Below are positions 1-64,000 of a DNA stretch of 64,000 bases, piece after piece (the first letter of the stretch is position 1; each line of letters begins with the position of its first letter). Below the pieces are notes generated by a model. It worked only from the letters and a program-made list of their open reading frames with translations. It did not search any database and was not told the origin of the DNA. This DNA is from a virus. Where the stretch lies: IMG/VR virus record IMGVR_UViG_3300042564_006100, positions 1 through 64,000 of that record; one strand, written 5' to 3'. The position numbers and the translations under genes are program-made.

Positions 1-48
1 GACAACCTTGATCTGACTCGCCGATCTTGCAGAGGTGTGACGGATGGG
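1..48 (+). promoter_or_regulatory. Repeated promoter-like block, copy 1
   Basis: First of three related direct copies (also 1261-1310 and 53763-53812). It has TTGATC at 8-13, a 16-base spacer and CAGAGG at 30-35, followed by TGACGGATGG ending in an ATG at 44. The ATG opens only a 24-codon ORF ending at 118 that does not resemble the leader peptides of the other copies. The two other copies sit directly before integrase genes; this one precedes an Mrr-like nuclease. It may be the promoter of a lost integrase or part of an attachment region. Reading it as a promoter is inference from spacing and repetition. Confidence 0.4.
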
Positions 49-174
49 AAACCCGTTGCCAATCCAGCCAGCGCTCCCCTGCGCCCGGGGGATAGTCGGC
101 ATCCCCAAACAAGTTTGACCCTGTTAGATGCTTCTTAGACAAATCATAAGGTCATAAGAGCCTTGTAAGCACCG

Positions 175-1242
175 GTGAAAACTGGTAGAGCAGAGCCCGC
201 AATGGCACTTTTTCTCACACGCGCCGGCCGCCAAGGCCAACACGAGCAGAAATTTCTCAACGACGGTCGAATCTACTTCACCTGGAGTGGGATGACGAGG
301 GATCTCAACGATGCGCAGGACCTTCCCGCATACTACGGGCTATTTGGAGAGATTTACCCCGAGGAGAGCAAGGGGGCTGTTCAGAATTGGGCCAGACAAG
401 GTATGCAGTTCTGCCGGGCGATCCAGCCAGGGGATTGGATTGCCCTCCCCAGCAAGTTCAACCCCACAATCCACTTCGGGAAAGTCATGGGCCCTTGTGA
501 GTATGACGCCAATGCAGAGGACATTTACCGCAATTCAAGAAAGGTGGAGTGGTTTGCGCAGGACGTCCCTCGTGACCGGTTTGATCAGGACATCCTTTAT
601 TCGTTTGGGGCGTTTCTCACCGTTTGCCAGATTCAGCGTAACAATGCCGAGGCACGGGTGAAGGAGATGGCCGCTAGCAAATGGACTGTCCCCGCCGTCT
701 CTAAGGCAACGCTTGCTGCCGGGGTTGAGGTTGGCGCGGAAGAGCTTCAGCCTGGTTCAATCGACTTGGAGACAACCGCTTACGATCAGATTTCGAAGCT
801 CATCATGGCCAAATTCAAAGGTCACGGACTGGCATCATTGGTGAAGGCCATCCTCGAAACTGAGGGGTATGTCGTCCACCAGCCGCCGGAGGGGCCCGAC
901 AATGGAGTTGACCTGTTGGCGGCACCGGGCGGCCTCGGTTTCGGCCAACCGAGAATTTGCGTTCAGGTGAAGTCTGGGGATTCGCCAGTGGAGAGGGTCG
1001 TTCTCGACCAGTTGATTGGCACCATGCAGAACCACCAAGCGCAGCATGGGCTTCTCGTTAGCTGGGGCGGTTTCAAACAGTCCATTGAGAAGGATCGGGC
1101 AGCACAGTTTTTCAGGGTCCGGCTTTGGAATCGTGATACGCTGATCTCAAACTTGCTCGCGGCATACGACCGTCTGGATGAAGAGATCCGGAGCAAACTC
1201 CCGCTGAAGCGCATCTGGTGTGTGGCAGGGGAAGAGGAATGA
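175..1242 (+). CDS. Mrr-like restriction endonuclease
   Basis: The protein has 355 residues from a GTG at 175; an ATG at 202 is an equally good start and no clear ribosome-binding site decides. The last third looks like an Mrr-type PD-(D/E)XK nuclease: a conserved acidic site GVDLLAA near residue 245 and the QVKSG strand near residue 265, followed by DQLIGTMQNH and a helix that ends in a binding-type tail. The N-terminal two thirds probably recognises DNA or a small-molecule signal; I do not recognise its fold. Mrr family enzymes cut modified or foreign DNA. It stands alone just upstream of integrase A, a typical place for defence cargo. Confidence 0.7.
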   Translation: MKTGRAEPAMALFLTRAGRQGQHEQKFLNDGRIYFTWSGMTRDLNDAQDLPAYYGLFGEIYPEESKGAVQNWARQGMQFCRAIQPGDWIALPSKFNPTIHFGKVMGPCEYDANAEDIYRNSRKVEWFAQDVPRDRFDQDILYSFGAFLTVCQIQRNNAEARVKEMAASKWTVPAVSKATLAAGVEVGAEELQPGSIDLETTAYDQISKLIMAKFKGHGLASLVKAILETEGYVVHQPPEGPDNGVDLLAAPGGLGFGQPRICVQVKSGDSPVERVVLDQLIGTMQNHQAQHGLLVSWGGFKQSIEKDRAAQFFRVRLWNRDTLISNLLAAYDRLDEEIRSKLPLKRIWCVAGEEE

Positions 1243-1260
1243 TCGACTCCAACTCCGAAA

Positions 1261-1310
1261 GCCCTTGATCGGAGGCACAGATCTGGCAGATGAGTGAAGG
1301 ATGGAGGAGA
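1261..1310 (+). promoter_or_regulatory. Repeated promoter-like block, copy 2 (integrase A)
   Basis: TTGATC at 1265-1270 and CAGATG at 1287-1292 are separated by 16 bases, as in the other two copies. The ATG at 1301 lies 8 bases after the -10-like box, so the integrase message could be leaderless. Copy 3 before integrase B has the same spacing and the same following bases (GGATGGA, GAGAAC). Promoter function is inferred. Confidence 0.45.
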
Positions 1311-2983
1311 ACTTAACCTGCAAAGCCAGCTACCGGATTTCCGGGAAGACGGTTCATGTCGGTCGGGCTTCAAATCCATCCATTCATCCGGGACAGAATG
1401 ACGGGTTTTCCGACGGATTTCTGACAAAGATCCGTGTCGTCACTTGTCGTTCTGGGCAACCCGGAGACTCCAACGACCCAGTCAAACCAATGAAATCAAT
1501 AGATTACACACCGTCCGTGGGCTTCCCGCCCGATCCGCCATCGTTAAAGAGCAATCCCCCAAGTCACTCAAAATCAGTTGATTGTGACGCTAATGAAGGG
1601 ACTGCGACAGGAATTCCAGAAAGAATTCCAGCACACTTGACACGGCGACCGGGTCCGATGACCCGAAAACGTAAACGCAGCAGTGTCGTGGAGATCGGAA
1701 CCGGTCCCGCGAGAGTCAAGATCTACACCGTCAATCGCAAGGACGGCTACTCGATGTTCTCCCTCTATTGGAAGGAAGGTGGCCAGAGAAAGGTTCGCCA
1801 CCTCGCCTGCATGGAGGAAGCCCGCCTGATCGCTCAGCAGACCACGGTCAGACTGACGAACGGGTGGAGCGCCAGTGACGAGGTGACCAAGCGCGAACTT
1901 GAGTTGCTTCGCCACTGCGAGCGCAAAGCCCAAGAATTTGGCGTCAGCCTGACCGCTGCGATGGACGAGTGGGCCAGCGCCCGAAAAGCCGCCGGAGAAA
2001 TCACCCTCTCCGATGCCGTCCGGTTCTACGCTGCAAATCGGATTGACCTGCTCGCCGTCCGAACCATCACCCAGACAGCCGACGAGTTCGTCGAATCCCG
2101 ACGCGGCAGTGGGGTAAGCGACATTTATGTCCGGAACTGCAAGGCAAGCCTGAAGCGGTTCACAGACTGTGTTCAGGGCAACATCACGGACGTGACAGTC
2201 GCCGACATCAACCGATTCCTCAAAGGGCTCAAAGGACTTGGGCCTGTCAGCCGGAACGGAATCCGCCGCAACATCGTGACCATGTTCAGTTTCGCCAAGC
2301 GCCAGGGCTACCTCCACCCCGAACGGAAGACTGCCGCCGAGCTATCCGAGACGTTCAAACAGCCGGAGACGGAGATCCAGATCTTCACCCCGGAGGAAAT
2401 GGAACGACTGCTTTTAGCGGCCCACGCCCGAATCCTCCCCCTCATGGCCATCGGAGCGTTCGCAGGAATTCGGTCAGCGGAAATCCACCGCCTCGATTGG
2501 GAGGACATCAAGTGGGATCGCGGCCACATCGAGATCGCAGGCAAGAAAGCGAAGACAGCAGCGCGGCGACTCGTTCCGCTATCGGACAACCTGAAAGCAT
2601 GGCTTGCCCCGTGGCGCGGCGAGACTGGCAAGATCATCTCCATCACCGACTACTCAGGCGCTCTGAGCGATACTGCCGTGAAAGCCAAGATCCCCGGCGG
2701 ATGGCGGCAGAATGCCCTCAGACACTCGTTCATCAGCTATCGGGTAGCGGAGACCGGCGACGTAGCCCGGACCTCTCTGGAGGCTGGTAACTCCCCGAAA
2801 ATGATCTTCCGCCACTACCGGGAGATCGTGGACGAGGAGGCGGCGAAGGCGTGGTGGTCGATCCGTCCCCCGGAAGGATGGGTGCCTCCGGAACTCAAAT
2901 GGTCGATCAAGCAGCGATTGGAGCGCCTGTCCTGTCGTCAGGACGAGCCATGCGTTGACACAGCCAACGATGCGCAACCATGA
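1301..2983 (+). CDS. int: Tyrosine recombinase (integrase A)
   Basis: The protein has 560 residues. The C-terminal catalytic domain shows the tyrosine recombinase set: first Arg in GAFAGIRSAE, the LRHSFISY His/Arg box, a GNSP turn and the nucleophile Tyr in FRHYREI. An N-terminal arm and SAM-like core-binding region (about residues 120-330) precede it. From the MTRKRKR box at residue 120 it is closely similar to integrase B (53997-55487). The first 40 residues begin MEENLT and match a separate leader ORF upstream of integrase B, so here leader and integrase are fused in frame. The start at 1301 is favoured by the promoter block; 1658 is the alternative. Its stop overlaps the xis start by 4 bases. 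Confidence 0.85.
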   Translation: MEENLTCKASYRISGKTVHVGRASNPSIHPGQNDGFSDGFLTKIRVVTCRSGQPGDSNDPVKPMKSIDYTPSVGFPPDPPSLKSNPPSHSKSVDCDANEGTATGIPERIPAHLTRRPGPMTRKRKRSSVVEIGTGPARVKIYTVNRKDGYSMFSLYWKEGGQRKVRHLACMEEARLIAQQTTVRLTNGWSASDEVTKRELELLRHCERKAQEFGVSLTAAMDEWASARKAAGEITLSDAVRFYAANRIDLLAVRTITQTADEFVESRRGSGVSDIYVRNCKASLKRFTDCVQGNITDVTVADINRFLKGLKGLGPVSRNGIRRNIVTMFSFAKRQGYLHPERKTAAELSETFKQPETEIQIFTPEEMERLLLAAHARILPLMAIGAFAGIRSAEIHRLDWEDIKWDRGHIEIAGKKAKTAARRLVPLSDNLKAWLAPWRGETGKIISITDYSGALSDTAVKAKIPGGWRQNALRHSFISYRVAETGDVARTSLEAGNSPKMIFRHYREIVDEEAAKAWWSIRPPEGWVPPELKWSIKQRLERLSCRQDEPCVDTANDAQP

Positions 2984-3249
2984 AAGCCACAATCCTCAAA
3001 CATCCCGCCCGGACCTCCAACACAAGCCAACCGCTCGAAGGAGGTGGAAGCTCGGGCTTCAATCATCCAACCCTGATCAAGAAGAAGGAACTGGCAAAGC
3101 GCCTGTCGGTGAGCACTCGATCCATCGATACCTGGGTCGCCAAAAGAGTGATCGCCTACATCCAAATCACTCCGCGGTCCTACCTGTTTGAGTTCGAGGC
3201 GGTGCTGGCCGCACTGAAGAAGCATTATCAGGTGGACGCTCGATCCTGA
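2980..3249 (+). CDS. Excisionase-like helix-turn-helix protein A
   Basis: An 89-residue protein starting inside the integrase stop codon (ATGA overlap), so probably translated by coupling. Residues 29-85 form a MerR/excisionase-type helix-turn-helix: IKKKELAKRLSVS, a recognition helix with TWVAKR, then a wing and a tail helix ending AALKKHYQV. The paralogue at 55484-55711 shares this domain but has a shorter N-terminus. The likely role is directing integrase toward excision or controlling its promoter. The pairing with int in both modules supports this; direct evidence is lacking. Confidence 0.7.
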   Translation: MKATILKHPARTSNTSQPLEGGGSSGFNHPTLIKKKELAKRLSVSTRSIDTWVAKRVIAYIQITPRSYLFEFEAVLAALKKHYQVDARS

Positions 3250-3261
3250 TTCCTGAGCACA

Positions 3262-3297
3262 AAAAACCCCGGACGGTGAAAGCCATCCGGGGTTTTT
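3262..3297. terminator. Bidirectional terminator after int-xis A
   Basis: A perfect hairpin: five A, ACCCCGG on the left arm, CCGGGGT on the right arm and five T, with a GACGGTGAAAGCCAT-type centre. The A-run and T-run let it work in both directions. An almost identical hairpin lies at 55724-55759 behind xis B. It would separate int-xis transcription from the genes coming from the right. Confidence 0.8.
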
Positions 3298-3427
3298 ATT
3301 GCTCATGCCTACTTTTTTAATGATCTCGCTGTAGCGAATTCGCCATTGCTTTTTTTTTGAAAGCGCCTACTCGGGTGCATCAAATTACATTTCATTTCCT
3401 AAATTCGAAACCTGAAAATCTGATCTT

Positions 3428-4984
3428 ATGCGAACCACAGTCACTACACTACGATCCGCCCTCCTCATTGGTGCCGCCATCGCGTGTGTCGAGAGTATCC
3501 CAGCGATGGGCACTCTCGCTCCGCTGACCACTTTCGACTCTGACGGCTGGATCGCCCCGGGGGGCACCAACCCGTACGTCACCACCGGCAACTTCGAGCG
3601 GGGCATGGGCTGGAATCCAGTCACCAAGAATCTCGTCCTGCCAAGCCGCAGCGGTGGCAACTTTGTGGCGATTATCAACGGCACCACGGGCGCGGTCGTC
3701 AAGACACTCGATACGACTGGCGTGACGGGTGGCACTCTCCCGATGATGGGTGCAGGAGTATCCAATGACGGCCAAATTTTCGTGTCCAATCTTCAGTCTG
3801 GAGCGGTTGCCCTGAGCCCTTACAAGATCTACAAATGGTCCTCGGAGAACGACACGGCCGCCCCCACGACCGCCTTTTCACAGGTGAATCCAGCAGTGAC
3901 GACGGGGGCGTGGCGTTTCGGCGACGCCTTCGCCGTCTACGGGTCGGGCACGAGCCTGCAGTTCGCCGCGGCCGGCGCCACGACGGGCACGTCGAACAGC
4001 CTGAATAACAACGGCAACTTCATGGTCGGGAAGCTGGACGGCTCCAACACCAACACGATTTACCGGGCCATCCCAAATACCCTGACGGCGAGTAACGATT
4101 ATCGCCTCAGCCTCACCTTCGTCGATGCCGACACGATCATCGGAAACCAAGGCGCGAGCGCGAAGCTCACCGACTTCGTGCCCGCCACGACCCTGAGCAA
4201 CACCGGTGCGACGATCAGTGCGGCGATCGGCTTGGGCGTTGCCGACCGACCTGTCGATTATACCTTGCTCAATGGTCGGGCTCTGCTGGCGACGGTGAAC
4301 ACGCAAAGCTCGTTGATCTCAATCTACGACATCACCGACCCCGCTGCCGCCACGCTCCTAGTGACCGGTTCCACAGTGAGTGGAGTGCTCACCGGAAACG
4401 CGAATGCGACGGGCGGGATCCATTGGGGCGAGGCGCTGAGCCCCACCTCGCAGGTGCTCTACGCGATGAGCACCAACCAGGGCATTCAAGCTATGGTCTT
4501 CACAACGGCACCCGAGCCGACTTCTTACTCCACATGGGCTTCTTCAAAGGGACTCACTGGCTCCCCTGGTTTTGAAAACGGCAAGTCCGATGATCCGGAC
4601 AACGATGGCTACAACAACCTCACGGAATTTGCCCTTGATGGAGCCCCTCTCTCGGGCGCCAACGACGGCAAGGTCATCGGCAAGGTCGCCACGGTGAGCG
4701 GCAGCAAGGTCCTTACTCTGACCCTGCCAGTCCGCGCACAGGCTAACTTCCCCGCCGGCACCGGCGACCGGGTTTCTGACCCCATCGATGGCATTGTTTA
4801 CCGCATCGAAGGTGACGTGAATCTCAGCACCTTCGCCGACACTATATCGGAGGTGACTCCAGCGCTTGACGCTGGTCTGCCTGTGCTTTCCACGGGTTGG
4901 ACCTACCGCACCTTCCGCGCTCCCGGCACTATACCTACCGTGCCTCAGGCCTTCCTCCGCGTCAAGATCAGCGAAGCTCCCTGA
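3428..4984 (+). CDS. Secreted DUF4623-type protein
   Basis: The protein has 518 residues with a signal peptide (SALLIGAAIACVESIPAMG, residues 10-28). Residues 30-360 resemble the DUF4623 beta-propeller-like domain found mainly in Verrucomicrobiota, with repeated strands such as GMGWNPVTKNLVLPSR. About residues 365-410 contain the calcium-binding style stretch DDPDNDGYNNLTEFAL, followed by a beta domain ending the protein. No PEP-CTERM tail is visible. The function is unknown; it is likely a surface or secreted protein. It lies between the xis A terminator and an IS, and has nothing phage-like about it. Confidence 0.7.
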   Translation: MRTTVTTLRSALLIGAAIACVESIPAMGTLAPLTTFDSDGWIAPGGTNPYVTTGNFERGMGWNPVTKNLVLPSRSGGNFVAIINGTTGAVVKTLDTTGVTGGTLPMMGAGVSNDGQIFVSNLQSGAVALSPYKIYKWSSENDTAAPTTAFSQVNPAVTTGAWRFGDAFAVYGSGTSLQFAAAGATTGTSNSLNNNGNFMVGKLDGSNTNTIYRAIPNTLTASNDYRLSLTFVDADTIIGNQGASAKLTDFVPATTLSNTGATISAAIGLGVADRPVDYTLLNGRALLATVNTQSSLISIYDITDPAAATLLVTGSTVSGVLTGNANATGGIHWGEALSPTSQVLYAMSTNQGIQAMVFTTAPEPTSYSTWASSKGLTGSPGFENGKSDDPDNDGYNNLTEFALDGAPLSGANDGKVIGKVATVSGSKVLTLTLPVRAQANFPAGTGDRVSDPIDGIVYRIEGDVNLSTFADTISEVTPALDAGLPVLSTGWTYRTFRAPGTIPTVPQAFLRVKISEAP

Positions 4985-5162
4985 GAGGCTTCCAAGATTT
5001 CTTTCTGTTCCGGTTACTTGCCTTCGGCACATGCGTAAATGGGGTCCTCGCGGATTCACATACGGCCAAAATAAAGCAACCCCCTTTTCCCCGCCCTCCG
5101 GTCCGACCCAATGGCTCTTTCAGGAGCCTCCCGCAGAAAGCAAATTCCTAGCAGCCCCTCGT

Positions 5163-6657
5163 ATTGCGCCAATGATAAATGACACCGGAGGGGGTGAGTC
5201 GTTGCGCCAGGATTCATGACACCCGGCGCTTGGTTTGATTTTGGTTTTTCGGGGTGGTTTTGACAAGATTTTCCGCAGGGGCGGACGGAGTGGAGGCGCA
5301 GGGAGCGATAGCGACCGAAGCCGTAACGCAGTCCGCCCCTGCGGCGGCCCGCTGGGGGTGGGTCTCTCCAGCTCGCTCCATTTCCTCCTGACGGTCTTCT
5401 TCGATGCGCTCAACGATGGTGAAGATCCTTCCCAGTCGCGCTTCGATATCGGCTGCTAGGTCCATTGGGTCGAGGCCGCAGCGGGTGGCACGAAGTTGGA
5501 CTTTGGTTTCTTCGCTGACTTTGGCGCAGGCCAGGAGCCGGTCGCAGGGCGTGGCGGGGGTGTCGTATTTCTTGCGAACTTTGCTGCCTGTCCTTTGCTT
5601 TTCAATGAGTTTCATCACGGGGGTGAAGTGGTTGCGAAGGGGGAGCCAGGCCTTTTCGTAGAGCTCGTTGACTTGTTCACGGAGCTCAAGATCGCCGAAT
5701 CGCCCGTAACCTAACAATTGCCGGACGTGGGTGAAGTTCTTCTGCTCGACGTGGGCTTGGTCGTTCTTTTTGTAGGCTCGCGAACGGGTCCATTCGACGC
5801 TCCGCTTGCGCCGCAGGAGGTAGGCTTCAACCACTTCATTGAGGAATTCGCTGCCGTTGTCGCAGTCGAATCCGAGCATCGGAAAGGGCAGGCGTTTTTC
5901 AATCCGCTCAAGGCCTACGCGCACTTCACCGCCGCTGTTGCCCCAGAGCGCCGCTAACTCGGTCCATCCGCTGTGGAAGTCGGTGAGTGTCAGGCTCCAG
6001 AGGAACGCTCCGCTGCTGCTTCCTCCTCCATGCGAGACGGTGTCGGCTTCGAACCAACCCGGCTCGTCGAAGGCTTGCGGGCCGCAGCGGATCGGGACGA
6101 ATTTCTTGATCCGGTTGCTGGCTCGGCCGGTTTTGCGTCCGAGGCGACCGCTACCCGCACTGCGATGAGGGGCGGTGATGCGATCCAAGGTGCGCGGGCT
6201 GTAGCTGAGGATTTTCTCATGGATGGTGGCTTCGAGTAAGCCGTGGCGGGCTTGGTAGCTGTCCATCCAGAGCGGCAGGGTTTGCTTCAGACGCGTGCCG
6301 CAAGGCTGCTCGCTGTGTTTCCAGATGGCCACAATCACGGACTGCTCCGCCGGGCCGTAACCGGGCTTCGATCCCCGCCTTTTGGCTTTATTGCCGTGGG
6401 TGACTTGCCGGTTGAGGGCTTTGATGGTGTGTTTGCGATCCCAACCAAGCGTGTCGCTGACCTCGTCGATCATCGCACCTCTCCCCGCTCGGTTCCTGCT
6501 TGGATAACGCTCCCGGCAGCTCTCCAGATACTCTTCTTTGCTCGTATGACTCATGATCCCAGATAGTGTTTTCATCTGGGTGTCATTCTTTCTGGCGCAA
6601 CGACCGACTACAGCCGATTTCTCATCCCCTTCCCGGTGTCATTCTACTTGGCGCAAT
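5163..6657. mobile_element. Complete insertion sequence with doubled inverted repeats
   Basis: A 1.5 kb element bounded by imperfect 23-24 base inverted repeats: ATTGCGCCA...ATGACACC at 5163-5186 and its mirror GGTGTCAT...TGGCGCAAT at 6635-6657. Each end also has a second inner copy (5201-5224 and 6578-6601) in which ATTGCGCCA becomes GTTGCGCCAG. The four sites share TTGCGCCA, a 5-7 base spacer and ATGACACC. The single ORF inside is a DDE transposase whose stop lies in the inner left repeat. No convincing target duplication flanks it (CCTCGT on the left, GCGGCC on the right). Confidence 0.8.
5214..6575 (-). CDS. DDE (rve-type) IS transposase
   Basis: The protein has 453 residues; the start may be the first ATG or the ATG at 6554 (MSHTSKEEY). 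An N-terminal helix-turn-helix around residues 25-60 (IDEVSDTLGWDRKHTIKAL) is followed by an integrase-core catalytic domain: FEADTVSH (first Asp), GFDCDNGSEF (second Asp) and DQAHVEQKN (Glu), about residues 175-290. The tail from residue 400 is low complexity and runs into the inner left repeat. The layout fits the unclassified or IS481-like group of rve transposases; I cannot name the family with confidence. The ORF looks intact, so the IS may be active. Confidence 0.8.
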   Translation of the reverse strand: MKTLSGIMSHTSKEEYLESCRERYPSRNRAGRGAMIDEVSDTLGWDRKHTIKALNRQVTHGNKAKRRGSKPGYGPAEQSVIVAIWKHSEQPCGTRLKQTLPLWMDSYQARHGLLEATIHEKILSYSPRTLDRITAPHRSAGSGRLGRKTGRASNRIKKFVPIRCGPQAFDEPGWFEADTVSHGGGSSSGAFLWSLTLTDFHSGWTELAALWGNSGGEVRVGLERIEKRLPFPMLGFDCDNGSEFLNEVVEAYLLRRKRSVEWTRSRAYKKNDQAHVEQKNFTHVRQLLGYGRFGDLELREQVNELYEKAWLPLRNHFTPVMKLIEKQRTGSKVRKKYDTPATPCDRLLACAKVSEETKVQLRATRCGLDPMDLAADIEARLGRIFTIVERIEEDRQEEMERAGETHPQRAAAGADCVTASVAIAPCASTPSAPAENLVKTTPKNQNQTKRRVS

Positions 6658-6771
6658 GCGGCCTATCCCGGAGGCATCTAATTTTTTTTGACAAATGCCT
6701 ATTGACCACATAAACGATGCGCCGACCTTACGGGGATTAATGTAACAATCTAGTATCTGAAATTTGATCAA

Positions 6772-7551
6772 ATGAAATCTAATATATCATCAGGAATGTC
6801 GACCTCATCTCTTTTTTGCGGTTCGGCGATTGGTAATGCGGTCTTCGCAATTATGGCATTCGGAGCATTCGCGTCTCCAGCCATGGGCGCGACCGTCGCG
6901 TTTGTCTCCCTCCCCACTGGTGTCACCACTGGGAGTTCATCGATCCAGTCCGGCACCACCTACACGACAAACCTCGGCTACGCCTTCAAGACCGGCCCGT
7001 CCGGGACGTTCGATATCGACTGGATGAAACTGGAATTGACGAGCAGCGCCGCTTCGGGATCAGGATCGTTCAAGATCTGGATCAATGGAACCGACAACGA
7101 CACGGCCTATTCGGCGGTCGCCAGCAGCACCGTGCACGCGGCCGACACCGTCAGTTTCACGACGCCGGCAACGTCCAACACGCCCTTCACCTTGACGTTG
7201 GCCGCCGCTGATCTCCCGAACATCAGCGCCTACTCACTCCTTCCAAACACCGCGTATTCCCTCTTCGTGAATAGTGCCTCCGGTAGCGGCATCGCCCTGC
7301 GGCGGGTACAAGGATTGGCCAACGGAACCACCAACGACCAGTACGATGTGACCAACGGCTTCACGATGCTCGATACCTTCAGAAACAACACTCCCAACTA
7401 CGCCAACAGTCAAGGGCCTCCTGTTTCCCATGCTGTCTTCGCGATTTCGTTTGGCGGTACTCCGGCAGCGGTCCCCGAGCCGTCTGCTATGGCTTTATTT
7501 TCCATCTTCGTCGGGGGCGGCCTTCTCCGTCGCCATCGCAGAAGTCGTTGA
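6772..7551 (+). CDS. PEP-CTERM secreted protein, choice-of-anchor type
   Basis: The protein has 259 residues. A long signal peptide ends near SPAMGA (residue 40). The body is rich in Ser, Thr and Asn and shows the strand pattern of choice-of-anchor domains (GYAFKTGPSGTFDIDWMKLE). The C-terminus is a textbook PEP-CTERM signal: VPEPSA, a hydrophobic stretch and RRHRRSR. Such proteins are processed by exosortase in the inner membrane and placed in the cell envelope or exopolysaccharide. It is host-type cargo between two mobile elements inside the prophage scar. Confidence 0.75.
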   Translation: MKSNISSGMSTSSLFCGSAIGNAVFAIMAFGAFASPAMGATVAFVSLPTGVTTGSSSIQSGTTYTTNLGYAFKTGPSGTFDIDWMKLELTSSAASGSGSFKIWINGTDNDTAYSAVASSTVHAADTVSFTTPATSNTPFTLTLAAADLPNISAYSLLPNTAYSLFVNSASGSGIALRRVQGLANGTTNDQYDVTNGFTMLDTFRNNTPNYANSQGPPVSHAVFAISFGGTPAAVPEPSAMALFSIFVGGGLLRRHRRSR

Positions 7552-7590
7552 TATCTTCGGTGTTCACAGCAACGGTGTCCAATTTTTGTC

Positions 7591-8127
7591 TCATAAGGTG
7601 GCATAAATCTTGTCGAGACGGGCTAGGGCTTGGGTCCAGGTGCGCGTGGTATCCAAATGATTTTTCAACCAGCGGATGAACTTCACGGTGCGCTGAGTGA
7701 GGCGCTGGATGGCCTTTTGGAGATCCGTCAGTCCGCCCAATCCCTTGCACTTCGAGTCCTCGTCCCGGTTGGCGAGGGTTTGCGCCTTGCGTTTGGTCTC
7801 CGCCTCGTTGCGGATTCCAGTCTCCCGGAAAATTTGTTCTTCCATGAGAGTCATCAGGTTGTGGGTTAGGCATAACAAGCGGGCCTGGCAGGTTTTCGCG
7901 TTCGCGGTGCTGGCCCAGGACTTGGTTTCGCCGAGTTTGTTTTTGAACTCGTCGAAGACCTTTTCAACATCCCAGCGGGACTTGTAGAGGAGGGCGACAA
8001 TGCCAGGGAGAATGGCGGGCGGCAGGTTCGTTAGATAGGAGTAAGCAATTCCGGTTTCCGGATCTTGGTAGATGACCCGCCGCACGCTCACGCCGGCGTT
8101 GGTGGTGACCATCTCATCGAAAATTAC
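7591..8127 (-). pseudogene. IS4-family transposase, C-terminal fragment
   Basis: About 178 residues of the C-terminal part of a transposase remain. The signature YREK motif of IS4 enzymes is exact: Tyr, two residues, Arg, three, Glu, six, Lys in YKSRWDVEKVFDEFK. The reading frame stays open upstream of the apparent ATG at 8112 (VIFDE) until it meets the MITE-like element at 8119, so the N-terminal half and the first two catalytic Asp residues are gone. No continuation exists on the far side of that element, which implies a deletion as well as an insertion. Confidence 0.75.
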
Positions 8128-8464
8128 GGGAGACAGAAATAATCAAATTTTTCTTGCAAACTTCGGCATGGGATTTGTGAAAGCTTGGAAATCAATACTT
8201 TGTAGATTTCAGAAAGTAGAAAGCATGCACCTGGTTGAAGGATAAAATTCCGTCACCCACGCGCCAAAAATCGCAGGCCAGAAACGCGCAAGCTATCAGA
8301 CGCGTGCCCCCGTGGCACCAACCCACCGAGCAGGACAGCGCCCACGCGGCCACCCACCTAAAGATCCGCGCCACCGCCGAGCATCTGCTTCAAAACGAGG
8401 CACAAAGCATGCTCGCACAATGGAGCAAGCAAAAAACTGATTGTTTCTGTCTCCTGTAATTTCC
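8119..8464. mobile_element. MITE-like element, 346 bases
   Basis: Bounded by 26-base inverted repeats identical at 23 positions (8119-8144 and 8439-8464); the shared core includes GGAGACAGAAA. The inside has no convincing gene; a 60-residue minus ORF (8192-8374) and a 74-residue plus ORF look accidental. On its left it cuts an IS4-type transposase and on its right it cuts a prophage tail gene. It is either a non-autonomous transposon or the two ends of a larger element after internal loss. Confidence 0.6.
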
Positions 8465-8576
8465 GCGATGCGTGGGAACGGCTCGTGCGGTGGGTCGATT
8501 CATTGAAGGTCGTGCCCGACGACGGCATCGACGTGCGAGTCACGCCCTTGCGCACTTTGAGTTCACGCGTCGTCAT
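8463..8576 (-). pseudogene. Prophage tail gene truncated after 38 codons
   Basis: An ATG at 8576 overlaps the stop of the gene before it (ATGA), the usual coupling in this operon. The frame reads MTTRELKVRKGVTRTS and continues to codon 38, where the MITE-like element begins. The rest of the gene and every later tail gene of this prophage are missing. The short piece is too small to identify the protein; by position it was the second gene after the tape measure. Confidence 0.55.
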
Positions 8577-9304
8577 TGCTTGCTGGCCTTCTCATAGATC
8601 TCCTCCACCCAGCCGCTCGGCGGTGAGAGCAGCCATTCGTTTTCGATGCGCCACACGTCGCCGTTCTGCGAAATCTTCGGCGGCATCGCCATCCATGTCC
8701 GGCTGCCGAAATCAATATTCGTGATCGAGTCGGGGGCGTCCGGGATGCTGGAATAGACCTTGCCGATGTCGTTGATCGCGTTCTTGGGAATCTGCTTCGC
8801 CGACCATGTGCGGGTGACGCGCGCGGTCATCACGGCGTAGGTCGAGGTGCCGAACATTGGGTTTTTCTCGCCAGGTTTGGCTTTGCCTTTGCCGCCGAGT
8901 CCGCCTTTGCCCTTGGCTTCCTTGGGCATGAACTCAGGGAACTTGAGCGGCCCACCCGGCTCCTCGTAATAGCCGCCGTAGGCCGCCTTGATTTCCTTGA
9001 GGTTCGGATGCGACTCAAGCGGCTCCTCGGAAAAATCAAAGCCGAGGTTCCATTGCTCGGTGTCTTCCGGGGCGGGTTCCTCGTCACCAGCGTATCCCTT
9101 GTAAGTCACGGTGACGATCCAGCCGTCGGTGCCGTCGTTGAGCGCCTGCCAGGTCCTCCCCTGTTCGACGAGCCCGTGAAACCGTGCATGCCCGACCGTG
9201 GTGACCTCCGCGATGCTCTTGGCATGATACGATACGGCGAATGACGAAATCATGTTTTCGTCCCTGCCGCCGCTCGCGCCTTCGAGGATGGTGTTCTCAG
9301 CCAT
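8573..9304 (-). CDS. Prophage tail protein, unknown role
   Basis: A 243-residue protein directly downstream of the tape measure gene (3-base gap) and overlapping the truncated gene after it. No known domain is recognised. It has a central Lys/Gly-rich linker (AKGKGGLGGKGKAKPGEK, about residues 133-150) between two beta-rich halves. By position it should be a distal tail or baseplate-hub component, as genes here in siphophages usually are. The function is inferred from position only. Confidence 0.55.
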   Translation of the reverse strand: MAENTILEGASGGRDENMISSFAVSYHAKSIAEVTTVGHARFHGLVEQGRTWQALNDGTDGWIVTVTYKGYAGDEEPAPEDTEQWNLGFDFSEEPLESHPNLKEIKAAYGGYYEEPGGPLKFPEFMPKEAKGKGGLGGKGKAKPGEKNPMFGTSTYAVMTARVTRTWSAKQIPKNAINDIGKVYSSIPDAPDSITNIDFGSRTWMAMPPKISQNGDVWRIENEWLLSPPSGWVEEIYEKASKQ

Positions 9305-9307
9305 GGC

Positions 9308-10996
9308 TTACGCGAAAACCGCCTCCCCCGGTGTCGTGGTGTTGCCCTTGTTTTTGGTGTTGTCGTGGATCTTCTTGAGCCAGTCGGTCTGCCGCTTGTT
9401 TTCCTCTAGCAGCCCTGCGTTCGCGCTGCGGCCGAAGAGCATGTTCATGGATTGCGCGAAGGAACCGAGCTGACCTGATCCACCCGCGATGACTGCCGGA
9501 GCCGTCGGCTTTTCCGCCGCTGCCGCCATGCCGATTTGCTTGCCCGTCTTCGCCGGAGGAATGGCCGCTTTTATGCGCTCCACGGTGTCGCCGAACTCGC
9601 GCTTCATGCCGGACGTGTCGATAGCTTCCGCGGTGTTGGCGAAAGTCTCACTGAAACGGGTCTTCACGTTCTCACCGGCCTCCGCCAGACGTTGGGCGAT
9701 CTTCTGGGCGGCAGGTTCCAACAGATCACCCGCTTTCGAGAATCGCCCCGCCGCATCTTCATCGAGGATCGCCGCGCTTTCTTGAATCGTCTTCTGGATG
9801 TTGTTGAATGCATCCTCTTTGCCGAACAATTCGGCCAGCGGGCGCGCCACCTCGATGATTTCCGAGAATCCTTTTTGCAGGAAGCTGATGGCTGATAGGA
9901 AAATGCCGATGATGGCATTGCCCATTCCGCTCCAGAACTCGGGAGTCGTCAGGATTTGGAAATAAGTGACCGCCGTCTTGAAATACTCGACGATGTATTG
10001 GCCGGTGGCCGCGATGGTCGCCCGCAGCGTGGCCCACAGGAAATTCACGCTCTGCGCGAACGCCAGCTTGAGCGACGTCCAGACAAGGTTGAGTGCCTCG
10101 CCGCTGCGGAAAATCGCGACCAGGAACTGTCCGGCTTCTGCCAGCTTGGGCTTGGCCATCTCCACGAATTCAAGGAACTGCGGCGTGATGGATGCTAGCG
10201 CTGCCGCCAGTGGTTTGCCCACTTCCTCAAATCCCTGATTCAGCGCGGCCTTGATCTGGACGGACGCATCCGCAGTTGCGGCCGCCGTGCCGCCGACCTG
10301 CTTTTCGATGGCGGCGAGAACCAACGCCTGCGCCTCGTGCATCCGGTTGGATTCTGCCAGAGTCTTGATCTTCGCTTTCTCATCTTCGGTGAAGGTGATG
10401 CCCGAACGCCGCAAGGCAGCGAGGCCGTTGACCGGATCGTTGAGCGCCTTGCCAAGCTGGACGGCGTTCTGTTCGGCAGCGCCAAAACCCGCCGCCGCCA
10501 TGTCCACGGCCGCCTGGGTGGCCCGATCAAAATTGCCGCCCAGCTCGTCGGCGGTATTGGCGAGTTCCTTGAAGGTGAGGAGCTTCGCCTGGGTCATTTG
10601 AATCGCATTGCCATCGACTCCGGTTTGCAACTCGATCTTATCCGCGAGGTTGTTGAGTCGCTCGGCCACCACGTCGGACTGGTCGCCGAACAGCCCCATC
10701 GACTTGGCGATGTTGCGGACGCGGGCGTCAGCGGAATTTGCCGCCTCACCCGACAGAATCAGCTTGTAGGTCAACGCTCCAATCGCAGCACCAGCGGCGG
10801 CCACAGCGGCGGCGACAACAGCCGTTCCCTTGGCGACCGATTTCATGGCGCTGCCCATCGAAGCGAAGCCCTTGGAAGCTCCCGACGACATGCCGGCCAT
10901 CGAGTTTTTTAAGCCGCCGGTTTCCGACTTGGCACTCTTCAACGCGGACTGGAATCCAGCCGTGTTGAGTGTCAGCAGTGCGGTGAGCTTGGCCAT
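9308..10996 (-). CDS. Tail tape measure protein
   Basis: 562 residues. Long alpha-helical stretches, a small hydrophobic segment around residues 55-80 (AVVAAAVAAAGAAIGAL) and another near residue 350 are typical of tape measure proteins, which set tail length and pass the genome through the host membrane. The N-terminus MAKLTALLTLNTAGFQSAL is the common start of this family. It follows the tail chaperone pair and the 231-residue protein, the standard siphophage order. At 562 residues it predicts a short tail. The first bases of the gene are duplicated upstream (see 10984-11249). Confidence 0.85.
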   Translation of the reverse strand: MAKLTALLTLNTAGFQSALKSAKSETGGLKNSMAGMSSGASKGFASMGSAMKSVAKGTAVVAAAVAAAGAAIGALTYKLILSGEAANSADARVRNIAKSMGLFGDQSDVVAERLNNLADKIELQTGVDGNAIQMTQAKLLTFKELANTADELGGNFDRATQAAVDMAAAGFGAAEQNAVQLGKALNDPVNGLAALRRSGITFTEDEKAKIKTLAESNRMHEAQALVLAAIEKQVGGTAAATADASVQIKAALNQGFEEVGKPLAAALASITPQFLEFVEMAKPKLAEAGQFLVAIFRSGEALNLVWTSLKLAFAQSVNFLWATLRATIAATGQYIVEYFKTAVTYFQILTTPEFWSGMGNAIIGIFLSAISFLQKGFSEIIEVARPLAELFGKEDAFNNIQKTIQESAAILDEDAAGRFSKAGDLLEPAAQKIAQRLAEAGENVKTRFSETFANTAEAIDTSGMKREFGDTVERIKAAIPPAKTGKQIGMAAAAEKPTAPAVIAGGSGQLGSFAQSMNMLFGRSANAGLLEENKRQTDWLKKIHDNTKNKGNTTTPGEAVFA

Positions 10997-11249
10997 CTGG
11001 CACTGGGTGACTTGTCAATCGAAGCCGGACTTAGTATGGACTGGAGTGCTAACAAGAAAGCTTGACTCGTTATTAGAAATTTATGGGAATCCTTTGCGCC
11101 GCATTGGATTGTCGGTAGCAGGGGGACGTTTTCGCAGTTGAAGGCGTCCTCCCTTTGATCCCGCTAGAAGTCAGCGCAGGCGAGCGCGTGAGCAGGTTCG
11201 GTGAGATTGGCCATCTGGCAACGATGGTCATGTCAATCGAAGCCGGACT
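10984..11249 (-). repeat. Duplicated gene junction before tape measure
   Basis: Two direct copies of a 50-base junction lie 215 bases apart (about 10984-11031 and 11200-11249). Each holds the end of the upstream gene (GSGFD-like stop, TTGACA) and a start reading MAKLT or MANLT. The upstream copy opens only a 16-codon ORF (ending near 11165). The roughly 170 bases between the copies contain no gene I can support. This looks like a tandem duplication or the trace of a lost insertion. Confidence 0.6.
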
Positions 11250-11928
11250 TCCCCTTCACGTTGGCGAAGAAATAGAGCAGCCGTTTTTCAATGGAACGGG
11301 TCTGCACCCGGAGAGCTGCATTCACCCGCGCCCGCAGGCCATTGACCTTGGCGGCCCACTCGACGGCATTGGTGATCGACGCGCTGATCTCCCCGTCACT
11401 CACCTTGATGTCGGTGCTACCGGGCGCGGCGTGGCGAGACACCCACGCGGGCACTCGGATTTTCCCAACGCTCTGCGCCGCCGTGGCCCACGCCGATGCC
11501 AGATAGCCGACCCGCGCCTTCTTCGCCTTGATCAGCTCGGCAATCAGCGCCTTCGGTGCCTTGAGCTTGGTGCCGCCCTTGGCCACGCGCATGGTCCCGC
11601 TCTTCCGCCGAGACTTGAGAACCGAGCGCATTTGGGCGACCGAATCAACATCCGCCCGCTTCGGGTCAGACACCCCGCGGAACACGGCGCGGATGTCGCC
11701 GGTGATCGCCTGTTCACCCAGCTTCTTTGCCTTCACCCCGCGTGTGCTGCCCCGGCTCGGGGGCGTGAAGTCCAACAGGTGACGGATGAAGCCACGGATT
11801 TGTTCCTTCATGAAGGTCTCGCCGTCGCGCTTCGAATAATGGGCGAGCCGGTCGGCGGCCCGCTGGAACTCGTCGACATGCAGCTTGAATTTCACTTCGT
11901 CACCCATCGTCATCTTCGGCTTCGTCAA
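11233..11928 (-). CDS. Prophage minor tail protein, unknown
   Basis: A 231-residue basic protein (many Lys and Arg) between the tail chaperone frame and the tape measure. Starts at 11928, 11913 and 11907 are all possible; the ATG at 11907 overlaps the stop of the frameshift product (ATGGGTGA). No known domain is recognised. The N-terminal third (EFQRAADRLAHYSKRDGETF) is helical. Its place suggests a tail component or an assembly factor. Confidence 0.55.
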   Translation of the reverse strand: MTKPKMTMGDEVKFKLHVDEFQRAADRLAHYSKRDGETFMKEQIRGFIRHLLDFTPPSRGSTRGVKAKKLGEQAITGDIRAVFRGVSDPKRADVDSVAQMRSVLKSRRKSGTMRVAKGGTKLKAPKALIAELIKAKKARVGYLASAWATAAQSVGKIRVPAWVSRHAAPGSTDIKVSDGEISASITNAVEWAAKVNGLRARVNAALRVQTRSIEKRLLYFFANVKGKSGFD

Positions 11929-12561
11929 TCATGCGGTCGATGAGTCCGATCAACGCGTCCGGTGCGAGTGCCTGCATCGTCTCTTCGGTGGGTGGTTCAA
12001 GCGTCCAGAGATTGGCTGCTTGGAGCGAGCAGTGGTAATACTGGAGGGCACGCGCCATCGGCAGCCGCCAGATGATGAATTCCTCGCTCCAACCGGTGTC
12101 CTTGGCGATGGTGAATACCGCGCTCGCCAGCCAGCCGGGATTCAGGACTTTCCCGGCGCATCGTCATTGCTCGACGGATACTTGCTTTCGACGCGGACGC
12201 TGGATGCGGCAAGCATCGCGTTGATCCGGTTGATTTCCGCCATCAACCCCGGGAGCATGTCGAAGGTGACGTTGAGGGAGAACTTGAGCACGCAACGATC
12301 CACGGTGTCGTCACGGACGGCGTCCGCGATGTCATCTTCATCCGCCGACTGCATCCATGCAAAGGCCATGATTTGCCGCTGCTCTTCCAAATCATCAAGG
12401 TCCAACGGCGGATCATCCTTGCCACGAGTGAACATGGTGAGCTTGAGCAGATAGGCCAGTTGCATCGAGCCCATGGTGTAGGGACGAAGCTTGAGGTTGC
12501 CGATCCGGCGTTCCCCACTGTCGATCATGCCAGTGGCCAGTTGTAATTCGCGGTCGTTCAT
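11900..12561 (-). CDS. Tail assembly chaperone GT, made by -1 frameshift
   Basis: The frame after the G stop is open without a usable start codon and encodes a well-formed protein segment (VLNPGWLASAVFTIAKD ... DRMIDEAEDDDG, stop at 11900-11902). It lies in the -1 frame relative to G. The join is at the slippery heptamer GGGAAAG (minus strand, 12154-12148), read G GGA AAG just before the G stop, the same sequence used by lambda G/GT. The fused protein would have about 220 residues. It chaperones the tape measure and recruits tail tube subunits. The coordinates span both frames; the shift is at 12148-12154. Confidence 0.7.
12142..12561 (-). CDS. Tail assembly chaperone G
   Basis: 139 residues from the ATG at 12561 (MNDRELQLATGM). 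Size, charge and position two genes before the tape measure match the G-type chaperones of siphophages. The last codons AAG-TCC lie in the slippery site used to make the longer GT form. Residues 50-100 are acidic and helical (LDLDDLEEQRQIMAFAW). An in-frame extension to 12636 exists but overlaps the upstream gene and is unlikely. Confidence 0.7.
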   Translation of the reverse strand: MNDRELQLATGMIDSGERRIGNLKLRPYTMGSMQLAYLLKLTMFTRGKDDPPLDLDDLEEQRQIMAFAWMQSADEDDIADAVRDDTVDRCVLKFSLNVTFDMLPGLMAEINRINAMLAASSVRVESKYPSSNDDAPGKS

Positions 12562-12565
12562 GATG

Positions 12566-13033
12566 TCAGAATTCGGAAAGGATTTGCTCGCGGGTGGCCT
12601 TGCTCGCCTCGTCAGATCCGCTCGGCACGATGGCAATGCGCTTGCCTTTGCGGATCAGCAGCATCGGGCGCATCGTCTTCACCTTGTCGAGCAGCCGGTT
12701 GTGCTGGTCATTCATCGCCCGCAGATAGGCAATCGGGTGGTTGGCGTTGGCTTCGCACCAGTCGAGCGATTCATAGCGCTTGCGGAACTCGTCGAAGGTG
12801 ATGCTTTCCGCGACCTCGATGGGCTCGAAGCTGAGTTTGGCCGCGCCGTCCATCAGCCAGGTGACGGTGCGTTTCGCGCCGTTGGGCGTCTGTTCGACCG
12901 TGTCGGAATAGGCGGCTTCGGTGGCGAACATGCCGCCGCTGGAGAGTGCCGCCGCGACCAATCGAGTGTTGCGGCTTTCGGTGGGTTTGGTGTCGTGATC
13001 GCGCACGACGCTGATGGTGGTTCCTTCTTTCAT
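12566..13033 (-). CDS. Prophage tail-region protein, unknown
   Basis: 155 residues from an ATG at 13033 preceded by AAGGA. A frame open far upstream is only read-through of antisense sequence in the neighbouring genes; similarity of style starts at MKEGTTISVV. The C-terminal half contains a helical segment (FRKRYESLDWCEANANHPIAYL) and a basic strand (LLIRKGKRIAIV). The role is unknown; it sits between the tail tube-like pair and the chaperones. Confidence 0.55.
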   Translation of the reverse strand: MKEGTTISVVRDHDTKPTESRNTRLVAAALSSGGMFATEAAYSDTVEQTPNGAKRTVTWLMDGAAKLSFEPIEVAESITFDEFRKRYESLDWCEANANHPIAYLRAMNDQHNRLLDKVKTMRPMLLIRKGKRIAIVPSGSDEASKATREQILSEF

Positions 13034-13050
13034 GGGGTGATCCTTTTTTG

Positions 13051-13392
13051 TTATGGTGCCGATGCTCCGGCCCCCGGGTGGTTGATTCCCGAGAGCTCGA
13101 ACGAGTTGTAGTCCTCGTTGGTCTGGGAGTTTTTGACTGAGGTGATGATGGTGGTGCCACCCGTGATCTGCTCGGGCACGTAGGCGGCGGAGGATCCACC
13201 TAGCAGTGATTCGGCAGCGACGCCCCGACCCTTGACCGAGAAGCTGAATGACGGGTCGTAGCGGTTGCCCGTCTCGAACGCGCCATCGCTCTTCTTGATG
13301 ATCTTGTGTTCGAGCTGTTTTTGCACGTCCACGCTCTCCACCAGGGCGGCGGTGACGCACTTGACTCCGATTTCGTTGAATGCTGCGGGCAT
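13051..13392 (-). CDS. Small tail tube-like protein, paralogue 1
   Basis: 113 residues. It shares its start (MPA-F) and its C-terminal pattern (a strand with SF-E) with the next gene upstream, 13408-13722, so the two are tandem paralogues. Both are beta-rich and lie where the major tail tube gene is expected; no other tube candidate is present. The assignment to a tail tube role is inference from position and size. Confidence 0.5.
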   Translation of the reverse strand: MPAAFNEIGVKCVTAALVESVDVQKQLEHKIIKKSDGAFETGNRYDPSFSFSVKGRGVAAESLLGGSSAAYVPEQITGGTTIITSVKNSQTNEDYNSFELSGINHPGAGASAP

Positions 13393-13407
13393 GGGAATGA
13401 TGAAAAG

Positions 13408-13722
13408 TTAGATGTCGTCGTAGGCGGTTGCCTGAATCTCGAAGGATGGGAAATCGTCGTTGCTTTCCGTCACCTTCACCGAAGTCACGAACGCCGCGCC
13501 CTTGGTGATCGCACCGGCGGCGACATCGCCAAAATTCACGGTGCCTTTGCCGGACAGCGTGATGCTGCGGGTGATCAGCTTTTTCGGCTTGGCCACCACG
13601 GTCAGACCGAGCGAGTCCCGCAGGGTAGCCACTTCGATGGAGGCGTCGGCAGACGATTCCTGGGCGTGGCCGGTGGCGGGTGCGAGTCCGTGCAGGTTGG
13701 TGACTCCGAAGGTGGCGGGCAT
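13408..13722 (-). CDS. Small tail tube-like protein, paralogue 2
   Basis: 104 residues, beta-rich, with an alternating strand pattern (RSITLSGKGTVNFGDVAAG). It ends NDDFPSFEIQATAYDDI, close to the end of its paralogue at 13051-13392. A TTGACA motif lies 16 bases before the ATG and is itself inside the last codons of the upstream gene. Likely a tail tube or tube-associated protein; not certain. Confidence 0.5.
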   Translation of the reverse strand: MPATFGVTNLHGLAPATGHAQESSADASIEVATLRDSLGLTVVAKPKKLITRSITLSGKGTVNFGDVAAGAITKGAAFVTSVKVTESNDDFPSFEIQATAYDDI

Positions 13723-13727
13723 GACTC

Positions 13728-14129
13728 TTACGGCGGGTTGTCAACCGGCGTCCAATCCACCCCGAGAATCCCCTCGATGGTGGTGAGCCAGCGGTCGTCG
13801 TCCGTCACGGCGGTGGCGTGGGCTTTCGTCCGGAATCCGCCGACCGTGAATCCACTCGCCGGAGGTAGCACACTTTCCATGATGCCCTTCACCGCATGGG
13901 CGAGTGCGGCGTGTTGGGTCCGGTTGTCGGTGGGTGACGAGACGAGAATCTTGACCGTCGCTCGATGCAGCGGGCCGACCACATTTTCAATCGAGTCTGC
14001 CAGCACGAGGATCGCATCGGATTCGGGCGGACGAATGTCGGAGGAGGTCCCGGTGAACACCTCGGGCGCGGAGACCAGTTGCGCGGAGGTAAACAGGCCG
14101 GCCAGGTAATCTTCGATGGCTTGGTTCAT
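13728..14129 (-). CDS. Tail terminator-like protein
   Basis: 133 residues. Position between the head-tail joining gene and the tail tube genes, together with size and an alpha/beta pattern, suggests the gpU-like tail terminator that caps the tube. No diagnostic motif is visible. The C-terminus (EGILGVDWTPVDNPP) overlaps the promoter-side TTGACA motif of the next gene. Confidence 0.5.
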   Translation of the reverse strand: MNQAIEDYLAGLFTSAQLVSAPEVFTGTSSDIRPPESDAILVLADSIENVVGPLHRATVKILVSSPTDNRTQHAALAHAVKGIMESVLPPASGFTVGGFRTKAHATAVTDDDRWLTTIEGILGVDWTPVDNPP

Positions 14130-14140
14130 GGTGGTGGTTT

Positions 14141-14449
14141 TCAGCGGCGGGCCACGCGGTATTCGATGATGCCTGCGCCGGGCTTGCGGTTGATCTCGTC
14201 GATCTTGTAGCGGTCGCCGCCGATCAGGATCGTGTCGTTGTAGGCGGGCTGCGGAATTGGTAGATGGGCCACGAGCAACCTCACGGTGAGTGCGCCGTCC
14301 TGGGTGAATCCGCCTTCCTCAAGATCGACGGCAAGTCCGCTGGGCGAAACCATCGCCTGATAGTCTTTGCCGCCTATTGTTACAGGGACACCGGCATCGC
14401 GGAGGATTTCAACGAATGCCTCAGCAGCGGCGGCTTGGAGCGAGTTCAT
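14141..14449 (-). CDS. Head-tail joining protein
   Basis: 102 residues from the ATG at 14449; a GTG at 14458 adds three residues. Small beta-barrel-like protein (DYQAMVSP, DTILIGGDRYKIDEI) just after the capsid gene, matching the usual place and size of head-tail joining or stopper proteins. A terminator hairpin lies between it and the capsid gene, so it may be expressed at a lower level than capsid. Confidence 0.5.
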   Translation of the reverse strand: MNSLQAAAAEAFVEILRDAGVPVTIGGKDYQAMVSPSGLAVDLEEGGFTQDGALTVRLLVAHLPIPQPAYNDTILIGGDRYKIDEINRKPGAGIIEYRVARR

Positions 14450-14474
14450 GCCCGGCACGAGGTGTCAATCGACT

Positions 14475-14510
14475 GAAACAAAACACCCCCTCCGGTTTCC
14501 CGGAGAGGGC
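14475..14510 (-). terminator. Attenuator-type terminator after capsid gene
   Basis: On the minus strand the arms CCTCTCCGG and CCGGAGGGG close a GAAA loop and are followed by TGTTTTGTTT. It sits between the capsid stop and the next tail gene and would reduce downstream transcription. Confidence 0.7.
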
Positions 14511-14539
14511 GTTCCCATGAACCGCATTACCCAGAAAAA

Positions 14540-15436
14540 TCAGACCGGACGGACGATGCGCTCGATGACCGGTTTGTTGCCCGTGGCGAAGCCGTACATG
14601 AGCGTGAAACTCACTTCCTGCTTGCCGAGGCGGCCGTCGTAGCGGTCACGCACTTGGATGGATAGCCCTGTGCGCGGGTCAGTGACGACGCGGATCACGG
14701 TGTCGCCGGTGTTGGTCGGGACATCCGGCACGCGGGCGGCCATGATGAGTCCCTCGCGGATGCCTGCGAATCCCACCAGGCGCTCGCCGTTTTCCGGGAG
14801 GGCCGAGTATTCGATCACGGTGAAGCCGTTCACGTCGGGCAGCAATCCGGTGACTACCACGTTACCTGCCGCAGGAGTGATGAACGCCTTGTAGAGCGCC
14901 TCGTCCTTTTGCAGGGAGTTGTAGTAGTCCGAGTTGACGAACATGAAGCGGCCCATGTCTGGGATGAATCGCTTATTGAGCTTGGTGCTGATGTCCACCA
15001 CGGAGTTACGCCCGAAGGATGCTGCGGCCACGCTGGTGTTGTTCGTGAAGTTGGCGTTGATGATGAGTGCCATGAGGTCATCACTCACCTTGCGACCAAG
15101 CGCGTAGGCCACCTTGTCGGCGTAGCGTTGGTTGAGGTCAATCTCACTGGTCGAGCGTTCCACGTCGGTGATGGCATAACCCGCGTAGGCGTGCTTGTTG
15201 ATCTTCACGCTCACGTCGACCTGTGCTTGGTCGTCGGGCACGTATCCGGTAGCAGGAACGAAGTCCTTGGCCACGGTGGGAGTGACGATGTGGGTGACGA
15301 TGTCCTGGTTGAACTTCACGCTCGCCGAGGAAAAGTCGGTGGCGATTTGTCCAAGGAGCGGGAATCGGGCCAGCAGCGTGTTGAGCGCGGTCTGGGCGAT
15401 GATGGCGGAATTAACCGTGGCGTGTGAGTTGGGCAT
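14540..15436 (-). CDS. Major capsid protein
   Basis: 298 residues. The N-terminal region (LNTLLARFPLLGQIATDFS) and the long beta-rich body with YYNSLQKDEALYKAF and the C-terminal segment DRYDGRLGKQEVSFTLMYG match phage coat proteins of the P22/HK97-fold group. It follows the protease-scaffold gene immediately (6 bases), the standard order, and is followed by a terminator, as highly expressed coat genes often are. No N-terminal cleaved delta domain is obvious, which fits the scaffold being carried by the upstream gene. Confidence 0.75.
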   Translation of the reverse strand: MPNSHATVNSAIIAQTALNTLLARFPLLGQIATDFSSASVKFNQDIVTHIVTPTVAKDFVPATGYVPDDQAQVDVSVKINKHAYAGYAITDVERSTSEIDLNQRYADKVAYALGRKVSDDLMALIINANFTNNTSVAAASFGRNSVVDISTKLNKRFIPDMGRFMFVNSDYYNSLQKDEALYKAFITPAAGNVVVTGLLPDVNGFTVIEYSALPENGERLVGFAGIREGLIMAARVPDVPTNTGDTVIRVVTDPRTGLSIQVRDRYDGRLGKQEVSFTLMYGFATGNKPVIERIVRPV

Positions 15437-15442
15437 GGCAGG

Positions 15443-16726
15443 TTAGCGGGTGAAATGTTTGGCGAGGTGTTGTTGATAGAAGGCGGCAGCTTCCACGGGT
15501 TTGTGGTCAGTGACGAGCTGCTCGTATTGGGCGACGAGTTCGTTCAGGGAGCTCGCTTGAGGGGCTTGTTGGGAGTCGCCAGCCGGGGTGATGCGGGCGG
15601 GCAGCGTGGTGCCGGTGGAGGCGACGACACGGGCGACTTCGAGTTGCAGTCTGCGGTCGAAATCCGACTGAGATGCTTGGAGTGCGGTGATGCGCGAGTG
15701 CAAGGTGGCGGATTCCTGAATGGATGAATCACGCTCGGTGGTGAGCGATTCGAGCTGAGCCGTAAGAGTTTCCACTTCACCACGCAGGGCATCGAGCGCC
15801 GTGGAGTTTTCAGTGAGGAGTTCGGTTTGTGCCTGATAATCCCGCGTAAGGTCATCGACCTGCGTGCGGGCTTCGAGGAGTTGGTCTTCGAGTGCGGTAG
15901 TCATCGCACGTGTTCCCATGTCAACCGCTGCGTGATAGACCTTGAGGCGGCGCATTGCTTCGGCGCGGTCTTGGACCATGCCTGCGAGGTTGTGGCGCTG
16001 GGCTTGGCGTCCGCTGAAAGTCTGGCCTTCCATGGCCTCAGCAGGAATGGCGCGCCCTTTTGCCAACACGGCGGCGTGAAATTCCCCGGCAATTTCTGCC
16101 AGGTTCGATTGGATCAACTCGCGTTGGTCGTCGGTCAGCGGAGTGCCTGGAGCGCCCATCGCCTTGTATTTGCCGACAGAAAAAACCTCCACCTTGATGC
16201 CTGCGGCATTGATGGCTGCCGAACGATCGACCACCGCTTGCACGACACCGATGGACCCGACTTGAGCGGAGGGCGTGGCGTAAATGGCACGCGCTTGGCT
16301 GGCAATCCAGTAAGCGGCGGACGCCATCAGGCCGGATGAGAAGGCATAGACTGGCTTCTTCTTATCGAGGGCGGACACGGCAGCGGCTATCTCGGGAGTG
16401 CCGGCCACGGTTCCACCTGGAGAATCGATGTCCAAAAACACCGCTTTGATGTCGGGACGCGAAGCGGCTTCTTGAATCGCAGCTCCGATTTCCTCGGAGT
16501 CGGTCGCGCCCATCAGCACCCGGGCGAAGATGTCGGGCTTGCGGATGATGGGGCCGCTGATTGATACCGTGGCCACTCCATCTTCAACGGATAGCAGAGA
16601 GCTGGATGCTGGGTCACGGACGACTGGATTGCCGAGCGCACGGAAAGAATCCGCCGCAGCGATCATCGACCGAAGTGCATCAGGCTGAATCAGCCATTCA
16701 AGGTTTTGCAGGAGGAGCGAGTTCAC
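15443..16726 (-). CDS. S49 prohead protease fused to scaffold
   Basis: 427 residues from a GTG at 16726 (VNSLLLQ). Residues 70-270 are an SppA-like S49 serine peptidase: DSPGGTVAG, the nucleophile Ser in GLMASAAYWIAS and the base Lys near VGKYKAMG. Residues 275-385 form a long coiled coil (ALEDQLLEARTQVDDLTRDY) like lambda-type C/Nu3 scaffolds. It cuts scaffold and portal-vertex proteins in the immature head. A TTGACA lies 13 bases before the start. Upstream the operon is interrupted by the SUMF1 moron and its terminator. Confidence 0.85.
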   Translation of the reverse strand: MNSLLLQNLEWLIQPDALRSMIAAADSFRALGNPVVRDPASSSLLSVEDGVATVSISGPIIRKPDIFARVLMGATDSEEIGAAIQEAASRPDIKAVFLDIDSPGGTVAGTPEIAAAVSALDKKKPVYAFSSGLMASAAYWIASQARAIYATPSAQVGSIGVVQAVVDRSAAINAAGIKVEVFSVGKYKAMGAPGTPLTDDQRELIQSNLAEIAGEFHAAVLAKGRAIPAEAMEGQTFSGRQAQRHNLAGMVQDRAEAMRRLKVYHAAVDMGTRAMTTALEDQLLEARTQVDDLTRDYQAQTELLTENSTALDALRGEVETLTAQLESLTTERDSSIQESATLHSRITALQASQSDFDRRLQLEVARVVASTGTTLPARITPAGDSQQAPQASSLNELVAQYEQLVTDHKPVEAAAFYQQHLAKHFTR

Positions 16727-16760
16727 GCTCGGGCATAGGTGTCAACGGGGAGCCGTTACA

Positions 16761-16790
16761 CAAAAAAGGCGGACCCGAAGATCCGCCTTG
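16761..16790 (-). terminator. Terminator of the SUMF1 moron
   Basis: On the minus strand AAGGCGGA pairs with TCCGCCTT around an 8-base loop, followed directly by a run of six T. It ends the moron transcript just before the protease gene and makes the moron a self-contained unit. Confidence 0.8.
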
Positions 16791-16817
16791 AAATGCAATG
16801 CGAGTTGGAATGAACGA

Positions 16818-17729
16818 TCAACGTTTCCGGCGAATCAACATCATGCCGCCTGCGAGCATCGACAGGAGCATCGATGTGGGTTCAGGGACACTGGCGAGAC
16901 GGAACCCAAAGCTGGAGAACTCATACGTGGGGACGTCGCCGTAGCCGCCGCCGTTCGAGGAGTGCAATGGGCCGGAGCCGCCGAGGTTGACCCAAGCGCC
17001 CCCGCGAAACCCGCGAGACGAGTCGGACACAGCGTCAATCCATTCCCAGACGTTTCCTCCTTGGTCATAGGTTCTATAAGAACTTGCATCTCCGCTGTAG
17101 GTGCCTACGTCTGTTGAAGAGCCTACGGACAAATTGTAATTTGCATCTGCCGTGGTGATCGTATTTTGACCGTTCGGGTAGAGCGAGTAGGATGTAGTTG
17201 TCGCACTGTAATACGCTGCCTTATACCACTCATTCTCGTTTGGAATGTAAACTTGAGCCCCGATATTTGCTGTAATAATACCGCTAATCGCACCGTTGAG
17301 GGTGTAGGCTCCCGTCTCGGTGCTGCCATCCCCTTGGCTGTTGATCATCCAGTTGGCGAAGCGCGCCGCATCAAACCACGAGACGTAAACCACCGGGCGA
17401 TTGGCCAAGGCACTGGTCACGCTGTAAGTGTAGCTACCGGAGCTGCCGCTTTGAGTGATGCCATAGCTCGACATGCTGGAGTTGTAGAGTCCGTAGCTGT
17501 CGGTCTTAGCGGCGGCATTGAGGAACGCGCCATACTGGGTGTTGGTCACCTCGTATTTGCCAATCTGGTAAGCGTAACCGACTGCGCCGTAGCCTGTAAG
17601 TGGGTCTGCCGCGTTTCCGGCATTGCCGACGCTGACGTAATCGATGCTCACCGTGGCAAGAGCCGGAGTGATGAGAGGAACGCTGGCCAGTAATGTCAGT
17701 CCGATGGGGAAAAAACGGGAATGTTTCAT
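16818..17729 (-). CDS. Secreted SUMF1-domain PEP-CTERM protein (moron)
   Basis: 303 residues: a signal peptide (about 1-25, ending ALA), a SUMF1/formylglycine-generating-enzyme-like fold over residues 27-280 with family landmarks YEVTNTQYGAFLNA, YVSWFDAARFANW, PNENEWYKAA, GGNVWEW and SFGFRLA, then a PEP-CTERM tail (VPEPTSM, hydrophobic stretch, RRKR). Proteins of this type are common in Verrucomicrobiota and are usually not enzymes. It sits between portal and protease genes, has an AT-rich leader (17730-17800) and its own terminator, so it behaves as a moron. It may change the host cell surface during lysogeny; that role is inference. Confidence 0.75.
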   Translation of the reverse strand: MKHSRFFPIGLTLLASVPLITPALATVSIDYVSVGNAGNAADPLTGYGAVGYAYQIGKYEVTNTQYGAFLNAAAKTDSYGLYNSSMSSYGITQSGSSGSYTYSVTSALANRPVVYVSWFDAARFANWMINSQGDGSTETGAYTLNGAISGIITANIGAQVYIPNENEWYKAAYYSATTTSYSLYPNGQNTITTADANYNLSVGSSTDVGTYSGDASSYRTYDQGGNVWEWIDAVSDSSRGFRGGAWVNLGGSGPLHSSNGGGYGDVPTYEFSSFGFRLASVPEPTSMLLSMLAGGMMLIRRKR

Positions 17730-17800
17730 AAATTCTTCAAAATCAATCCCCTTCTAGCCGTTCCGTCTCAAGAGGCAACCACAATTCCCAATTTTCAAAA

Positions 17801-19249
17801 TTATTTCACAGCGGTTTCAGGGACCTTCGCAAGGCTGCTTTGCTGTGTTAACGCAGCACCCGATGGCTTCCAGAGCATCTCGACCGGCACGCCGTGTTTT
17901 GCCGCCGTCTCAAGAATGAGCTTGGCATCGCTGGCCCGGCGCTCGATTTCCTCGCCGAAGTCAGCACCGAGTTCCTGGAAGTGGTCGGATAGCGTCTTGA
18001 GTCCCATTTCCACGTCCGCACGGTTCTGCTGGGCTTCCCGTCCGGCGTCCACGGTCACACGCTTGGGCGGCACGGAGGAGATTTTCCACCAGCCTTCGAT
18101 GGGCGGCAGGAGTCCGCGGTTGATCGCGTCACCAATGACGTAGGTCCACACCGGCCGGATCAGGCGGCGTTCCAGGATCATCTGGCGGAAGGAGAACCGC
18201 CTATCGGCTTTGGCGACGATCAAGCGCACGCCTGCCCCGCCGATCTTGCTGGAATCCGCCGCGAATTCGAACGGGATCACTCCAAGAGCCGAGTCGCGCC
18301 GTAGATGCTCCAGGAATCCGGTGAAGGTGGGAGACGGGCGGTTGGATTGGAAGCTCTCGATGGATTCGTCGGGTTTAAGCGCAACCAGCTTGCCGCCCAC
18401 GATCTTCTGGAGCGTGATTGGATCGCTTGGATCATTGCCACCTGCTGCGCCACCGACCACGAAATCGCCATTGTCATCAAGTTCGCCACGGGCGGTTTTG
18501 AGCACGCGAGAAATATCGGCGTTGTCCTTCACCGCATGTTTTTCCAGCGCCAACAGCTCGATCTCATCGAGGACGTGGTTGATCGAATGCTGGATCGTCG
18601 GATGCGAGCGCACGCCACCCGCCCATTCCGGCTCGTGGATGTGGAGTATTGAGGCGGATGATAGATCGCGGGAACTGCCATTATCTTCCAAGGCGCGGTA
18701 AAAGATCGGTGCGCCCCAAGCATCGAGACCGACGCCATCGAGAGTTTCCCTGGAGCCGAACTGGTCGCCGATCCGGTGGGATTCGATTAACTGGATGCGT
18801 GGTTCTCCCTCGGCGTCGTGGGTTTTGTGGACGAAGTATTCGCCGTCGATGTCGATGCCCCGGCAGACGAGCGCCTGGCATTCCTCGAAGGAAAATCGGC
18901 GAGTCACCTCGCAGCGGGCCGACCACAGGGCGAAGTAGGCTTCGGCGGCGCGGTTCCAGTCTGGACCGGCCGACTGGGCCTGCACGCGGATGCCGTCGCC
19001 GGTCGAGTAGATGGCCATGTTGGCGACCAGTTCGCGGACGAAGCCCGAGTTCTTGTGGAGGTAGCGCGACTTGCGGACGAGTTCCGAGCGCACCCCTGGC
19101 GTGAGTTCGTGCCGAGCGTCCGTGGGTGCAAACCCCGGAACCAATCCACGGCGAGACGACCAGTTGGCAGACTCGAAGGGTGATCCCCATGCCTTGGGGA
19201 CGAGAACCGGCGGCAGCCATTTGAGGGCGAAGGATTTGAGCGGATTCAT
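17801..19249 (-). CDS. Portal protein, lambda type
   Basis: 482 residues from the ATG at 19249, which overlaps the stop of the gene upstream (ATGA). An open extension to 19339 is not needed. The family pattern is clear: MAIYSTGDGIRVQAQ, IDIDGEYFVHK, FGSRETLDGVGLDAWGAPI, ILHIHEPEWAGGVRSH and the long C-terminal helix region. It forms the dodecameric channel at the capsid vertex through which terminase packs DNA. It lies after the small connector-like gene, as in lambda. Confidence 0.85.
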   Translation of the reverse strand: MNPLKSFALKWLPPVLVPKAWGSPFESANWSSRRGLVPGFAPTDARHELTPGVRSELVRKSRYLHKNSGFVRELVANMAIYSTGDGIRVQAQSAGPDWNRAAEAYFALWSARCEVTRRFSFEECQALVCRGIDIDGEYFVHKTHDAEGEPRIQLIESHRIGDQFGSRETLDGVGLDAWGAPIFYRALEDNGSSRDLSSASILHIHEPEWAGGVRSHPTIQHSINHVLDEIELLALEKHAVKDNADISRVLKTARGELDDNGDFVVGGAAGGNDPSDPITLQKIVGGKLVALKPDESIESFQSNRPSPTFTGFLEHLRRDSALGVIPFEFAADSSKIGGAGVRLIVAKADRRFSFRQMILERRLIRPVWTYVIGDAINRGLLPPIEGWWKISSVPPKRVTVDAGREAQQNRADVEMGLKTLSDHFQELGADFGEEIERRASDAKLILETAAKHGVPVEMLWKPSGAALTQQSSLAKVPETAVK

Positions 19250-19506
19250 TTCGGCAGGTATCCGGAGACTTGCGACACGGCGACGGTGCGAGGTTTGCCG
19301 TAAGTGGCTGGGTCGAGAATCCGCAGCGCGTGGGCGCATTCCTCAAGCACCTGATCGATGGGCATGGTGAACTGCTTGGTGGCAGAGCTGCCCGCCTCGT
19401 TCCAGGTCATGAGAGTCTTGCCCTCGATGAGAAATTCCTTCGCCCGCGACTGGATGGCGAGCACCTCGGAAATCGTGAAGCCGGTGATGAAGAGTCCGCG
19501 TGCCAT
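19246..19506 (-). CDS. gpW-like head-tail connector
   Basis: 86 residues. In lambda order the small gpW connector gene stands directly before portal; size and helical character fit (FTISEVLAIQSRAKEFLIEGK). It overlaps the portal start. A close functional call is not possible from the sequence alone. Confidence 0.5.
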   Translation of the reverse strand: MARGLFITGFTISEVLAIQSRAKEFLIEGKTLMTWNEAGSSATKQFTMPIDQVLEECAHALRILDPATYGKPRTVAVSQVSGYLPK

Positions 19507-19509
19507 GAC

Positions 19510-19944
19510 TTATTTGCCTTTCCAGGTGGCATTGCGCCCCCGCGTGTCGATGTGGACGAAGCCGGACGATGGGTAGATGCCGAGACCGCCGGTGAACTTG
19601 TCGGCCTTGCGCCATTCGAGCAGCCGGTCATAGACACGCTGTGGGCTGATGCCGTCGAATGCGATGTCGAGAGCGGTGAACTCAAGATGCTGACTGGATG
19701 ATACTCCCCCGATCGCCTTGTTGTAGTCGGGCGATCGGTAGGAGCTCAGAATACGGCATGACTTGCCGAACGAGTCACGAAGCTCGTCCACGATGCGAAG
19801 TGCGGGCACGATGTTCTTCCAGATGCGGCGTGGAGGCAGGCTGTTCTTCACACCCTTACGCTCGCGGGCAAAGTAGCTGGTGAACTCAGCCGCACCGAAG
19901 TTACGAAATCTTTGGGCGGCAAACCAATCGATGAAAGTGTTCAT
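19510..19944 (-). CDS. M15-type peptidase endolysin
   Basis: 144 residues. The zinc peptidase M15 pattern is visible: SYRSPDYN, then SSQHLEFTALDIAF with the His and Asp ligands, and the second His near the end in GFVHIDTRG. Such small M15 proteins cut peptide cross-links of peptidoglycan and act as phage endolysins. It lies directly after a holin-like gene, between terminase and the connector gene. No signal peptide is present, so it needs a holin for release. Confidence 0.75.
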   Translation of the reverse strand: MNTFIDWFAAQRFRNFGAAEFTSYFARERKGVKNSLPPRRIWKNIVPALRIVDELRDSFGKSCRILSSYRSPDYNKAIGGVSSSQHLEFTALDIAFDGISPQRVYDRLLEWRKADKFTGGLGIYPSSGFVHIDTRGRNATWKGK

Positions 19945-19947
19945 GGC

Positions 19948-20325
19948 TTACTTGGAGGTGCGGGGTTCGACGACGATTTCAAAGCGACCGTCCGGATGAA
20001 CCCGGATGCGTCCGTCCTTGCCGATGAATTCCCCGGTGACAGCGGGCGGCGTGGCGCATGAGGCGAGAAACGGGACGGTCAGAACACCCATCGCCAAACA
20101 GAACAGTCCAACCTTGAAGGACTGGTTTGGCTTGCCGTCGTCAAACAGGTCGCCGAGCACGACCACCAGTTCTTTCACGGCGAGCGCGGCGGGACCGGCG
20201 GCAAGCAGGTATTTTGCCATCGTCGGATCGAAGAGCTGGGCGATACCCGCCAGATCCAGTGCGGCGAGCGTGGACATGCCAGAACCAAGGAACGTGAGGA
20301 AGCGGAGGATGGTGACGGTCTTCAT
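19948..20325 (-). CDS. Holin-like protein with internal lipobox
   Basis: 125 residues. Two hydrophobic stretches (about 6-27 and 38-60) look like a small holin. A third (about 72-87) ends in the lipobox LASC (87-90), followed by a 35-residue tail predicted to be outside the membrane. A lipobox in this place is normal for outer-membrane spanins, not for holins, so this may be a holin-spanin fusion, or the lipobox may be used from an internal start (Met79 is too close to serve). It starts inside the terminase stop and precedes the endolysin. Confidence 0.55.
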   Translation of the reverse strand: MKTVTILRFLTFLGSGMSTLAALDLAGIAQLFDPTMAKYLLAAGPAALAVKELVVVLGDLFDDGKPNQSFKVGLFCLAMGVLTVPFLASCATPPAVTGEFIGKDGRIRVHPDGRFEIVVEPRTSK

Positions 20326-22142
20326 GCACCCTCGTCCGGAGTGTCAACCGGGGCGGCGGCAATGGATTCCCGGCCGACGATCTTGAGCATGGTCGCCGCT
20401 GTCGCCTGCATGGACTCACAGTCAAAAAAGTGATTCGGTCGCGAGCCGATCTGCTTCCACATCCAGTGACCCTTTTCCTTGATCCGCTGCTCGCTTTCGA
20501 GCTGCGCAAGGTAGTCGTCGTCGATGTCGTCAGGGACCTCCCAGGTCGGTCCTTGGGCGGGATCTTGGTTGCGGCGCAAGCGGGCGAGCGTGTCTTTGAT
20601 GTTGAGGTTGCTCCAGTAGTGGACGTGGCAGGACTGGCGATGCGAAAGCACGACCTTGCGCCGGGGCGAGTAGAACCGTTGGACGGTTTTGCTATCGCGC
20701 CCCTTGTGTGCATAGACCGGGCGGCGGTCGCCGATGAGTGCTACCCATCCGCGCTTGGCGCACTCACGATAGACGTCGTAGGTCGCGTAGCCGGCATCGA
20801 GGAACACGAGGCTTGGGTGAACATCAAAGCGTTCCTGTAACACGTCGATGTCGGTGAAGGTTAGAATCCGTTCGTTCCACATCAGACGACTCGATCCCTC
20901 CGCCGACCATGAGCGCACCACGGCGAACAGGTGATCCATCTGGCAGTCCACTGTGATGAAGCGCAGCGGGATGAGGCCGTTGCGCTCGGGCAGCGGGGCG
21001 GCAATCACACGTCCGCTCTTCGGCTCAATCGCGCCTTCCTCTTCCCACGTCTCGCCGCGCTTGTAGCCGGATTTGACGATCTCCAACTTGTAGTCTTCAA
21101 CATACTCGCGCCATGGCAGACCAAGTCGCTTCTGGTAGAATTGTTGGAGCAGTGAAACATCACCCTTACGCGCCGACGCCTTGGCCCGCAGGTAGAGTTC
21201 CGCGAGCTGCCCCCAGCTCATCGCGCACAGCGCGTTCCAGTGGAAGCCGACGTTTTCCTTCGAGGCTTTCGGATTCTTGGCGACGAACGCCCCGGTCGCA
21301 TTGAGTTCACGCCGTGTCCGCTCGCCGTCGTTGAAGTAGTGGTTGCACGACTCACAGCGCATTGCAGTGGTGCGCCGGACTTCGTCGAAATCCCATTCAC
21401 CGAATTCATCCCTGGCCGACTTGCTCCACTCGACGCATTCCCATTTGAACGGCTGCCGGTGATGGCACTCGGGACAGGCAAACGTCCACTCGCGCTGGTC
21501 AGTGGATTCGAACTTCCTATGGGTGTCATCGTCCTCCTCCCCGCCCTGACTCATGAAGATGCACTTCCCGAGCCAACCAAAGGCGGTCACGCGTGCCTCG
21601 GCTTCCGCCATGTGACCGACCGGCCAGCGCCACGTCTCGTCCCCGATCAACCAGCGGATCGAACGTCGCTGGAGGTTGGTCTTATTGTGCGCCCCGAGAA
21701 TCCAGAGCGTCATGCCGTTGTTGAACTGGATCGTGTTGTTCTTGCGCTTGTGGCGGTGGATGCCGGTCGGCATGAGCCGTCTCACAGGCTCGCATTGGTC
21801 GAAGAGCTTCTGCAGGCGCGACTCGGAATAATCGCGGGCGTCCTCGTCGGTTTGGTCAAGCCAGAGGGCTGGCCCCGGCAGGTTGGCGATGATGTAACAA
21901 ATCGTCAGCTCGGGCGCGGTGGTTTTGGATGACTGGACCGACGCGATGATCGAGACGAGCCGGATGCGCGGATCAACCAGCGATTCCATCACTTCACGAA
22001 TCCAAGGCGAATTGTCCGAACGGAAGCGTCCCGGGTTGGGCGAGTAGGGAATTCCCTCGATGTGGTCCTCGCACCATTGCCAGGCGGGCCGACGGTCGGG
22101 CGGTTGCCATGCTTCGCGCCAGATGTCGTGCAGCACTTTCAT
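20322..22142 (-). CDS. Terminase large subunit, GpA family
   Basis: 606 residues from the ATG at 22142, which overlaps the small-subunit stop. ATPase features: IIASVQSSKTT as Walker A-like segment near residue 70, LWLDQTDEDARDYSESRL, and LIGDET as Walker B near residue 165. A zinc-binding region CPECHHRQ ... CESCNH follows, then the nuclease domain with VDCQMDHLFAVV. This is the GpA branch of large terminases that packages DNA into proheads, often with cohesive ends. The C-terminus overlaps the holin-like gene. Confidence 0.88.
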   Translation of the reverse strand: MKVLHDIWREAWQPPDRRPAWQWCEDHIEGIPYSPNPGRFRSDNSPWIREVMESLVDPRIRLVSIIASVQSSKTTAPELTICYIIANLPGPALWLDQTDEDARDYSESRLQKLFDQCEPVRRLMPTGIHRHKRKNNTIQFNNGMTLWILGAHNKTNLQRRSIRWLIGDETWRWPVGHMAEAEARVTAFGWLGKCIFMSQGGEEDDDTHRKFESTDQREWTFACPECHHRQPFKWECVEWSKSARDEFGEWDFDEVRRTTAMRCESCNHYFNDGERTRRELNATGAFVAKNPKASKENVGFHWNALCAMSWGQLAELYLRAKASARKGDVSLLQQFYQKRLGLPWREYVEDYKLEIVKSGYKRGETWEEEGAIEPKSGRVIAAPLPERNGLIPLRFITVDCQMDHLFAVVRSWSAEGSSRLMWNERILTFTDIDVLQERFDVHPSLVFLDAGYATYDVYRECAKRGWVALIGDRRPVYAHKGRDSKTVQRFYSPRRKVVLSHRQSCHVHYWSNLNIKDTLARLRRNQDPAQGPTWEVPDDIDDDYLAQLESEQRIKEKGHWMWKQIGSRPNHFFDCESMQATAATMLKIVGRESIAAAPVDTPDEGA

Positions 22143-22744
22143 GATTCGTGGAGGCAAAGAAGAACCTCATCAATCGCCTGTCGGCATTCCCGCTGAATGC
22201 CGGTAGCGTCGAGACCCGATAGAATCGGAGGAAGTTCGTTTTCGAACTTGGCCCGCAGGATGGAAGTCGCTCGGGCGACATGGCCGATCCACTCGCTCTT
22301 CACCTGATGGATTGGAACGTATTCGCCCCTTTTCACGGCGATGCGAAGCTCACGCTCCTCGACTTCGGCGAGCAACTTGCGCGCTTTGAGAGCCTCCTCG
22401 TTGCCGACCGGCACCTTGCCTGCCTTGAGTCCCCGCAGGCGAACGAACTCGCGCCAGTCGGCCACCGGCCACAAGCCATTGGACAGCGGCTTGGGCGCGC
22501 CATCGAGTTTCTGCCAAGTGGTGAGCGTGCGGCGGGTCACGCCTAACACAGCAGCAAGCTCGACGAGCGTCTTTGCATAGGCGAGTGATTCCTCGCTGCC
22601 GGCCGCCCGTGATTCAATGCGCGCCCGCTCGGCCACGGTGAGCGGTTTTCCCGCCGCAACTTTGCGGATTAGATTCTGCAGATCAGCCTGAAGGATCTTC
22701 TCGGCCGCCTCGGTTGAGATTCCGTCTGTAGGATTCGATTTCAA
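22139..22744 (-). CDS. Terminase small subunit
   Basis: 201 residues, apparently from a TTG at 22744 since no ATG fits. A helix-turn-helix in the middle (LAAVLGVTRRTLTTWQKL, residues 64-81) and a long helical C-terminal region (LAEVEERELRIAVKRGEY) fit small terminase subunits that bind the packaging site. It overlaps the large subunit by four bases. No other packaging gene is present. Confidence 0.7.
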   Translation of the reverse strand: MKSNPTDGISTEAAEKILQADLQNLIRKVAAGKPLTVAERARIESRAAGSEESLAYAKTLVELAAVLGVTRRTLTTWQKLDGAPKPLSNGLWPVADWREFVRLRGLKAGKVPVGNEEALKARKLLAEVEERELRIAVKRGEYVPIHQVKSEWIGHVARATSILRAKFENELPPILSGLDATGIQRECRQAIDEVLLCLHES

Positions 22745-22797
22745 AGTAGCAGACGCAGCTGTGGCTCAGTGATCTTTTTGTTTTTGCTCAGATTGGC

Positions 22798-23520
22798 TCA
22801 AGGTTTCACCGCCACCCATCCGGCGAAATTCAGATGCCGCCAGAAGCAATCGACCGAAGTGAAGCCTTCTTCACGAAGTAACTCCTCGTTCCAGCGTGCG
22901 GTAACCGGGACCAGCACGCCTTCCAGCGACAGCCGCTTGCGGTCGATCTGACTGTCGGAATACCCATTCTCCCGCTTGATGTTGAGGAACAGGTTCACGA
23001 ACGCCTCATCGAGTTTGGCAGTCGCGCCGAGAATCTTTTCCACGAGGATGAAGGCACCGCCTGGAGCCAGTGATTCGAACACGCGGCGGATGATTTGCTG
23101 GCGGTATTCGATAGGCGTGAACTGGAGCGTGAGCACCGAGAGCACGAGGCTGGATGTCACACCAGGGAACTCGTGGCGCAGGTCGGCAGACTGGATGCTG
23201 ACGCGATTCCCGTGCGGGTGGTAGGAGAAGTTCTGACGTGCCGCCTCGATCATCGGCTCGCTGATTTCCATGCCGACGTAATCGTTGGCCGCGCCGAAGC
23301 TCGAAACGAAAGGCAGGAGCGCCTGTCCGCGGGAACATCCCATGTCGATGATGGCGGTGCCGGGTTGCACGAAGCGCCGGCCCACCTCGAAGGTCACCAT
23401 CCGCATCGCGTTGTATTGGGGGATGCTCCGCTGGAGCATGTCATCGAACACGGCAGTCACTTCCTGATCGAACTGCCAGGCTCCGCGGGGAACGACTTCA
23501 TCACGTTGGGCTTCACTCAT
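22798..23520 (-). CDS. SAM-dependent methyltransferase, CmoA-like
   Basis: 240 residues. Class I methyltransferase motifs: IIDMGCSRGQALLP (motif I, residues 58-71), VGMEISEPMIEAA (post I) and SSLVLSVLTLQF. The closest family known to me is CmoA, which makes carboxy-SAM for tRNA wobble uridine, or a general small-molecule methyltransferase. It is the last gene of a cluster with two ParB-type genes and a HAD-type gene. TTGACA lies 14 bases before the ATG. The phage substrate is unknown. Confidence 0.7.
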   Translation of the reverse strand: MSEAQRDEVVPRGAWQFDQEVTAVFDDMLQRSIPQYNAMRMVTFEVGRRFVQPGTAIIDMGCSRGQALLPFVSSFGAANDYVGMEISEPMIEAARQNFSYHPHGNRVSIQSADLRHEFPGVTSSLVLSVLTLQFTPIEYRQQIIRRVFESLAPGGAFILVEKILGATAKLDEAFVNLFLNIKRENGYSDSQIDRKRLSLEGVLVPVTARWNEELLREEGFTSVDCFWRHLNFAGWVAVKP

Positions 23521-23536
23521 GCCCGCGTGGCGGATG

Positions 23537-23989
23537 TCAACGCGGCAGGCGTTTGACGATCCGCGTGCCTTCGGTCAGGCAGGTCCCTTCAGGCGTCACC
23601 CAGAAGCACGGGATGGAGAACTTCGCATACATCTCGCGAGTCCGTGGGTTGCTCTCAATCGCGAGGTAGCGGGCATCATCGCCATGAATTGGAAACACGT
23701 CCTTCTTGAGCAGGTGCTCCTTGATCGCCGGGGGATTCCACCAACCCTTCGGCGCGAAGCACGCATCCTGGGGACGCCAGCCGGTTTGCTCCTCGATGCG
23801 GTCGAGCGTCCTGATAGTCCAGGTCTCCGGGCGGGCGGTGATGAGCACGACCGTATGCGGGCGGACCAGCTCAACCAGCCACTGCCGGTATTGCTCGTTT
23901 TCCAATCGCTTATCCATGCGGACGGGCGTGGTGCCGCGTGCCGGATTATTGGAAACCAGCGTGTAGTTGAGGTCTAGCAGGATGATCAT
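23537..23989 (-). CDS. HAD-like phosphatase domain protein
   Basis: 151 residues from the ATG at 23989, overlapping the upstream stop. Motif I is IILLDLNYTLV, a DxNxT variant of the HAD nucleophile motif; motif II is VVLITARPETW; a later Asp pair is in HGDDARYLAIE. The layout resembles the small HAD domain of polynucleotide phosphatases but no kinase part is present. It may remove 5' or 3' phosphates from nucleic acid or nucleotides; the substrate is not deducible. Confidence 0.6.
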   Translation of the reverse strand: MIILLDLNYTLVSNNPARGTTPVRMDKRLENEQYRQWLVELVRPHTVVLITARPETWTIRTLDRIEEQTGWRPQDACFAPKGWWNPPAIKEHLLKKDVFPIHGDDARYLAIESNPRTREMYAKFSIPCFWVTPEGTCLTEGTRIVKRLPR

Positions 23990-25500
23990 AGGGTAGTCTG
24001 AAGACGTTGCGAGAAAGAGTCCATGGCGCATTTCGCGAGATCCATGCGGGTGCCGTCTGGATAGGGCAGGTTGAACTCAAACTCGATGGCGGCACGAAGG
24101 CGGGCGGGATCAACTGGCAGGGCTGACGCGCAGGCCGCGTTGATGTTGTTGGAAAAGTCATCCACCTTTACCGAGCGGAAGAATGGACCGAACAGGGAGT
24201 GGAACTCGGATTCGGTGTGATACTTCTGAACCTTGGGTTTGTCCTGAAAGTCACCGATGCGAATCCCGGGTTCGTAGTCGAGGCGGAACGCGATGTTGCC
24301 CGCGTTGCTTTCGTTCATGAACGCCTTGCCGTTGACCTGCCGCCAGCCGGATTCCCCTGCCGATGATGCGCAGGCATAGACCTTGGTGAAGGGCTTGCAC
24401 AATGCGGCGCAGAGGCAGGCGATGTGCTCGCGGTCTTCACGGAACGGCACGGAATTCAGCACACTTGCAATGAAGATGCTGGTCCATTCCTTGCCCGCCG
24501 CCACTTCTGCGAGAAAGGTGCGGGCCAGTTCCACGCTCTCCGCCTTGTTGATGCCCCCTGGTCCGAGGCGATAGGGTTCGAACGGCGTGCAGTCGATTCC
24601 GGCCTGGCGAAGGAGAAAGGTTTCGGTCAGGTGGCCGGCACCAAAGTCGAGGATCGTCGTGCCGTGCTCCTTGGTCCAGCGGGTGCGGTCAGATGCCTTG
24701 CCAATGTCGAAATCCTTGCATGGCTTCGCGCCGTGGGTGGCGAAGACGAAGCCGTTGCCAAGCTCGCGCCTCACGCGGCGTGCGCGGCGGAACGAGTTGA
24801 AGCGCAGCATGTCGGCATAGCGCGTGTGGATGTCGAAATCCATCGAGAGCAGGTTCATCATCGCCCGGGCAAACTCCGCTTCTTCGTCGGTGACGAAAAC
24901 CACGGGAGCGAACGCGACTCCCTTTTCCGCGAGCATTTCCAAACGACCGATGCCGTTGATGACGGTCAGATCCTCGCGGCAGACGATGGGCATGAGGATG
25001 CCGTGGCGATGCAGCGTGCGGGCAAGGTTGCGAGCATACTGGATCCAGCGACCGGAGTTCACCCGGCAGAGATCCTTCACGGCGACTTCCGCGGGCTTGA
25101 GGCAGCGCAGGAAGGCATCGCTGCCGACTTCCTTGTCCGGGATCAGCGCGGCGAGCGCCTGGATGTCGAGCGATTGCAGTTCGCTCGTGACCCGACCGGG
25201 CGTGCTATTGAAATCGAAATCGTTGGTCGCCCGGTTGAACACGATGTTGAGCGCCTTGCGCTGGTCGAGATCGAGCGCCTTGGTCCGGGAAACAGGAACG
25301 TGCGTGGCCCCCATGCGCGAGGCGACGAGGTGGCGCTGGTGACCGGAGAGGATTTCTCCGTCCGAGTCGGCGAAGATCGGGGCGATGAAGCCGAGCTTGC
25401 GCAGCGACAGCTCGATCAGGTCGAGACGTTCAGGAACCGCCGACCTTGGATTGTAGGTGCTTGGGCGGATAGCCTCTATGGATTCAAGGGTGATGTTCAT
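23986..25500 (-). CDS. ParB-domain protein fused to methyltransferase-like domain
   Basis: 504 residues from the ATG at 25500 (ATGA overlap with the gene before). Residues 1-90 are a ParB/Srx nuclease-type domain: RPSTYNPRSA and LSGHQRHLVASRMGA, the Arg/His box that binds nucleotide. Residues 120-240 contain a second ParB-like region (ICREDLTVINGIGRLEML). From about residue 270 a Rossmann fold shows ILDFGAGHLTET, a class I methyltransferase motif I. Phage ParB-methyltransferase fusions are known near terminase genes, but their reaction is not established. Confidence 0.65.
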   Translation of the reverse strand: MNITLESIEAIRPSTYNPRSAVPERLDLIELSLRKLGFIAPIFADSDGEILSGHQRHLVASRMGATHVPVSRTKALDLDQRKALNIVFNRATNDFDFNSTPGRVTSELQSLDIQALAALIPDKEVGSDAFLRCLKPAEVAVKDLCRVNSGRWIQYARNLARTLHRHGILMPIVCREDLTVINGIGRLEMLAEKGVAFAPVVFVTDEEAEFARAMMNLLSMDFDIHTRYADMLRFNSFRRARRVRRELGNGFVFATHGAKPCKDFDIGKASDRTRWTKEHGTTILDFGAGHLTETFLLRQAGIDCTPFEPYRLGPGGINKAESVELARTFLAEVAAGKEWTSIFIASVLNSVPFREDREHIACLCAALCKPFTKVYACASSAGESGWRQVNGKAFMNESNAGNIAFRLDYEPGIRIGDFQDKPKVQKYHTESEFHSLFGPFFRSVKVDDFSNNINAACASALPVDPARLRAAIEFEFNLPYPDGTRMDLAKCAMDSFSQRLQTTL

Positions 25501-26153
25501 AGTCCGAGGCGGTTGCGGATTTCGTTGAGCACGCTTTCCTTGTCGAAACCGGCGTCCTGTTTCACGCGGTCGCACCACGCGATGAAGTCTTCCTGAGTGA
25601 TGCGGAAGCGATAGAGACCGACCGCGACCGTGACGTCGCTCTTGTCGAGTTCCTTGTCGTGACGGTCGTCGTCATCCTCGTCATCGTCATTCCCACCCGG
25701 ATTGAGCAGGCCCTCGATGTCGGCGGGCTCGAAGCCCGCAAGGATCGTGTCAAAGTCGATGGACTTCCACTCGCTGGCGATTTTTTCGAGTTCGTTGAGA
25801 TCGACCGAGGAAAGTTCAGCCAGCCGGTTGTCAGCGACCAGCACGGCGAGTTCATCGTTCTCGCTTGCGAAATCCTGATAGTCCACCGGCACCACCTCGA
25901 CGCCGAGCTGTTTGGCGGCCATCAGGCGGCCGTGGCCAGAAACAATTAAGCCACTCTGCCGAGACACGGTCACACATTGCCTCCATCCGAAGTAGCGGAT
26001 GTTCTTGGCGAGCAGTTCGATTTGCCGCTGCGGGTGGGTGTTGGGATTGCGCGGGTTGGGCTTCAACTCACCGACCGGAACGAGCTTGTCGAAGGAGCAC
26101 CAGACTTCGATACCATTGGCGAGAGTGCGGGCTTTGGGAGAATCATCGGTCAT
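25497..26153 (-). CDS. ParB-domain protein
   Basis: 218 residues from the ATG at 26153. Residues 20-110 match the ParB/Srx domain: PNPRNPNTHP, IVSGHGRLMAAKQLG and VLVADNRLAELS. A strongly acidic linker (about residues 153-165, DDDEDDDD) leads to a C-terminal helical segment. TTGACA containing the upstream stop lies 15 bases before the start. With the ParB fusion downstream it may act as a pair; ParB-type domains here could bind or hydrolyse CTP, or nick DNA. Confidence 0.65.
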   Translation of the reverse strand: MTDDSPKARTLANGIEVWCSFDKLVPVGELKPNPRNPNTHPQRQIELLAKNIRYFGWRQCVTVSRQSGLIVSGHGRLMAAKQLGVEVVPVDYQDFASENDELAVLVADNRLAELSSVDLNELEKIASEWKSIDFDTILAGFEPADIEGLLNPGGNDDDEDDDDRHDKELDKSDVTVAVGLYRFRITQEDFIAWCDRVKQDAGFDKESVLNEIRNRLGL

Positions 26154-26170
26154 CGCCGTGGATGCGGCTG

Positions 26171-26836
26171 TCAACAGTCGCTTGCATCCAGCCAGGATTC
26201 CAGATCGGCGAGCGCTGCCCGGACACATCCGCCAGAGCCCACCGCGATCCGCAGTGAGGTGGCTTCATCGACCGGCCAGTGGCGGCGGAGCATGGTGGCA
26301 ATGTCCTCGGTGGATGGGGCGGCGAGCTTGATCGACTGGAAGCGCGTCTGGAACCGCTCGGTGAGAAGGTCAAGTTGCAGGTTGCTGGTTCCGATGATGG
26401 CCCGTCCTGCCGGAAGGCGGTCAAGGTAGCTCAGGAGCAGATCCTGTGCATCCCGCGTGCAGCGGTCCATTTCGTTGATGATCTTCACTGAATAGACCCC
26501 GAACAGAGAGCAGGCACCCAGCGTGCCCATCCATTGTTTCACGGTCTCGACGGTGACGAGCTTGCCGTTGAATTCCTCGACGGCGAAACGCGTGCCGGAT
26601 AGAGCGTCGGCCACCATGTCCGCGATGCTAGTCTTGCCGACACCGGGTGGGCCGTAGAGCAGGATTTTCACCGGGACATCCGGATGGTCATGGAGTTTTT
26701 GCGCCTTGGTGACGAGTCGGCGGGCAACGGTGGCCGCGGGGCCGCAGAGGTCATCGGGTCCGGTAGGTCGCCACGCCAGCGGCGGGCTTGTGGGGCTTGG
26801 TGACGGGGTTGGGAGAATCTTCAAGGATCGTGACAT
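26171..26836 (-). CDS. AAA+ ATPase, clamp-loader-like
   Basis: About 221 residues if the ATG at 26836 is used; the frame is open further. Walker A is GPPGVGKTSIADMV, Walker B is IINEMDR, sensor 1 is IIGTSN and the arginine finger region is RFQTRFQSI. The small size and sequence resemble the clamp loader and RarA branch. It overlaps the gene upstream by about 86 bases in another frame. It may load or remodel proteins on DNA during replication or packaging; the target is unknown. Confidence 0.65.
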   Translation of the reverse strand: MSRSLKILPTPSPSPTSPPLAWRPTGPDDLCGPAATVARRLVTKAQKLHDHPDVPVKILLYGPPGVGKTSIADMVADALSGTRFAVEEFNGKLVTVETVKQWMGTLGACSLFGVYSVKIINEMDRCTRDAQDLLLSYLDRLPAGRAIIGTSNLQLDLLTERFQTRFQSIKLAAPSTEDIATMLRRHWPVDEATSLRIAVGSGGCVRAALADLESWLDASDC

Positions 26837-26990
26837 GGGGATCTGTGTTGGAGTGGGTGATGGCCCGGGCGACAGCCTCCGCGCCCTTGCGGTAGAGGGT
26901 GACGGCGAGCAGTTCGCCATTCACCCACACCGACCAGTAGCGCGTGGCGTAGCCATCGGGTTTGCGGTATTTTTCGACTGCGACCTTCAT
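26751..26990 (-). CDS. Small prophage protein, unknown
   Basis: 79 residues from the ATG at 26990 (MKVAVEKYRKPDG). A short beta-rich start (YWSVWVNGELLAVTLYRKG) is followed by a helix. It starts at the stop of the gene before and overlaps the AAA+ gene in another frame. No known domain. Confidence 0.5.
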   Translation of the reverse strand: MKVAVEKYRKPDGYATRYWSVWVNGELLAVTLYRKGAEAVARAITHSNTDPHVTILEDSPNPVTKPHKPAAGVATYRTR

Positions 26991-27325
26991 CAGAAGTTGT
27001 AGTCGTGGAACTGGCGACGGCCGGGAATGACCGGCTCGCCGTTGGTGGTTCGGAACCAACCATCCTTGCGGCGACTGGCGCGATGAACGGCCCCTTCGGG
27101 ATTGGGCGAGTATTGGTAGGTCTGCTCGGTGTTGTTCACGCAGTGGCCGGCAAATCCGCCAGGGATAAACTCGGGCTTCCAGTCGTCGAGAACGGCGGTA
27201 TCCTCCTGCATCCAGACTGTCTTGCCGCTGGGGCTGACGCGGATCACGGTGCAGGCGGTCCGGTCAGAGTAGTGGCAGACGGTCGCCCCGTCGCCGACGG
27301 TTGGTGTCCAGTCGGGGGCGCTCAT
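26990..27325 (-). CDS. Small prophage protein, unknown
   Basis: 111 residues from the ATG at 27325, which overlaps the upstream stop. It contains a segment with DGATVCHYSDRTACTVIRV and a Trp-rich end, a pattern seen in hypothetical proteins of phages. No function is known to me. Confidence 0.55.
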   Translation of the reverse strand: MSAPDWTPTVGDGATVCHYSDRTACTVIRVSPSGKTVWMQEDTAVLDDWKPEFIPGGFAGHCVNNTEQTYQYSPNPEGAVHRASRRKDGWFRTTNGEPVIPGRRQFHDYNF

Positions 27326-27819
27326 CGGCTCCAGCCCTCCCTGCGGATGCGGGTTTTGAGCGTGTTGGGTGAAAGGCCGAAGTGCTCGGCGGTCTGTTTT
27401 ACGCTGCGGCATTCAAGCCAGTAGGCTTTCACCTGTGACCAGTGGTCGTCACCATGGCCGGGATTGCCGACCTTCTTGGCTGGCGTTGGTGGCGTGGCTT
27501 CTACTGGCGTTGGTTCGGGCTCAGCCGCGTCGGCGAACGCGTCGTAACGTCCCGGGCTGGCCTCGGGGTCTGGTCTGGTGAGCGGCACGATATTCATGGC
27601 TGGCGTGGCGTTGCTGCTCTCGGCGAGGATTTCCGCGACGATCTCTCGGATCAGTGGCACGGGGATTTCGGTGATGGTGAAAACCAGTCCGTTGAGCGTC
27701 TTGCGCCCGATGGACTGCTTGAGAAACTTCAATGCCTCACCTCGGGTGCGACCCTGGTAGCGGCCTTCGAAGACGTTGGTTTCCTTGTCGTCGCAGACGA
27801 TCCAATACAGTTTATTCAT
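27322..27819 (-). CDS. Helix-turn-helix protein
   Basis: 165 residues. The N-terminal 60 residues are an alpha/beta domain (YWIVCDDKETNVFEGRYQG). A Pro/Glu-rich linker (about 85-115) joins it to a C-terminal helix-turn-helix: SVKQTAEHFGLSPNTLKTRI. It may be a small regulator or a DNA-binding accessory of the ParB/AAA genes downstream; this is inference from domain content. Confidence 0.6.
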   Translation of the reverse strand: MNKLYWIVCDDKETNVFEGRYQGRTRGEALKFLKQSIGRKTLNGLVFTITEIPVPLIREIVAEILAESSNATPAMNIVPLTRPDPEASPGRYDAFADAAEPEPTPVEATPPTPAKKVGNPGHGDDHWSQVKAYWLECRSVKQTAEHFGLSPNTLKTRIRREGWSR

Positions 27820-27831
27820 GATGGTGTTAGT

Positions 27832-28062
27832 TCAATGGTTGGGGTTGATGACGTTGCCGTCGGTGTCGATCCGGACGCTGAACACCAGCAGTCCGAATTT
27901 GGTTGGCTTGGCGAAGTCGGCGCGGAACTCGCGGGCATGAATGCCGGCCATCAGATCGACCGGCAGGATGCGCCGGACGGTGAAGCCGTTGTGTTCAAGA
28001 CTGCGGATGCTTTGCTGCATCGCCTTGGTGGGGTATCTGTTGGTGATGGATGCTGTTGTCAT
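27832..28062 (-). CDS. Small prophage protein, unknown
   Basis: 76 residues from the ATG at 28062 (MTTASITN). The longer reading frame to 28134 runs through a promoter-like motif and is rejected. With the motif at 28072-28100 the message would be close to leaderless. No known domain is seen. Confidence 0.55.
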   Translation of the reverse strand: MTTASITNRYPTKAMQQSIRSLEHNGFTVRRILPVDLMAGIHAREFRADFAKPTKFGLLVFSVRIDTDGNVINPNH

Positions 28063-28071
28063 AGCATCCCT

Positions 28072-28100
28072 CATCTGCCCGTCCGATCGGGTGCGTCCAT
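28072..28100 (-). promoter_or_regulatory. Prophage promoter-like motif P1
   Basis: On the minus strand ATGGAC, a 17-base spacer and CAGATG, then GAGGGATGCT and the ATG of the gene at 28062. The same boxes with the same 17-base spacer occur at 29169-29197 and, on the other strand, at 29342-29370. A further shared element, CAGAAAGACG, lies just upstream of P1 and P2. Confidence 0.5.
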
Positions 28101-28130
28101 GTCTAATTGCGTCTTTCTGTTGGAGAACTT

Positions 28131-28832
28131 TCATGACGGAAGTGGGCGGTTGATTTGGATGGTGCGGCCTTTGGTTTCACCTGCGGTGTAACTGCCCGAA
28201 TGCAGGCGGCGCGACCGGGTGTTGCGGTTGCGGAGCTTGCCGTAGTTCTCCTCGACGTAGCGGGTGATCACCGCCTGCTGGTCCACGACGACCAGTCCGT
28301 AGGTTTGCCGCTGTTCGGTGGCGTAGGATTCCTCGGCCCGTTGCTTGGCTGCTTTCAATTCAGCATTGAGCCCGTCACGCAGGCCCCGGTAGTAGGATGC
28401 CTTGTCGGGATTGGCGTGGGTCTTCTTGAACTCGTTCCAACAGCGGAAGAAGGTTTGCCGCAGGTAGTTGAAGGCGAAGATGGCGAAGTCGATATCGGCG
28501 GCGGCACCGATGATGTCCACCGGCGTTCCATTGCCGCTCGGCATCAGGATCGTCTTCACGTTGAAGTGCGACTGGAGCAGCGACAGAATCATGATGTCCG
28601 CCGGGTTAAGCGTCTTCGGCAGATCGACCTTGCCCTTGTTGACGGTGAAGCCGGTGCCGCCCGACTCGCCGCGTTCCATGCGGAGCAGTGCCGAGTCGAT
28701 GTTATGGCGGGTCATCAATTCCTGCGCCTTGGCCAGCGCCACTTTCGCTTCGTTCTCGGTGGAACCACGGGAGCGGTCAGCCAGGCGCAGGAGCTTGCGG
28801 ATTTTTTCGAGGATTTCGGATTCGGATTTCAT
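28131..28832 (-). CDS. DUF2786 family protein
   Basis: 233 residues. The N-terminal 45 residues match DUF2786: ILEKIRKLLRLADRSRG and NEAKVALAKAQELMTRHNID. The rest is helical with a conserved-looking FFRCWNEFKKTH core. Proteins of this family are frequent in phages and plasmids and have no assigned function. Its stop overlaps the alternative upstream part of the next gene. Confidence 0.7.
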   Translation of the reverse strand: MKSESEILEKIRKLLRLADRSRGSTENEAKVALAKAQELMTRHNIDSALLRMERGESGGTGFTVNKGKVDLPKTLNPADIMILSLLQSHFNVKTILMPSGNGTPVDIIGAAADIDFAIFAFNYLRQTFFRCWNEFKKTHANPDKASYYRGLRDGLNAELKAAKQRAEESYATEQRQTYGLVVVDQQAVITRYVEENYGKLRNRNTRSRRLHSGSYTAGETKGRTIQINRPLPS

Positions 28833-28851
28833 GGGATCTCAGGGGTTGGGG

Positions 28852-29142
28852 TTAGATGTCCTCGTCGGGCAGGCCTGCGGTGATGACATCCACCGGGATG
28901 TGGGTGGAGCCGTGTGTATCGCAGAGATCGGCGTAGCGGATCTTCGCGGCCTTGAGTTCGGCGCGGGCGGTGTCGAGGTCGTCCCAGCTTTCGAGGAAAA
29001 CGCGGCGCGGGCGACCGACGAGAACCGAGCTGCGTCCGTAGGTCGAGTGACCGTAGAGCGTCGGGTTGTTTGTGCGGTAGGTTTCGCCGCGTCCGAATTC
29101 GAGAGTCAGGCGGCGGTGCTGTTTGATGTATTCGATGTCCAT
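28852..29142 (-). CDS. Prophage protein, unknown
   Basis: 96 residues from the ATG at 29142 (MDIEYIKQHRRLTLEFG). Longer starts run through promoter motif P2 and are rejected. A GGAAGA sequence lies ahead of the ATG. No recognised domain. It is the first gene of the leftward middle operon. Confidence 0.55.
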   Translation of the reverse strand: MDIEYIKQHRRLTLEFGRGETYRTNNPTLYGHSTYGRSSVLVGRPRRVFLESWDDLDTARAELKAAKIRYADLCDTHGSTHIPVDVITAGLPDEDI

Positions 29143-29168
29143 GGTGGTGTGTTTCTTCCAACGTCCCT

Positions 29169-29197
29169 CATCTGCCAGTCTGACAACTTGAGTCCAT
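29169..29197 (-). promoter_or_regulatory. Prophage promoter-like motif P2
   Basis: On the minus strand ATGGAC, 17 bases, CAGATG, followed by AGGGACG and a 26-base leader to the ATG at 29142. It heads the leftward run of small genes. Confidence 0.5.
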
Positions 29198-29341
29198 GTC
29201 ATTTTTCGTCTTTCTGTCGGACCTAACGCCGGAACGAAAGACCCTCGATTGGCATATCTCTTGACCCCCACGATGCGTGCCAATTCCAAGGCATTCGGAG
29301 CGATTCAACTTCTGTCTTTTTTCCTCTAACTCCACTTAGCC

Positions 29342-29370
29342 ATGGACGTGAGGTGGCACTCTGGCAGATA
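29342..29370 (+). promoter_or_regulatory. Prophage promoter-like motif P3
   Basis: On the plus strand ATGGAC at 29342-29347, 17 bases, CAGATA at 29365-29370, then six bases to the ATG at 29377. It would give a leaderless message for the amidoligase operon and is divergent to P2. Confidence 0.5.
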
Positions 29371-29376
29371 TTAACC

Positions 29377-30183
29377 ATGACAACGCCAACCATGTCCCGC
29401 CGCTTCGGAGTTGAGATTGAATTCCTCTCCACCATCACACGAGAACAGGCCGTGATGAGTCTGAGAGCCGCAGGCATCCGGGTTGAATCTTCCTACTACA
29501 CCCACGACACCACTCCCTATTGGAAGATCGTCGTGGATGGCTCCTGCGGTTATGAACTGGTCAGCCCAGTCCTCGAAGGCGAGGCCGGACTTGAGGAAGT
29601 TAGAATCGCCGCCGCCGCACTGGAAGCCGCCGGAGCCACGGTCGACAAGCGGTGCGGACTCCACGTCCACTATGATGCCAGCACGATGAACCTTCGCTCC
29701 GTCAAGAACCTCCTCAAGATATGGACCAAGTTCGAGGACGTGCTCGATACGTTTCAACCGCAGTCACGCCGGGGCAATGCCAACAGCCTGCTGGCGTCCA
29801 ATCTCTCAGCATCCTTCCATAACGCTGAAAACCACCACGAGGCCTGCCGATCCATCTTCCAGAAAATCGACGGCTGCCGGACGATGGAGCAAATCAAGGA
29901 TCTCTACATTTCCCGCTACCGCAAGCTCAACGTCCATTCCTACTTCCGCCATCAAACGCTCGAAGTCCGCCACCACTCTGGAACCACCGATCCAGAGAAA
30001 ATCACCAACTGGATTCGTCTGATGGCCCGCATGTTCGACGCCGCCGAAGCCGCCACCACCGTCCGCAACCGGCCAGTGGATACCGGCCTCGGAATGAGCC
30101 GCACGAAGTGGTTCTTCCAAACCATCGAGGCCAAGGGACTCACGAAATTCTACACCGCCCGCGCCAAGAAACTGGCCGCCTGA
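29377..30183 (+). CDS. Amidoligase family enzyme
   Basis: 268 residues from the ATG at 29377 (MTTPTMSRRF). The COOH-NH2 ligase (Amidoligase_2) landmarks are present: RRFGVEIEFL at the N-terminus, GYELVSPVLEG, CGLHVHYDAS near residue 100, and RYRKLNVHSYFRHQTLEVRHHSG near residue 205. These ATP-dependent enzymes form amide bonds and are thought to modify cell-wall peptides or proteins. Phage examples exist, often with small partners. It leads a three-gene plus-strand operon in an otherwise leftward region. Confidence 0.75.
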   Translation: MTTPTMSRRFGVEIEFLSTITREQAVMSLRAAGIRVESSYYTHDTTPYWKIVVDGSCGYELVSPVLEGEAGLEEVRIAAAALEAAGATVDKRCGLHVHYDASTMNLRSVKNLLKIWTKFEDVLDTFQPQSRRGNANSLLASNLSASFHNAENHHEACRSIFQKIDGCRTMEQIKDLYISRYRKLNVHSYFRHQTLEVRHHSGTTDPEKITNWIRLMARMFDAAEAATTVRNRPVDTGLGMSRTKWFFQTIEAKGLTKFYTARAKKLAA

Positions 30184-30192
30184 TTTCCACCA

Positions 30193-30471
30193 ATGACAAT
30201 GACCACCATGAACACCGAATACCACACCATCGACGGCGCGACGTTCTCCGCCGCCGATTCGACCGACCTGATGACCCAGCTTCGCCGGGACAGCTTCAAC
30301 CCGGCGGACGATCTGCCGTCCTACTGCCGCGCCACCGCCAGAGCGTCCAAGATGCAGACTGGAAAACCTCACCGCCCGTGGCCTCCCAAGGCACTGGTCG
30401 AAGACATGCTCGCCTCCGGCCTAGTCGCCACCGGTGAGCGGCATCCGCAATGGGGAAACTCCAACGACTGA
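30193..30471 (+). CDS. Small protein in amidoligase operon
   Basis: 92 residues; starts at 30193, 30199 and 30208 are possible. The first half is a short domain (TDLMTQLRRDSFNPADDLPSYC) and the second half is basic with a helix (PPKALVEDMLASGLVATGE). No known family. It could be the substrate or partner of the amidoligase, but only its position suggests this. Confidence 0.5.
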   Translation: MTMTTMNTEYHTIDGATFSAADSTDLMTQLRRDSFNPADDLPSYCRATARASKMQTGKPHRPWPPKALVEDMLASGLVATGERHPQWGNSND

Positions 30472-30478
30472 AACGGCC

Positions 30479-30757
30479 ATGGCATACAGAATCATGCAAC
30501 CACGCTTCCCGCTGGGAAGGACCGTCGCCACGCCCGGTGCCATCGAGCTCGGGATCGAACTGGCGTCCTACATGCACCGCCACCACTGCGGTGACTGGGG
30601 GGACCTGTGCGACGAGGACAAGCAATCGAACGAGGATGCGCTCGAAGATGGGTTCCGCATCCTGAGCTGCTACCAGGTCGGCGGCGGGAATCGGATCTAC
30701 ATTATCACGGAGGCGGATCGCAGTTCGACCTGCATCCTGCTCCCGGAGGAGTATTGA
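30479..30757 (+). CDS. Conserved small phage/plasmid protein
   Basis: 92 residues from the ATG at 30479 (MAYRIMQPRFPLGRTVATPGA). The pattern LGRTVATPGAIE ... HHCGDWGDL ... NEDAL ... GFRILSCY ... IYIITEADRS ... LLPEEY is a widespread one in phages and plasmids without known function. Its end overlaps the end of the opposite nuclease gene by about 53 bases. Confidence 0.65.
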   Translation: MAYRIMQPRFPLGRTVATPGAIELGIELASYMHRHHCGDWGDLCDEDKQSNEDALEDGFRILSCYQVGGGNRIYIITEADRSSTCILLPEEY

Positions 30758-31067
30758 TCCACGCGACAATCCGCTCGATGAAATCCACTTCGAGCTGGTG
30801 AGCCGTCAGCCGAATGACTGTCCAGCCTGCGAGCACGGCTTCGAGATACTTCTCGGCGTCCTTCGCGTATCCGCCGCCCCGGTTGTGCCGGCCACCGCCG
30901 GGGATGAAGATTCCGCCTTCGATTTCGATGAGCGTTCGGCTTCCCATGTGTGCGAAGTCGGCGCGCCACCGACGGGAAGTATGGAACCTCACTTCCCGCT
31001 CCAGAGGCGGACCTTGCGCCACCCTCCAGAGCAGCAGAAACCTTGATTCCAAGCGGGATGCAGCCAT
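30705..31067 (-). CDS. Vsr/DUF559-like PD-(D/E)XK nuclease
   Basis: 120 residues from the ATG at 31067. The fold pattern of small Vsr-like nucleases is present: REVRFHTSRRWRADFAH (catalytic Asp), LIEIEGGIF (Glu), then HNRGGGYAKDAEKYLEAVL and GWTVIRLTAHQL. Phage proteins of this type are common and may act as homing-type or recombination nucleases. It converges on the amidoligase operon with a 53-base overlap. Confidence 0.65.
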   Translation of the reverse strand: MAASRLESRFLLLWRVAQGPPLEREVRFHTSRRWRADFAHMGSRTLIEIEGGIFIPGGGRHNRGGGYAKDAEKYLEAVLAGWTVIRLTAHQLEVDFIERIVAWINTPPGAGCRSNCDPPP

Positions 31068-31166
31068 TTCCCTAGCACCCGGAGTCAACGTCCCGAGCGT
31101 CCGTTATGTGGGAAACGCAAAAATAAAATATCACGTAAATTGGACGAGGGTCGCAACATCCCCGCC

Positions 31167-31346
31167 TTAGTCGTTGATCATCAATAGATTCCTTGATTCC
31201 TCGGGGGTATTTGAACCCGTTTGAACCTCCGCCAGTGCGGCGGTGACGTCCGGTGTGACGTCGATGATGATGTTCCCTGGGAGATAAGCGACGAAGCGGG
31301 CCTCTTCATCGAGCAGCCGCGAGATTCGTTGGACTGGAGTGGTCAT
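31167..31346 (-). CDS. Small prophage protein, unknown
   Basis: 59 residues from the ATG at 31346 (MTTPVQRISRLLDEE). The longer frame to 31394 runs into the tRNA-like sequence just upstream and is rejected. No domain recognised. Confidence 0.4.
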   Translation of the reverse strand: MTTPVQRISRLLDEEARFVAYLPGNIIIDVTPDVTAALAEVQTGSNTPEESRNLLMIND

Positions 31347-31357
31347 GATCGAGTGAG

Positions 31358-31430
31358 TGGTTGCAGGGGCGGGAATTGAACCCGCAGAGGGCAAGGGTAT
31401 GAGGCTCGCCTGGGACCGTCCCTCCCTGCG
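31358..31430 (-). tRNA. tRNA-Met(CAU)-like gene with short D arm
   Basis: On the minus strand a 7-base acceptor stem (CGCAGGG with CCCTGCA, first pair mismatched), an anticodon stem-loop with loop CTCATAC giving anticodon CAU, a perfect T arm (GCGGG TTCAATT CCCGC), discriminator A and encoded CCA. The D region is only 15 bases and makes at best a GGGA/TCCC stem with a 3-base loop, and one anticodon pair is C-C. It is either a diverged phage tRNA or a decayed gene. Confidence 0.45.
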
Positions 31431-31436
31431 ATTGAT

Positions 31437-31628
31437 TCAGGCGTCCTTCTTCAGCTTCAGGTGGAACTCGATGTCGCCTAGCCTGCGGACCAGTTCACGG
31501 TGGCGTTCATCGCGCTCCCGCTTTGCCTTGTCGGAGCGATCCATCGCCCAGAATATGGCGGCAACGGTGCCGAAGATGGTGGCGCAGAAGCCGATGACGA
31601 AGAAGGCGTATGAGAAGAAGTCTGACAT
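31437..31628 (-). CDS. Small membrane protein with coiled tail
   Basis: 63 residues. One transmembrane helix (about residues 6-28, YAFFVIGFCATIFGTVAAIF) and a charged helical tail (RSDKAKRERDERHRELVRRL). Such proteins in prophages are often superinfection or lysis accessories; here only the topology can be claimed. Confidence 0.5.
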   Translation of the reverse strand: MSDFFSYAFFVIGFCATIFGTVAAIFWAMDRSDKAKRERDERHRELVRRLGDIEFHLKLKKDA

Positions 31629-31660
31629 GATCTTGTGTGGTTGGTTGTTGCGGTTCGGGT

Positions 31661-32266
31661 TCAGAGCGCCTCGTAGATGTCGAGGATCAGCTTGAAATCT
31701 TTCTTGAGTCCCTCGCGGCGGTCATCGTCCCAGTCCTCGACGGGTGCCTTGCCGGTCTCACGCGACCACCAACGACGCAGGCGGTTGAGCAGCGCGAGGT
31801 AGGTGACGTGGCCGCGGTCGGCGGGATCACCCTGGACTTCCTCCTCAGTGGCCAGGCGGCCGAAGTTGATCGACTTGCGAAGACGACGAACGCTCAGGCT
31901 GTGTTTCTCAGCCATGTCCAACCAGTGCTGTTTCTCTTCGGACGTCTTGAGTTTCGCCACTGTGGCATGCTGATACCAGTCGAGGTTTTCCTTACGTAAG
32001 GAAAACTCCACCTTGCGGGCGACATACGAATAGTTCGCCAGCGTTTGATAGGCAATGCCGGTGGTCGCCAGCGCCTCCTTGTATTTCTCGGTGTATTTGA
32101 CCTCACCGTAGTTGATCCAGTCGCCGATGATGAAACCGATAGACTTGCCGATGGGGGCGAGCTTTTGGCCTAGGTCGTCCCACTCTGCAAAGCTGAGATC
32201 TTGGTGGAACTGGATGCCGGTCGGAGTGATGGCGAATTTCGGGTCGGTGATGGCGAGGGTGGTCAT
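31661..32266 (-). CDS. LmbU-like DNA-binding protein
   Basis: 201 residues. The pattern GDWINYGEVKYTEKY, TTGIAYQTLANYSYVARKV, LDWYQHATVAKL and SVRRLRKSI is that of a family found in actinobacterial LmbU-type regulators and in many phages and plasmids; it is rich in helix-turn-helix elements. It overlaps the end of the gene upstream by four bases. Next to the GGACAC cluster it is a candidate origin or operator binding protein. Confidence 0.6.
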   Translation of the reverse strand: MTTLAITDPKFAITPTGIQFHQDLSFAEWDDLGQKLAPIGKSIGFIIGDWINYGEVKYTEKYKEALATTGIAYQTLANYSYVARKVEFSLRKENLDWYQHATVAKLKTSEEKQHWLDMAEKHSLSVRRLRKSINFGRLATEEEVQGDPADRGHVTYLALLNRLRRWWSRETGKAPVEDWDDDRREGLKKDFKLILDIYEAL

Positions 32267-32808
32267 GGTAAGGAGTGGCGGTTTCGTTTGAGTTGGGCCT
32301 TCTGGTATATCCTGCGTGCTCGGGTGCTCCGCATGGCCCTTGAAGGTGGAAGATTCAGCCTTTCCGTGATGTCAACGCATCGCTTCGAGACGGCGGCTCG
32401 GGTGATGCCGTGACGTTGGGCAATCTCAGTCATCGTCTCGCCGTCATAGGCGCTGAGTCCGAGAGCGATGGCCAGGCACTCGATGGTGAGGCGCGTGTTA
32501 CCTTCGGACAGCAGATCGGCAACGAAGTGGCGCAGGACGTCAGTGACGTTGCGCGTGCCCGTCGCTTCGTGGACTTCCTGATCGTGATCAACCAAGGCCG
32601 CGATGTCCGGCGTGTGGCTGGCTCGCGATGATTCGGCCATGTCGTGATCAGGCGCACCGTTGCCGTGGCGTTGAATCCATGGTTTCAGCAAGCCAAGCTT
32701 TTCAGCTTCCCGGCGCTCAGCGAGGGACATCGAATCGACCCACGCCTGATAGTCCCGCTCGTATTGGGCGTCCTTGGCGGATTGCCGCTTGGAGTAGTCG
32801 TCCTTCAT
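32263..32808 (-). CDS. Sigma region 4-like helix-turn-helix protein
   Basis: 181 residues; an AGGAGG ribosome-binding site precedes the ATG at 32808. The C-terminal part has a clear helix-turn-helix of the sigma region 4 or TrfB type: GETMTEIAQRHGITRAAVSKRC (two helices around residues 133-152). The first half is acidic and helical. It stands directly downstream of the GGACAC/GTGTCC cluster and may bind it as initiator or repressor. Confidence 0.6.
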   Translation of the reverse strand: MKDDYSKRQSAKDAQYERDYQAWVDSMSLAERREAEKLGLLKPWIQRHGNGAPDHDMAESSRASHTPDIAALVDHDQEVHEATGTRNVTDVLRHFVADLLSEGNTRLTIECLAIALGLSAYDGETMTEIAQRHGITRAAVSKRCVDITERLNLPPSRAMRSTRARRIYQKAQLKRNRHSLP

Positions 32809-32820
32809 CGGGATTCCTCC

Positions 32821-33104
32821 TTTCGGACACGTCCGGACACTTGGCCCTTAGTGTCCGCAACGTGTCCGAAGCTGGAGCCCTTATAAAATAAGGGTTTCGG
32901 ACACATGGACACTTTGGACACTAAGTATATATATGTATATGTGTCCGCACACACACGCATGCGCACACACGCGCTACGTGTAATGGTTTTTCGTCCCACA
33001 ACGCGTCCATGTGTCCGACGAATCGACATGCCGTTTGATATTAACGACTTGTGACTCGGACACGTTGTGTGGACACTAGCGAAATTGGCCACGTTAGCGT
33101 GTCC
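32821..33104. other. Candidate replication origin with iterons
   Basis: A non-coding stretch between the primase-helicase gene and the next early gene. It holds seven GGACAC (32825, 32835, 32899, 32907, 32916, 33058, 33071) and five GTGTCC (32851, 32862, 32941, 33011, 33099), mostly extended to TCGGACAC or GTGTCCGA. Two AT-rich stretches lie inside: TTATAAAATAAGGG at 32881 and a TATATATATGTATAT-like tract near 32925. Iterons plus an AT-rich unwinding region beside replication genes are the usual make-up of a phage or plasmid origin. They could instead be operators for the early promoters. Confidence 0.6.
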
Positions 33105-33114
33105 GAATGGGAGC

Positions 33115-35295
33115 TCAGAAAGGTTCTTGATCATTTTCATTGGGGATTTCCTGGTTGCGGTCGCGGAGGATCGTCCACGACCGGGTGCGCTGGCGGGCGG
33201 TATCGCGCCCGTAGTTGATTGGGTAGCCTTGGCCCTTGAGTTGCCCGAGGCGGCGTCCGATCTGGTCGGGCGTGTATTTGGCAGCGACGTGCTTGGTGGA
33301 CTCGTCAGCCATCATCTCAGCGAGCAGGTCGGTTGCCGTGCCCGTCCATTCGCTGAGGCCCGGGTTGGAGAACCACGAGCGCAGGAACCGCTCCAGCAGC
33401 TCGATGAAGCCCGCCGTGTTGCCCGACTGGCGTGCGGTCTCGATGAGTGCCGCGTGGTGGTAGCAACGCACTCCAAAGCGCACGTCGCCTTGGCAGTGGA
33501 ACGGAGGGTCGTAATCGCGCAGCCAGCGGGCGAAGGCAGGCAGTTCGGCGCGGATGTGATCCGCTGCATCAGTGAAGTTGCGTTCCGCCGTGCGGATGCG
33601 GAACAAACAAATTTTGTCGAGGATGCTCATCTCGACGTCCGGCAGGATGCGGATCGATTCGGGGTCCGCATTGCAGGTGATCACCACCCGACCGGCCCAC
33701 GGCAGCATGATCTGGTCGCGGAATTTCGGATGGTATTGGAACGCGTAGTTCGCCGGGATCTTCTTGAGCATCGCAGAGTAGAGCTGCTGCTTCTTTGGGT
33801 CCGACGACGGCACCGTGTCGTCCACCGACCAGACGCCCACCTCGAAGAGTTCCTTGTTGAACCGTGATTCACCCAGCAGGTAATCGGAGGCATCCATGTG
33901 GCCGCCGAACAGGCCGCCGATGAGGACGTTGGAAACCAGCGTCTTCCCCTGGTTCACGTCACCGGCGAGGAAGATCGCCTGGCCGTTCTTCGGCTTGCCA
34001 GCAAGCGCGTGGCGGTAGGCGTAGGCCATCCACGACAGGAAGAAGTCGAGTTGCTCGTCCGGGTCGAACAATCCCGCGAGGAAGTCAGCAATCCACGGGA
34101 AACCGTCGCCCCACTCACCAACGCCGGCCACCGGCTCGATGATGCGAGATCGGCTGATGTTGAGATACCGCTTTCCACCGAAATGGATGAGGTGGTCGCG
34201 GCGGAACACGAAGGGCGCGGCCCCGTCGAGACATCGGTTCTGGTGGATTTGTTCAAGCGCGATGTCGAGTGGGGATGCCGTCGCGCCGCCCGGTCGTTCG
34301 TCGGAGATCGTGTGTGCGACCCGCAGGTGGAGCGAGATGTCTGCCTTCTTGAAAAGACGCCAGACACCACCAATCTGGAGCCAGTAATCGCGGCCGTCGA
34401 ACCACGTGCCATTGATCGCGGCACCGATGGTGGATGCCCGAAATTCGTCGGTGAATTTCCTGCCAAAGATTTCGCCCCAGCTGACGAATGGCTTCGGGCC
34501 GGTGAAACATTGCATCCCGCTCGGCCTGACAATCGCGGCACCCGGGCTGTCGGCGCTTTCGTCCCAGAAACGAGGCCCGCGGGCACCGTCTTCGAATGGC
34601 CCAGGCCAGCGGCCGGGGAATCGACGCTCCAGTTCGTCCGCCACACGCTCAAGCGGGACTGTCTCGCCGAGGGCACCCCAGTCGGCATTCTTCGATGCTT
34701 GGATCGCCCACGATTGCAGCAGGTCCACCGAAAAGAGCGTAGAGTGGAGAACCTTCCATCCGTCGCCGCAGTGGTAGTATTGGACCGGGCGTTCGAGCGC
34801 TTCCTCGTCAAGCCCGGGCAGCAGTTTCTTGAGCTTCAGTTCCTTTTTGAACCTAGACACCATTGCCTTCTGTGCCTTCCGATCGAACACCGGCAGCGGA
34901 GCCTCGAACAACCAGAGGGCGCGGGCGTTCCCCGAGAAGGTCGAGCTCACCATGTTCGGCGGATACTCAGGCGACGCCCGCTTAAGGAACGCATCCATCT
35001 CCCCCGGAGCCACCTTGGCGTCGTAGTCGGCGACCAGAGCGTGCATGAACTGCGGTGGATTCTGCTCACTCACGCGCAACGCCACATTCGCACCCTCGTA
35101 GCCGGAGAAGAACAGGCTGTGGGTCGATGGATCGGAGCACCACTTCCGGTATCCCTCCTTGTCGAGGCCGGGAGGAACGGTGCGGGCACCATTGAGCAGC
35201 GGCGACCAGGGTTCGCCAGTGGTGATCCGGTGACTCGATAGATTTTCGAGACAGAATACTTGCGGGAAATTTTGGGTGGGTGGAAGGGAGTTCAT
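33115..35295 (-). CDS. Primase-helicase (SF3-type)
   Basis: 726 residues. The N-terminal 260 residues look like a primase-polymerase domain (HALVADYDAKVAPGE, SSTFSGNARALWLFEAP). The C-terminal helicase has Walker A LAGDVNQGKTLVSN near residue 445, a Walker B region GVWSVDDTVPSS and the sensor segment VVITCNADPESIRILP, as in P4/D5-type superfamily 3 helicases. It primes and unwinds DNA at the phage origin, which lies just downstream. The start overlaps the polymerase C-terminal gene (ATGA). Confidence 0.8.
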   Translation of the reverse strand: MNSLPPTQNFPQVFCLENLSSHRITTGEPWSPLLNGARTVPPGLDKEGYRKWCSDPSTHSLFFSGYEGANVALRVSEQNPPQFMHALVADYDAKVAPGEMDAFLKRASPEYPPNMVSSTFSGNARALWLFEAPLPVFDRKAQKAMVSRFKKELKLKKLLPGLDEEALERPVQYYHCGDGWKVLHSTLFSVDLLQSWAIQASKNADWGALGETVPLERVADELERRFPGRWPGPFEDGARGPRFWDESADSPGAAIVRPSGMQCFTGPKPFVSWGEIFGRKFTDEFRASTIGAAINGTWFDGRDYWLQIGGVWRLFKKADISLHLRVAHTISDERPGGATASPLDIALEQIHQNRCLDGAAPFVFRRDHLIHFGGKRYLNISRSRIIEPVAGVGEWGDGFPWIADFLAGLFDPDEQLDFFLSWMAYAYRHALAGKPKNGQAIFLAGDVNQGKTLVSNVLIGGLFGGHMDASDYLLGESRFNKELFEVGVWSVDDTVPSSDPKKQQLYSAMLKKIPANYAFQYHPKFRDQIMLPWAGRVVITCNADPESIRILPDVEMSILDKICLFRIRTAERNFTDAADHIRAELPAFARWLRDYDPPFHCQGDVRFGVRCYHHAALIETARQSGNTAGFIELLERFLRSWFSNPGLSEWTGTATDLLAEMMADESTKHVAAKYTPDQIGRRLGQLKGQGYPINYGRDTARQRTRSWTILRDRNQEIPNENDQEPF

Positions 35296-35600
35296 TTGCA
35301 GTAGCGGTTGGTGACAATGGCTTCGGCGGCGAGCGGGCAGCCGGTGAGCCAGTCGGGGGTGATAGACATGATTCGCTCGATCTCACGTGGATCGGTGCCG
35401 GGCGTGACCTCGCACACTGCCTCGTCGTGGACGTGGAAGACGACCTCGACTCCCACCCTGTGCAGCCGCAACAGGGATTCACCGAAGACATCGCGGGCCA
35501 CCGCCTGGACGCAATTAGAGACGATAAAGGGTTTTCCATCGCCGCCGCGAACGGTGAAGCGGCGGCGGGGACCGGCATTGAGAATATCGTAAACTTTCAT
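35292..35600 (-). CDS. IntC plus C-terminal part of DNA polymerase A
   Basis: 102 residues. Residues 1-29 are a C-terminal intein half: VYDILNAGPRRRFTV (block F) and FIVSN (block G) ending in the required Asn. The next residue is Cys, the +1 nucleophile, opening the extein CVQAVARDVFGESLL and polymerase motif C VVFHVHDEAVCEV with the catalytic HDE. Alone it has no polymerase core, so it must be joined to the product of 36222-38021 by protein trans-splicing. The ATG overlaps the HNH gene stop. Confidence 0.85.
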   Translation of the reverse strand: MKVYDILNAGPRRRFTVRGGDGKPFIVSNCVQAVARDVFGESLLRLHRVGVEVVFHVHDEAVCEVTPGTDPREIERIMSITPDWLTGCPLAAEAIVTNRYCK

Positions 35601-36235
35601 GGTTGGATTCGGTTGGTGTAGTTGGGTTCGATCAACAGCTTGTCGGCGGGCCAGCCGCTCTTGATTCGATAGAGAATGGTCGTGACCCCGACGCCGAACC
35701 GCTCAGACGCTTCCGCCACAGTCATTCGCCCAACCGGTGTGGCGATTGCCACGTTGTTCCGCTTGTTCCGGCACTGCGTCTTGCGTGACGCCCAGCGGCA
35801 GTTCTCCTTTGAATAGCCGCCGTCGTTGTTGATTCGGTCGAGACTGAGGCCAGGCGCATAGCTGCCGCCCATGTCGCCCCAGAAGGGCTCGAAGTTCAGC
35901 CACTCAGGACAAACACAAACGCCCCTGCCGCCATAGTTCTTAAATGCCCGGTGTCGTGAGTTACGGCACCTTGCCAGCATTGAACTCCAGACGGCAAACG
36001 CCGGGTGCCGGGACATCGAATGGGTGGACCGTTTTTCGCTTATGGCGGAGGCAAAGAGCGGGCAGCGGTGTGAGCAGAAGCGGGCATTCCGTAGTTCCGT
36101 GCCGACCTTGACGGTCGCACTGCCGCAGACGCAGCGAACCTCCCAAAGCGAGTGGTGACCATCGGTGCCGCATGCAGCAAGCACCGTGAGATGACCGAAC
36201 GTTTGGCCGACGAGTGACAGTCTAGGCTTCGGCAT
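35597..36235 (-). CDS. Free-standing HNH homing endonuclease
   Basis: 212 residues. N-terminal cysteine pairs (CVCGS, FCSHRC) suggest a zinc site. The HNH core reads AFAVWSSMLARCRN, YGGRGVCVCPEW, SLDRINNDGGYSKENCRW. A C-terminal segment AEASERFGVGVTTILYRIK is a helix-turn-helix for DNA binding. It lies between the two intein halves of the polymerase, overlapping the gene before (start inside its last codons) and the gene after (ATGA). It is expected to cut polymerase genes without the insertion and so spread it. Confidence 0.8.
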   Translation of the reverse strand: MPKPRLSLVGQTFGHLTVLAACGTDGHHSLWEVRCVCGSATVKVGTELRNARFCSHRCPLFASAISEKRSTHSMSRHPAFAVWSSMLARCRNSRHRAFKNYGGRGVCVCPEWLNFEPFWGDMGGSYAPGLSLDRINNDGGYSKENCRWASRKTQCRNKRNNVAIATPVGRMTVAEASERFGVGVTTILYRIKSGWPADKLLIEPNYTNRIQP

Positions 36236-38021
36236 AATATTCCGCTGCCTCCTGGTGAGTGGTTTCCGCCGAGGCCAGCCAACCGGCGCGTGTCAGCACC
36301 TTGTGGTCGGGAGTGACGCGCACACCTCCGAAATCAATGGTTTCGCGGTCGCCCTGCTCGACGACGCCGGAGTGAGTAACCCACTCGACGCCATCCCAAA
36401 CGAGATCGTCCTGTCCGACTTGCTCGATGGGCATCCATCCGGAATTGGTGAGAACTTCCGTGCCTTCGCCCAAACAGTTCTCACACAATTTTCCGCCGTA
36501 GAAGGGAATCCGGCGACTGCCGCGCTCGACGCGGGCGGTCCATCCACCGGATGACCTAACATCGCGGTAGGTCAGTTTTCGCCCGGACGGGAGCTCGACG
36601 ACAAAGTCACCACCTGAGGATCGTTTGAAGTCGTTCTGCAGTTGGTTCCACAGCGCAGTGATTTTGCGGTTCGACCCGCGGAACGACTCAACAGTGCGGG
36701 TCGCTTCCTGGGAGCTGATCGTGATGCCGGCCATGGTGCGGGCGACTTCGACGAAACGCTCGGGGCCGCACCCGTATCCCAGACCGAGGACGCGGGCTTT
36801 CGCCAGCGAGTAGAGCTCGGCGTTCTCCTTCTTCAGATTGCCGCCAGTCCACCCCATCGTGGCGCGGGCGTGCGCCTCGTAGAGCGGGACGCCATCGGCA
36901 AGTTGATCCAGTAGGACGGTGTCGCCACAAAGCCACGCGAGCACCCGTGGTTCGATCTGCGAGAGGTCACAGATGATGAACTCCTTGCCGGGGCGTGGCA
37001 CGATGCACCCGCGAAGGTCGGCACCGTAGGATTCCCCGCGTGGCAAATTCTGGCAGTTGAATCCGGAGTCGCCGCTCCACCGACCGGTGTGGGCACCAAA
37101 ATATTTGAGACCGAAGCCCATGCAGCCATCCGTCGGGCGAATCCGATCCTTCATCACCCGGAGCTTCTCACGCAGCGCGTTGGTTTTGCGGAATGTCCGC
37201 ATCGCAGCGACCCACGGAAACTTCTCGCCGTGGATATTCTCCCATGCAGCACACGCTGGGTCGTCTTCGGAAGTGGACGGCGGCGGTGGGATAGAGTTGG
37301 CCCGGCAATGTTCTCCTAGGGATTTAATCGAGAGCACGGCGGCATCGCCATCGGCCCACGGGATGTCGTTGCGGGCCTGCCACATCACAAGGTCGAGGGA
37401 GGCGACCGCCTGGTCGGCGAGTTCCGTGTCGATGCGGACGCCGCGCCAGCCTGACGTCATCGTCAGATGGGCAAGCTCGCGTTCGTTTTCCGGCCACTCA
37501 TGCGAGTGCTGCTGCCAAAGGTCGAAGCAGGTCCGGGCGTCCCGAATGACGTAATCCCGCATCTCGTCGGCGCGGCCGGCGTCCACCGCGTCCTGCCAAG
37601 TCCTGCCTTTCATCCAAGTGCGCAGGTCCTTGGTGACATCGACGCCGAGGAGCTCACGGGCCGCGCCAGCCAGATTCCGTGGCGCTCCGAGATACACCGA
37701 AAGGTTGGCCGTGCATCCACCACCGGCAAACTCGATATGGTCGGGAATCACGCCGTCGCGGGCGAGCTTTGCCAGCACGAGTCCGTCCCACGAAAGGTTG
37801 TGGGCAACGATGAACTTGCCGTGGAGCAGGCTCCAATCAAAGTCCTTCGGGTGGCCGGCCCATTCGATGCCCTCACCGACAACACCCATGAGGTAGATGT
37901 CGCACCTGGGGTCGTTCAAATAGTGCCACTGACCGAGCGACTTGATGTCGCAGCCCTTGCCGTAGAACGACTCAAAGTCCACGGCGACGACAGACGGCAT
38001 GGAAGTTGAATCAGTTTCCAT
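36222..38021 (-). CDS. polA: DNA polymerase A N-terminal part with IntN
   Basis: 599 residues; a start at 38000 (MPSVVAVDFESF) is an alternative. Residues 10-200 are a 3'-5' exonuclease (VAVDFESFYGKG, VAHNLSWD). The polymerase domain has motif A ICDLSQIEPRVLAW and motif B with KARVLGLGYGCG. The extein ends GGKLCEN at residue 515. Then an 84-residue N-terminal intein half begins with Cys: CLGEGTEVLTNSGWM (block A) and GVRVTPDHKVLTRAGW (block B, TPDH). Motif C is missing here and is carried by 35292-35600. Splicing would restore KLCEN-CVQAVARD, the normal sequence of the family. Confidence 0.88.
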   Translation of the reverse strand: METDSTSMPSVVAVDFESFYGKGCDIKSLGQWHYLNDPRCDIYLMGVVGEGIEWAGHPKDFDWSLLHGKFIVAHNLSWDGLVLAKLARDGVIPDHIEFAGGGCTANLSVYLGAPRNLAGAARELLGVDVTKDLRTWMKGRTWQDAVDAGRADEMRDYVIRDARTCFDLWQQHSHEWPENERELAHLTMTSGWRGVRIDTELADQAVASLDLVMWQARNDIPWADGDAAVLSIKSLGEHCRANSIPPPPSTSEDDPACAAWENIHGEKFPWVAAMRTFRKTNALREKLRVMKDRIRPTDGCMGFGLKYFGAHTGRWSGDSGFNCQNLPRGESYGADLRGCIVPRPGKEFIICDLSQIEPRVLAWLCGDTVLLDQLADGVPLYEAHARATMGWTGGNLKKENAELYSLAKARVLGLGYGCGPERFVEVARTMAGITISSQEATRTVESFRGSNRKITALWNQLQNDFKRSSGGDFVVELPSGRKLTYRDVRSSGGWTARVERGSRRIPFYGGKLCENCLGEGTEVLTNSGWMPIEQVGQDDLVWDGVEWVTHSGVVEQGDRETIDFGGVRVTPDHKVLTRAGWLASAETTHQEAAEYYAEA

Positions 38022-38388
38022 GCTGATTGTCTGGATGAGAGCTACGAACGATCAGTTCTAATGTCCGATCCGCGTCTTCATTGAAGTCGAGGTCAGGCTG
38101 GCATTCGCTCCGCGCCTGCCATGCTCCAGCCAAAAGGCCACAATCGAGAAGGCTGAGGCCATTGACCACATGATCCGCAATCCGACGGCACCTGTCCTTC
38201 GCGCATATAGCCACAAGATCCATGGCGAGGCGCTTTGATCGCGGCAGTCCCTCGTTTGATGCAATTTCTTCTCGAAGAAGTTCCCACTCAGCATTGAGCT
38301 CTGCAGCTCGGATTAGAGCGTCGAGCAACGATCGCTGAATTTCGTCAGCATTTAGTGGAAGCGGTTCTGGGTGGTCTGTGTTAGCCAT
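38011..38388 (-). CDS. Prophage protein, unknown
   Basis: 125 residues from the ATG at 38388 (MANTDHPEPL). Mostly helical; the last bases overlap the start of the polymerase gene. An inverted repeat lies ahead of it (ACGACCGG at 38404-38411 with its complement at 38428-38435) without a T-run. No function is known. Confidence 0.5.
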   Translation of the reverse strand: MANTDHPEPLPLNADEIQRSLLDALIRAAELNAEWELLREEIASNEGLPRSKRLAMDLVAICAKDRCRRIADHVVNGLSLLDCGLLAGAWQARSECQPDLDFNEDADRTLELIVRSSHPDNQHGN

Positions 38389-38454
38389 ACCCATAAATGC
38401 GACACGACCGGCCGGGATTGGCCCCGACCGGTCGTGAAGTAGTCAGTTTCTGAA

Positions 38455-39195
38455 TCAGCCGACGAGCGAGAGCGCGAAAGCGGCGAATGGATCAGTGTGA
38501 CGCACCCCGTGGCGAAGCACTGGGACGTGAACAAAGTTCATCCCCAGCTTTTCGCGGCGCGAGGTCAGCGACCACTCACCGAGGTGGAGTCCATCGCGCA
38601 ACGCGAACTGCGAGGCGGTGATGATCGTCTTGCCCGCACGGGTGAAGGCGGTGGAGCGCAGCGTCCAGAGAGCCAGTCCGTAGTCTGCGTCTCCAAAGCG
38701 ATGCGGGAACATCGGATGCTCCGGGAACGGCGAGCGCACCAGGACAAGCGCGTTGAGGATTGGCGAGAACGGCGGGCGTTGGTTGTCGCGCCAGTCGATC
38801 CAGCCGCCTGCAGCGCGGACTTCCTCCAGGGTGTCGAACACGCGGGGCATCTCCTCGCCGCCATAGGGGACGTATTCTTGGTATTGCTTTCGGATCCGCA
38901 ACACGGTGAGGGAAACCGGCTGAGTTCCGTCCGTGAGCGTAACCTCCTTGTTATAGACGAAGGCTCCCGGTTGGAACGTCTCCGACAGCGGGCCGACTGA
39001 CTGGACGAGGTTGAGGCGCGGCAGAACAAAGTCCTCCGGCAGAAACTCACCTTCGAGCGGACGGGACGGCAGCGACGAAAGCGAGGTTTCTTCGTGGTCG
39101 TGGGATTCCTTCAATACCGGGGTGACCGGAGCTTGAACGGTATCGGTGATAGCCGCAGGAGCGGCTCCTTCAGTGCGTTTGAACGATGTCAACAT
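38455..39195 (-). CDS. Prophage early protein, possible ssDNA-binding
   Basis: 246 residues from the ATG at 39195 (MLTSFKRTEGA); the frame upstream is not supported. After a disordered first 60 residues it has a beta-rich domain (DFVLPRLNLVQSVG, PVSLTVLRIRKQYQEYV). Proteins of this size and place, next to the RecB-like nuclease and polymerase, often bind single-stranded DNA, but no motif proves this. Confidence 0.5.
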   Translation of the reverse strand: MLTSFKRTEGAAPAAITDTVQAPVTPVLKESHDHEETSLSSLPSRPLEGEFLPEDFVLPRLNLVQSVGPLSETFQPGAFVYNKEVTLTDGTQPVSLTVLRIRKQYQEYVPYGGEEMPRVFDTLEEVRAAGGWIDWRDNQRPPFSPILNALVLVRSPFPEHPMFPHRFGDADYGLALWTLRSTAFTRAGKTIITASQFALRDGLHLGEWSLTSRREKLGMNFVHVPVLRHGVRHTDPFAAFALSLVG

Positions 39196-39241
39196 GATGT
39201 TAGTTTGCTTGATGGTCTGGTTGTTTGTGTTAGTCGCCCGT

Positions 39242-40348
39242 TCACTTACGTGTCCGGGTGAGAAAGGTGGATTCGCCGCCGGCCTCGTAGGCACCGACAG
39301 CCGCGAGGGCTTCGCAGAGTTCGTGTTTTGCCTTTGCTTTGCCGCCACGTGGGGCGTTCGCCGCAACTGCGTCTTCGAGCTTCGTCAGGCTGACATCGCA
39401 GCAGGCAATGAAGAGGTCGGGTTCGACGCGGTCCCGGACCACCCCCCACGCGGCCAGCGCGTCATTGATCTTGCGATTGCCTGAGCGAGTCCGCAGCTCG
39501 TGCCGTGGGATCTCGACACCCGAGAGGCGCATCTTGAGCGCGTGGTGGCGCACGCTTTCACACCACTTCTCCATCACGCGGGCGACCTGAAGTGCCCGGG
39601 CCATCACCGAAGGGTCGGTAATGTGGGATGGGCGGACCTCTTCAGGGAGGACAAGCTCGTCTGAGTAACCGGAAGCAAGCTTCAAGGCGTCGTTGTGGAG
39701 CGCCGCACACGTCGCCTTCTTGCGGCAGTAAAGGCATCCATCAGTTGGTCGGAGCTCGGGCTCGGGCAGCGAGGCCCGGGCGATAATCGTCTCAATCCGA
39801 AGCCTCAGCCGGAATTCATCGGCGCGGGTGTATCTGGCGGTGGAAACCTCGTCGCGACGCGGGAGCAGGATGTGGACATTGACCGCCTGAACGTCGGGGA
39901 GCTTCTCCAACACGCCCAGCGCGTAGCACTGCATCTGAACGTTTTCCTCGGCATCGGCCACCGGGTTGCGGCCGAATTTGAAGTCAATCAGGTCAGCGAC
40001 GGTGCCTTTGGCTGAAACCATCACGAGGTCGGCAGTGCCGAAGGTGAGTCGGCTAGCGATTTCGAGCTTCACCTCACGCATGATCATGACCTCGCCATGG
40101 ACACGGGCATCAGCCTCGATGCTGGCAGCATAGTCGCGGCACATGCCGACGACCTGGAGCTGCTCGTCATCAAGCCCGTCGTCGTTGCCGGTTTCAAGGG
40201 CGAGGTGGCAACGGGTGCCTTCCTCGCTCGCCACCGATGGAGTGGAGTCGGATCGATAGCCCGGGCAGACTTCTTTGAGTGCGAGCGAACTTGGCGAGTG
40301 TTCGGCATGGGGCCGATCCTCGGCGGGGGCGGTGATGATCTCAGTCAT
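39242..40348 (-). CDS. RecB-like PD-(D/E)XK nuclease, DUF2800
   Basis: 368 residues. The pattern HSPSSLALKEVCPGY at the start, GTRCHLALE, then the nuclease core FGTADLVMV ... VADLIDFKFGRNPV (Asp and the DxK-like pair) and QMQCYALGVL. A Cys cluster CLYCRKKATCAAL lies near residue 210, like the iron-sulfur Cys of Cas4/AddB relatives. DUF2800 proteins are frequent in phages and probably process DNA ends in recombination. The gene starts four bases before the helicase stop. Confidence 0.75.
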   Translation of the reverse strand: MTEIITAPAEDRPHAEHSPSSLALKEVCPGYRSDSTPSVASEEGTRCHLALETGNDDGLDDEQLQVVGMCRDYAASIEADARVHGEVMIMREVKLEIASRLTFGTADLVMVSAKGTVADLIDFKFGRNPVADAEENVQMQCYALGVLEKLPDVQAVNVHILLPRRDEVSTARYTRADEFRLRLRIETIIARASLPEPELRPTDGCLYCRKKATCAALHNDALKLASGYSDELVLPEEVRPSHITDPSVMARALQVARVMEKWCESVRHHALKMRLSGVEIPRHELRTRSGNRKINDALAAWGVVRDRVEPDLFIACCDVSLTKLEDAVAANAPRGGKAKAKHELCEALAAVGAYEAGGESTFLTRTRK

Positions 40349-41685
40349 ACCATCTCCTGCGCTACCGGCATTTGAAGTTGGCCCTGCAAATCTCCGTCGT
40401 TGAGGGTGTCGATCTGAGCGAGCTTCGTTGCGACAGCATCACAGGCATCCTCCTCACAGGTTCCGGCAGCAAAGACGATGCGCTGAATTGAATGAGCACC
40501 ACCCGCACGATGGACGCGACCGAGGGCCTGTCTAAGATCCTGCGCGGAATACGTGGGCGAAATAAGCGAAAGCCTCGGTTTCCCACACGTCGGGTCATGC
40601 AAACTCACACCCACTCCACCGGCGCGGATATTGCACACGATGAAATCCTCCTCGTTGTTCTGGAAACTAAAAATCGCCCGTTGGCGTTCCGATTCTTTTT
40701 GGTTTCCACGAATGACGCAGGTGGTCCCCAAAGCCTTCGCAACCTCATCGATCGTCGAGTCAAAGTTGACGAAAATGGCGACCGACATCCCTTCTTCGAC
40801 GCCATCCTTGGCCATCGCGACAATCGCTTTTGTTTTAAGCGACTCAATCTCTTGCCGTGCCCGCAGGAGGATCGTTAGGTGGTTCGCTTTGGAAGCGTCC
40901 ATCTGGTTGGCGAGATCATCCAATTCCTGATCGTCCTCAACAGCCATTGCCCGATTGAGGTCTCTCTTCATTCGATCATAGACCGCCTGAATTTTCCGCT
41001 CCGCGCCGGTGTCCACTGGCTCGGCGATGATCTGGGTTTTAGGGAACTCAGGAATATCCGCGATCCTGAGACGAGAGCCGGGGCCTCCAGGCCTGAAGAT
41101 TCGCCCGTGCAGCTGCTCCAAGGCATAAAGGTCGCCGTCAAACTCCATGCCGAACCGCCCCTTCGACACCCCATGGCGGGTCGCCCAGCCCCAGTAATCG
41201 AAAACACGATGAAGTCCGAGGGCGTAGCCGATCGCCCGCATCTCAAGCGGGTTGGACGCCGCTGTCGCCGAGCACATGAGAAGCCGAAGACCCTGGCGCT
41301 TCGCGCCGATCAGCATTTCAGCGGCCTTGCTGCTGCGCGCCTTGCACCGCTGTGCTTCGTCAAACACGACTAAGGTGTTCGGCGGGACCGACCAGATGAA
41401 TTGGTCGCCAACGAAGCGCCCATAGGGGGTCTTCCCGAGCCGGATCTGCTCATAGTTGGTGATCGCGACAACCGGAGCGCCGAAGGCAGCGGCCACCTTT
41501 CGCCACGCAGGAAGGACGGCTTTCGGTGCGACCACGAGCAGGGAGTATCCGCCCTCCCTCGCGACGTGTGCCGTGACGTAGGTTTTTCCGACTCCCGGAT
41601 CGCTCGCGTCGAGCGCAACACGGTTCTGGCGGACGGATTCAAGGACACGCTTTGCGTGCTGTATTTGGAATGGTAGTAGGTCCAT
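40345..41685 (-). CDS. SNF2/DEAD-type helicase
   Basis: 446 residues. Motif I DPGVGKTYVTAHVA, motif Ia VVAPKAVLPAW, motif II VVFDEAQRCKA (DEAQ), motif III CSATAASNP, and in the second domain VGVSLHDP and QALGRVHRAG (motif VI). Phage SNF2-like helicases take part in recombination or replication fork remodelling. It works beside the RecB-like nuclease, with overlapping genes suggesting joint translation. Confidence 0.8.
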   Translation of the reverse strand: MDLLPFQIQHAKRVLESVRQNRVALDASDPGVGKTYVTAHVAREGGYSLLVVAPKAVLPAWRKVAAAFGAPVVAITNYEQIRLGKTPYGRFVGDQFIWSVPPNTLVVFDEAQRCKARSSKAAEMLIGAKRQGLRLLMCSATAASNPLEMRAIGYALGLHRVFDYWGWATRHGVSKGRFGMEFDGDLYALEQLHGRIFRPGGPGSRLRIADIPEFPKTQIIAEPVDTGAERKIQAVYDRMKRDLNRAMAVEDDQELDDLANQMDASKANHLTILLRARQEIESLKTKAIVAMAKDGVEEGMSVAIFVNFDSTIDEVAKALGTTCVIRGNQKESERQRAIFSFQNNEEDFIVCNIRAGGVGVSLHDPTCGKPRLSLISPTYSAQDLRQALGRVHRAGGAHSIQRIVFAAGTCEEDACDAVATKLAQIDTLNDGDLQGQLQMPVAQEMV

Positions 41686-41734
41686 GTCCTCTCACTGCGG
41701 CGACCACCAACCGATTTGGCCCCTGATGCTGGAC

Positions 41735-41771
41735 AAAAATTGCACCCGCCTCGGTGGCCCGAAGCGGGTGC
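41735..41771 (-). terminator. Terminator after sigma-like gene
   Basis: On the minus strand GCACCCGC and GCGGGTGC form a stem with a 14-base loop, followed by AATTTTTG. It lies just behind the stop of the sigma-like gene and ahead of the helicase. Confidence 0.7.
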
Positions 41772-41779
41772 CGCAAGCG

Positions 41780-42355
41780 TCAAGCATCGCGCAGCCAGGC
41801 CATCGCGTGCTGGAGACGAGTCAAGCGGATGCGGGCCATCTTGCGTGATATCCCAAGATCACGAGCGGCTTCCGAGAGATTGCCGCCGCTTGCATCGAGC
41901 TTCTCAGCCATATCACGGAGTTCGCATGGCAGATTCGCCAGAGCGTCATCCAGATCCATCGACATCTCACGGCGCTCGGGCCACGAAGCCGGCCGACCGA
42001 AGGCGACGTCGAACGCCTTTGCCAGATCCATTAGATCAGAAAGGCACTCATTCTCGTCATCGGAATCTGAGGCAAAGTCGTTCATAGAGAACGCCACTTG
42101 CCGCCAGTCACGGCACGCCCGTTCCTGTCGGCGGAGCAGGTCTATCATCGCGTGTTTTACAATTTGGCAGACCGCAGCCTCCAAGATAGCTTCGTCCAAA
42201 CCTTTCAGCGATCGCCACACCTTGAGATGCAGCTCCTGCTCGATGTCTGGAACGTCCGAGGCAGTGAAGCCGTAACGTCCAATTAGTTTTTTTACTTCCC
42301 GTCCAATGACGGCGACGATGTGCGGGTCGAGGCCCGTGTAGTTGTTAGTTTTCAT
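41780..42355 (-). CDS. Sigma factor-like regulator
   Basis: 191 residues from the ATG at 42355 (MKTNNYTGLDP). A region 2-like part (DIEQELHLKVWRSLKGLDE, CQIVKHAMIDLLRRQER) and a region 4-like helix-turn-helix at the end (SEAARDLGISRKMARIRLTRL) fit a small sigma-70 family factor. It could direct host RNA polymerase to phage promoters such as the ATGGAC-N17-CAGATR family, but this link is a guess. TTGACA lies 18 bases before the start. Confidence 0.7.
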   Translation of the reverse strand: MKTNNYTGLDPHIVAVIGREVKKLIGRYGFTASDVPDIEQELHLKVWRSLKGLDEAILEAAVCQIVKHAMIDLLRRQERACRDWRQVAFSMNDFASDSDDENECLSDLMDLAKAFDVAFGRPASWPERREMSMDLDDALANLPCELRDMAEKLDASGGNLSEAARDLGISRKMARIRLTRLQHAMAWLRDA

Positions 42356-42424
42356 CCGGCCTGGGTGGCCGGGTGTCAAAAGGTGGTTGTTGGGATGGCG
42401 CGGATGGCGACTGTGCGGATGGTG

Positions 42425-42485
42425 CCGAAAACAAAAGGGCAGGCCGTCGTGGATCGCTTACTGCGACACCCACAACGACCTGCCC
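42425..42485 (-). terminator. Long-stem terminator
   Basis: A 16-base nearly perfect inverted repeat (42437-42452 and 42470-42485, starting GGGCAGG) followed on the minus strand by TTTTGTTTTC. It lies between the stop of 42536-42856 and the sigma-like gene and would separate the first early genes from the rest. Confidence 0.75.
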
Positions 42486-42535
42486 CTTGGGCCCGGCCTA
42501 TTGTCTGGTTAGTTAGATAATTTACGGACTGATGA

Positions 42536-42856
42536 TTATGCAGCCACTTCGCGGATCATGCGAAACGGCAGGCCACCCTTGACTTCGAGCGTGAGGAGTT
42601 CACCGCTCCCGATTTTTTCGAGCTGCTGGAACAGCTCGACGTGCTCTTTCTTCATGACGAAGTCGGCCAGTCCCGCTTCACGGCGCGGCCCGTCTGCTGC
42701 GCCGAATTTGGTTTCGGCGATAATCTTGGCTCCCGGGCCGAACACCGGATCGCCGCTGACGACGGTGAGGTGGTCGATTCGGGAATACGGATACTCCTGC
42801 ATGACGCGCAGGAGGTTTTGGCGTGCGGCAGAGAGGCCGCGGAATGATTGGTCCAT
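42536..42856 (-). CDS. Prophage early protein, unknown
   Basis: 106 residues. Contains a helix (FVMKKEHVELFQQLEKIG) and a beta end (LTLEVKGGLPFRMI). No known family. It stands in the first early transcript, between the excisionase-like gene and a strong terminator. Confidence 0.5.
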   Translation of the reverse strand: MDQSFRGLSAARQNLLRVMQEYPYSRIDHLTVVSGDPVFGPGAKIIAETKFGAADGPRREAGLADFVMKKEHVELFQQLEKIGSGELLTLEVKGGLPFRMIREVAA

Positions 42857-42948
42857 GTTGTTTTAGTGGTTAGGTTCGAATGGAGGCCGCGTTGTTGATA
42901 GACCCGTGTCCCGTGCGGCCTGCCTCGGGCCGGAACACGGGAAAGAGG

Positions 42949-43272
42949 TCACTCGGGGGAGCCGGGGAACTCGCGGCTCAGGTCTGCGGCGGCGCACTCA
43001 CCCGCATCGGCGTCGTTTTCGTTGGCGAGGTCGGCCAACTGCCTGGCGCGCTCGTCTCCAGGTTGAGGACGATCCTCGCCCGAAAGCCAGGCGCGCACCT
43101 TGGCTGGAATAAACCGCACCATGCCACCGACCAAAATTGCCGGGAGGCCTTGCTGGCGGAGGGTGAATACTTGACGCTCCGAGCAACGGAGGTATCTGGC
43201 AACGTCTGGGGTTGACCAGAGGACTTCGAGTGAATCAGGCGGATTTTTGCGGAAGTGGTTTGTAGGCTTCAT
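42949..43272 (-). CDS. Excisionase/MerR-type helix-turn-helix protein
   Basis: 107 residues from the ATG at 43272 (MKPTNHFRKNPP). Residues 16-65 match the HTH_17 excisionase type: LWSTPDVARYLRCSERQVF, TLRQQGLPAILVGG, VRFIPAKVRAWL. The C-terminal 40 residues are acidic. Upstream are two GGACAAACCGTGTC repeats, like the GTGTCC sites of the origin. It is the first gene of the leftward early region and may be its regulator. Confidence 0.65.
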   Translation of the reverse strand: MKPTNHFRKNPPDSLEVLWSTPDVARYLRCSERQVFTLRQQGLPAILVGGMVRFIPAKVRAWLSGEDRPQPGDERARQLADLANENDADAGECAAADLSREFPGSPE

Positions 43273-43300
43273 GAATTTGCTGGGGTTCATGGAGCTGGGC

Positions 43301-43336
43301 GGACAAACCGTGTCCGAATCCGGACAAACCGTGTCT
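43301..43336 (-). promoter_or_regulatory. Operator-like direct repeats before the early gene
   Basis: Two copies of CGGACAAACCGTGTC stand in tandem (from about 43300 and 43321), containing half-sites of the GGACAC/GTGTCC family. They lie just upstream of the excisionase-like gene at 43272 and could bind the same protein as the origin cluster. Confidence 0.45.
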
Positions 43337-43340
43337 TTGT

Positions 43341-43375
43341 GAAAAAAAAGAGCGGCCGTAATGGCCGCCCTTTTT
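43341..43375. terminator. Bidirectional terminator
   Basis: A stem of GGGCGGCC and GGCCGCTC with an ATTAC loop, flanked by an A-run on one side and a T-run on the other. On the minus strand it ends the two-gene unknown module before the prophage early region. Confidence 0.75.
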
Positions 43376-43404
43376 GAACTCGGGGGTAGATGGAAGCTGA
43401 TTTC

Positions 43405-44679
43405 TCATGTCAGCCATTGCAGCCGTGGCTGCTCTTTTGGAGGCGAATAGCTGAAGCTTGTGCAGCGAATAATTGTTGTATCGAGGTGCCCTACCAAATC
43501 ACCAAGGCTTGAATCCTTGTGTTGGATTATCCAGCGATCTATTGATCTTTTCAGCGTTTCGGCTTCTTTGGTCACATCGTCATTCTCAAGTTTCACGATT
43601 CCCTTAAAATAATCGGAGAGTCGGTTGTTGCTGCAAAAGTCCTTCCACTCTTTTTCTGCTTCCTTATGTTCGCTACTGCCTTTACCAAAATCACTTTTGG
43701 CTCGTATCACTTCTTGCATGATTTCTCTCCCATCAGCCTGTTGCTCTGGCGTCAGATCCTTAATCGTTCTGGCGGAGGTTCCTTTTGATCTTTGATACGC
43801 TTGATCCGTGGTTTCCGCCTTACGGTTGAATAACCGGTCATCAGATGTGGCGTTCAATTGATTCGTGATCTCCGACGCTGTGAATTCTTTTCCGGGATTT
43901 CTGAGGAGTAACCAAATGCGATCCATAGCAACCCCATGCGGGAGAGCAACCGGAGTCGTCGTGTTGAAACCCACCTCCCAGGAATTCGAACCTTTGACTC
44001 TGCGGAAGAAGTATCCAGATTTCCTGCCCGCGCCCTCGTCAGGAAGTCGTGCCAGTTCGAGATCCAAACTCTCTTCGGTGGTAATCTGGTAAAGATTCTC
44101 CAGAAACAACCCCTGCTTTCCCAATCGCGACGCCTCGGGTGCGGCGACAGTATTCGTAAATGGCAGCAGAAGAAGGTGCTGATAGCCTGCTCCGTCGAGA
44201 TCAAGCGTCCTGATCGCGGCTAACAATTTTTCAGTTAAGGCCGGGCCTGGGTAGTAGAGGATACGAAAAAGCCTTCCACTTAGGGATGTCGTGCCAACTG
44301 TCCAGAGTTGCCCCTCCGTGCTGACCTCGCGTTCTGTGCCGCAGAGACGTGCGATCCACCTAGCCATCCCCTGATGGCTGAATCGGAGACGCTCTACTTC
44401 GGTCGCCTCAACCTTGATCCAGTCACGTCCCGGGTCTGACAGGTCTACCAAAAACAAGCCGCCAGCGGTTTTTCGGACCGCGACGCGCCCAAATAATGGG
44501 TGATCCATTTCTTCGGCCACTCCGATCTTCCCCAGAACCTTTTCAATACGGAGAAGATCGAAGCCAACCGGTGAAATTGCCTGCAACTCGGCAACAGTGA
44601 AGCACGGGCTGGTTGTTTGGCCTGCGCGATCAACAAGTAACCGCATCAGGCTCCGGAAGGAGGAGGACATTGGCGTCAT
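43405..44679 (-). CDS. Unrecognised protein B of two-gene module
   Basis: 424 residues from 44679; starts at 44670 and 44646 are also possible, all overlapping the gene before by 17-50 bases. The N-terminal 60 residues look like a winged helix (FTVAELQAISPVGFDLLRIEKVL). The middle is alpha/beta (GYQHLLLLPFTNTVAAPEA) and residues 285-380 are helical and charged. No nuclease, ATPase, protease or membrane motif is visible. Its position with its partner, divergent from a restriction operon and next to a prophage, suggests defence or mobile-element cargo. The function is unknown. Confidence 0.6.
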   Translation of the reverse strand: MTPMSSSFRSLMRLLVDRAGQTTSPCFTVAELQAISPVGFDLLRIEKVLGKIGVAEEMDHPLFGRVAVRKTAGGLFLVDLSDPGRDWIKVEATEVERLRFSHQGMARWIARLCGTEREVSTEGQLWTVGTTSLSGRLFRILYYPGPALTEKLLAAIRTLDLDGAGYQHLLLLPFTNTVAAPEASRLGKQGLFLENLYQITTEESLDLELARLPDEGAGRKSGYFFRRVKGSNSWEVGFNTTTPVALPHGVAMDRIWLLLRNPGKEFTASEITNQLNATSDDRLFNRKAETTDQAYQRSKGTSARTIKDLTPEQQADGREIMQEVIRAKSDFGKGSSEHKEAEKEWKDFCSNNRLSDYFKGIVKLENDDVTKEAETLKRSIDRWIIQHKDSSLGDLVGHLDTTIIRCTSFSYSPPKEQPRLQWLT

Positions 44680-45787
44680 GAAGTTTTGAGATAATTTGAG
44701 AGGTGTCAGCCCCCCGTTTGAACTCGATCTTGTTTGGCGAGGTGAGGATGACTTTACGGCGGCGGGTGACCCCGTCGACGGGCATTTTCAGGGTAACCCT
44801 TCGTATTGATGCCTGACGGACCGTATCCAAGCGCTGATCACGCCGCAGGATCTCAAGTATGTCGGAACCGGTGATACGGTAACGGGCCATCATCTCATCA
44901 TGTGCCGGGGAGTAGTCCACTTCAGTGAGGAGAGTGCGATCCTCCAGCGCCTCAGGTAGATCTGGGTCTTCAGCAAAGAGCTCCGACAACTGCAGAATGG
45001 AAGACGCACCGGACCATTCATAGGCACCCGGATCTGCAAGGAAGGACTCTGCAAATGCGCGCCGCATAGGATCGGTCAGCCGACCGTAACCGGAGCGAAT
45101 GCCCAGCATGCCGGTGGCTGGTTCAAAAAGAGCGGCATCGAACTGGAGGTCCCTTGCCTCTTCCCTGGAAAGGCTAGGCGAGGTTTCCGTGCCGCTGAGT
45201 CGACGCTGGGCGCGAGGTGATTTCTCAAAATAAAACCCGATTGTGAACATCTCGGTATCCTCGAACCGGCGTAGTAAGATCCTGCGGCTGCCGAATTTAC
45301 TGCCGCAGCTGGCGGCAATGAGGGTCCGAAACGTATTGGTGGCGGTATTCAAATCGGTGACCAGTGTGACGGGGCGGCAAGGTTTGAACATCTGCAGCGA
45401 ATCGCATTTGCGCACCTCATCCAAGCTCAACGCCGTTTCAAAAAGGTCGCGCCGTGTGGAAAGAACGTGGAGTGCAAGGCATTCGGAGGTCAGACCAAGC
45501 GTGTACGGGCTGGACAAGCGTGAAGCTCGGAGAGCCGCTAGGATTTGATCGTGACCTTCAGGGGAGGTCATTTCCCACGCTTCCACCATACCAGACGTCA
45601 AAACGCGGTATTCCTCAGGAGAGCAGGTGCCCAGATGAGCTGAGAATGCGGCAGCGGAAACGACGGGTCGGGCCACTGTCAGGCCTGCGGCGGGTATGGA
45701 TTGGAGGTATTCTTCGAGAATTTCCTCGTGCCCTGCAAGGGTATGAAGGAAAGCCTCATGGTCGAAGTGGTTCAGGTTACGTGACAT
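44630..45787 (-). CDS. Unrecognised protein A of two-gene module
   Basis: 385 residues from the ATG at 45787 (MSRNLNHFDHE); a start at 45823 is possible. The N-terminal half is helical (GHEEILEEYLQSIPAAGLTV). A beta-rich centre follows (KFGSRRILLRRFEDTEMFTIGFYFEKS) and the C-terminus is basic with strands (RRVTLKMPVDGVTRRRKVILTS). I know no family with this layout. It overlaps gene B and shares its promoter region with the divergent restriction operon. It may be a regulator plus effector pair; only context suggests this. Confidence 0.6.
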   Translation of the reverse strand: MSRNLNHFDHEAFLHTLAGHEEILEEYLQSIPAAGLTVARPVVSAAAFSAHLGTCSPEEYRVLTSGMVEAWEMTSPEGHDQILAALRASRLSSPYTLGLTSECLALHVLSTRRDLFETALSLDEVRKCDSLQMFKPCRPVTLVTDLNTATNTFRTLIAASCGSKFGSRRILLRRFEDTEMFTIGFYFEKSPRAQRRLSGTETSPSLSREEARDLQFDAALFEPATGMLGIRSGYGRLTDPMRRAFAESFLADPGAYEWSGASSILQLSELFAEDPDLPEALEDRTLLTEVDYSPAHDEMMARYRITGSDILEILRRDQRLDTVRQASIRRVTLKMPVDGVTRRRKVILTSPNKIEFKRGADTSQIISKLHDANVLLLPEPDAVTC

Positions 45788-45823
45788 TGTTTTGGTTATT
45801 TGCTTAGGGGCGACACGTCGCAA

Positions 45824-45842
45824 CCGCAGGAACGTCCTGCGG
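45824..45842. promoter_or_regulatory. Palindrome between divergent operons
   Basis: A perfect palindrome CCGCAGGA-ACG-TCCTGCGG in the 172-base gap between the unknown module (leftward) and the restriction operon (rightward). A TATACC on the minus strand touches it, and a TATACT on the plus strand lies at 45928-45933. A dimeric regulator bound here could control both operons. Confidence 0.45.
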
Positions 45843-45959
45843 TATAGCTTGCACCGCGCGACAGAATTTTCACGATTTTGCTTGAATGGTCAAATGGTTT
45901 CTGAAACTTTCCTTCCACAGTGCTCGCTATACTGCGTGCATCGATATCCAATCTCCCGC

Positions 45960-46568
45960 GTGAACCCCATCTACAAACACCCCACGATCAAGGATCTCGC
46001 ACAGGTCCGGGCCGGCTACCAGACCCGGAAAGAGGTGAAATCCACCCCGACCGGGTCGCATGCCCTACTCCAAATCCGAGACTTCAACGACGAGCGCACC
46101 CGGATCGATCTCGAAAACATCGTTCGCATTGAGCCGGGGGCAATCAACGAGGACCAAGTGCTCCGCGATGGAGACGTGATCTTCCTCTCGAAGGGCAGCA
46201 AGAATTTCAGCTTTGCGCCATCCTCTCTCCCTGAGCCCGCGCTGGCGGCATCATATTTTTTCATCCTCCGCCCGTCACATTCTTTATCCTCCGACTACCT
46301 CGCATGGTTCCTGAACCTGGAGAGCACCAAAGACCACTTACGTAAATATGCGACTCAGGGCGCGCACATGTCTGTTGTTCGTCGGGACGTTCTCGAAAGC
46401 TTGGAAGTCCCACTGCCGGATTTGGAGACCCAGCAAAAAATCGTCGAGCTTGCCACGCTTGCCGAACGGCAGCATGCGCTGCACGCGGAACTTGCGGAGA
46501 AGAAGAAGAGCCTAGCGACTGCCGCATGCCTTAAAGCCGCCAAACAATCTACCAACCAAACACAATGA
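45960..46568 (+). CDS. hsdS: Half-size type I specificity subunit
   Basis: 202 residues from a GTG at 45960 (VNPIYKHPTIKDLAQVRAG). One target recognition domain (residues 5-150: SHALLQIRDFND, VIFLSKGSKNF, MSVVRRDVLESLEVPLPDL) and one dimerising helix (ETQQKIVELATLAERQ). Normal HsdS has two of each. It starts the operon and overlaps hsdM by four bases. It may pair with itself or exchange with the full-size HsdS to give a second specificity. Extra half subunits are known to change recognition in other type I systems. Confidence 0.7.
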   Translation: MNPIYKHPTIKDLAQVRAGYQTRKEVKSTPTGSHALLQIRDFNDERTRIDLENIVRIEPGAINEDQVLRDGDVIFLSKGSKNFSFAPSSLPEPALAASYFFILRPSHSLSSDYLAWFLNLESTKDHLRKYATQGAHMSVVRRDVLESLEVPLPDLETQQKIVELATLAERQHALHAELAEKKKSLATAACLKAAKQSTNQTQ

Positions 46569-48073
46569 CCGACCAACAAATTAAAGACGAAATCTTCAAC
46601 GTCGTGTGGAGTGCCTGCGATACCTTTCGCGGCGTCATCGATCCCAGTGGCTACAAGGACTACATCCTAACGATGTTGTTCGTGAAGTACCTGAGCGACG
46701 TCCGGAAGTCGAAGCTCGAAGAATACGAGGTGAAATACAAACGCGATCAAACCCGCATTGATCGGGCCATGTCCCGGGAGCGCTTCACTGTTCCCGAGGA
46801 TTGCACCTTCGAGTTCATCTACTCCAACCGTGATGACAGCAACATTGGCCAAGTCATCAACACCGTCCTAGAGAAAATCGAAGACGCCAACAAGGCCAAG
46901 CTCCACAACGTCTTCCGCAACATCGACTTCAACAGCGAGTCCAACCTTGGTAAGACCCGCCAGCGCAACCAGCGACTCAAGACGGTGCTGGAGGACTTTG
47001 CGAATAAGAAGCTCGACCTTCGGCCCGAGCGCGTGGGCCACATGGACATCGTCGGCGACGTTTACGAATACCTGATTTCCCGGTTCGCGGCACAGGCTGG
47101 AAAGAAGGCTGGCGAGTTTTACACCCCGGCTGAGGTATCCGAGACCCTCGCCCGCTTGGTTGCCCCTCAGGACGGCGACCGCATTTGTGATCCAACCTGC
47201 GGGTCGGGCTCGCTCCTCGTCAAGGCCTCAAAGCAGGTCCCCACGAAGAACTTCTCGCTCTTCGGTCAGGAGATGAACGGTAGCACATGGGCGCTGTGCA
47301 AAATGAACATGTTCCTGCACGAAGTCGATGCCGCACGCATCGAGTGGGAAGACACGATCCGCCACCCGATGCTAGTCGAGAATGACGCCCTGATGAAGTT
47401 TGACGTCGTCATCGCCAATCCACCTTTCAGTCTCGACAAGTGGGGGCAGGAGATCGCGGCCAGTGATCAATACGACCGCTTCCACGCCGGGATTCCACCG
47501 AAGAGCAAGGGCGACTGGGCCTTCATCAGCCACATGATTGCCACCGCGCTTGAGGGCAAAGGGCGAGTCGGCGTCGTCGTCCCTCACGGTGTCCTCTTCC
47601 GTGGCGGGCAGGAGGGAACGATTCGTCAATACATGATCGAGCAGAACTACCTTGCCGGGGTGGTCGGCCTGCCTAGTAACCTATTTTATGGAGCCGGAAT
47701 CCCAGCGGCGCTACTGATCTTCGATAAGAGCCGAACGACCGGGGCGAAGGAGGACGTCTTCTTCATCGACGCCTCTCGCGAGTTCGAGCAGGGCACCAAC
47801 CAGAACCGACTGCGGCCGCAGGACATGAACAAGATCGTCGAGACCTTCCAGAAGCGGACCGTCATCGACAAATACTCCTACCTCGCAAGGTTCGACGAGA
47901 TCGCGGAGAACGACTACAACCTGAATATCCCGCGCTACGTCGACACCTTCGAGCCCGAGGCAGAGATCGACATGGCGGAGGTACAGAAGGACATCGGTCA
48001 CATCAAAAAGGAACTGGCCGAGGTTGAGGCGCAGATGGAAATTTACCTGGAGGAACTCGGATTCAAACCATGA
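46565..48073 (+). CDS. hsdM: Type I DNA methyltransferase subunit
   Basis: 502 residues. HsdM N-terminal helical domain (KDEIFNVVWSACDTFRG, YILTMLFVKYLSDV), then the N6-adenine methyltransferase: motif I region CDPTCGSGSLL near residue 215, and motif IV VIANPPFSLDKWG near residue 285. It methylates adenines at the site chosen by HsdS and is part of the M2S and R2M2S complexes. Length and domain order are normal. It overlaps hsdS by four bases at each end of the gene. Confidence 0.93.
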   Translation: MTDQQIKDEIFNVVWSACDTFRGVIDPSGYKDYILTMLFVKYLSDVRKSKLEEYEVKYKRDQTRIDRAMSRERFTVPEDCTFEFIYSNRDDSNIGQVINTVLEKIEDANKAKLHNVFRNIDFNSESNLGKTRQRNQRLKTVLEDFANKKLDLRPERVGHMDIVGDVYEYLISRFAAQAGKKAGEFYTPAEVSETLARLVAPQDGDRICDPTCGSGSLLVKASKQVPTKNFSLFGQEMNGSTWALCKMNMFLHEVDAARIEWEDTIRHPMLVENDALMKFDVVIANPPFSLDKWGQEIAASDQYDRFHAGIPPKSKGDWAFISHMIATALEGKGRVGVVVPHGVLFRGGQEGTIRQYMIEQNYLAGVVGLPSNLFYGAGIPAALLIFDKSRTTGAKEDVFFIDASREFEQGTNQNRLRPQDMNKIVETFQKRTVIDKYSYLARFDEIAENDYNLNIPRYVDTFEPEAEIDMAEVQKDIGHIKKELAEVEAQMEIYLEELGFKP

Positions 48074-49323
48074 GTGATCGGAACAAAAACAAGCCCGGCT
48101 ATAAGGAGACCAAAGCTGGGTGGATGCCAAGCGATTGGCAGTGTCGAACCTTGGATTCGATAGCAACCCGCCTAACTGGGCATACCCCTGACAACAATGT
48201 TCCGGAGTACTGGAACGGTGGAGTAAAATGGGTTTCTCTGGCCGACTCAGATCGTCTTGATCGAGGCTTGATTCTTAGCACCGACAAGGAAATCAGCGAT
48301 CTGGGCATCAAGCACTCCTCTGCCCGTCGACTGCCATACGGCACGGTAGTTCTGTTGAGAGATGCTTCGGTCGGAAAGGTCGGGATTCTTGCTCAAGAAA
48401 TGGCTGTTAGTCAGCACTTCGTGGCATGGGTCTGCGGTGGAGAACTTGAGAACCGCTATCTCTACTACTGGCTATTGTCGCAACGGAGGCTTTTTGTTCG
48501 CGTGGCTGTAGGCACCACCATCGTCACAATTGGAATGCCATTTTTCGCTAAGCTCACGGTGCCTGTGCCACCCCTGCCCGAGCAGATTGAAATCGCTGAC
48601 ATTCTCACCACCTGCGACGAGGTTATTGAGAAGACGAGCGCGCTGATAAACTCAAAGAAGCAGCAGAAAAAAACACTCATGCATCAACTACTCACCGGTA
48701 AGAAACGCCTGCCAAGGTTTGAGGGGGAGTGGACCAAGGTTGTGCTGGCTAATCTTTGCACACGACTGAAGGAGGTTGCAGAGAATCCCGATGGATACCC
48801 CGTTCTCAGTATTACAGCCAGAACTGGATTCGTTTCCCAGGAAGATAAGTTCAGCCGCGTGATCGCGGGCAAGCAGGTTGAGAACTACGTTGTACTGAAG
48901 CGTGGAGATTTCGCTTACAACAAAGGAAACTCTTACCTGTATCCACAAGGCTGTGTCTATCAGCTATCAGAATACGATGAGGGTCTTGTTCCCAATGTTT
49001 TTTACTCATTCAGGCTCGATGAAGCGTGTGCGGATGCTGATTTCATCAAGCAGTACTTCCTTGCGGGCTTGCACAACAAGGATCTGTACCGCTGGATCAA
49101 CTCCGGGGTGCGGAACAATGGATTGCTTAATTTGAACGCATCGGATTTTTTCAAACTGCCGATCAGTCTCCCACCACTGCCTGAGCAGAAAGCCATTGGA
49201 AATGTTTTCCGTGAGGCTGACACCGAGATCAGAGCGCTCGATGCGAAGCTGAAGTCACTCAAGCAGCAGAAAAAAGCACTGATGCAAAAACTCCTCACTG
49301 GCCAAGTCCGCGTGAAGGTCTGA
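48070..49323 (+). CDS. hsdS: Type I specificity subunit, full size
   Basis: 417 residues with two target recognition domains, each followed by a conserved helix: first LPEQIEIADILTTCDEVIEK with LMHQLLTGKKRL, second LPEQKAIGNVFREADTEI with LMQKLLTGQVRV. The two recognition domains differ, so the target should be bipartite and asymmetric. It lies between hsdM and hsdR, with 12 bases before hsdR. Confidence 0.92.
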   Translation: MSDRNKNKPGYKETKAGWMPSDWQCRTLDSIATRLTGHTPDNNVPEYWNGGVKWVSLADSDRLDRGLILSTDKEISDLGIKHSSARRLPYGTVVLLRDASVGKVGILAQEMAVSQHFVAWVCGGELENRYLYYWLLSQRRLFVRVAVGTTIVTIGMPFFAKLTVPVPPLPEQIEIADILTTCDEVIEKTSALINSKKQQKKTLMHQLLTGKKRLPRFEGEWTKVVLANLCTRLKEVAENPDGYPVLSITARTGFVSQEDKFSRVIAGKQVENYVVLKRGDFAYNKGNSYLYPQGCVYQLSEYDEGLVPNVFYSFRLDEACADADFIKQYFLAGLHNKDLYRWINSGVRNNGLLNLNASDFFKLPISLPPLPEQKAIGNVFREADTEIRALDAKLKSLKQQKKALMQKLLTGQVRVKV

Positions 49324-49335
49324 CCCCACCAAATC

Positions 49336-52300
49336 ATGGAATACGCAACGCATTATCAGACCCCGAGCTACCTTGAAAAGGTGCAGAGCCAGCTTCCGGC
49401 TTTGCAGCTGCTCATCGAGATGGGGTGGGAATACCTGCCGCCGGAAGAATGCAACCGCCTGCGTGGAGACCGGTTAGGAACGGCCATTCTGGAACCGATT
49501 CTACTCGACTTCATCCGCAAGAACGGGCGCTACACCTTCAAGGGACGGGAGCATGTCTTTACCGAGAACGCTGTTGCCAACGCAGTTCAGGTGCTCAAAG
49601 CCTTCCGAGCCACCGGTGCAATTCACCAGAACGAGGAGGCCTACGACCTACTCTGCCTCGGCACCAGTGTGCCACAGACGGTGGATGGTGACACCAAGAG
49701 CTTTTCCATTGGCTACATCGACTGGAAGCACCCGGAGAACAACCGTTATCACTGTACCGCCGAGTTCAAGGTTGAGCGAGTTGGCCTGCAAAAGCACTAC
49801 ATCCCGGACATCATCCTATACGTCAACGGCATCCCGCTGGTGGTGATCGAATGCAAGCGGAGCGCCTACAACGACCTCAAGAAACAGCCAATCGATCTGG
49901 CGATTGACCAGTTGCGCGGCTACCAGCAGAAGGATGGCATCCCCCAGGTTTTCCTCTATTCGCAGCTCCTTCTCGCCCTCGCGCGAGACAAGGCGGAATA
50001 CGGCACCACTGGCACGCCTCGGAAATTCTGGACGGTGTGGAAGGAAGACGGATTGGACAAATCGATCCTTGAGCTGATCCATCGCCCCATGAAGGAAGGT
50101 TCGCCACTCCTCGATGCGCCCTTCCAGCAGGAAGCTGCTGAGTTTCTAAAACTCCACAACGGGAGACGGGCCATTTATGCGCAGGACCGAGCCCTCTACT
50201 CCCTTTGCCGGCCCGAGCGCCTGCTACAGCTGACCTACCAGAATATCGTTTACGACAACGGCACCAAGAAGATTGCCCGCTACCAGCAGTTCTTTGCGGT
50301 GGCAGACATCTTGAGGCGGATCCGCAGCGGCGGGTCGTCCGAGCCTAGGGCTGGCGGCGTGGTCTGGCAAACCCAGGGCAGTGGGAAGTCGCTCACCATG
50401 GTGATGCTGGCCAAAGCCCTTGCGCTAGCCCCAGATGTTCTCACACCCAAGGTGATTCTCGTGACCGATCGGATCGACCTGGACGACCAGATCTGCGGCA
50501 CCTTCCGTGCCTGCGGTCTGGAACCCGAGCAGGCCAGCACTGGCGAGCATCTCGTCAAACTCATGAACGATGACAAGGCTCACGTCGTAACCACTCTGAT
50601 CCACAAGTTCGAGGCAGCGACGAAGAACCGCGGACTGGCGGAGGTCTCCCGCGATACATTCGTCTTGGTGGATGAAGCCCACCGAAGCAACTACTCAGAG
50701 CATCATGCTCGGATGAAAATAGCGCTAAAGGGGGCCTGCTTCATCGCCTTCACCGGAACGCCGCTGGCGAAGGACGCGAAGAAAAATACCTTTGGCAAGT
50801 TTGGCGCTTTGTTCACTCCGCCCTACACAATTTCGCAAGCGGTGGCCGACGGAGCGGTGACGCCACTTCTCTACGAGGCCCGACATGTCCCCCAAAACGT
50901 CGATCAAGGGCCGATTGACAGTTGGTTTGAGAAGTTGACGCTTGGATTGAACGAGAAGCAGCGGGCTGACCTGAAGCGAAAGTTTTCCTCCGCGAGGCAA
51001 TTGAACAAAGCTGAGCAGAAGGTGCGCATGGTCGCATGGGATGTCACCCGACACTACGTAACGACCTACCAGGGAACCGGTATGAAGGGCCAGCTGGTGG
51101 CTCCCGACAAGGCTACTGCGCTACTCTACAAGAGCTTCTTCGATGAGTTTGACCAGGTTAGCACCGAGATCCTGATGTCCGGGCCGAACACCGCTGAGGG
51201 CGAGGACGGCAAAAAGAAGGAAGTCTCCACGCACGAGAAGACGTTCTGGAATCGAATGATGGACCGCTATGGCTCCGAGGATAAATACAACAAGCAGCTG
51301 ATCAATGCATTCAAGAAGGGTGACGAGCCAGAGATCATCATCGTGGTCGATAAGCTGCTCACTGGTTTCGACGCACCCTGCAACGCGGTTCTATACCTCG
51401 CCAGGACCCTGAAGGGGCACACCCTGCTGCAGGCCATCGCGCGGGTGAACCGTCTTTTCGATGGCAAAGAATACGGTCTCATTCTTGACTACAGCGGCGT
51501 GATAGAGGAACTGGACGAGGCAATTGATTTCTACTCTCAACTCGCCGATTTCGATGAATCGGATCTCGCGGAAACCGTGCACACCGTTGAGGAGGAAGCT
51601 GCCAAGCTTCCGCAGTATCATTCTGATCTCTGGGAACTCTTTGCTGCTCTAAAAGGAAGCGCCGACCCGGAAGTGTTTGCCCAGAGCCTGCGCGATGAAG
51701 AAAAGCGCAACCGGTTCTATGAGCGCTTCAGCCTCTTCGCTCGAACTCTTTCGATGGCGCTGTCATCCACCACTTTTCTGACGAACACGCCGGAGAAAAC
51801 AGTCCAGCGCTACAAGACAGACCTGAAGTTCTTCGCCAACCTAAGGGCTGACGTTTCCATCCGATTCCAAGAGCGCATCGATTTCTCCGAGTATGAACCC
51901 AAGATCCAGAAGCTGCTCGACACGCATGTGGGTGCCGGGGAGATTGTGAAACTTTGCGAACCGATCAACCTGTTTGATGCCAAGGAGCGCCAAGAGGTGC
52001 TGGAGGACCAGGGGAAGAGCGCGGAGGCCAAAGCTGACATGATTGCCTCGGCCACGCAGCGCACAATCGAGAAGGAGATGGAGAAAGATCCCGCATTCTA
52101 CACCAAGTTCTCGAAGATGCTTCGGGACGTGCTGGAGGCTCTCCAACAGAAGCGGATGGAGGCTATCGAGGCGCTGGAGAAAATCAAGGACATCGCAACC
52201 AAGGTAGCTACCCACACCGACGACAGCATCCCCGAAGAACTCGTAACCCGCGACATGGCTAGACGATACTACGGAGTGATCCGGGAAGAAGTCCGCGAAC

Positions 52301-52533
52301 ACAACGCCCAGCCCAAGGCTGCGATCCGGATTGCCATGGAGATCCAGAGCCGAATTGGGGATCACAAAATACGGGACTTCCGGGATAATCCCGATGCCCT
52401 GAACCGGATGCGGAATGAAATCGACGACGTGTTCTTCGAGGTGATCGAGGAGATGGGGCTCGAGATCCCATTGGACGTTCAGGATAAGTTGATCGACAAG
52501 TGCATTGAAATCACGATCGCCAATGAGGACTGA
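49336..52533 (+). CDS. hsdR: Type I restriction endonuclease subunit
   Basis: 1065 residues. The N-terminal nuclease has VVIECKRSAYNDLKKQ (the ECK of PD-(D/E)XK) and the QLRGY motif. The SF2 translocase has Walker A VWQTQGSGKSLTMVM near residue 345, VDEAHRSNY (DEAH) near residue 440, FTGTPL, and late motifs VDKLLTGFDAP and LLQAIARVNR. The C-terminal helical domain binds the methyltransferase. Complete and of usual length, so the system can both cut and protect. Confidence 0.93.
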   Translation: MEYATHYQTPSYLEKVQSQLPALQLLIEMGWEYLPPEECNRLRGDRLGTAILEPILLDFIRKNGRYTFKGREHVFTENAVANAVQVLKAFRATGAIHQNEEAYDLLCLGTSVPQTVDGDTKSFSIGYIDWKHPENNRYHCTAEFKVERVGLQKHYIPDIILYVNGIPLVVIECKRSAYNDLKKQPIDLAIDQLRGYQQKDGIPQVFLYSQLLLALARDKAEYGTTGTPRKFWTVWKEDGLDKSILELIHRPMKEGSPLLDAPFQQEAAEFLKLHNGRRAIYAQDRALYSLCRPERLLQLTYQNIVYDNGTKKIARYQQFFAVADILRRIRSGGSSEPRAGGVVWQTQGSGKSLTMVMLAKALALAPDVLTPKVILVTDRIDLDDQICGTFRACGLEPEQASTGEHLVKLMNDDKAHVVTTLIHKFEAATKNRGLAEVSRDTFVLVDEAHRSNYSEHHARMKIALKGACFIAFTGTPLAKDAKKNTFGKFGALFTPPYTISQAVADGAVTPLLYEARHVPQNVDQGPIDSWFEKLTLGLNEKQRADLKRKFSSARQLNKAEQKVRMVAWDVTRHYVTTYQGTGMKGQLVAPDKATALLYKSFFDEFDQVSTEILMSGPNTAEGEDGKKKEVSTHEKTFWNRMMDRYGSEDKYNKQLINAFKKGDEPEIIIVVDKLLTGFDAPCNAVLYLARTLKGHTLLQAIARVNRLFDGKEYGLILDYSGVIEELDEAIDFYSQLADFDESDLAETVHTVEEEAAKLPQYHSDLWELFAALKGSADPEVFAQSLRDEEKRNRFYERFSLFARTLSMALSSTTFLTNTPEKTVQRYKTDLKFFANLRADVSIRFQERIDFSEYEPKIQKLLDTHVGAGEIVKLCEPINLFDAKERQEVLEDQGKSAEAKADMIASATQRTIEKEMEKDPAFYTKFSKMLRDVLEALQQKRMEAIEALEKIKDIATKVATHTDDSIPEELVTRDMARRYYGVIREEVREHNAQPKAAIRIAMEIQSRIGDHKIRDFRDNPDALNRMRNEIDDVFFEVIEEMGLEIPLDVQDKLIDKCIEITIANED

Positions 52534-53266
52534 GCCGGCAGAGTGGATACTCGTATATGGCGAGCGGCGCATCCCCTACCAACTTCGATTCTCGGACCGA
52601 AAGCGAATGCGCATCGTAGTGAAGCCGGATCTGAGTGTCATGGTAGATGTGCCGAATGGATTCAACGAGGACGAGGTCAGGGATGCCCTGCGCTCGAAGG
52701 CCCGATGGATCGTACGGCAACTTGGCGAGTTTGAAGACTACCTCCCGCTACCGACACCCTACAAGTTCATCAGTGGCGAAACCTTTGTTTACCTGGGTCG
52801 GCAATACCGACTGAAAGTCGAGCAAGGGGCGAAAGCACCTGCAAAGCTCCGTGGGCGCTTTCTTCATGTCACAGTTCCGGAAAGGGCTGATGATAAAGCG
52901 GTTCGCTCTGCCGTTGATTCCTGGTATCGTGAGCGGGCAGACGACGTTTTTCGCCGCTACCTCGCAAGTTGCATGACTGTGGCTGGCCGCCACGGGGTGA
53001 ATGAGCCTTTCCTTACGATCCGGGAAATGCGCACTCGGTGGGGGAGCTGTAGCGCTGCTGGCCGAGTGACTCTGAACCTTCGTCTCATCTATGCCCCGGT
53101 CCACTGCATCGAGTATGTGGTGATGCACGAGCTCTGCCACCTAGTCCACCACGACCACTCGCCGCAGTTCTTTCGACTCCTGACCCGCTGCATGCCCGAC
53201 TGGAAGAAGCGGCGAGCTGTTCTCAGCCGCGTGGTTATTCCCATTCAGCCGCCACCAAAAGCCTAA
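52523..53266 (+). CDS. YgjP/SprT-like metallopeptidase
   Basis: 247 residues from the ATG at 52523, which overlaps the hsdR end by 11 bases; 52505 is possible. The zinc site is HELCHLVHHDHSPQF (HExxH with the third His), preceded by MRTRWGSC, the usual mark of the DUF45/YgjP family. This protein is often the last gene of type I restriction operons; its role there is not established, but control of restriction subunit turnover has been suggested as a possibility. Confidence 0.8.
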   Translation: MRTEPAEWILVYGERRIPYQLRFSDRKRMRIVVKPDLSVMVDVPNGFNEDEVRDALRSKARWIVRQLGEFEDYLPLPTPYKFISGETFVYLGRQYRLKVEQGAKAPAKLRGRFLHVTVPERADDKAVRSAVDSWYRERADDVFRRYLASCMTVAGRHGVNEPFLTIREMRTRWGSCSAAGRVTLNLRLIYAPVHCIEYVVMHELCHLVHHDHSPQFFRLLTRCMPDWKKRRAVLSRVVIPIQPPPKA

Positions 53267-53762
53267 ACCTCGCGTGCTTCTCTGATTACGCACCTTTTTT
53301 GGGCAAGCATTGCCTTGCGCCCCGCACTGGATTCTGCTGAGGTCCGCCCATGGAGTCCAACGGATCAGATTCTCACAACCAGCCCAATGCGGACACATTT
53401 TGCGACCCTGTCTCGTTCTCGGGCGGATTTCTCGTTGGGGTCAAGCCGCCTCTCTGGTTCACCCCTCACCACATCGTCACGATGATACAGGGAATGGAAT
53501 CGAGGATTGTTGCCAATCCGCCATTTGGGGCACCGACACGGGACTGCTGATTTCACCTGATTGGGTTCATGGGCGGTCATCCCACCCTCATCCGCTCAAT
53601 CGCCGCCGCCACATCCACCACCCGGAACCGGACGGCCTTGTCCATTTTGAAGTAGGGGATCAGGCCACCCACGCGCCAGTTCGTGAGCTGGCAGTCGCAG
53701 GCTTTGAGGTTGCTATGAACGTGGTGGAGGCTAATCCGTGCGGTTGAGGTTACTACCGAAAT
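53267..53762. other. Intergenic stretch behind the restriction operon
   Basis: About 500 bases that hold no complete gene I can support. Open frames on both strands are short and of unlikely composition. Its right part contains the remnant of a small helix-turn-helix gene on the minus strand (53577-53726). No terminator is obvious directly after the metallopeptidase gene. Confidence 0.5.
53577..53726 (-). pseudogene. Remnant of a small helix-turn-helix gene
   Basis: The minus strand encodes NLKACDCQLTNWRVGGLI, PYFKMDKAVRFRVVDV and AAAIERMRVG before a stop, the look of a small excisionase-type DNA-binding protein of about 45 residues. No usual start codon lies in a sensible place (only ATT or GTT), so it is either broken or starts unusually. 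Confidence 0.4.
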
Positions 53763-53812
53763 GACCTTGATCCGACTCGCCGATCTGGCAGATGTATGAC
53801 GGATGGAAGAGA
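53763..53812 (+). promoter_or_regulatory. Repeated promoter-like block, copy 3 (integrase B)
   Basis: TTGATC at 53767-53772 and CAGATG at 53789-53794 are 16 bases apart, and an ATG follows 8 bases later at 53803. It is close to copy 1 (GACTCGCCGATCT shared) and to copy 2. The leader ORF at 53803 would be translated from a leaderless message. Confidence 0.45.
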
Positions 53813-53994
53813 ACCTGACCAGACATGCTGACTCCCGGATTCGTGGGAGTGCGGCGGTGCTCGGCAAAGGTTCAAACCCTCTCATGGTCCGGGACAGAAT
53901 CCCCGGATTCCATGAGAATTCCATGAAAACCGCCGTGTCGCTAGGCATCGCCCTTCGCCACCGGCAAACAACCAACACGCACAAGAGCCAGTAA
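53803..53994 (+). CDS. Leader ORF upstream of integrase B
   Basis: 63 residues beginning MEENLTRHADSRI. The first 40 residues align with the start of integrase A (MEENLT...RI.G...G..SNP), and the bases differ mainly at synonymous positions (GAG/GAA, TTA/CTG), which supports translation. Here it stops three bases before the integrase ATG and is in another frame; in module A it is fused to integrase. It may be a leader peptide coupling translation to integrase. Confidence 0.45.
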   Translation: MEENLTRHADSRIRGSAAVLGKGSNPLMVRDRIPGFHENSMKTAVSLGIALRHRQTTNTHKSQ

Positions 53995-53996
53995 AT

Positions 53997-55487
53997 ATGA
54001 GCAAAAGCAGACAAGCAGGTGGGGTCCTAACCCCTCCGCCATCTGGTTGCTCAATCGACGCAACTGATACGCCATCAACAACTTGCGAGCCTTCAGAGCA
54101 AACCGGGACAGATTTTCCTGACAGTTTTTCTGACAAGTTGACTCGAAAGCCGGGGTCTATGACCCGGAAACGCAAACGCCGTAGCAGTGTCGTGGAAATC
54201 GGCAACGGTCCCGCGAGAATCAAAATCTACACGATGAACCGTCGGGATGGTTATCCCGAGTTCACGCTTTCATGGAAGGAGGCGGCCAGGCGCAAGACGC
54301 GCAGCTTCTCCTCGATGGACGAAGCACGGATGATCGCCCAGCAGATCAGCGTCCGTCTGACCAATGGCTGGACGGCCGCCGATGAAGCGACCCGCCGCGA
54401 CATCGACCTGCTCCGCCACTGCGAGCAAGTAGCTCGTGAGCATGGAGTCGGTCTTTCCGCCGCGATGGACGAATGGGCCAGCGCACGGAAAGCCGCAGGT
54501 GAAATCCCACTGTCCGATGCGGTGCGGTTCTATCAAGCAAACCGGGCAGATCTATTTGCCGTCCGCACCAACGTCCAGGTAGCCGCCGAGTTCGTCGTGT
54601 CGCTGAAACGCAAGGGCGTGAGTGCCATCTATGTTCGGAACGCGACTAGCAGCCTCAAGCGGGTCACCGATGCCATGCCGGGAAATATCGCAGATGTCAG
54701 CGTGGCCGACATCAACCGGTTCCTCGACAGCCTCAAGACGCTTGGGCCGGTCAGCAAGAACGGCATTCGGCGCAACCTCGTTACGATGTTTGGATTCGCC
54801 AAGAAACAGGGATACCTCCATCCCGACCGGAAAACTGCTGCGGAACAGAGCGACTCGTTCAAGGAGCCTGAGAAGGAGATCGAGATTTTTACGCCGGACG
54901 AGATGCGTGACATCCTGCTCGCCGCCCACGCCCGCATCCTGCCGCTCATCGCCATCGGCGGATTTTGCGGAATTCGGTCTGCCGAGGTCGAACGCCTCAC
55001 CTGGCAGGACATCAAATGGGATCGCGGCCACATCGAGATCGCCGGCCACAAGGCGAAGACGGCGGCGCGGCGACTCGTCCCCCTCCCCGAGAATCTCAAG
55101 GCGTGGCTTGCGCCATGGCGTGATGAAACCGGCCCTATCCTCACGATCAGCGATGTATCGGGTGCCTTGGGTGATACCGCAGTGAAGGCGAAAATCCCCG
55201 GCGGATGGCGTCAGAATGCCCTCAGACACTCGTTCATCAGCTATCGAGTATCACTGACAGGCGACGTAGCTCGAACCTCTCTGGAGGCAGGCAACTCCCC
55301 GAAAATGATCTTCCGCCACTATCGGGAAATCGTGGATGAGGAAGCCGCCCGGACATGGTTCGGGATGACGCCTCCCGATGGCTGGATGCCGACGGGACTC
55401 AAGCACAGCCTGCGGGAACGGATGTGGCGCTTGCTGGCACAAGATGGGACACCGCGTGTTGACAGCGATAACAGTGAGCAATCATGA
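53997..55487 (+). CDS. int: Tyrosine recombinase (integrase B)
   Basis: 496 residues; MTRKRKRRSS at residue 55 begins the part conserved with integrase A. Catalytic residues: Arg in GGFCGIRSAEVERL, LRHSFISYR, GNSPKMIFRHYREI with the Tyr. The core-binding region (SDAVRFYQANRADLFAVRT) is also shared. The sequence LTRKPG before MTRKRKR is also kept between the copies. It should integrate prophage B at a site like that used by A. Stop overlaps xis by four bases. Confidence 0.87.
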   Translation: MSKSRQAGGVLTPPPSGCSIDATDTPSTTCEPSEQTGTDFPDSFSDKLTRKPGSMTRKRKRRSSVVEIGNGPARIKIYTMNRRDGYPEFTLSWKEAARRKTRSFSSMDEARMIAQQISVRLTNGWTAADEATRRDIDLLRHCEQVAREHGVGLSAAMDEWASARKAAGEIPLSDAVRFYQANRADLFAVRTNVQVAAEFVVSLKRKGVSAIYVRNATSSLKRVTDAMPGNIADVSVADINRFLDSLKTLGPVSKNGIRRNLVTMFGFAKKQGYLHPDRKTAAEQSDSFKEPEKEIEIFTPDEMRDILLAAHARILPLIAIGGFCGIRSAEVERLTWQDIKWDRGHIEIAGHKAKTAARRLVPLPENLKAWLAPWRDETGPILTISDVSGALGDTAVKAKIPGGWRQNALRHSFISYRVSLTGDVARTSLEAGNSPKMIFRHYREIVDEEAARTWFGMTPPDGWMPTGLKHSLRERMWRLLAQDGTPRVDSDNSEQS

Positions 55488-55711
55488 AAACACTCACTCA
55501 CACCACCAACGATCCGGCGACGAAGAACGATCCCATTCTGATCAAAAAGAAGGAACTCGCAAAACGGCTCTCAGTCAGCCCCCACACGATTGATGCGTGG
55601 GTTCAGCGTCGTGAAATACCGTGCATCAAAGTGACTCCTCGACTTTATCTCTACGAAGTCGAGGCAGTCATGGACGCCATCCGGAGGAAATACGGAACCA
55701 ACGCCGCCTGA
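55484..55711 (+). CDS. Excisionase-like helix-turn-helix protein B
   Basis: 75 residues. It shares LIKKKELAKRLSVS and the following helix (TIDAWVQRREIPC) with the protein at 2980-3249, and ends RRKYGTNAA. Translational coupling to integrase is the same. Likely excisionase or regulator of int. Confidence 0.72.
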   Translation: MKTLTHTTNDPATKNDPILIKKKELAKRLSVSPHTIDAWVQRREIPCIKVTPRLYLYEVEAVMDAIRRKYGTNAA

Positions 55712-55723
55712 TTCCTGAACACG

Positions 55724-55759
55724 AAAAACCCCGGACGGTGAAAGCCATCCGGGGTTTTT
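55724..55759. terminator. Bidirectional terminator after int-xis B
   Basis: The same hairpin as at 3262-3297: AAAAACCCCGG and CCGGGGTTTTT around GACGGTGAAAGCCAT-like bases. It stands between convergent int-xis and late tail genes. Confidence 0.8.
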
Positions 55760-55766
55760 CATTGGT

Positions 55767-55955
55767 TCACTTTCGCCTCAGTTTTCGAGCCATGCTGACG
55801 AGCGACATGATACCGACGGCCAGACCCACAAGTAGAGATGCCACCCGCAAAGTCCATTCGACTTGCTCTTGAAGAGACGTGATTACACCGAGCACCGGAG
55901 AAGCGATTCCGACGATGGCCTTGAATGTGTAGTCGATGTCGATTGGGTGGCGCAT
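55767..55955 (-). CDS. Small holin-like membrane protein
   Basis: 62 residues with two hydrophobic helices (IVGIASPVLGVITSL and VASLLVGLAVGIMSLVSM) and a basic end KLRRK. Size and topology are those of a class II-like holin or holin accessory. It is the last gene of the leftward late operon of prophage B. TTGACA with the upstream stop lies 16 bases before its ATG. Confidence 0.55.
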   Translation of the reverse strand: MRHPIDIDYTFKAIVGIASPVLGVITSLQEQVEWTLRVASLLVGLAVGIMSLVSMARKLRRK

Positions 55956-55973
55956 GGCGACTGGTGGCCGGTG

Positions 55974-56354
55974 TCAATCGCCCTGCGGCTGATAGGGTCC
56001 CTCTCCCACGGTGATGGTGCCATCCGGATTCATCGTGAACTCGTGGGTTGGCCGTACGATGTCCGGCAAGACTTCGTCCAGTGCTGCAATGGAGTCGATC
56101 ACCTCGGTGAGTGCGCCATGCGCCTGTGCGATACGAACAGCATCGGTGCCGAGAGCGTCCACAGCTTGCTGCGGAGTGAGTCTAGGATGGTGCCAGATTC
56201 GGCTAGCGCCCTGCTTTTGGATCTGGCAGAGCCGTTTGTATCCTTCGCGGGCGTCGGCGAGAACGGCGGCACGAAGCCGCGATGCCTCACGGGCCAAGCT
56301 GATTTCCGGCACTTCGGGCGAGGCCGGGGTGGCGAAGATTTTGGTGTTGCTCAT
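55974..56354 (-). CDS. Prophage B protein, unknown
   Basis: 126 residues, mainly helical (EASRLRAAVLADAREGYKRL), with a beta-hairpin tail (HEFTMNPDGTITVGEG). Possibly a tail fibre assembly or virion protein by position after the sugar-nucleotide gene. No motif is recognised. Confidence 0.5.
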   Translation of the reverse strand: MSNTKIFATPASPEVPEISLAREASRLRAAVLADAREGYKRLCQIQKQGASRIWHHPRLTPQQAVDALGTDAVRIAQAHGALTEVIDSIAALDEVLPDIVRPTHEFTMNPDGTITVGEGPYQPQGD

Positions 56355-57484
56355 GGTTTTCTATCGGTTCCGGTTTGTTTTAGAATGGCGATCTCACGCG
56401 AGACGCCGGGTTGGTTGAATTTGCCGATCGAGTCGGCTGCACGGGTGGCGGATCCGCTGAATCCAACCCTTGTCAGTTGGCATCCGGCCCGGTGGAGCAG
56501 GTCGCAGGCGAAGGCTCCGGTGGTCAGGTGGTTGCTGAGCGGCTCTGAAATCCGCCGGATTTCGACGTGCTTACCGCAGATCACGGGGAGTTGATGCCGC
56601 AGCCAGTCGCCGGTGCCGTTGTCCCGGACAATTACCAGGCGGGCCTTTGCCGCGACTTCCTGCGTCGCCGGGCTGATGCCATGCTGTTGAAGGTGAGGGT
56701 TTGCGATCAGGAATAGAACGTCGGCTCGTCCCCCGTCCCAGCCGTGGCAGTGATTGATCCATGCCACCGGGAACTGTTGAGGGATGGGCAAACCGTCCGG
56801 CCGTGCTACGAGTGTGATCGGCCCGCAAAGGCCGGCGTTGCACAGCGCCGCCACACAGGCAGATGAGTCCGCCTGGCCAAGCGGATTGGTGACCAGCGCG
56901 GTTCTGGCCGCACAAAGACACGCCTGCTCGTATTCCTCTTCGGTGTCGATTTGAAGGCTGTTCAGGTGGCTGTTCGTGACCGGGATGACGTTGGAGAAGT
57001 CTCCGACCATTCCCGCAGGAAAGATTGCCACGCAACCGTCCCACAGGAGTTCCTCTCCGGTGTTCTCGCCACCGATGACGAAACGGTGGACATGCCGCGA
57101 GCTGAGGACGGTCGCATCCGGATGCTGGACCGCTGCTTCAAGACACCGGCGGAGGATGCCGTCGCTCCGGAATGGACTGGTCGGTTGGAGCAGGACGCAC
57201 TGCCGCCCGGTGGTGCCGGTGGCTTCGAGCGCATGCCTGATAGAATCAGCGTGCGAGCAGTCTGCGGTGGCCAGGTAATCTGGGCGTTTCACCGCACGCG
57301 CACCGTGACGACGGGCGATGTCGAGCAGTTCCGGAATGTCGGAAGTGACCACCGTTTCGAGTCCCGCTTCGAGAGCGTGAAGGATCGACCACTCCGCGAG
57401 CGGACGACCTTCCAGAGGAAGCATATTCTTGAAGCGGAGCCTCACGCTGCCCGCACGAGCTGTGATGACTGCGACCGGTTTCAT
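56351..57484 (-). CDS. CMP-sugar synthetase-like protein with C-terminal domain
   Basis: 377 residues from the ATG at 57484, overlapping the fibre gene stop. Residues 1-215 match CMP-NeuAc/CMP-Kdo-type cytidylyltransferases: VAVITARAGSVRLRFKNM (nucleotide loop), PLAEWSI, VLLQPTSPFRSDGILR and IDTEEEYEQA at the end. Residues 230-377 form a second alpha/beta domain of unknown function (VEIRRISEPLSNHLTTG, LLHRAGCQLTRVGFSG), weakly like a sialyltransferase-type region. It may prepare and transfer an acidic sugar to virion or host surface. It lies among tail genes. Confidence 0.7.
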   Translation of the reverse strand: MKPVAVITARAGSVRLRFKNMLPLEGRPLAEWSILHALEAGLETVVTSDIPELLDIARRHGARAVKRPDYLATADCSHADSIRHALEATGTTGRQCVLLQPTSPFRSDGILRRCLEAAVQHPDATVLSSRHVHRFVIGGENTGEELLWDGCVAIFPAGMVGDFSNVIPVTNSHLNSLQIDTEEEYEQACLCAARTALVTNPLGQADSSACVAALCNAGLCGPITLVARPDGLPIPQQFPVAWINHCHGWDGGRADVLFLIANPHLQQHGISPATQEVAAKARLVIVRDNGTGDWLRHQLPVICGKHVEIRRISEPLSNHLTTGAFACDLLHRAGCQLTRVGFSGSATRAADSIGKFNQPGVSREIAILKQTGTDRKP

Positions 57485-58716
57485 ATCATCGGGAGGGTTG
57501 CGGTTTTGAGCGTGCCAGCGGCGTTTACATAAATTGTCAGGCTCCCGCTGATCGCCGAGTAGGCGAACATCATCATGCCCGGCGGGATGGTGCCTGGGGC
57601 GTGATTGAAGACCGCGCCACCATGCAGGGCCGTCGGGCTGAGTCCGTGGCCGTCGGTGACTGAGAACTGCATGACGTTGGCTCCACCCCACACATGACCA
57701 CTCAGACGGGGGCCGGTGCTGCCGTAGGGGGCTACCTCCAGCCGGCCATAGCCGTGCATCGTGTTCGTGTCTCCGGTGACTACCCCGTTGCCAATCGCGA
57801 TGCAGTTGAGTCCTTCGGTTCGCGCACCGAACCCAAGGGCGATGCCGTGGCTGTAGGCCATCGTGTTGTTGCCAATCGCTACCGCTTCCCCATGGCTCAC
57901 CGATCCGAAACCGACTGAAACTCCGTAGCCTGTAGCAAGCGCACCAATAAGGGTCGCCGATCCGTGGGCGATGGTGTTATTGCCTACGGCGACCCCATGA
58001 GTAGTTACTTGGATGCCATGAATCGCTTGGAGAGCAGGCAGACGAGTCGCTGGCACAAAACCATGTGCATCCAGTTCGGCATAGCCGTGCGGCATCCCCT
58101 TGCGACTGGTCAGTTCGACCAATTGCGGAAGCTGGCCGACAGGCAGGGTGCCGCTGGAATCCAGCTCGGCATACCCGTACGCCGCACCCTTGCGACTGAC
58201 CAGTTCGATGGATGTAGCTGCCGGATAGGCGGGATCGGCGTCGGTGGGCACGCCTTCGGTGCCGCGGTTCACGTCATTCTCGACGACCACAAGAAAGGTG
58301 CGCGTGCTGGTCGGTTCACCCGCGCCTTCGCGCCAGGTGATCTCCCCCATCAAGGTAATTTCGGGAAGCTCCTCTGCCGTGGGTGAGCCGATGTTGAGCG
58401 CCGAGTTGAGTTGCAGCGTGTTGAAGCCGAGAGCGCATTCGTATTTGGGTGTGTCGTCGCCCTCCGATGGCATCGACCAGTCTGCTGTGTGCGCGAGATA
58501 GGACCGGTCGAACTGATTGCGCGGCTTGATACCGATCTGGATTTCCAGAGTGCCCGGATCGCCTATCGTGACAGGTGTAATGCCGTTTAGGAGAAAGGCC
58601 ACCTGGAGGCGGGCGTAGTCGCCACGTTTGAAACGGAGGGTGTTGACCGCGCTACGCTGGCCCGGTCCCTGGATAAGTTGGAGCGTTTCAAGATCGACGT
58701 GGAGCTTCACGCCCAT
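57481..58716 (-). CDS. Tail fibre with YadA-like head repeats
   Basis: 411 residues. The N-terminal 160 residues probably attach it to the tail. Two copies of a GYAELDxxG-x-LP element follow (residues about 180-240). Residues 245-325 contain left-handed beta-roll repeats of the YadA head type (VAVGNNTIAHGSAT, SVGFGSVSHGEAVAIGNNT, GIALGFGARTEGLNCIAIGN). The C-terminal part is beta-rich. It should form a trimer and act as receptor-binding protein. Confidence 0.7.
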   Translation of the reverse strand: MGVKLHVDLETLQLIQGPGQRSAVNTLRFKRGDYARLQVAFLLNGITPVTIGDPGTLEIQIGIKPRNQFDRSYLAHTADWSMPSEGDDTPKYECALGFNTLQLNSALNIGSPTAEELPEITLMGEITWREGAGEPTSTRTFLVVVENDVNRGTEGVPTDADPAYPAATSIELVSRKGAAYGYAELDSSGTLPVGQLPQLVELTSRKGMPHGYAELDAHGFVPATRLPALQAIHGIQVTTHGVAVGNNTIAHGSATLIGALATGYGVSVGFGSVSHGEAVAIGNNTMAYSHGIALGFGARTEGLNCIAIGNGVVTGDTNTMHGYGRLEVAPYGSTGPRLSGHVWGGANVMQFSVTDGHGLSPTALHGGAVFNHAPGTIPPGMMMFAYSAISGSLTIYVNAAGTLKTATLPMI

Positions 58717-58734
58717 GCGTGCCTGTCAACCGGA

Positions 58735-59292
58735 TCACTTGGCTGGCCATTTGCGCAGCGGGCATGTCTGGGATCTGAAACGTGCCTTGGCATCGACAAA
58801 ACACCCGCAGCGGGCGCAGGTCCGGTTCGACCGAAGCTGGTTGCACGATACACAGACGGCAAGCCGTGCGGCCACTTGCTGTGCGGTCAGAGTCGGTTGG
58901 CCTTGGACCATGGCCTTGGTTTCCGAACCAATCGCCTTGGCCAAGCTGCCAGCCCTCTTGAGCAATCCCGGTGGTGCTGGCTGGTTGGCGTTGGCATGCG
59001 CCGATTTCCGCGATTTCACTCCACTCCGCCAAGATGATGCGCGTGCAGCGATCATGTCGCCGCCATGGGTTGCTAGAGTCGCTTCCACAACCGACAAAGC
59101 AGCGTTGAGTTCCTTGATGAAGGCATGTCCCGCCTGCGACATCATGCCGTTGGGCAGAAACATTCCTTCGCGTTGCACAGCGTGGAATGCCCGATGTGAT
59201 TTCACCGGCATTGCCGATTTCAGCAAAACGCGAAATTGCGGGTCTTCCTGAAACGACTGGAGGCACGAGGGGATGAGGTCTTTCTTGTCCAT
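58735..59292 (-). CDS. Prophage protein with C-terminal zinc ribbon
   Basis: 185 residues from the ATG at 59292, overlapping the stop of the gene before (TAATG). The N-terminal part is helical with KELNAALSVVEATLATHG. The end has CVSCNQL, CARCGCF and a last Cys in QTCPLRKWP, a zinc ribbon. TTGACA follows its stop, 7 bases ahead of the fibre gene. The role is unknown. Confidence 0.55.
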   Translation of the reverse strand: MDKKDLIPSCLQSFQEDPQFRVLLKSAMPVKSHRAFHAVQREGMFLPNGMMSQAGHAFIKELNAALSVVEATLATHGGDMIAARASSWRSGVKSRKSAHANANQPAPPGLLKRAGSLAKAIGSETKAMVQGQPTLTAQQVAARLAVCVSCNQLRSNRTCARCGCFVDAKARFRSQTCPLRKWPAK

Positions 59293-61193
59293 TATCCGAA
59301 GCAGCTTGGGTAGTAGGTTCCATTTTCCGCCGTGAACGATCTGCGGAACGACGGGCTGCAATCCCCGGCGGTTTCGCAATAGCCGTCGCAGCAGCCGTTG
59401 CCGACATTGTTGCAGTTGTCCCCTTCGTCGGAGTCATTCGGGATGCAGTTTCCCGCCGAGGCGCAGGTGATACAGGAGCCATCGTCGTCGCTGATCTCCG
59501 GATTGTAATTGGCCGCGTAAGGGTTCGTGCATCCCGATCCGCACATTTTCGGGAACTTGAACTCGTGCTGATCGTTGGACTGCAACTTCTTGATTGGGAG
59601 GTAGGCGTTGGCGCGAATCAGGACGGATTTTCCCAAATCCTGCTGCACCGGCACCGAGTAGTCGATGGACTGCCCTGGAGTCATGTTGGGATTGTCGATC
59701 TTCTTGCCGTGGACATAGACCGACACCCAATAGGTGCCGTTTGCCTCCGGTGAAGGAGCCGCACCAAGAGTCACCCGGAATCCAAGCTGGATCTGGAACG
59801 GCGGTGCCGTGCCGTCAAGGAAGCACGGTGGATGCCACGTCACGTTCTCAATGGTGATCTGTGCTGGTTGAAGTGGCGGCGGAGGGGGCGGCGGCGGAGG
59901 GGGCGGCGGCGGAGGGGGCGGCGGCGGAGGGGGCGGCGGCGGTGGCGGCGGTGGCGGGATGAATACGCAGGCGTAAGTTGGGCATCCCCTGGCATCCATG
60001 CCTGTGACAACCCGCACGGTCCCGGCAGGACAGTCCGGTAGCGGAGGGCATCCGACCGGAACGCAAGCATAGATCGGGCACCCGTCTGCATCGACTCCGG
60101 TTTGCACGCGCACCATGTTTGGTCCGCAGATGATAGGCTCACCACAAGGGTTTCCGATAGGCTCGCACGGACCCCATATCACGCAGCCGTTTTCATCAAC
60201 TCCTTTGCCTATGGAGACTTCACCCGGAGGACATGCGGGAGGATCACCGCAGGCGACGGGCACGCAAGCATAGGTAGGACACCCCTTCGCATCTTGCCCG
60301 GTAATGACGAGTCTGCTGCCCACACCGCACATCGGCGGGTTAGGACAAGGTGGCTGGCAATTCCACAACGCACAGCCGACATCATCGAAGCCGATGGCAA
60401 CCGCGATCTGTCCGTCTGGACATACGGGCGGGTCGTCGCAAAACACGGGCTGGCAAGCGTAGGTAGGACAGTCTCGCTCATCCCTGCCCGTTTCTATCAC
60501 CTTCGAGTCGGGTCCACAATTCGGCGGATCGCCACATGGTTGACGGTCATCCGGGGCACAATACCAGATCGCACAGCCGAGGTCATTGAAGCCGCTGACT
60601 CGCGCAGTGAATCCTTCCATGCACGCGGGCGGGTCGTCGCAAAACACAGGTTGGCAGAGATAGATTCGGCAGCCGCAGGTATCGAAGCCTCCGGTCACGA
60701 GCTTGAAGTTTGGTCCGCAATTTGGCGGAACTTCGCATGGGGTGGCGCAATCGTCAGGATCGACAGGCGGGTAAATCGGCGGAACGACCGGGCACTCGGC
60801 GGGTGGCGGGTTTCCTCCGGTTGGTGGGATAAACGGACTTGTGATAGGTGGCGAATCGACGGGCGTCGGGTATTGCGCCTTTCCCTGCTGATCCCATCCG
60901 TCATAGACGGTGCCGCACTGTGGCGAATAAACCGTCCAGTCGTAGGCAAGAAACTCTTCAACGCCGAAGTCGGCGTTCCGAACCACTCGGCTCACCGCAG
61001 CTCCGGTGGTGGTCGAAGACTTGGTCAGGTAGGTGAGATGAAACAGTCCGTGATGATAGACGATCCACCGTTGCGAGGTCGCATGGTTGAACGGATCGGT
61101 GACGGGGTCAGCCCATCCGTTCCGGCGCACCGCCCAACCTCTGCGTGCGTATTCAGCCGCCAGCGGCCAAATCATGCCATGTCCCACGCTCAT
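59292..61193 (-). CDS. Tad2-like domain with Cys-rich repeats and polyproline
   Basis: 633 residues. Residues 5-100 are like DUF2829, the Tad2 fold (MIWPLAAEYARRGWAVRRNGW ends with FGVEEFLAYDWTVY). Residues 125-410 hold about seven units with the pattern C-x-DPP-x-C ... G-x-D-x-x-GC-x-x-Y-x-C. A run of 28 prolines (59874-59957) leads to a beta domain and a further Cys-rich end. Tad2 proteins capture the Thoeris signal molecule; here the domain may be structural. The long chain suggests a virion or secreted protein. Confidence 0.6.
   Translation of the reverse strand: MSVGHGMIWPLAAEYARRGWAVRRNGWADPVTDPFNHATSQRWIVYHHGLFHLTYLTKSSTTTGAAVSRVVRNADFGVEEFLAYDWTVYSPQCGTVYDGWDQQGKAQYPTPVDSPPITSPFIPPTGGNPPPAECPVVPPIYPPVDPDDCATPCEVPPNCGPNFKLVTGGFDTCGCRIYLCQPVFCDDPPACMEGFTARVSGFNDLGCAIWYCAPDDRQPCGDPPNCGPDSKVIETGRDERDCPTYACQPVFCDDPPVCPDGQIAVAIGFDDVGCALWNCQPPCPNPPMCGVGSRLVITGQDAKGCPTYACVPVACGDPPACPPGEVSIGKGVDENGCVIWGPCEPIGNPCGEPIICGPNMVRVQTGVDADGCPIYACVPVGCPPLPDCPAGTVRVVTGMDARGCPTYACVFIPPPPPPPPPPPPPPPPPPPPPPPPPPPPLQPAQITIENVTWHPPCFLDGTAPPFQIQLGFRVTLGAAPSPEANGTYWVSVYVHGKKIDNPNMTPGQSIDYSVPVQQDLGKSVLIRANAYLPIKKLQSNDQHEFKFPKMCGSGCTNPYAANYNPEISDDDGSCITCASAGNCIPNDSDEGDNCNNVGNGCCDGYCETAGDCSPSFRRSFTAENGTYYPSCFG
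59874..59957 (-). repeat. Polyproline minisatellite, 15-base units
   Basis: 59881-59940 is exactly four copies of GGAGGGGGCGGCGGC on the plus strand; with flanking bases the run encodes 28 prolines on the minus strand. The plus strand can form G-quadruplexes, and the unit number is likely to vary. Confidence 0.85.
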
Positions 61194-61642
61194 TGTGTGC
61201 TTGTGGGTTGGAACGTCCTGCGGATGTCCTCATACAAAGGGACAATCGGGCAGGTTCCATAAACGGCGTTCGGATACATCGGATCAATCGCGGGGGCTGT
61301 GTCAGCAGGGCGCGGGTAGGGCTTCTTGCCCTGCCAACGGTCGCCGCCATAGCCATAGCCGCCCTGCATCTCCAGGCACGCAGGAGTAAGCACGGTCCAG
61401 TCTTCGGCATAGAAGTCCTCGACGACGAAGTCCGTGTTGCGAATGACTCGAGTCGCCTTGTTGCCGGTGACGACTTGTCGGTAGAGCAGCCAGAACAACG
61501 CGTTTTGATAGACGACCCACCGCAGGGCACGTCCGGTGTCGCCGAACAATTCGAGCTCATCCCATCCGGCACGACGCACCGCCCACCCGCGACGGGCGTA
61601 TTCGGCGGCCAGAGGCCAGATCATGCCGGTGCCGTAGGTCAT
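61190..61642 (-). CDS. Tad2-like (DUF2829) protein
   Basis: 150 residues from the ATG at 61642, overlapping the gene before. Residues 7-90 follow the DUF2829 pattern: MIWPLAAEYARRGWAVRRAG, RWVVYQNALFWLLYR, NTDFVVEDFYAEDWTVL. The remaining 60 residues are unique and Pro/Gly-rich. Tad2 proteins block Thoeris defence by binding its cyclic signal. The N-terminal domain of the next gene is its paralogue. Confidence 0.6.
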   Translation of the reverse strand: MTYGTGMIWPLAAEYARRGWAVRRAGWDELELFGDTGRALRWVVYQNALFWLLYRQVVTGNKATRVIRNTDFVVEDFYAEDWTVLTPACLEMQGGYGYGGDRWQGKKPYPRPADTAPAIDPMYPNAVYGTCPIVPLYEDIRRTFQPTSTQ

Positions 61643-62385
61643 GGGTTCGGAACGAGGTCGCGGTCGATGGCGAGGCGGAAAGTCTTGGACGAGCGGATGA
61701 CCTCGTCGGAGAGAGCACCCGGTTCGAGGTAGTCCACGCGCCACTCGATTTCGGCGATGGAGTCGAAGGTGGTCTGATAGTCGGCCTGATAGTTGGCGAG
61801 CGCGTTGAGGAGATCCGGCGTGTCGAGATCGACTAGGATGCGGTAGCGCGGGCGGTCGCTGGTGCCGATGATTTCCAAGCCGCCATTGCTCTGAACCAGC
61901 ACCGTCTCACCTTCGAACTCGCGGATGTTCATGATGATGGATGCCATCGCCATCGTTTGCAGTTCCTCGCCCTTGAGGAATCCGATGTCGAGAAACACCT
62001 TGTCGCCGTATTTGAGGAACATCACCGCCTGGCTGGCCTGCGATGATGAAGGCGTGATGCCCGGAACCGAAACCGCGCCTGATCGCAGGTCGATGTTCAC
62101 CTCGATGCCGATGCCATCGTTGAAGTTGGTGTCCTCAATGCCCATGGCCACCTCCAGCGGGGTCGAGGGGCCGGTAGCATTGCTGGCGATAACCTTCACG
62201 AGATAGACGCCAGCGGAGATTGCCGCTCCACTGACAAGACCGGACGAGTTGATCGACATGCCGGACGGCAGGCCATCAGCGGTCCATGATGTCGGCGTGT
62301 TGGTCGCCTGCATCTGATATTCGAAATACTGCCCTTTGCGATAGCCGAGGACGGAGGTGGTGTTGGAAATGACGGGAATGGCCAT
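61639..62385 (-). CDS. Tail protein with Ig-like domain
   Basis: 248 residues. Residues 5-75 are like a putative Ig (He_PIG-type) domain: FEYQMQATNTPTSWTADGLP and GLVSGAAISAGVYLVKVIAS. The rest has strands and a helical part (PDLLNALANYQADYQTTF). Such domains decorate phage tails and help binding to cell surfaces. The short overlap with the Tad2-like gene suggests one operon. Confidence 0.6.
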   Translation of the reverse strand: MAIPVISNTTSVLGYRKGQYFEYQMQATNTPTSWTADGLPSGMSINSSGLVSGAAISAGVYLVKVIASNATGPSTPLEVAMGIEDTNFNDGIGIEVNIDLRSGAVSVPGITPSSSQASQAVMFLKYGDKVFLDIGFLKGEELQTMAMASIIMNIREFEGETVLVQSNGGLEIIGTSDRPRYRILVDLDTPDLLNALANYQADYQTTFDSIAEIEWRVDYLEPGALSDEVIRSSKTFRLAIDRDLVPNP

Positions 62386-62387
62386 GA

Positions 62388-64000
62388 TTATTGGATGGTT
62401 ACTTTGCCGAGGCTTTCAGGTTCATCGCCGGTGAGAGTTGCCTTGAGTCCGTTGAACGCGACAAGTCCGCGGGGATCGGTCTGGTGGTCATCGGTGTCGA
62501 AGCGAACGAGACGGCCGCGCAGGATAAAGTTGGCGGTGGTCATCGTGGTTTCAGTCGCCTCGGTGGCTCCGTAGATCACACGGTCCACGACGCAGGTATC
62601 GACGGAATTGACCGGCTTGCGGACGATGCGCAGGCCGAAGCCGTGCGATGACGGAACACTCGTCAGCATGAAACTGTGATCGAGTGAAGGAGGCAAGAAC
62701 GTGACATCCGCGATGTTGCTCGGGCTTGGCGGGTTGCCCGATGGCAAGCCGATGTCGATGGCGACGCCCCAATGAACGAGGGTGTTCGAGTTGAACACGG
62801 CGGCGACAAACGAGAAATCGAGCGAGAGCCGCTTGCCGAGTCGCAGTTGCTTGCCGTTGACGTGGATGCGGAACAGCTCGCGGGAGAAGTCCGTCGGGTA
62901 AAACACCTGCTCGCCCGCGATGACCTGTTCGACCTGATAAAAACCGCGCCCGTCCCATGCAAAGAATCCCGGCGCGTTGAGCTTGGTCGAGCGGCGGCCG
63001 AGATAGCCGGGAATCACCAGTGGCGCTGCGGTGTTGGTGTATTCGTAGATCACGCCGGACTGCGGGACAGTCGGCAGCGCGGCAACCGTGGTTGTGACCA
63101 GCGGATCGACATGCACGGCGGGCAGCAGGCCACCCACTCGCGGAAGGTCGGCGGGTTTGATCGACGGGACATCCTTCGCCTCGATCTTCTGGCGCGTCGG
63201 AAACACCTCAAAGAGTTCCGGCAGTTCCCACGCGGCGATGACGGTTTGTGAAGTGGAGCTGACGCCGGGTGGCGAGGTAGGGATGAATGTTTCCAGGTCT
63301 TCGACGCGCTCGCCAAGGTCATCGAGGATCAGTTGCAGCCCTTCGATTTGAGCAATGGTGTGACCGTGCGCCTGAAATGCGGACACCGGGCCTGCGGTGG
63401 AGATAATGACGACGTATCCATTCACCGCGGGCGGTTCGGCAAACGTGATGCTGAGATCATCCTCGCCATCGAGCGTGACGGCCAGTGGTTCGACGATGGC
63501 GCGGCTTCCTCCGTTCTGGCGCACGGTGACATGAAGATCGCGGGTGCCGAGGTTGTGACTGATGGTGAAGTCCGAGTTCACGCCATCACCGATGGGCGCG
63601 ACGTAGTGCTGTGAGCCGGTGATAATCTGGTCGGGCGTGAACGGCACATACGTCCTGCCATAGGGCGGCCGTAACCAGTCGATGTTGGCGGCGGTTTCGA
63701 GTCCCTCCCAGTTGAGTTCGCGAATCAGCGAGATCGGAGCGCGGAACGGCGTGAGCGTGTAGGTCTTGTCAGGGTCGTTCTCATCTTGAATTGCGACTTC
63801 GATTTCCAAGTCGGGCTTTAATTCGGGAGCACCACGCAATGCAGCGGCGATTTCGGCAGTGTTGAGATCGAGGATGACCGTCGGATCGCCAGGCGGTGCG
63901 GAAAACACAGCGACTTCGATCAACTCCTGGTCAATGCCGGCCATCTCGCCGTTGAAGGTGATGTGGGCGATGTTGGTCGCCGGGTTGCTGACGGAGAAAG
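62388..64000 (-). CDS. Tail protein, partial at window edge
   Basis: The reading frame is open to the window end, and the ATG at 63944 is probably internal (the frame continues FSVSNPATNIAHITFNGE upstream). At least 537 residues are visible. It has a fibre-like pattern: YVAPIGDGVNSDFTISHNL with NGGSRAIVEPL (a beta unit of tail proteins), a helical hinge (LQLILDDLGERVEDLETF) and a C-terminal beta domain (FILRGRLVRFDTDDH). Likely a tail tip or fibre component. The true start is to the right of the window. Confidence 0.6.
   Translation of the reverse strand, partial: FSVSNPATNIAHITFNGEMAGIDQELIEVAVFSAPPGDPTVILDLNTAEIAAALRGAPELKPDLEIEVAIQDENDPDKTYTLTPFRAPISLIRELNWEGLETAANIDWLRPPYGRTYVPFTPDQIITGSQHYVAPIGDGVNSDFTISHNLGTRDLHVTVRQNGGSRAIVEPLAVTLDGEDDLSITFAEPPAVNGYVVIISTAGPVSAFQAHGHTIAQIEGLQLILDDLGERVEDLETFIPTSPPGVSSTSQTVIAAWELPELFEVFPTRQKIEAKDVPSIKPADLPRVGGLLPAVHVDPLVTTTVAALPTVPQSGVIYEYTNTAAPLVIPGYLGRRSTKLNAPGFFAWDGRGFYQVEQVIAGEQVFYPTDFSRELFRIHVNGKQLRLGKRLSLDFSFVAAVFNSNTLVHWGVAIDIGLPSGNPPSPSNIADVTFLPPSLDHSFMLTSVPSSHGFGLRIVRKPVNSVDTCVVDRVIYGATEATETTMTTANFILRGRLVRFDTDDHQTDPRGLVAFNGLKATLTGDEPESLGKVTIQ

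What the first reader, a model, noticed from the sequence alone, without database searches (positions are those of the whole stretch)
35292..38021. Fractured DNA polymerase: split intein with a free-standing HNH gene between the halves
Seen: the family A polymerase gene at 36222-38021 ends in an 84-residue N-terminal intein half starting with Cys after GGKLCEN. The gene at 35292-35600 begins with a 29-residue C-terminal intein half ending FIVSN, followed by Cys and the missing polymerase motif C. Joining gives KLCEN-CVQAVARD, a normal family A sequence. Between them lies an HNH endonuclease gene that overlaps both neighbours. Known: fractured genes with split inteins and a nearby endonuclease were described from phage metagenomes, with a Vsr-like nuclease. 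Inference: this is such an arrangement in a prophage of a probable Verrucomicrobiota, with an HNH enzyme and at a polymerase site just before motif C.
Basis: partly seen in the sequence, partly recalled or inferred. Interest (0 to 1): 0.93.

Follow-up and report, generated by a model that had tools for sequence, protein, structure and literature searches.

The report
Split-intein DNA polymerase with HNH gene
In this prophage the DNA polymerase is made as two pieces that a split self-splicing protein element should stitch together, with a homing-type nuclease gene between the pieces; more than a hundred relatives show the same nuclease gene hidden in a second reading frame of an unsplit element, which suggests how such splits arise.

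Summary
Confirmed. On the minus strand, PolA-N+IntN (36222-38021), an HNH gene (35597-36235) and IntC+PolA-C (35292-35600) overlap end to end. The pol frame has five stops between the halves, so the split is real. Two 85-87% identical polymerases are uninterrupted at that codon (KLCEN|LVQA, against KLCEN|CVQA here): codon-exact empty sites. The record holds no other PolA.

Best reading: a trans-splicing class-1-like split intein with a homing HNH enzyme, a fractured gene; splicing and cleavage were not tested. A split intein with HNH between polymerase halves is already reported (PolB, phage MIJ3).

New here: in 131 of 140 distinct relatives the intein is contiguous and the HNH gene lies inside it OUT OF FRAME. 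The intein frame stays stop-free (0 stops; ~641 expected from synonymous shuffles), while substitutions show that the HNH frame is the conserved protein. In fractured copies stops return to chance level. Four fractured copies at this site share 53-61% identical splicing domains and ATGA overlaps, in polymerases mostly only 26-30% identical. A second fractured family (~35 contigs) sits at the QNLP site.

I infer: contiguous intein with overprinted HNH -> frame closes -> mobile split cassette.

The parts
36477..38021 (-). PolA N-extein, 515 aa: exonuclease-like N-terminal part plus polymerase motifs A (CDLSQIE) and B (K..GLGYG)
   Evidence: motifs read from the sequence; 85-87% identical to uninterrupted relatives L002/L003
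36225..36476 (-). IntN, 84 codons, first residue Cys1, block B TPDH; stop TAG at 36222-36224
36222..36235 (-). 14-nt overlap of the polN/IntN gene with the HNH gene
36248..36253 (-). AGGAGG, Shine-Dalgarno-like, 12 nt before the HNH ATG
   Evidence: sequence
35597..36235 (-). HNH endonuclease gene, 212 aa, frame +1 relative to PolA
   Evidence: phrog_374 5e-55; 41-56% identical to HNH proteins of relatives
35597..35600 (-). ATGA overlap of the HNH stop and the IntC start
   Evidence: same overlap in L192, L193, L267
35514..35600 (-). IntC, 29 codons, MKVYDILNAGP...FIVSN; same reading register as IntN
35292..35513 (-). PolA C-extein, Cys+1 then VQAVARD and motif C (VHDE), 73 aa plus stop
   Evidence: phrog_17 1148-1231, phrog_7766 8.9e-21; aligns to intact relatives
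35514..36476 (-). the whole 963-bp insertion relative to empty-site relatives

Best explanation
A mobile fractured-gene cassette. The polymerase is translated as PolA-N+IntN and IntC+PolA-C from one overlapping operon, with the HNH gene between. The intein halves associate, fold as a Hint domain and trans-splice by the standard Cys1 / Asn / Cys+1 route, giving a 588-residue family A polymerase (inferred). Neither half holds a whole active site (motifs A and B in one, C in the other). The HNH protein is a homing endonuclease that cuts intein-less polA at this codon junction, so that repair copies the whole 963-bp cassette, including the Leu-to-Cys +1 codon (inferred). By descent it comes from contiguous inteins whose HNH gene is overprinted out of frame; once a stop closed the intein frame and IntC gained a start codon overlapping the HNH stop, the open-frame constraint was lifted and the split form spread on its own (inferred from comparisons).
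For: Anatomy and profile continuity. Intein identity by sequence and fold. Codon-exact empty sites. Single PolA. Three more fractured copies with the same three-gene overlap. Cassette similarity (splicing domain 53-61%; window HNH 47-48% to L192/L193) against 26-30% for most polymerase pairs. The four fractured copies group in the splicing-domain tree (SH-aLRT 80), and one HNH clade with L182 is not rejected (p-AU 0.705). 131 of 140 relatives are contiguous with the HNH out of frame: 0 stops against ~641 expected, while fractured copies have chance-level stops (window 5 vs 6.0; L192 11 vs 11.9; L193 7 vs 4.4; L267 22 vs 19.8). In contiguous pairs the HNH third codon positions vary about three times more than the first two, and the intein-frame linker changes about twice as many residues as the HNH.
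Against: No splicing or cleavage assay. The penultimate residue is Ser, not His, although several contiguous relatives share it. Curated Pfam/NCBIfam intein models do not fire on IntN or IntC. Tree support is moderate, and in the free HNH tree L267 falls apart from the others. The direction contiguous-to-fractured is inferred from parsimony; no outgroup roots the tree, and the QNLP-site family is fractured in nearly all members found.
Confidence: 0.82

Rival explanations
1. The insertion is a self-splicing group I or II intron carrying an HNH gene, removed at RNA level. Sodalis phage SO-1 is annotated this way.
For: HNH genes are common in phage group I introns; the SO-1 record notes a type I intron at a homologous element.
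Against: No Rfam match in window 35200-37000 even at E<=1, and no intron family in nine related loci. Intein motifs, the Hint fold and Cys+1 explain the ends. 131 relatives keep the protein frame open, which an intron would not need.
Confidence: 0.03
2. Genes in pieces: the two polymerase halves associate without splicing, as reported for a ribonucleotide reductase split by a homing endonuclease gene; the intein tails are remnants.
For: Known for another enzyme (Friedrich et al. 2007, cited in PMC10448857). Penultimate Ser is unusual.
Against: Cys1, TxxH, terminal Asn and Cys+1 are kept in all four fractured copies at 53-61% identity across very divergent polymerases, which argues for selection on splicing. 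The +1 residue is Leu in intein-free relatives and Cys here.
Confidence: 0.08
3. A decaying locus: a formerly contiguous intein broken by stops, polymerase dead.
For: Stops in the linker are at chance level.
Against: Stops fall only in the linker; HNH, both intein halves and both extein halves stay open with overlapping starts, and the same layout recurs in three other contigs.
Confidence: 0.04
4. The HNH enzyme is a bystander that lost its homing role; the split intein alone persists.
For: HNH-less mini-inteins and a split intein with no HNH detected (L303) exist.
Against: A full-length HNH is kept in all four fractured copies at this site, and cassette identity exceeds host-gene identity.
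Confidence: 0.12

Closest known systems
Fractured genes with split inteins and a nearby endonuclease (Dassa et al. 2009, NAR 37:2560; known here from citing papers and memory, text not held)
   Same: Gene in two ORFs, each with an intein half, and an endonuclease gene between
   Different: HNH rather than the Vsr-like family (as I recall it); PolA; overlapping ORFs; kin of inteins with an overprinted HNH gene
Phage MIJ3 PolB split intein with HNH orf154 between orfs 153 and 155 (PMC6892783)
   Same: DNA polymerase halves, split intein, HNH gene between
   Different: Family B polymerase; no overprinted relatives described in the passages read
APSE-1 P45/P46, Sodalis phage SO-1 gp38/gp39, Shewanella SFCi1, Caulobacter GB2A (records)
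   Same: Homologous intein in PolA and homologous HNH; APSE-1, SFCi1 and GB2A in the same KL.EN/QA region
   Different: Contiguous intein; HNH gene nested out of frame inside the pol ORF; SO-1 sits at the motif B site and is annotated as an intron
ShiLan domain, hidden out-of-frame HNH in a phage methylase (PMC11855218)
   Same: HNH gene overprinted in a frame that stays open
   Different: No splicing domain; not an intein and not split
Nanoarchaeum Neq Pol intein (NEQ068 structures)
   Same: Split intein of a DNA polymerase; only PDB sequence match of the profile at E<=0.01
   Different: Archaeal family B polymerase; other split and site (from general knowledge)

Membership tests
Split intein, class 1 | Cys/Ser at position 1, TxxH in block B, terminal Asn, Cys/Ser/Thr at +1 | tested here: met
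   CLGEGT, TPDH...SN, C in the sequence; alignments
Split intein, class 1 | Penultimate His in block G (usual, not universal, so not used to exclude) | tested here: not met
   Ser-Asn here; also in contiguous or mini relatives L142, L185, L187, L218, L262
Split intein, class 1 | Hint fold | tested here: met
   by a homologous contiguous mini-intein, not the split pair itself:
Split intein, class 1 | Two halves encoded by separate ORFs | tested here: met
   five stops in the shared frame, separate starts
Split intein, class 1 | Trans-splicing activity | not testable with these tools
   needs co-expression
Fractured gene arrangement | Endonuclease gene between the halves | tested here: met
Fractured gene arrangement | Vsr-like endonuclease as in the first description (recalled; not required by later reports) | tested here: not met
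   HNH phrogs instead; MIJ3 shows HNH variants exist
HNH homing endonuclease | HNH domain homology | tested here: met
   phrog_374 5e-55, phrog_3377 2.6e-49
HNH homing endonuclease | Precise insertion with empty-site relatives and spread between divergent host genes | tested here: met
HNH homing endonuclease | Cleavage of the empty site | not testable with these tools
   needs an assay
Group I/II intron | Intron RNA structure | tested here: not met
   no Rfam match

The most novel reading that the evidence does not exclude
Phage inteins carry their homing endonuclease as a separate gene overprinted in another reading frame, the intein frame being kept open only as a stop-free linker; closing that frame yields a split intein plus an operonic HNH gene, which then homes as a split cassette. 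This would be a general birth route for natural split inteins and fractured genes.
Probability: 0.6. Interest if true: 0.8.

Novelty: new variant of a known kind. Interest (0 to 1): 0.63.

Why it matters
Natural split inteins are heavily used tools, and how they arise is open. Here closely comparable states are found at one polymerase codon: empty site, mini-intein, contiguous intein with the HNH overprinted out of frame, fractured split intein with overlapping HNH, and a free-standing HNH beside an intein-less polymerase. That makes the route testable. The overprinting, seen in over a hundred sequences, means the linker of these inteins is not an endonuclease domain at all and that gene callers can miss or misname the enzyme. 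New trans-splicing pairs with short IntC (29 aa) are also candidates for protein engineering.

Tried and rejected
Assembly error or one-stop read-through: five stops in the window and matching contigs. Intron: no Rfam support. Uniqueness of the find: false, other fractured copies exist. Fractured copies in bacterial genomes: none found with the IntC pattern, but contiguous overprinted copies in Alicyclobacillus, Novosphingobium and Arsenophonus. A rescan for more C-site fractured contigs gave only the same three. A co-conversion tract near the insertion: flank identity to L002/L003 shows no clear dip beyond the +1 codon. The HNH tree alone did not unite the fractured copies in the free search; the constrained test found a better tree with them united, but does not prove it. 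Dassa 2009 and Gorbalenya 1998 not held, so priority for overprinted HNH in inteins could not be fully checked.

Full report
OBSERVATION. The minus strand carries an overlapping run: a 127-aa gene of unknown function (38011-38394), PolA-N+IntN (36222-38021, 599 aa), HNH (35597-36235, 212 aa), IntC+PolA-C (35292-35600, 102 aa), then a gene with weak primase matches (33115-35295). In the phrog_17 profile the two polymerase pieces cover 672-1142 and 1148-1231, so together they make one polymerase. IntN and IntC are in the same register but five stops lie between them. The HNH start lies inside the IntN gene (14-nt overlap) and the HNH stop shares ATGA with the IntC start. There is only one PolA, one IntN and one HNH of this family in the 103,827-bp record.

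EMPTY SITES. Two IMG/VR contigs with 85-87% identical polymerases (L002, L003) are uninterrupted: GGKLCEN|LVQAVARD. The window reads GGKLCEN|CVQAVARD across the 963-bp insert. The only residue changed at the junction is the +1 residue, from Leu to the Cys that splicing needs.

INTEIN IDENTITY. IntN finds 326 phage records, the best in DNA polymerase genes. A profile of ten family members finds only the NEQ068 intein in the PDB at E<=0.01 (3.4e-5). AlphaFold2 on a natural mini-intein of the family (L103:4001-4408, seven sequences) gives pLDDT 90.8, and all strong Foldseek matches are inteins or intein-like Hint domains.

THE UNEXPECTED PART. In the named phages APSE-1, SFCi1, GB2A, MR14, 97.13, EBPR siphovirus 2, Javan113, vB_Gva_AB1, Ijeoma, SO-1 and EP23, and in over a hundred IMG/VR contigs, the homologous intein is contiguous, and the HNH gene lies inside it in another frame: +1 at the motif C site, mostly +2 at the motif B site, never in frame. 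I shuffled synonymous HNH codons within each sequence: 131 of 140 distinct sequences have no stop in the intein frame, where about 641 stops would be expected in all; the unused third frame has many. Among close pairs, changes pile up at HNH third codon positions (for example 30, 24, 96), and the intein-frame linker changes about twice as many residues as the HNH. So the HNH frame is the conserved protein, and the intein frame is kept stop-free without its residues being conserved. HNH starts often follow AAGG/GAGG-like sites within IntN codons. APSE-1 and SO-1 records list the HNH CDS, but I found no paper in the held library that describes out-of-frame HNH genes within inteins; the nearest is the ShiLan element, which is not an intein (PMC11855218). 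Papers that are not held could describe it.

FRACTURED COPIES. Nine of the 140 have stops in that frame, at chance level: window 5 (expected 6.0), L192 11 (11.9), L193 7 (4.4), L267 22 (19.8), L110 14 (14.8), and four at another site. Window, L192, L193 and L267 sit at the same polymerase site and share MKVYD at the IntC start, VSN|C at its end, a TAG stop overlapping the HNH start by 14-47 nt, and the ATGA overlap. Their splicing domains are 53-61% identical; their polymerases 26-30%, apart from L192/L193 at 41%. They group in the splicing-domain tree (SH-aLRT 80); for HNH a clade with the free-standing HNH of L182 is not rejected and fits better than the free tree. This fits one fracture followed by horizontal spread, but does not prove it.

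SECOND FAMILY. About 35 contigs (L283-L320) have fractured polymerases at a different site, before DxxNLQNLP, with HNH at +1 and IntC mostly at +2. L148 has such a split plus a contiguous overprinted intein in the same polymerase.

HOW IT LIKELY WORKS. Shown: anatomy, empty sites, family relations, frame constraint and its release. Inferred: trans-splicing, HNH cleavage, homing, direction of change. The direction argument: an unconstrained frame of this length typically carries several stops (about 4-20 in the fractured copies), so a contiguous form would hardly arise from a fractured one, while the reverse needs one stop and one start. In window and L267 the halves still keep the same register.

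KNOWN AND NEW. Fractured genes with split inteins are known (Dassa 2009, via citations), and a split-intein DNA polymerase with HNH between its halves is reported in phage MIJ3 (PolB, PMC6892783). New, as far as the held literature shows, are PolA copies with HNH, a second site, and the link to overprinted contiguous inteins. I rate this a new variant of a known kind.

Noticed in passing
L283-L320 (e.g. L148:2733-3700): A second family of fractured PolA genes at the DxxNLQNLP site, ~35 contigs, HNH between; L303 is split there with no HNH detected.
   Followed up: partly
L182:3365-4012: Intein-less polymerase with altered site (GGKFTAE|LVQA) and, right after its stop, a free-standing HNH gene 56% identical to the window's.
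   Followed up: partly
L099 (Sodalis phage SO-1): gp38/gp39 annotated as a type I intron; Rfam finds none, and the sequence is a contiguous intein with out-of-frame HNH.
   Followed up: partly
L111, L140, L141, L107, L345: Overprinted HNH inteins also sit in helicase-like genes (motifs read by eye, not run through a family search); L345 carries one in PolA and one in a neighbouring gene.
   Followed up: partly
L110:4001-5120: Another fractured intein at CISR|CVQSGGHDLL with a divergent HNH that seems to change frame near its end.
   Followed up: no
window 46565-52533: Type I restriction-modification genes (hsdM, hsdS, hsdR) within the element.
   Followed up: no
window 1301-2983 and 53997-55487: Two tyrosine integrase-like genes flank the phage genes; Mrr-like nuclease at 175-1242.
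   Followed up: no
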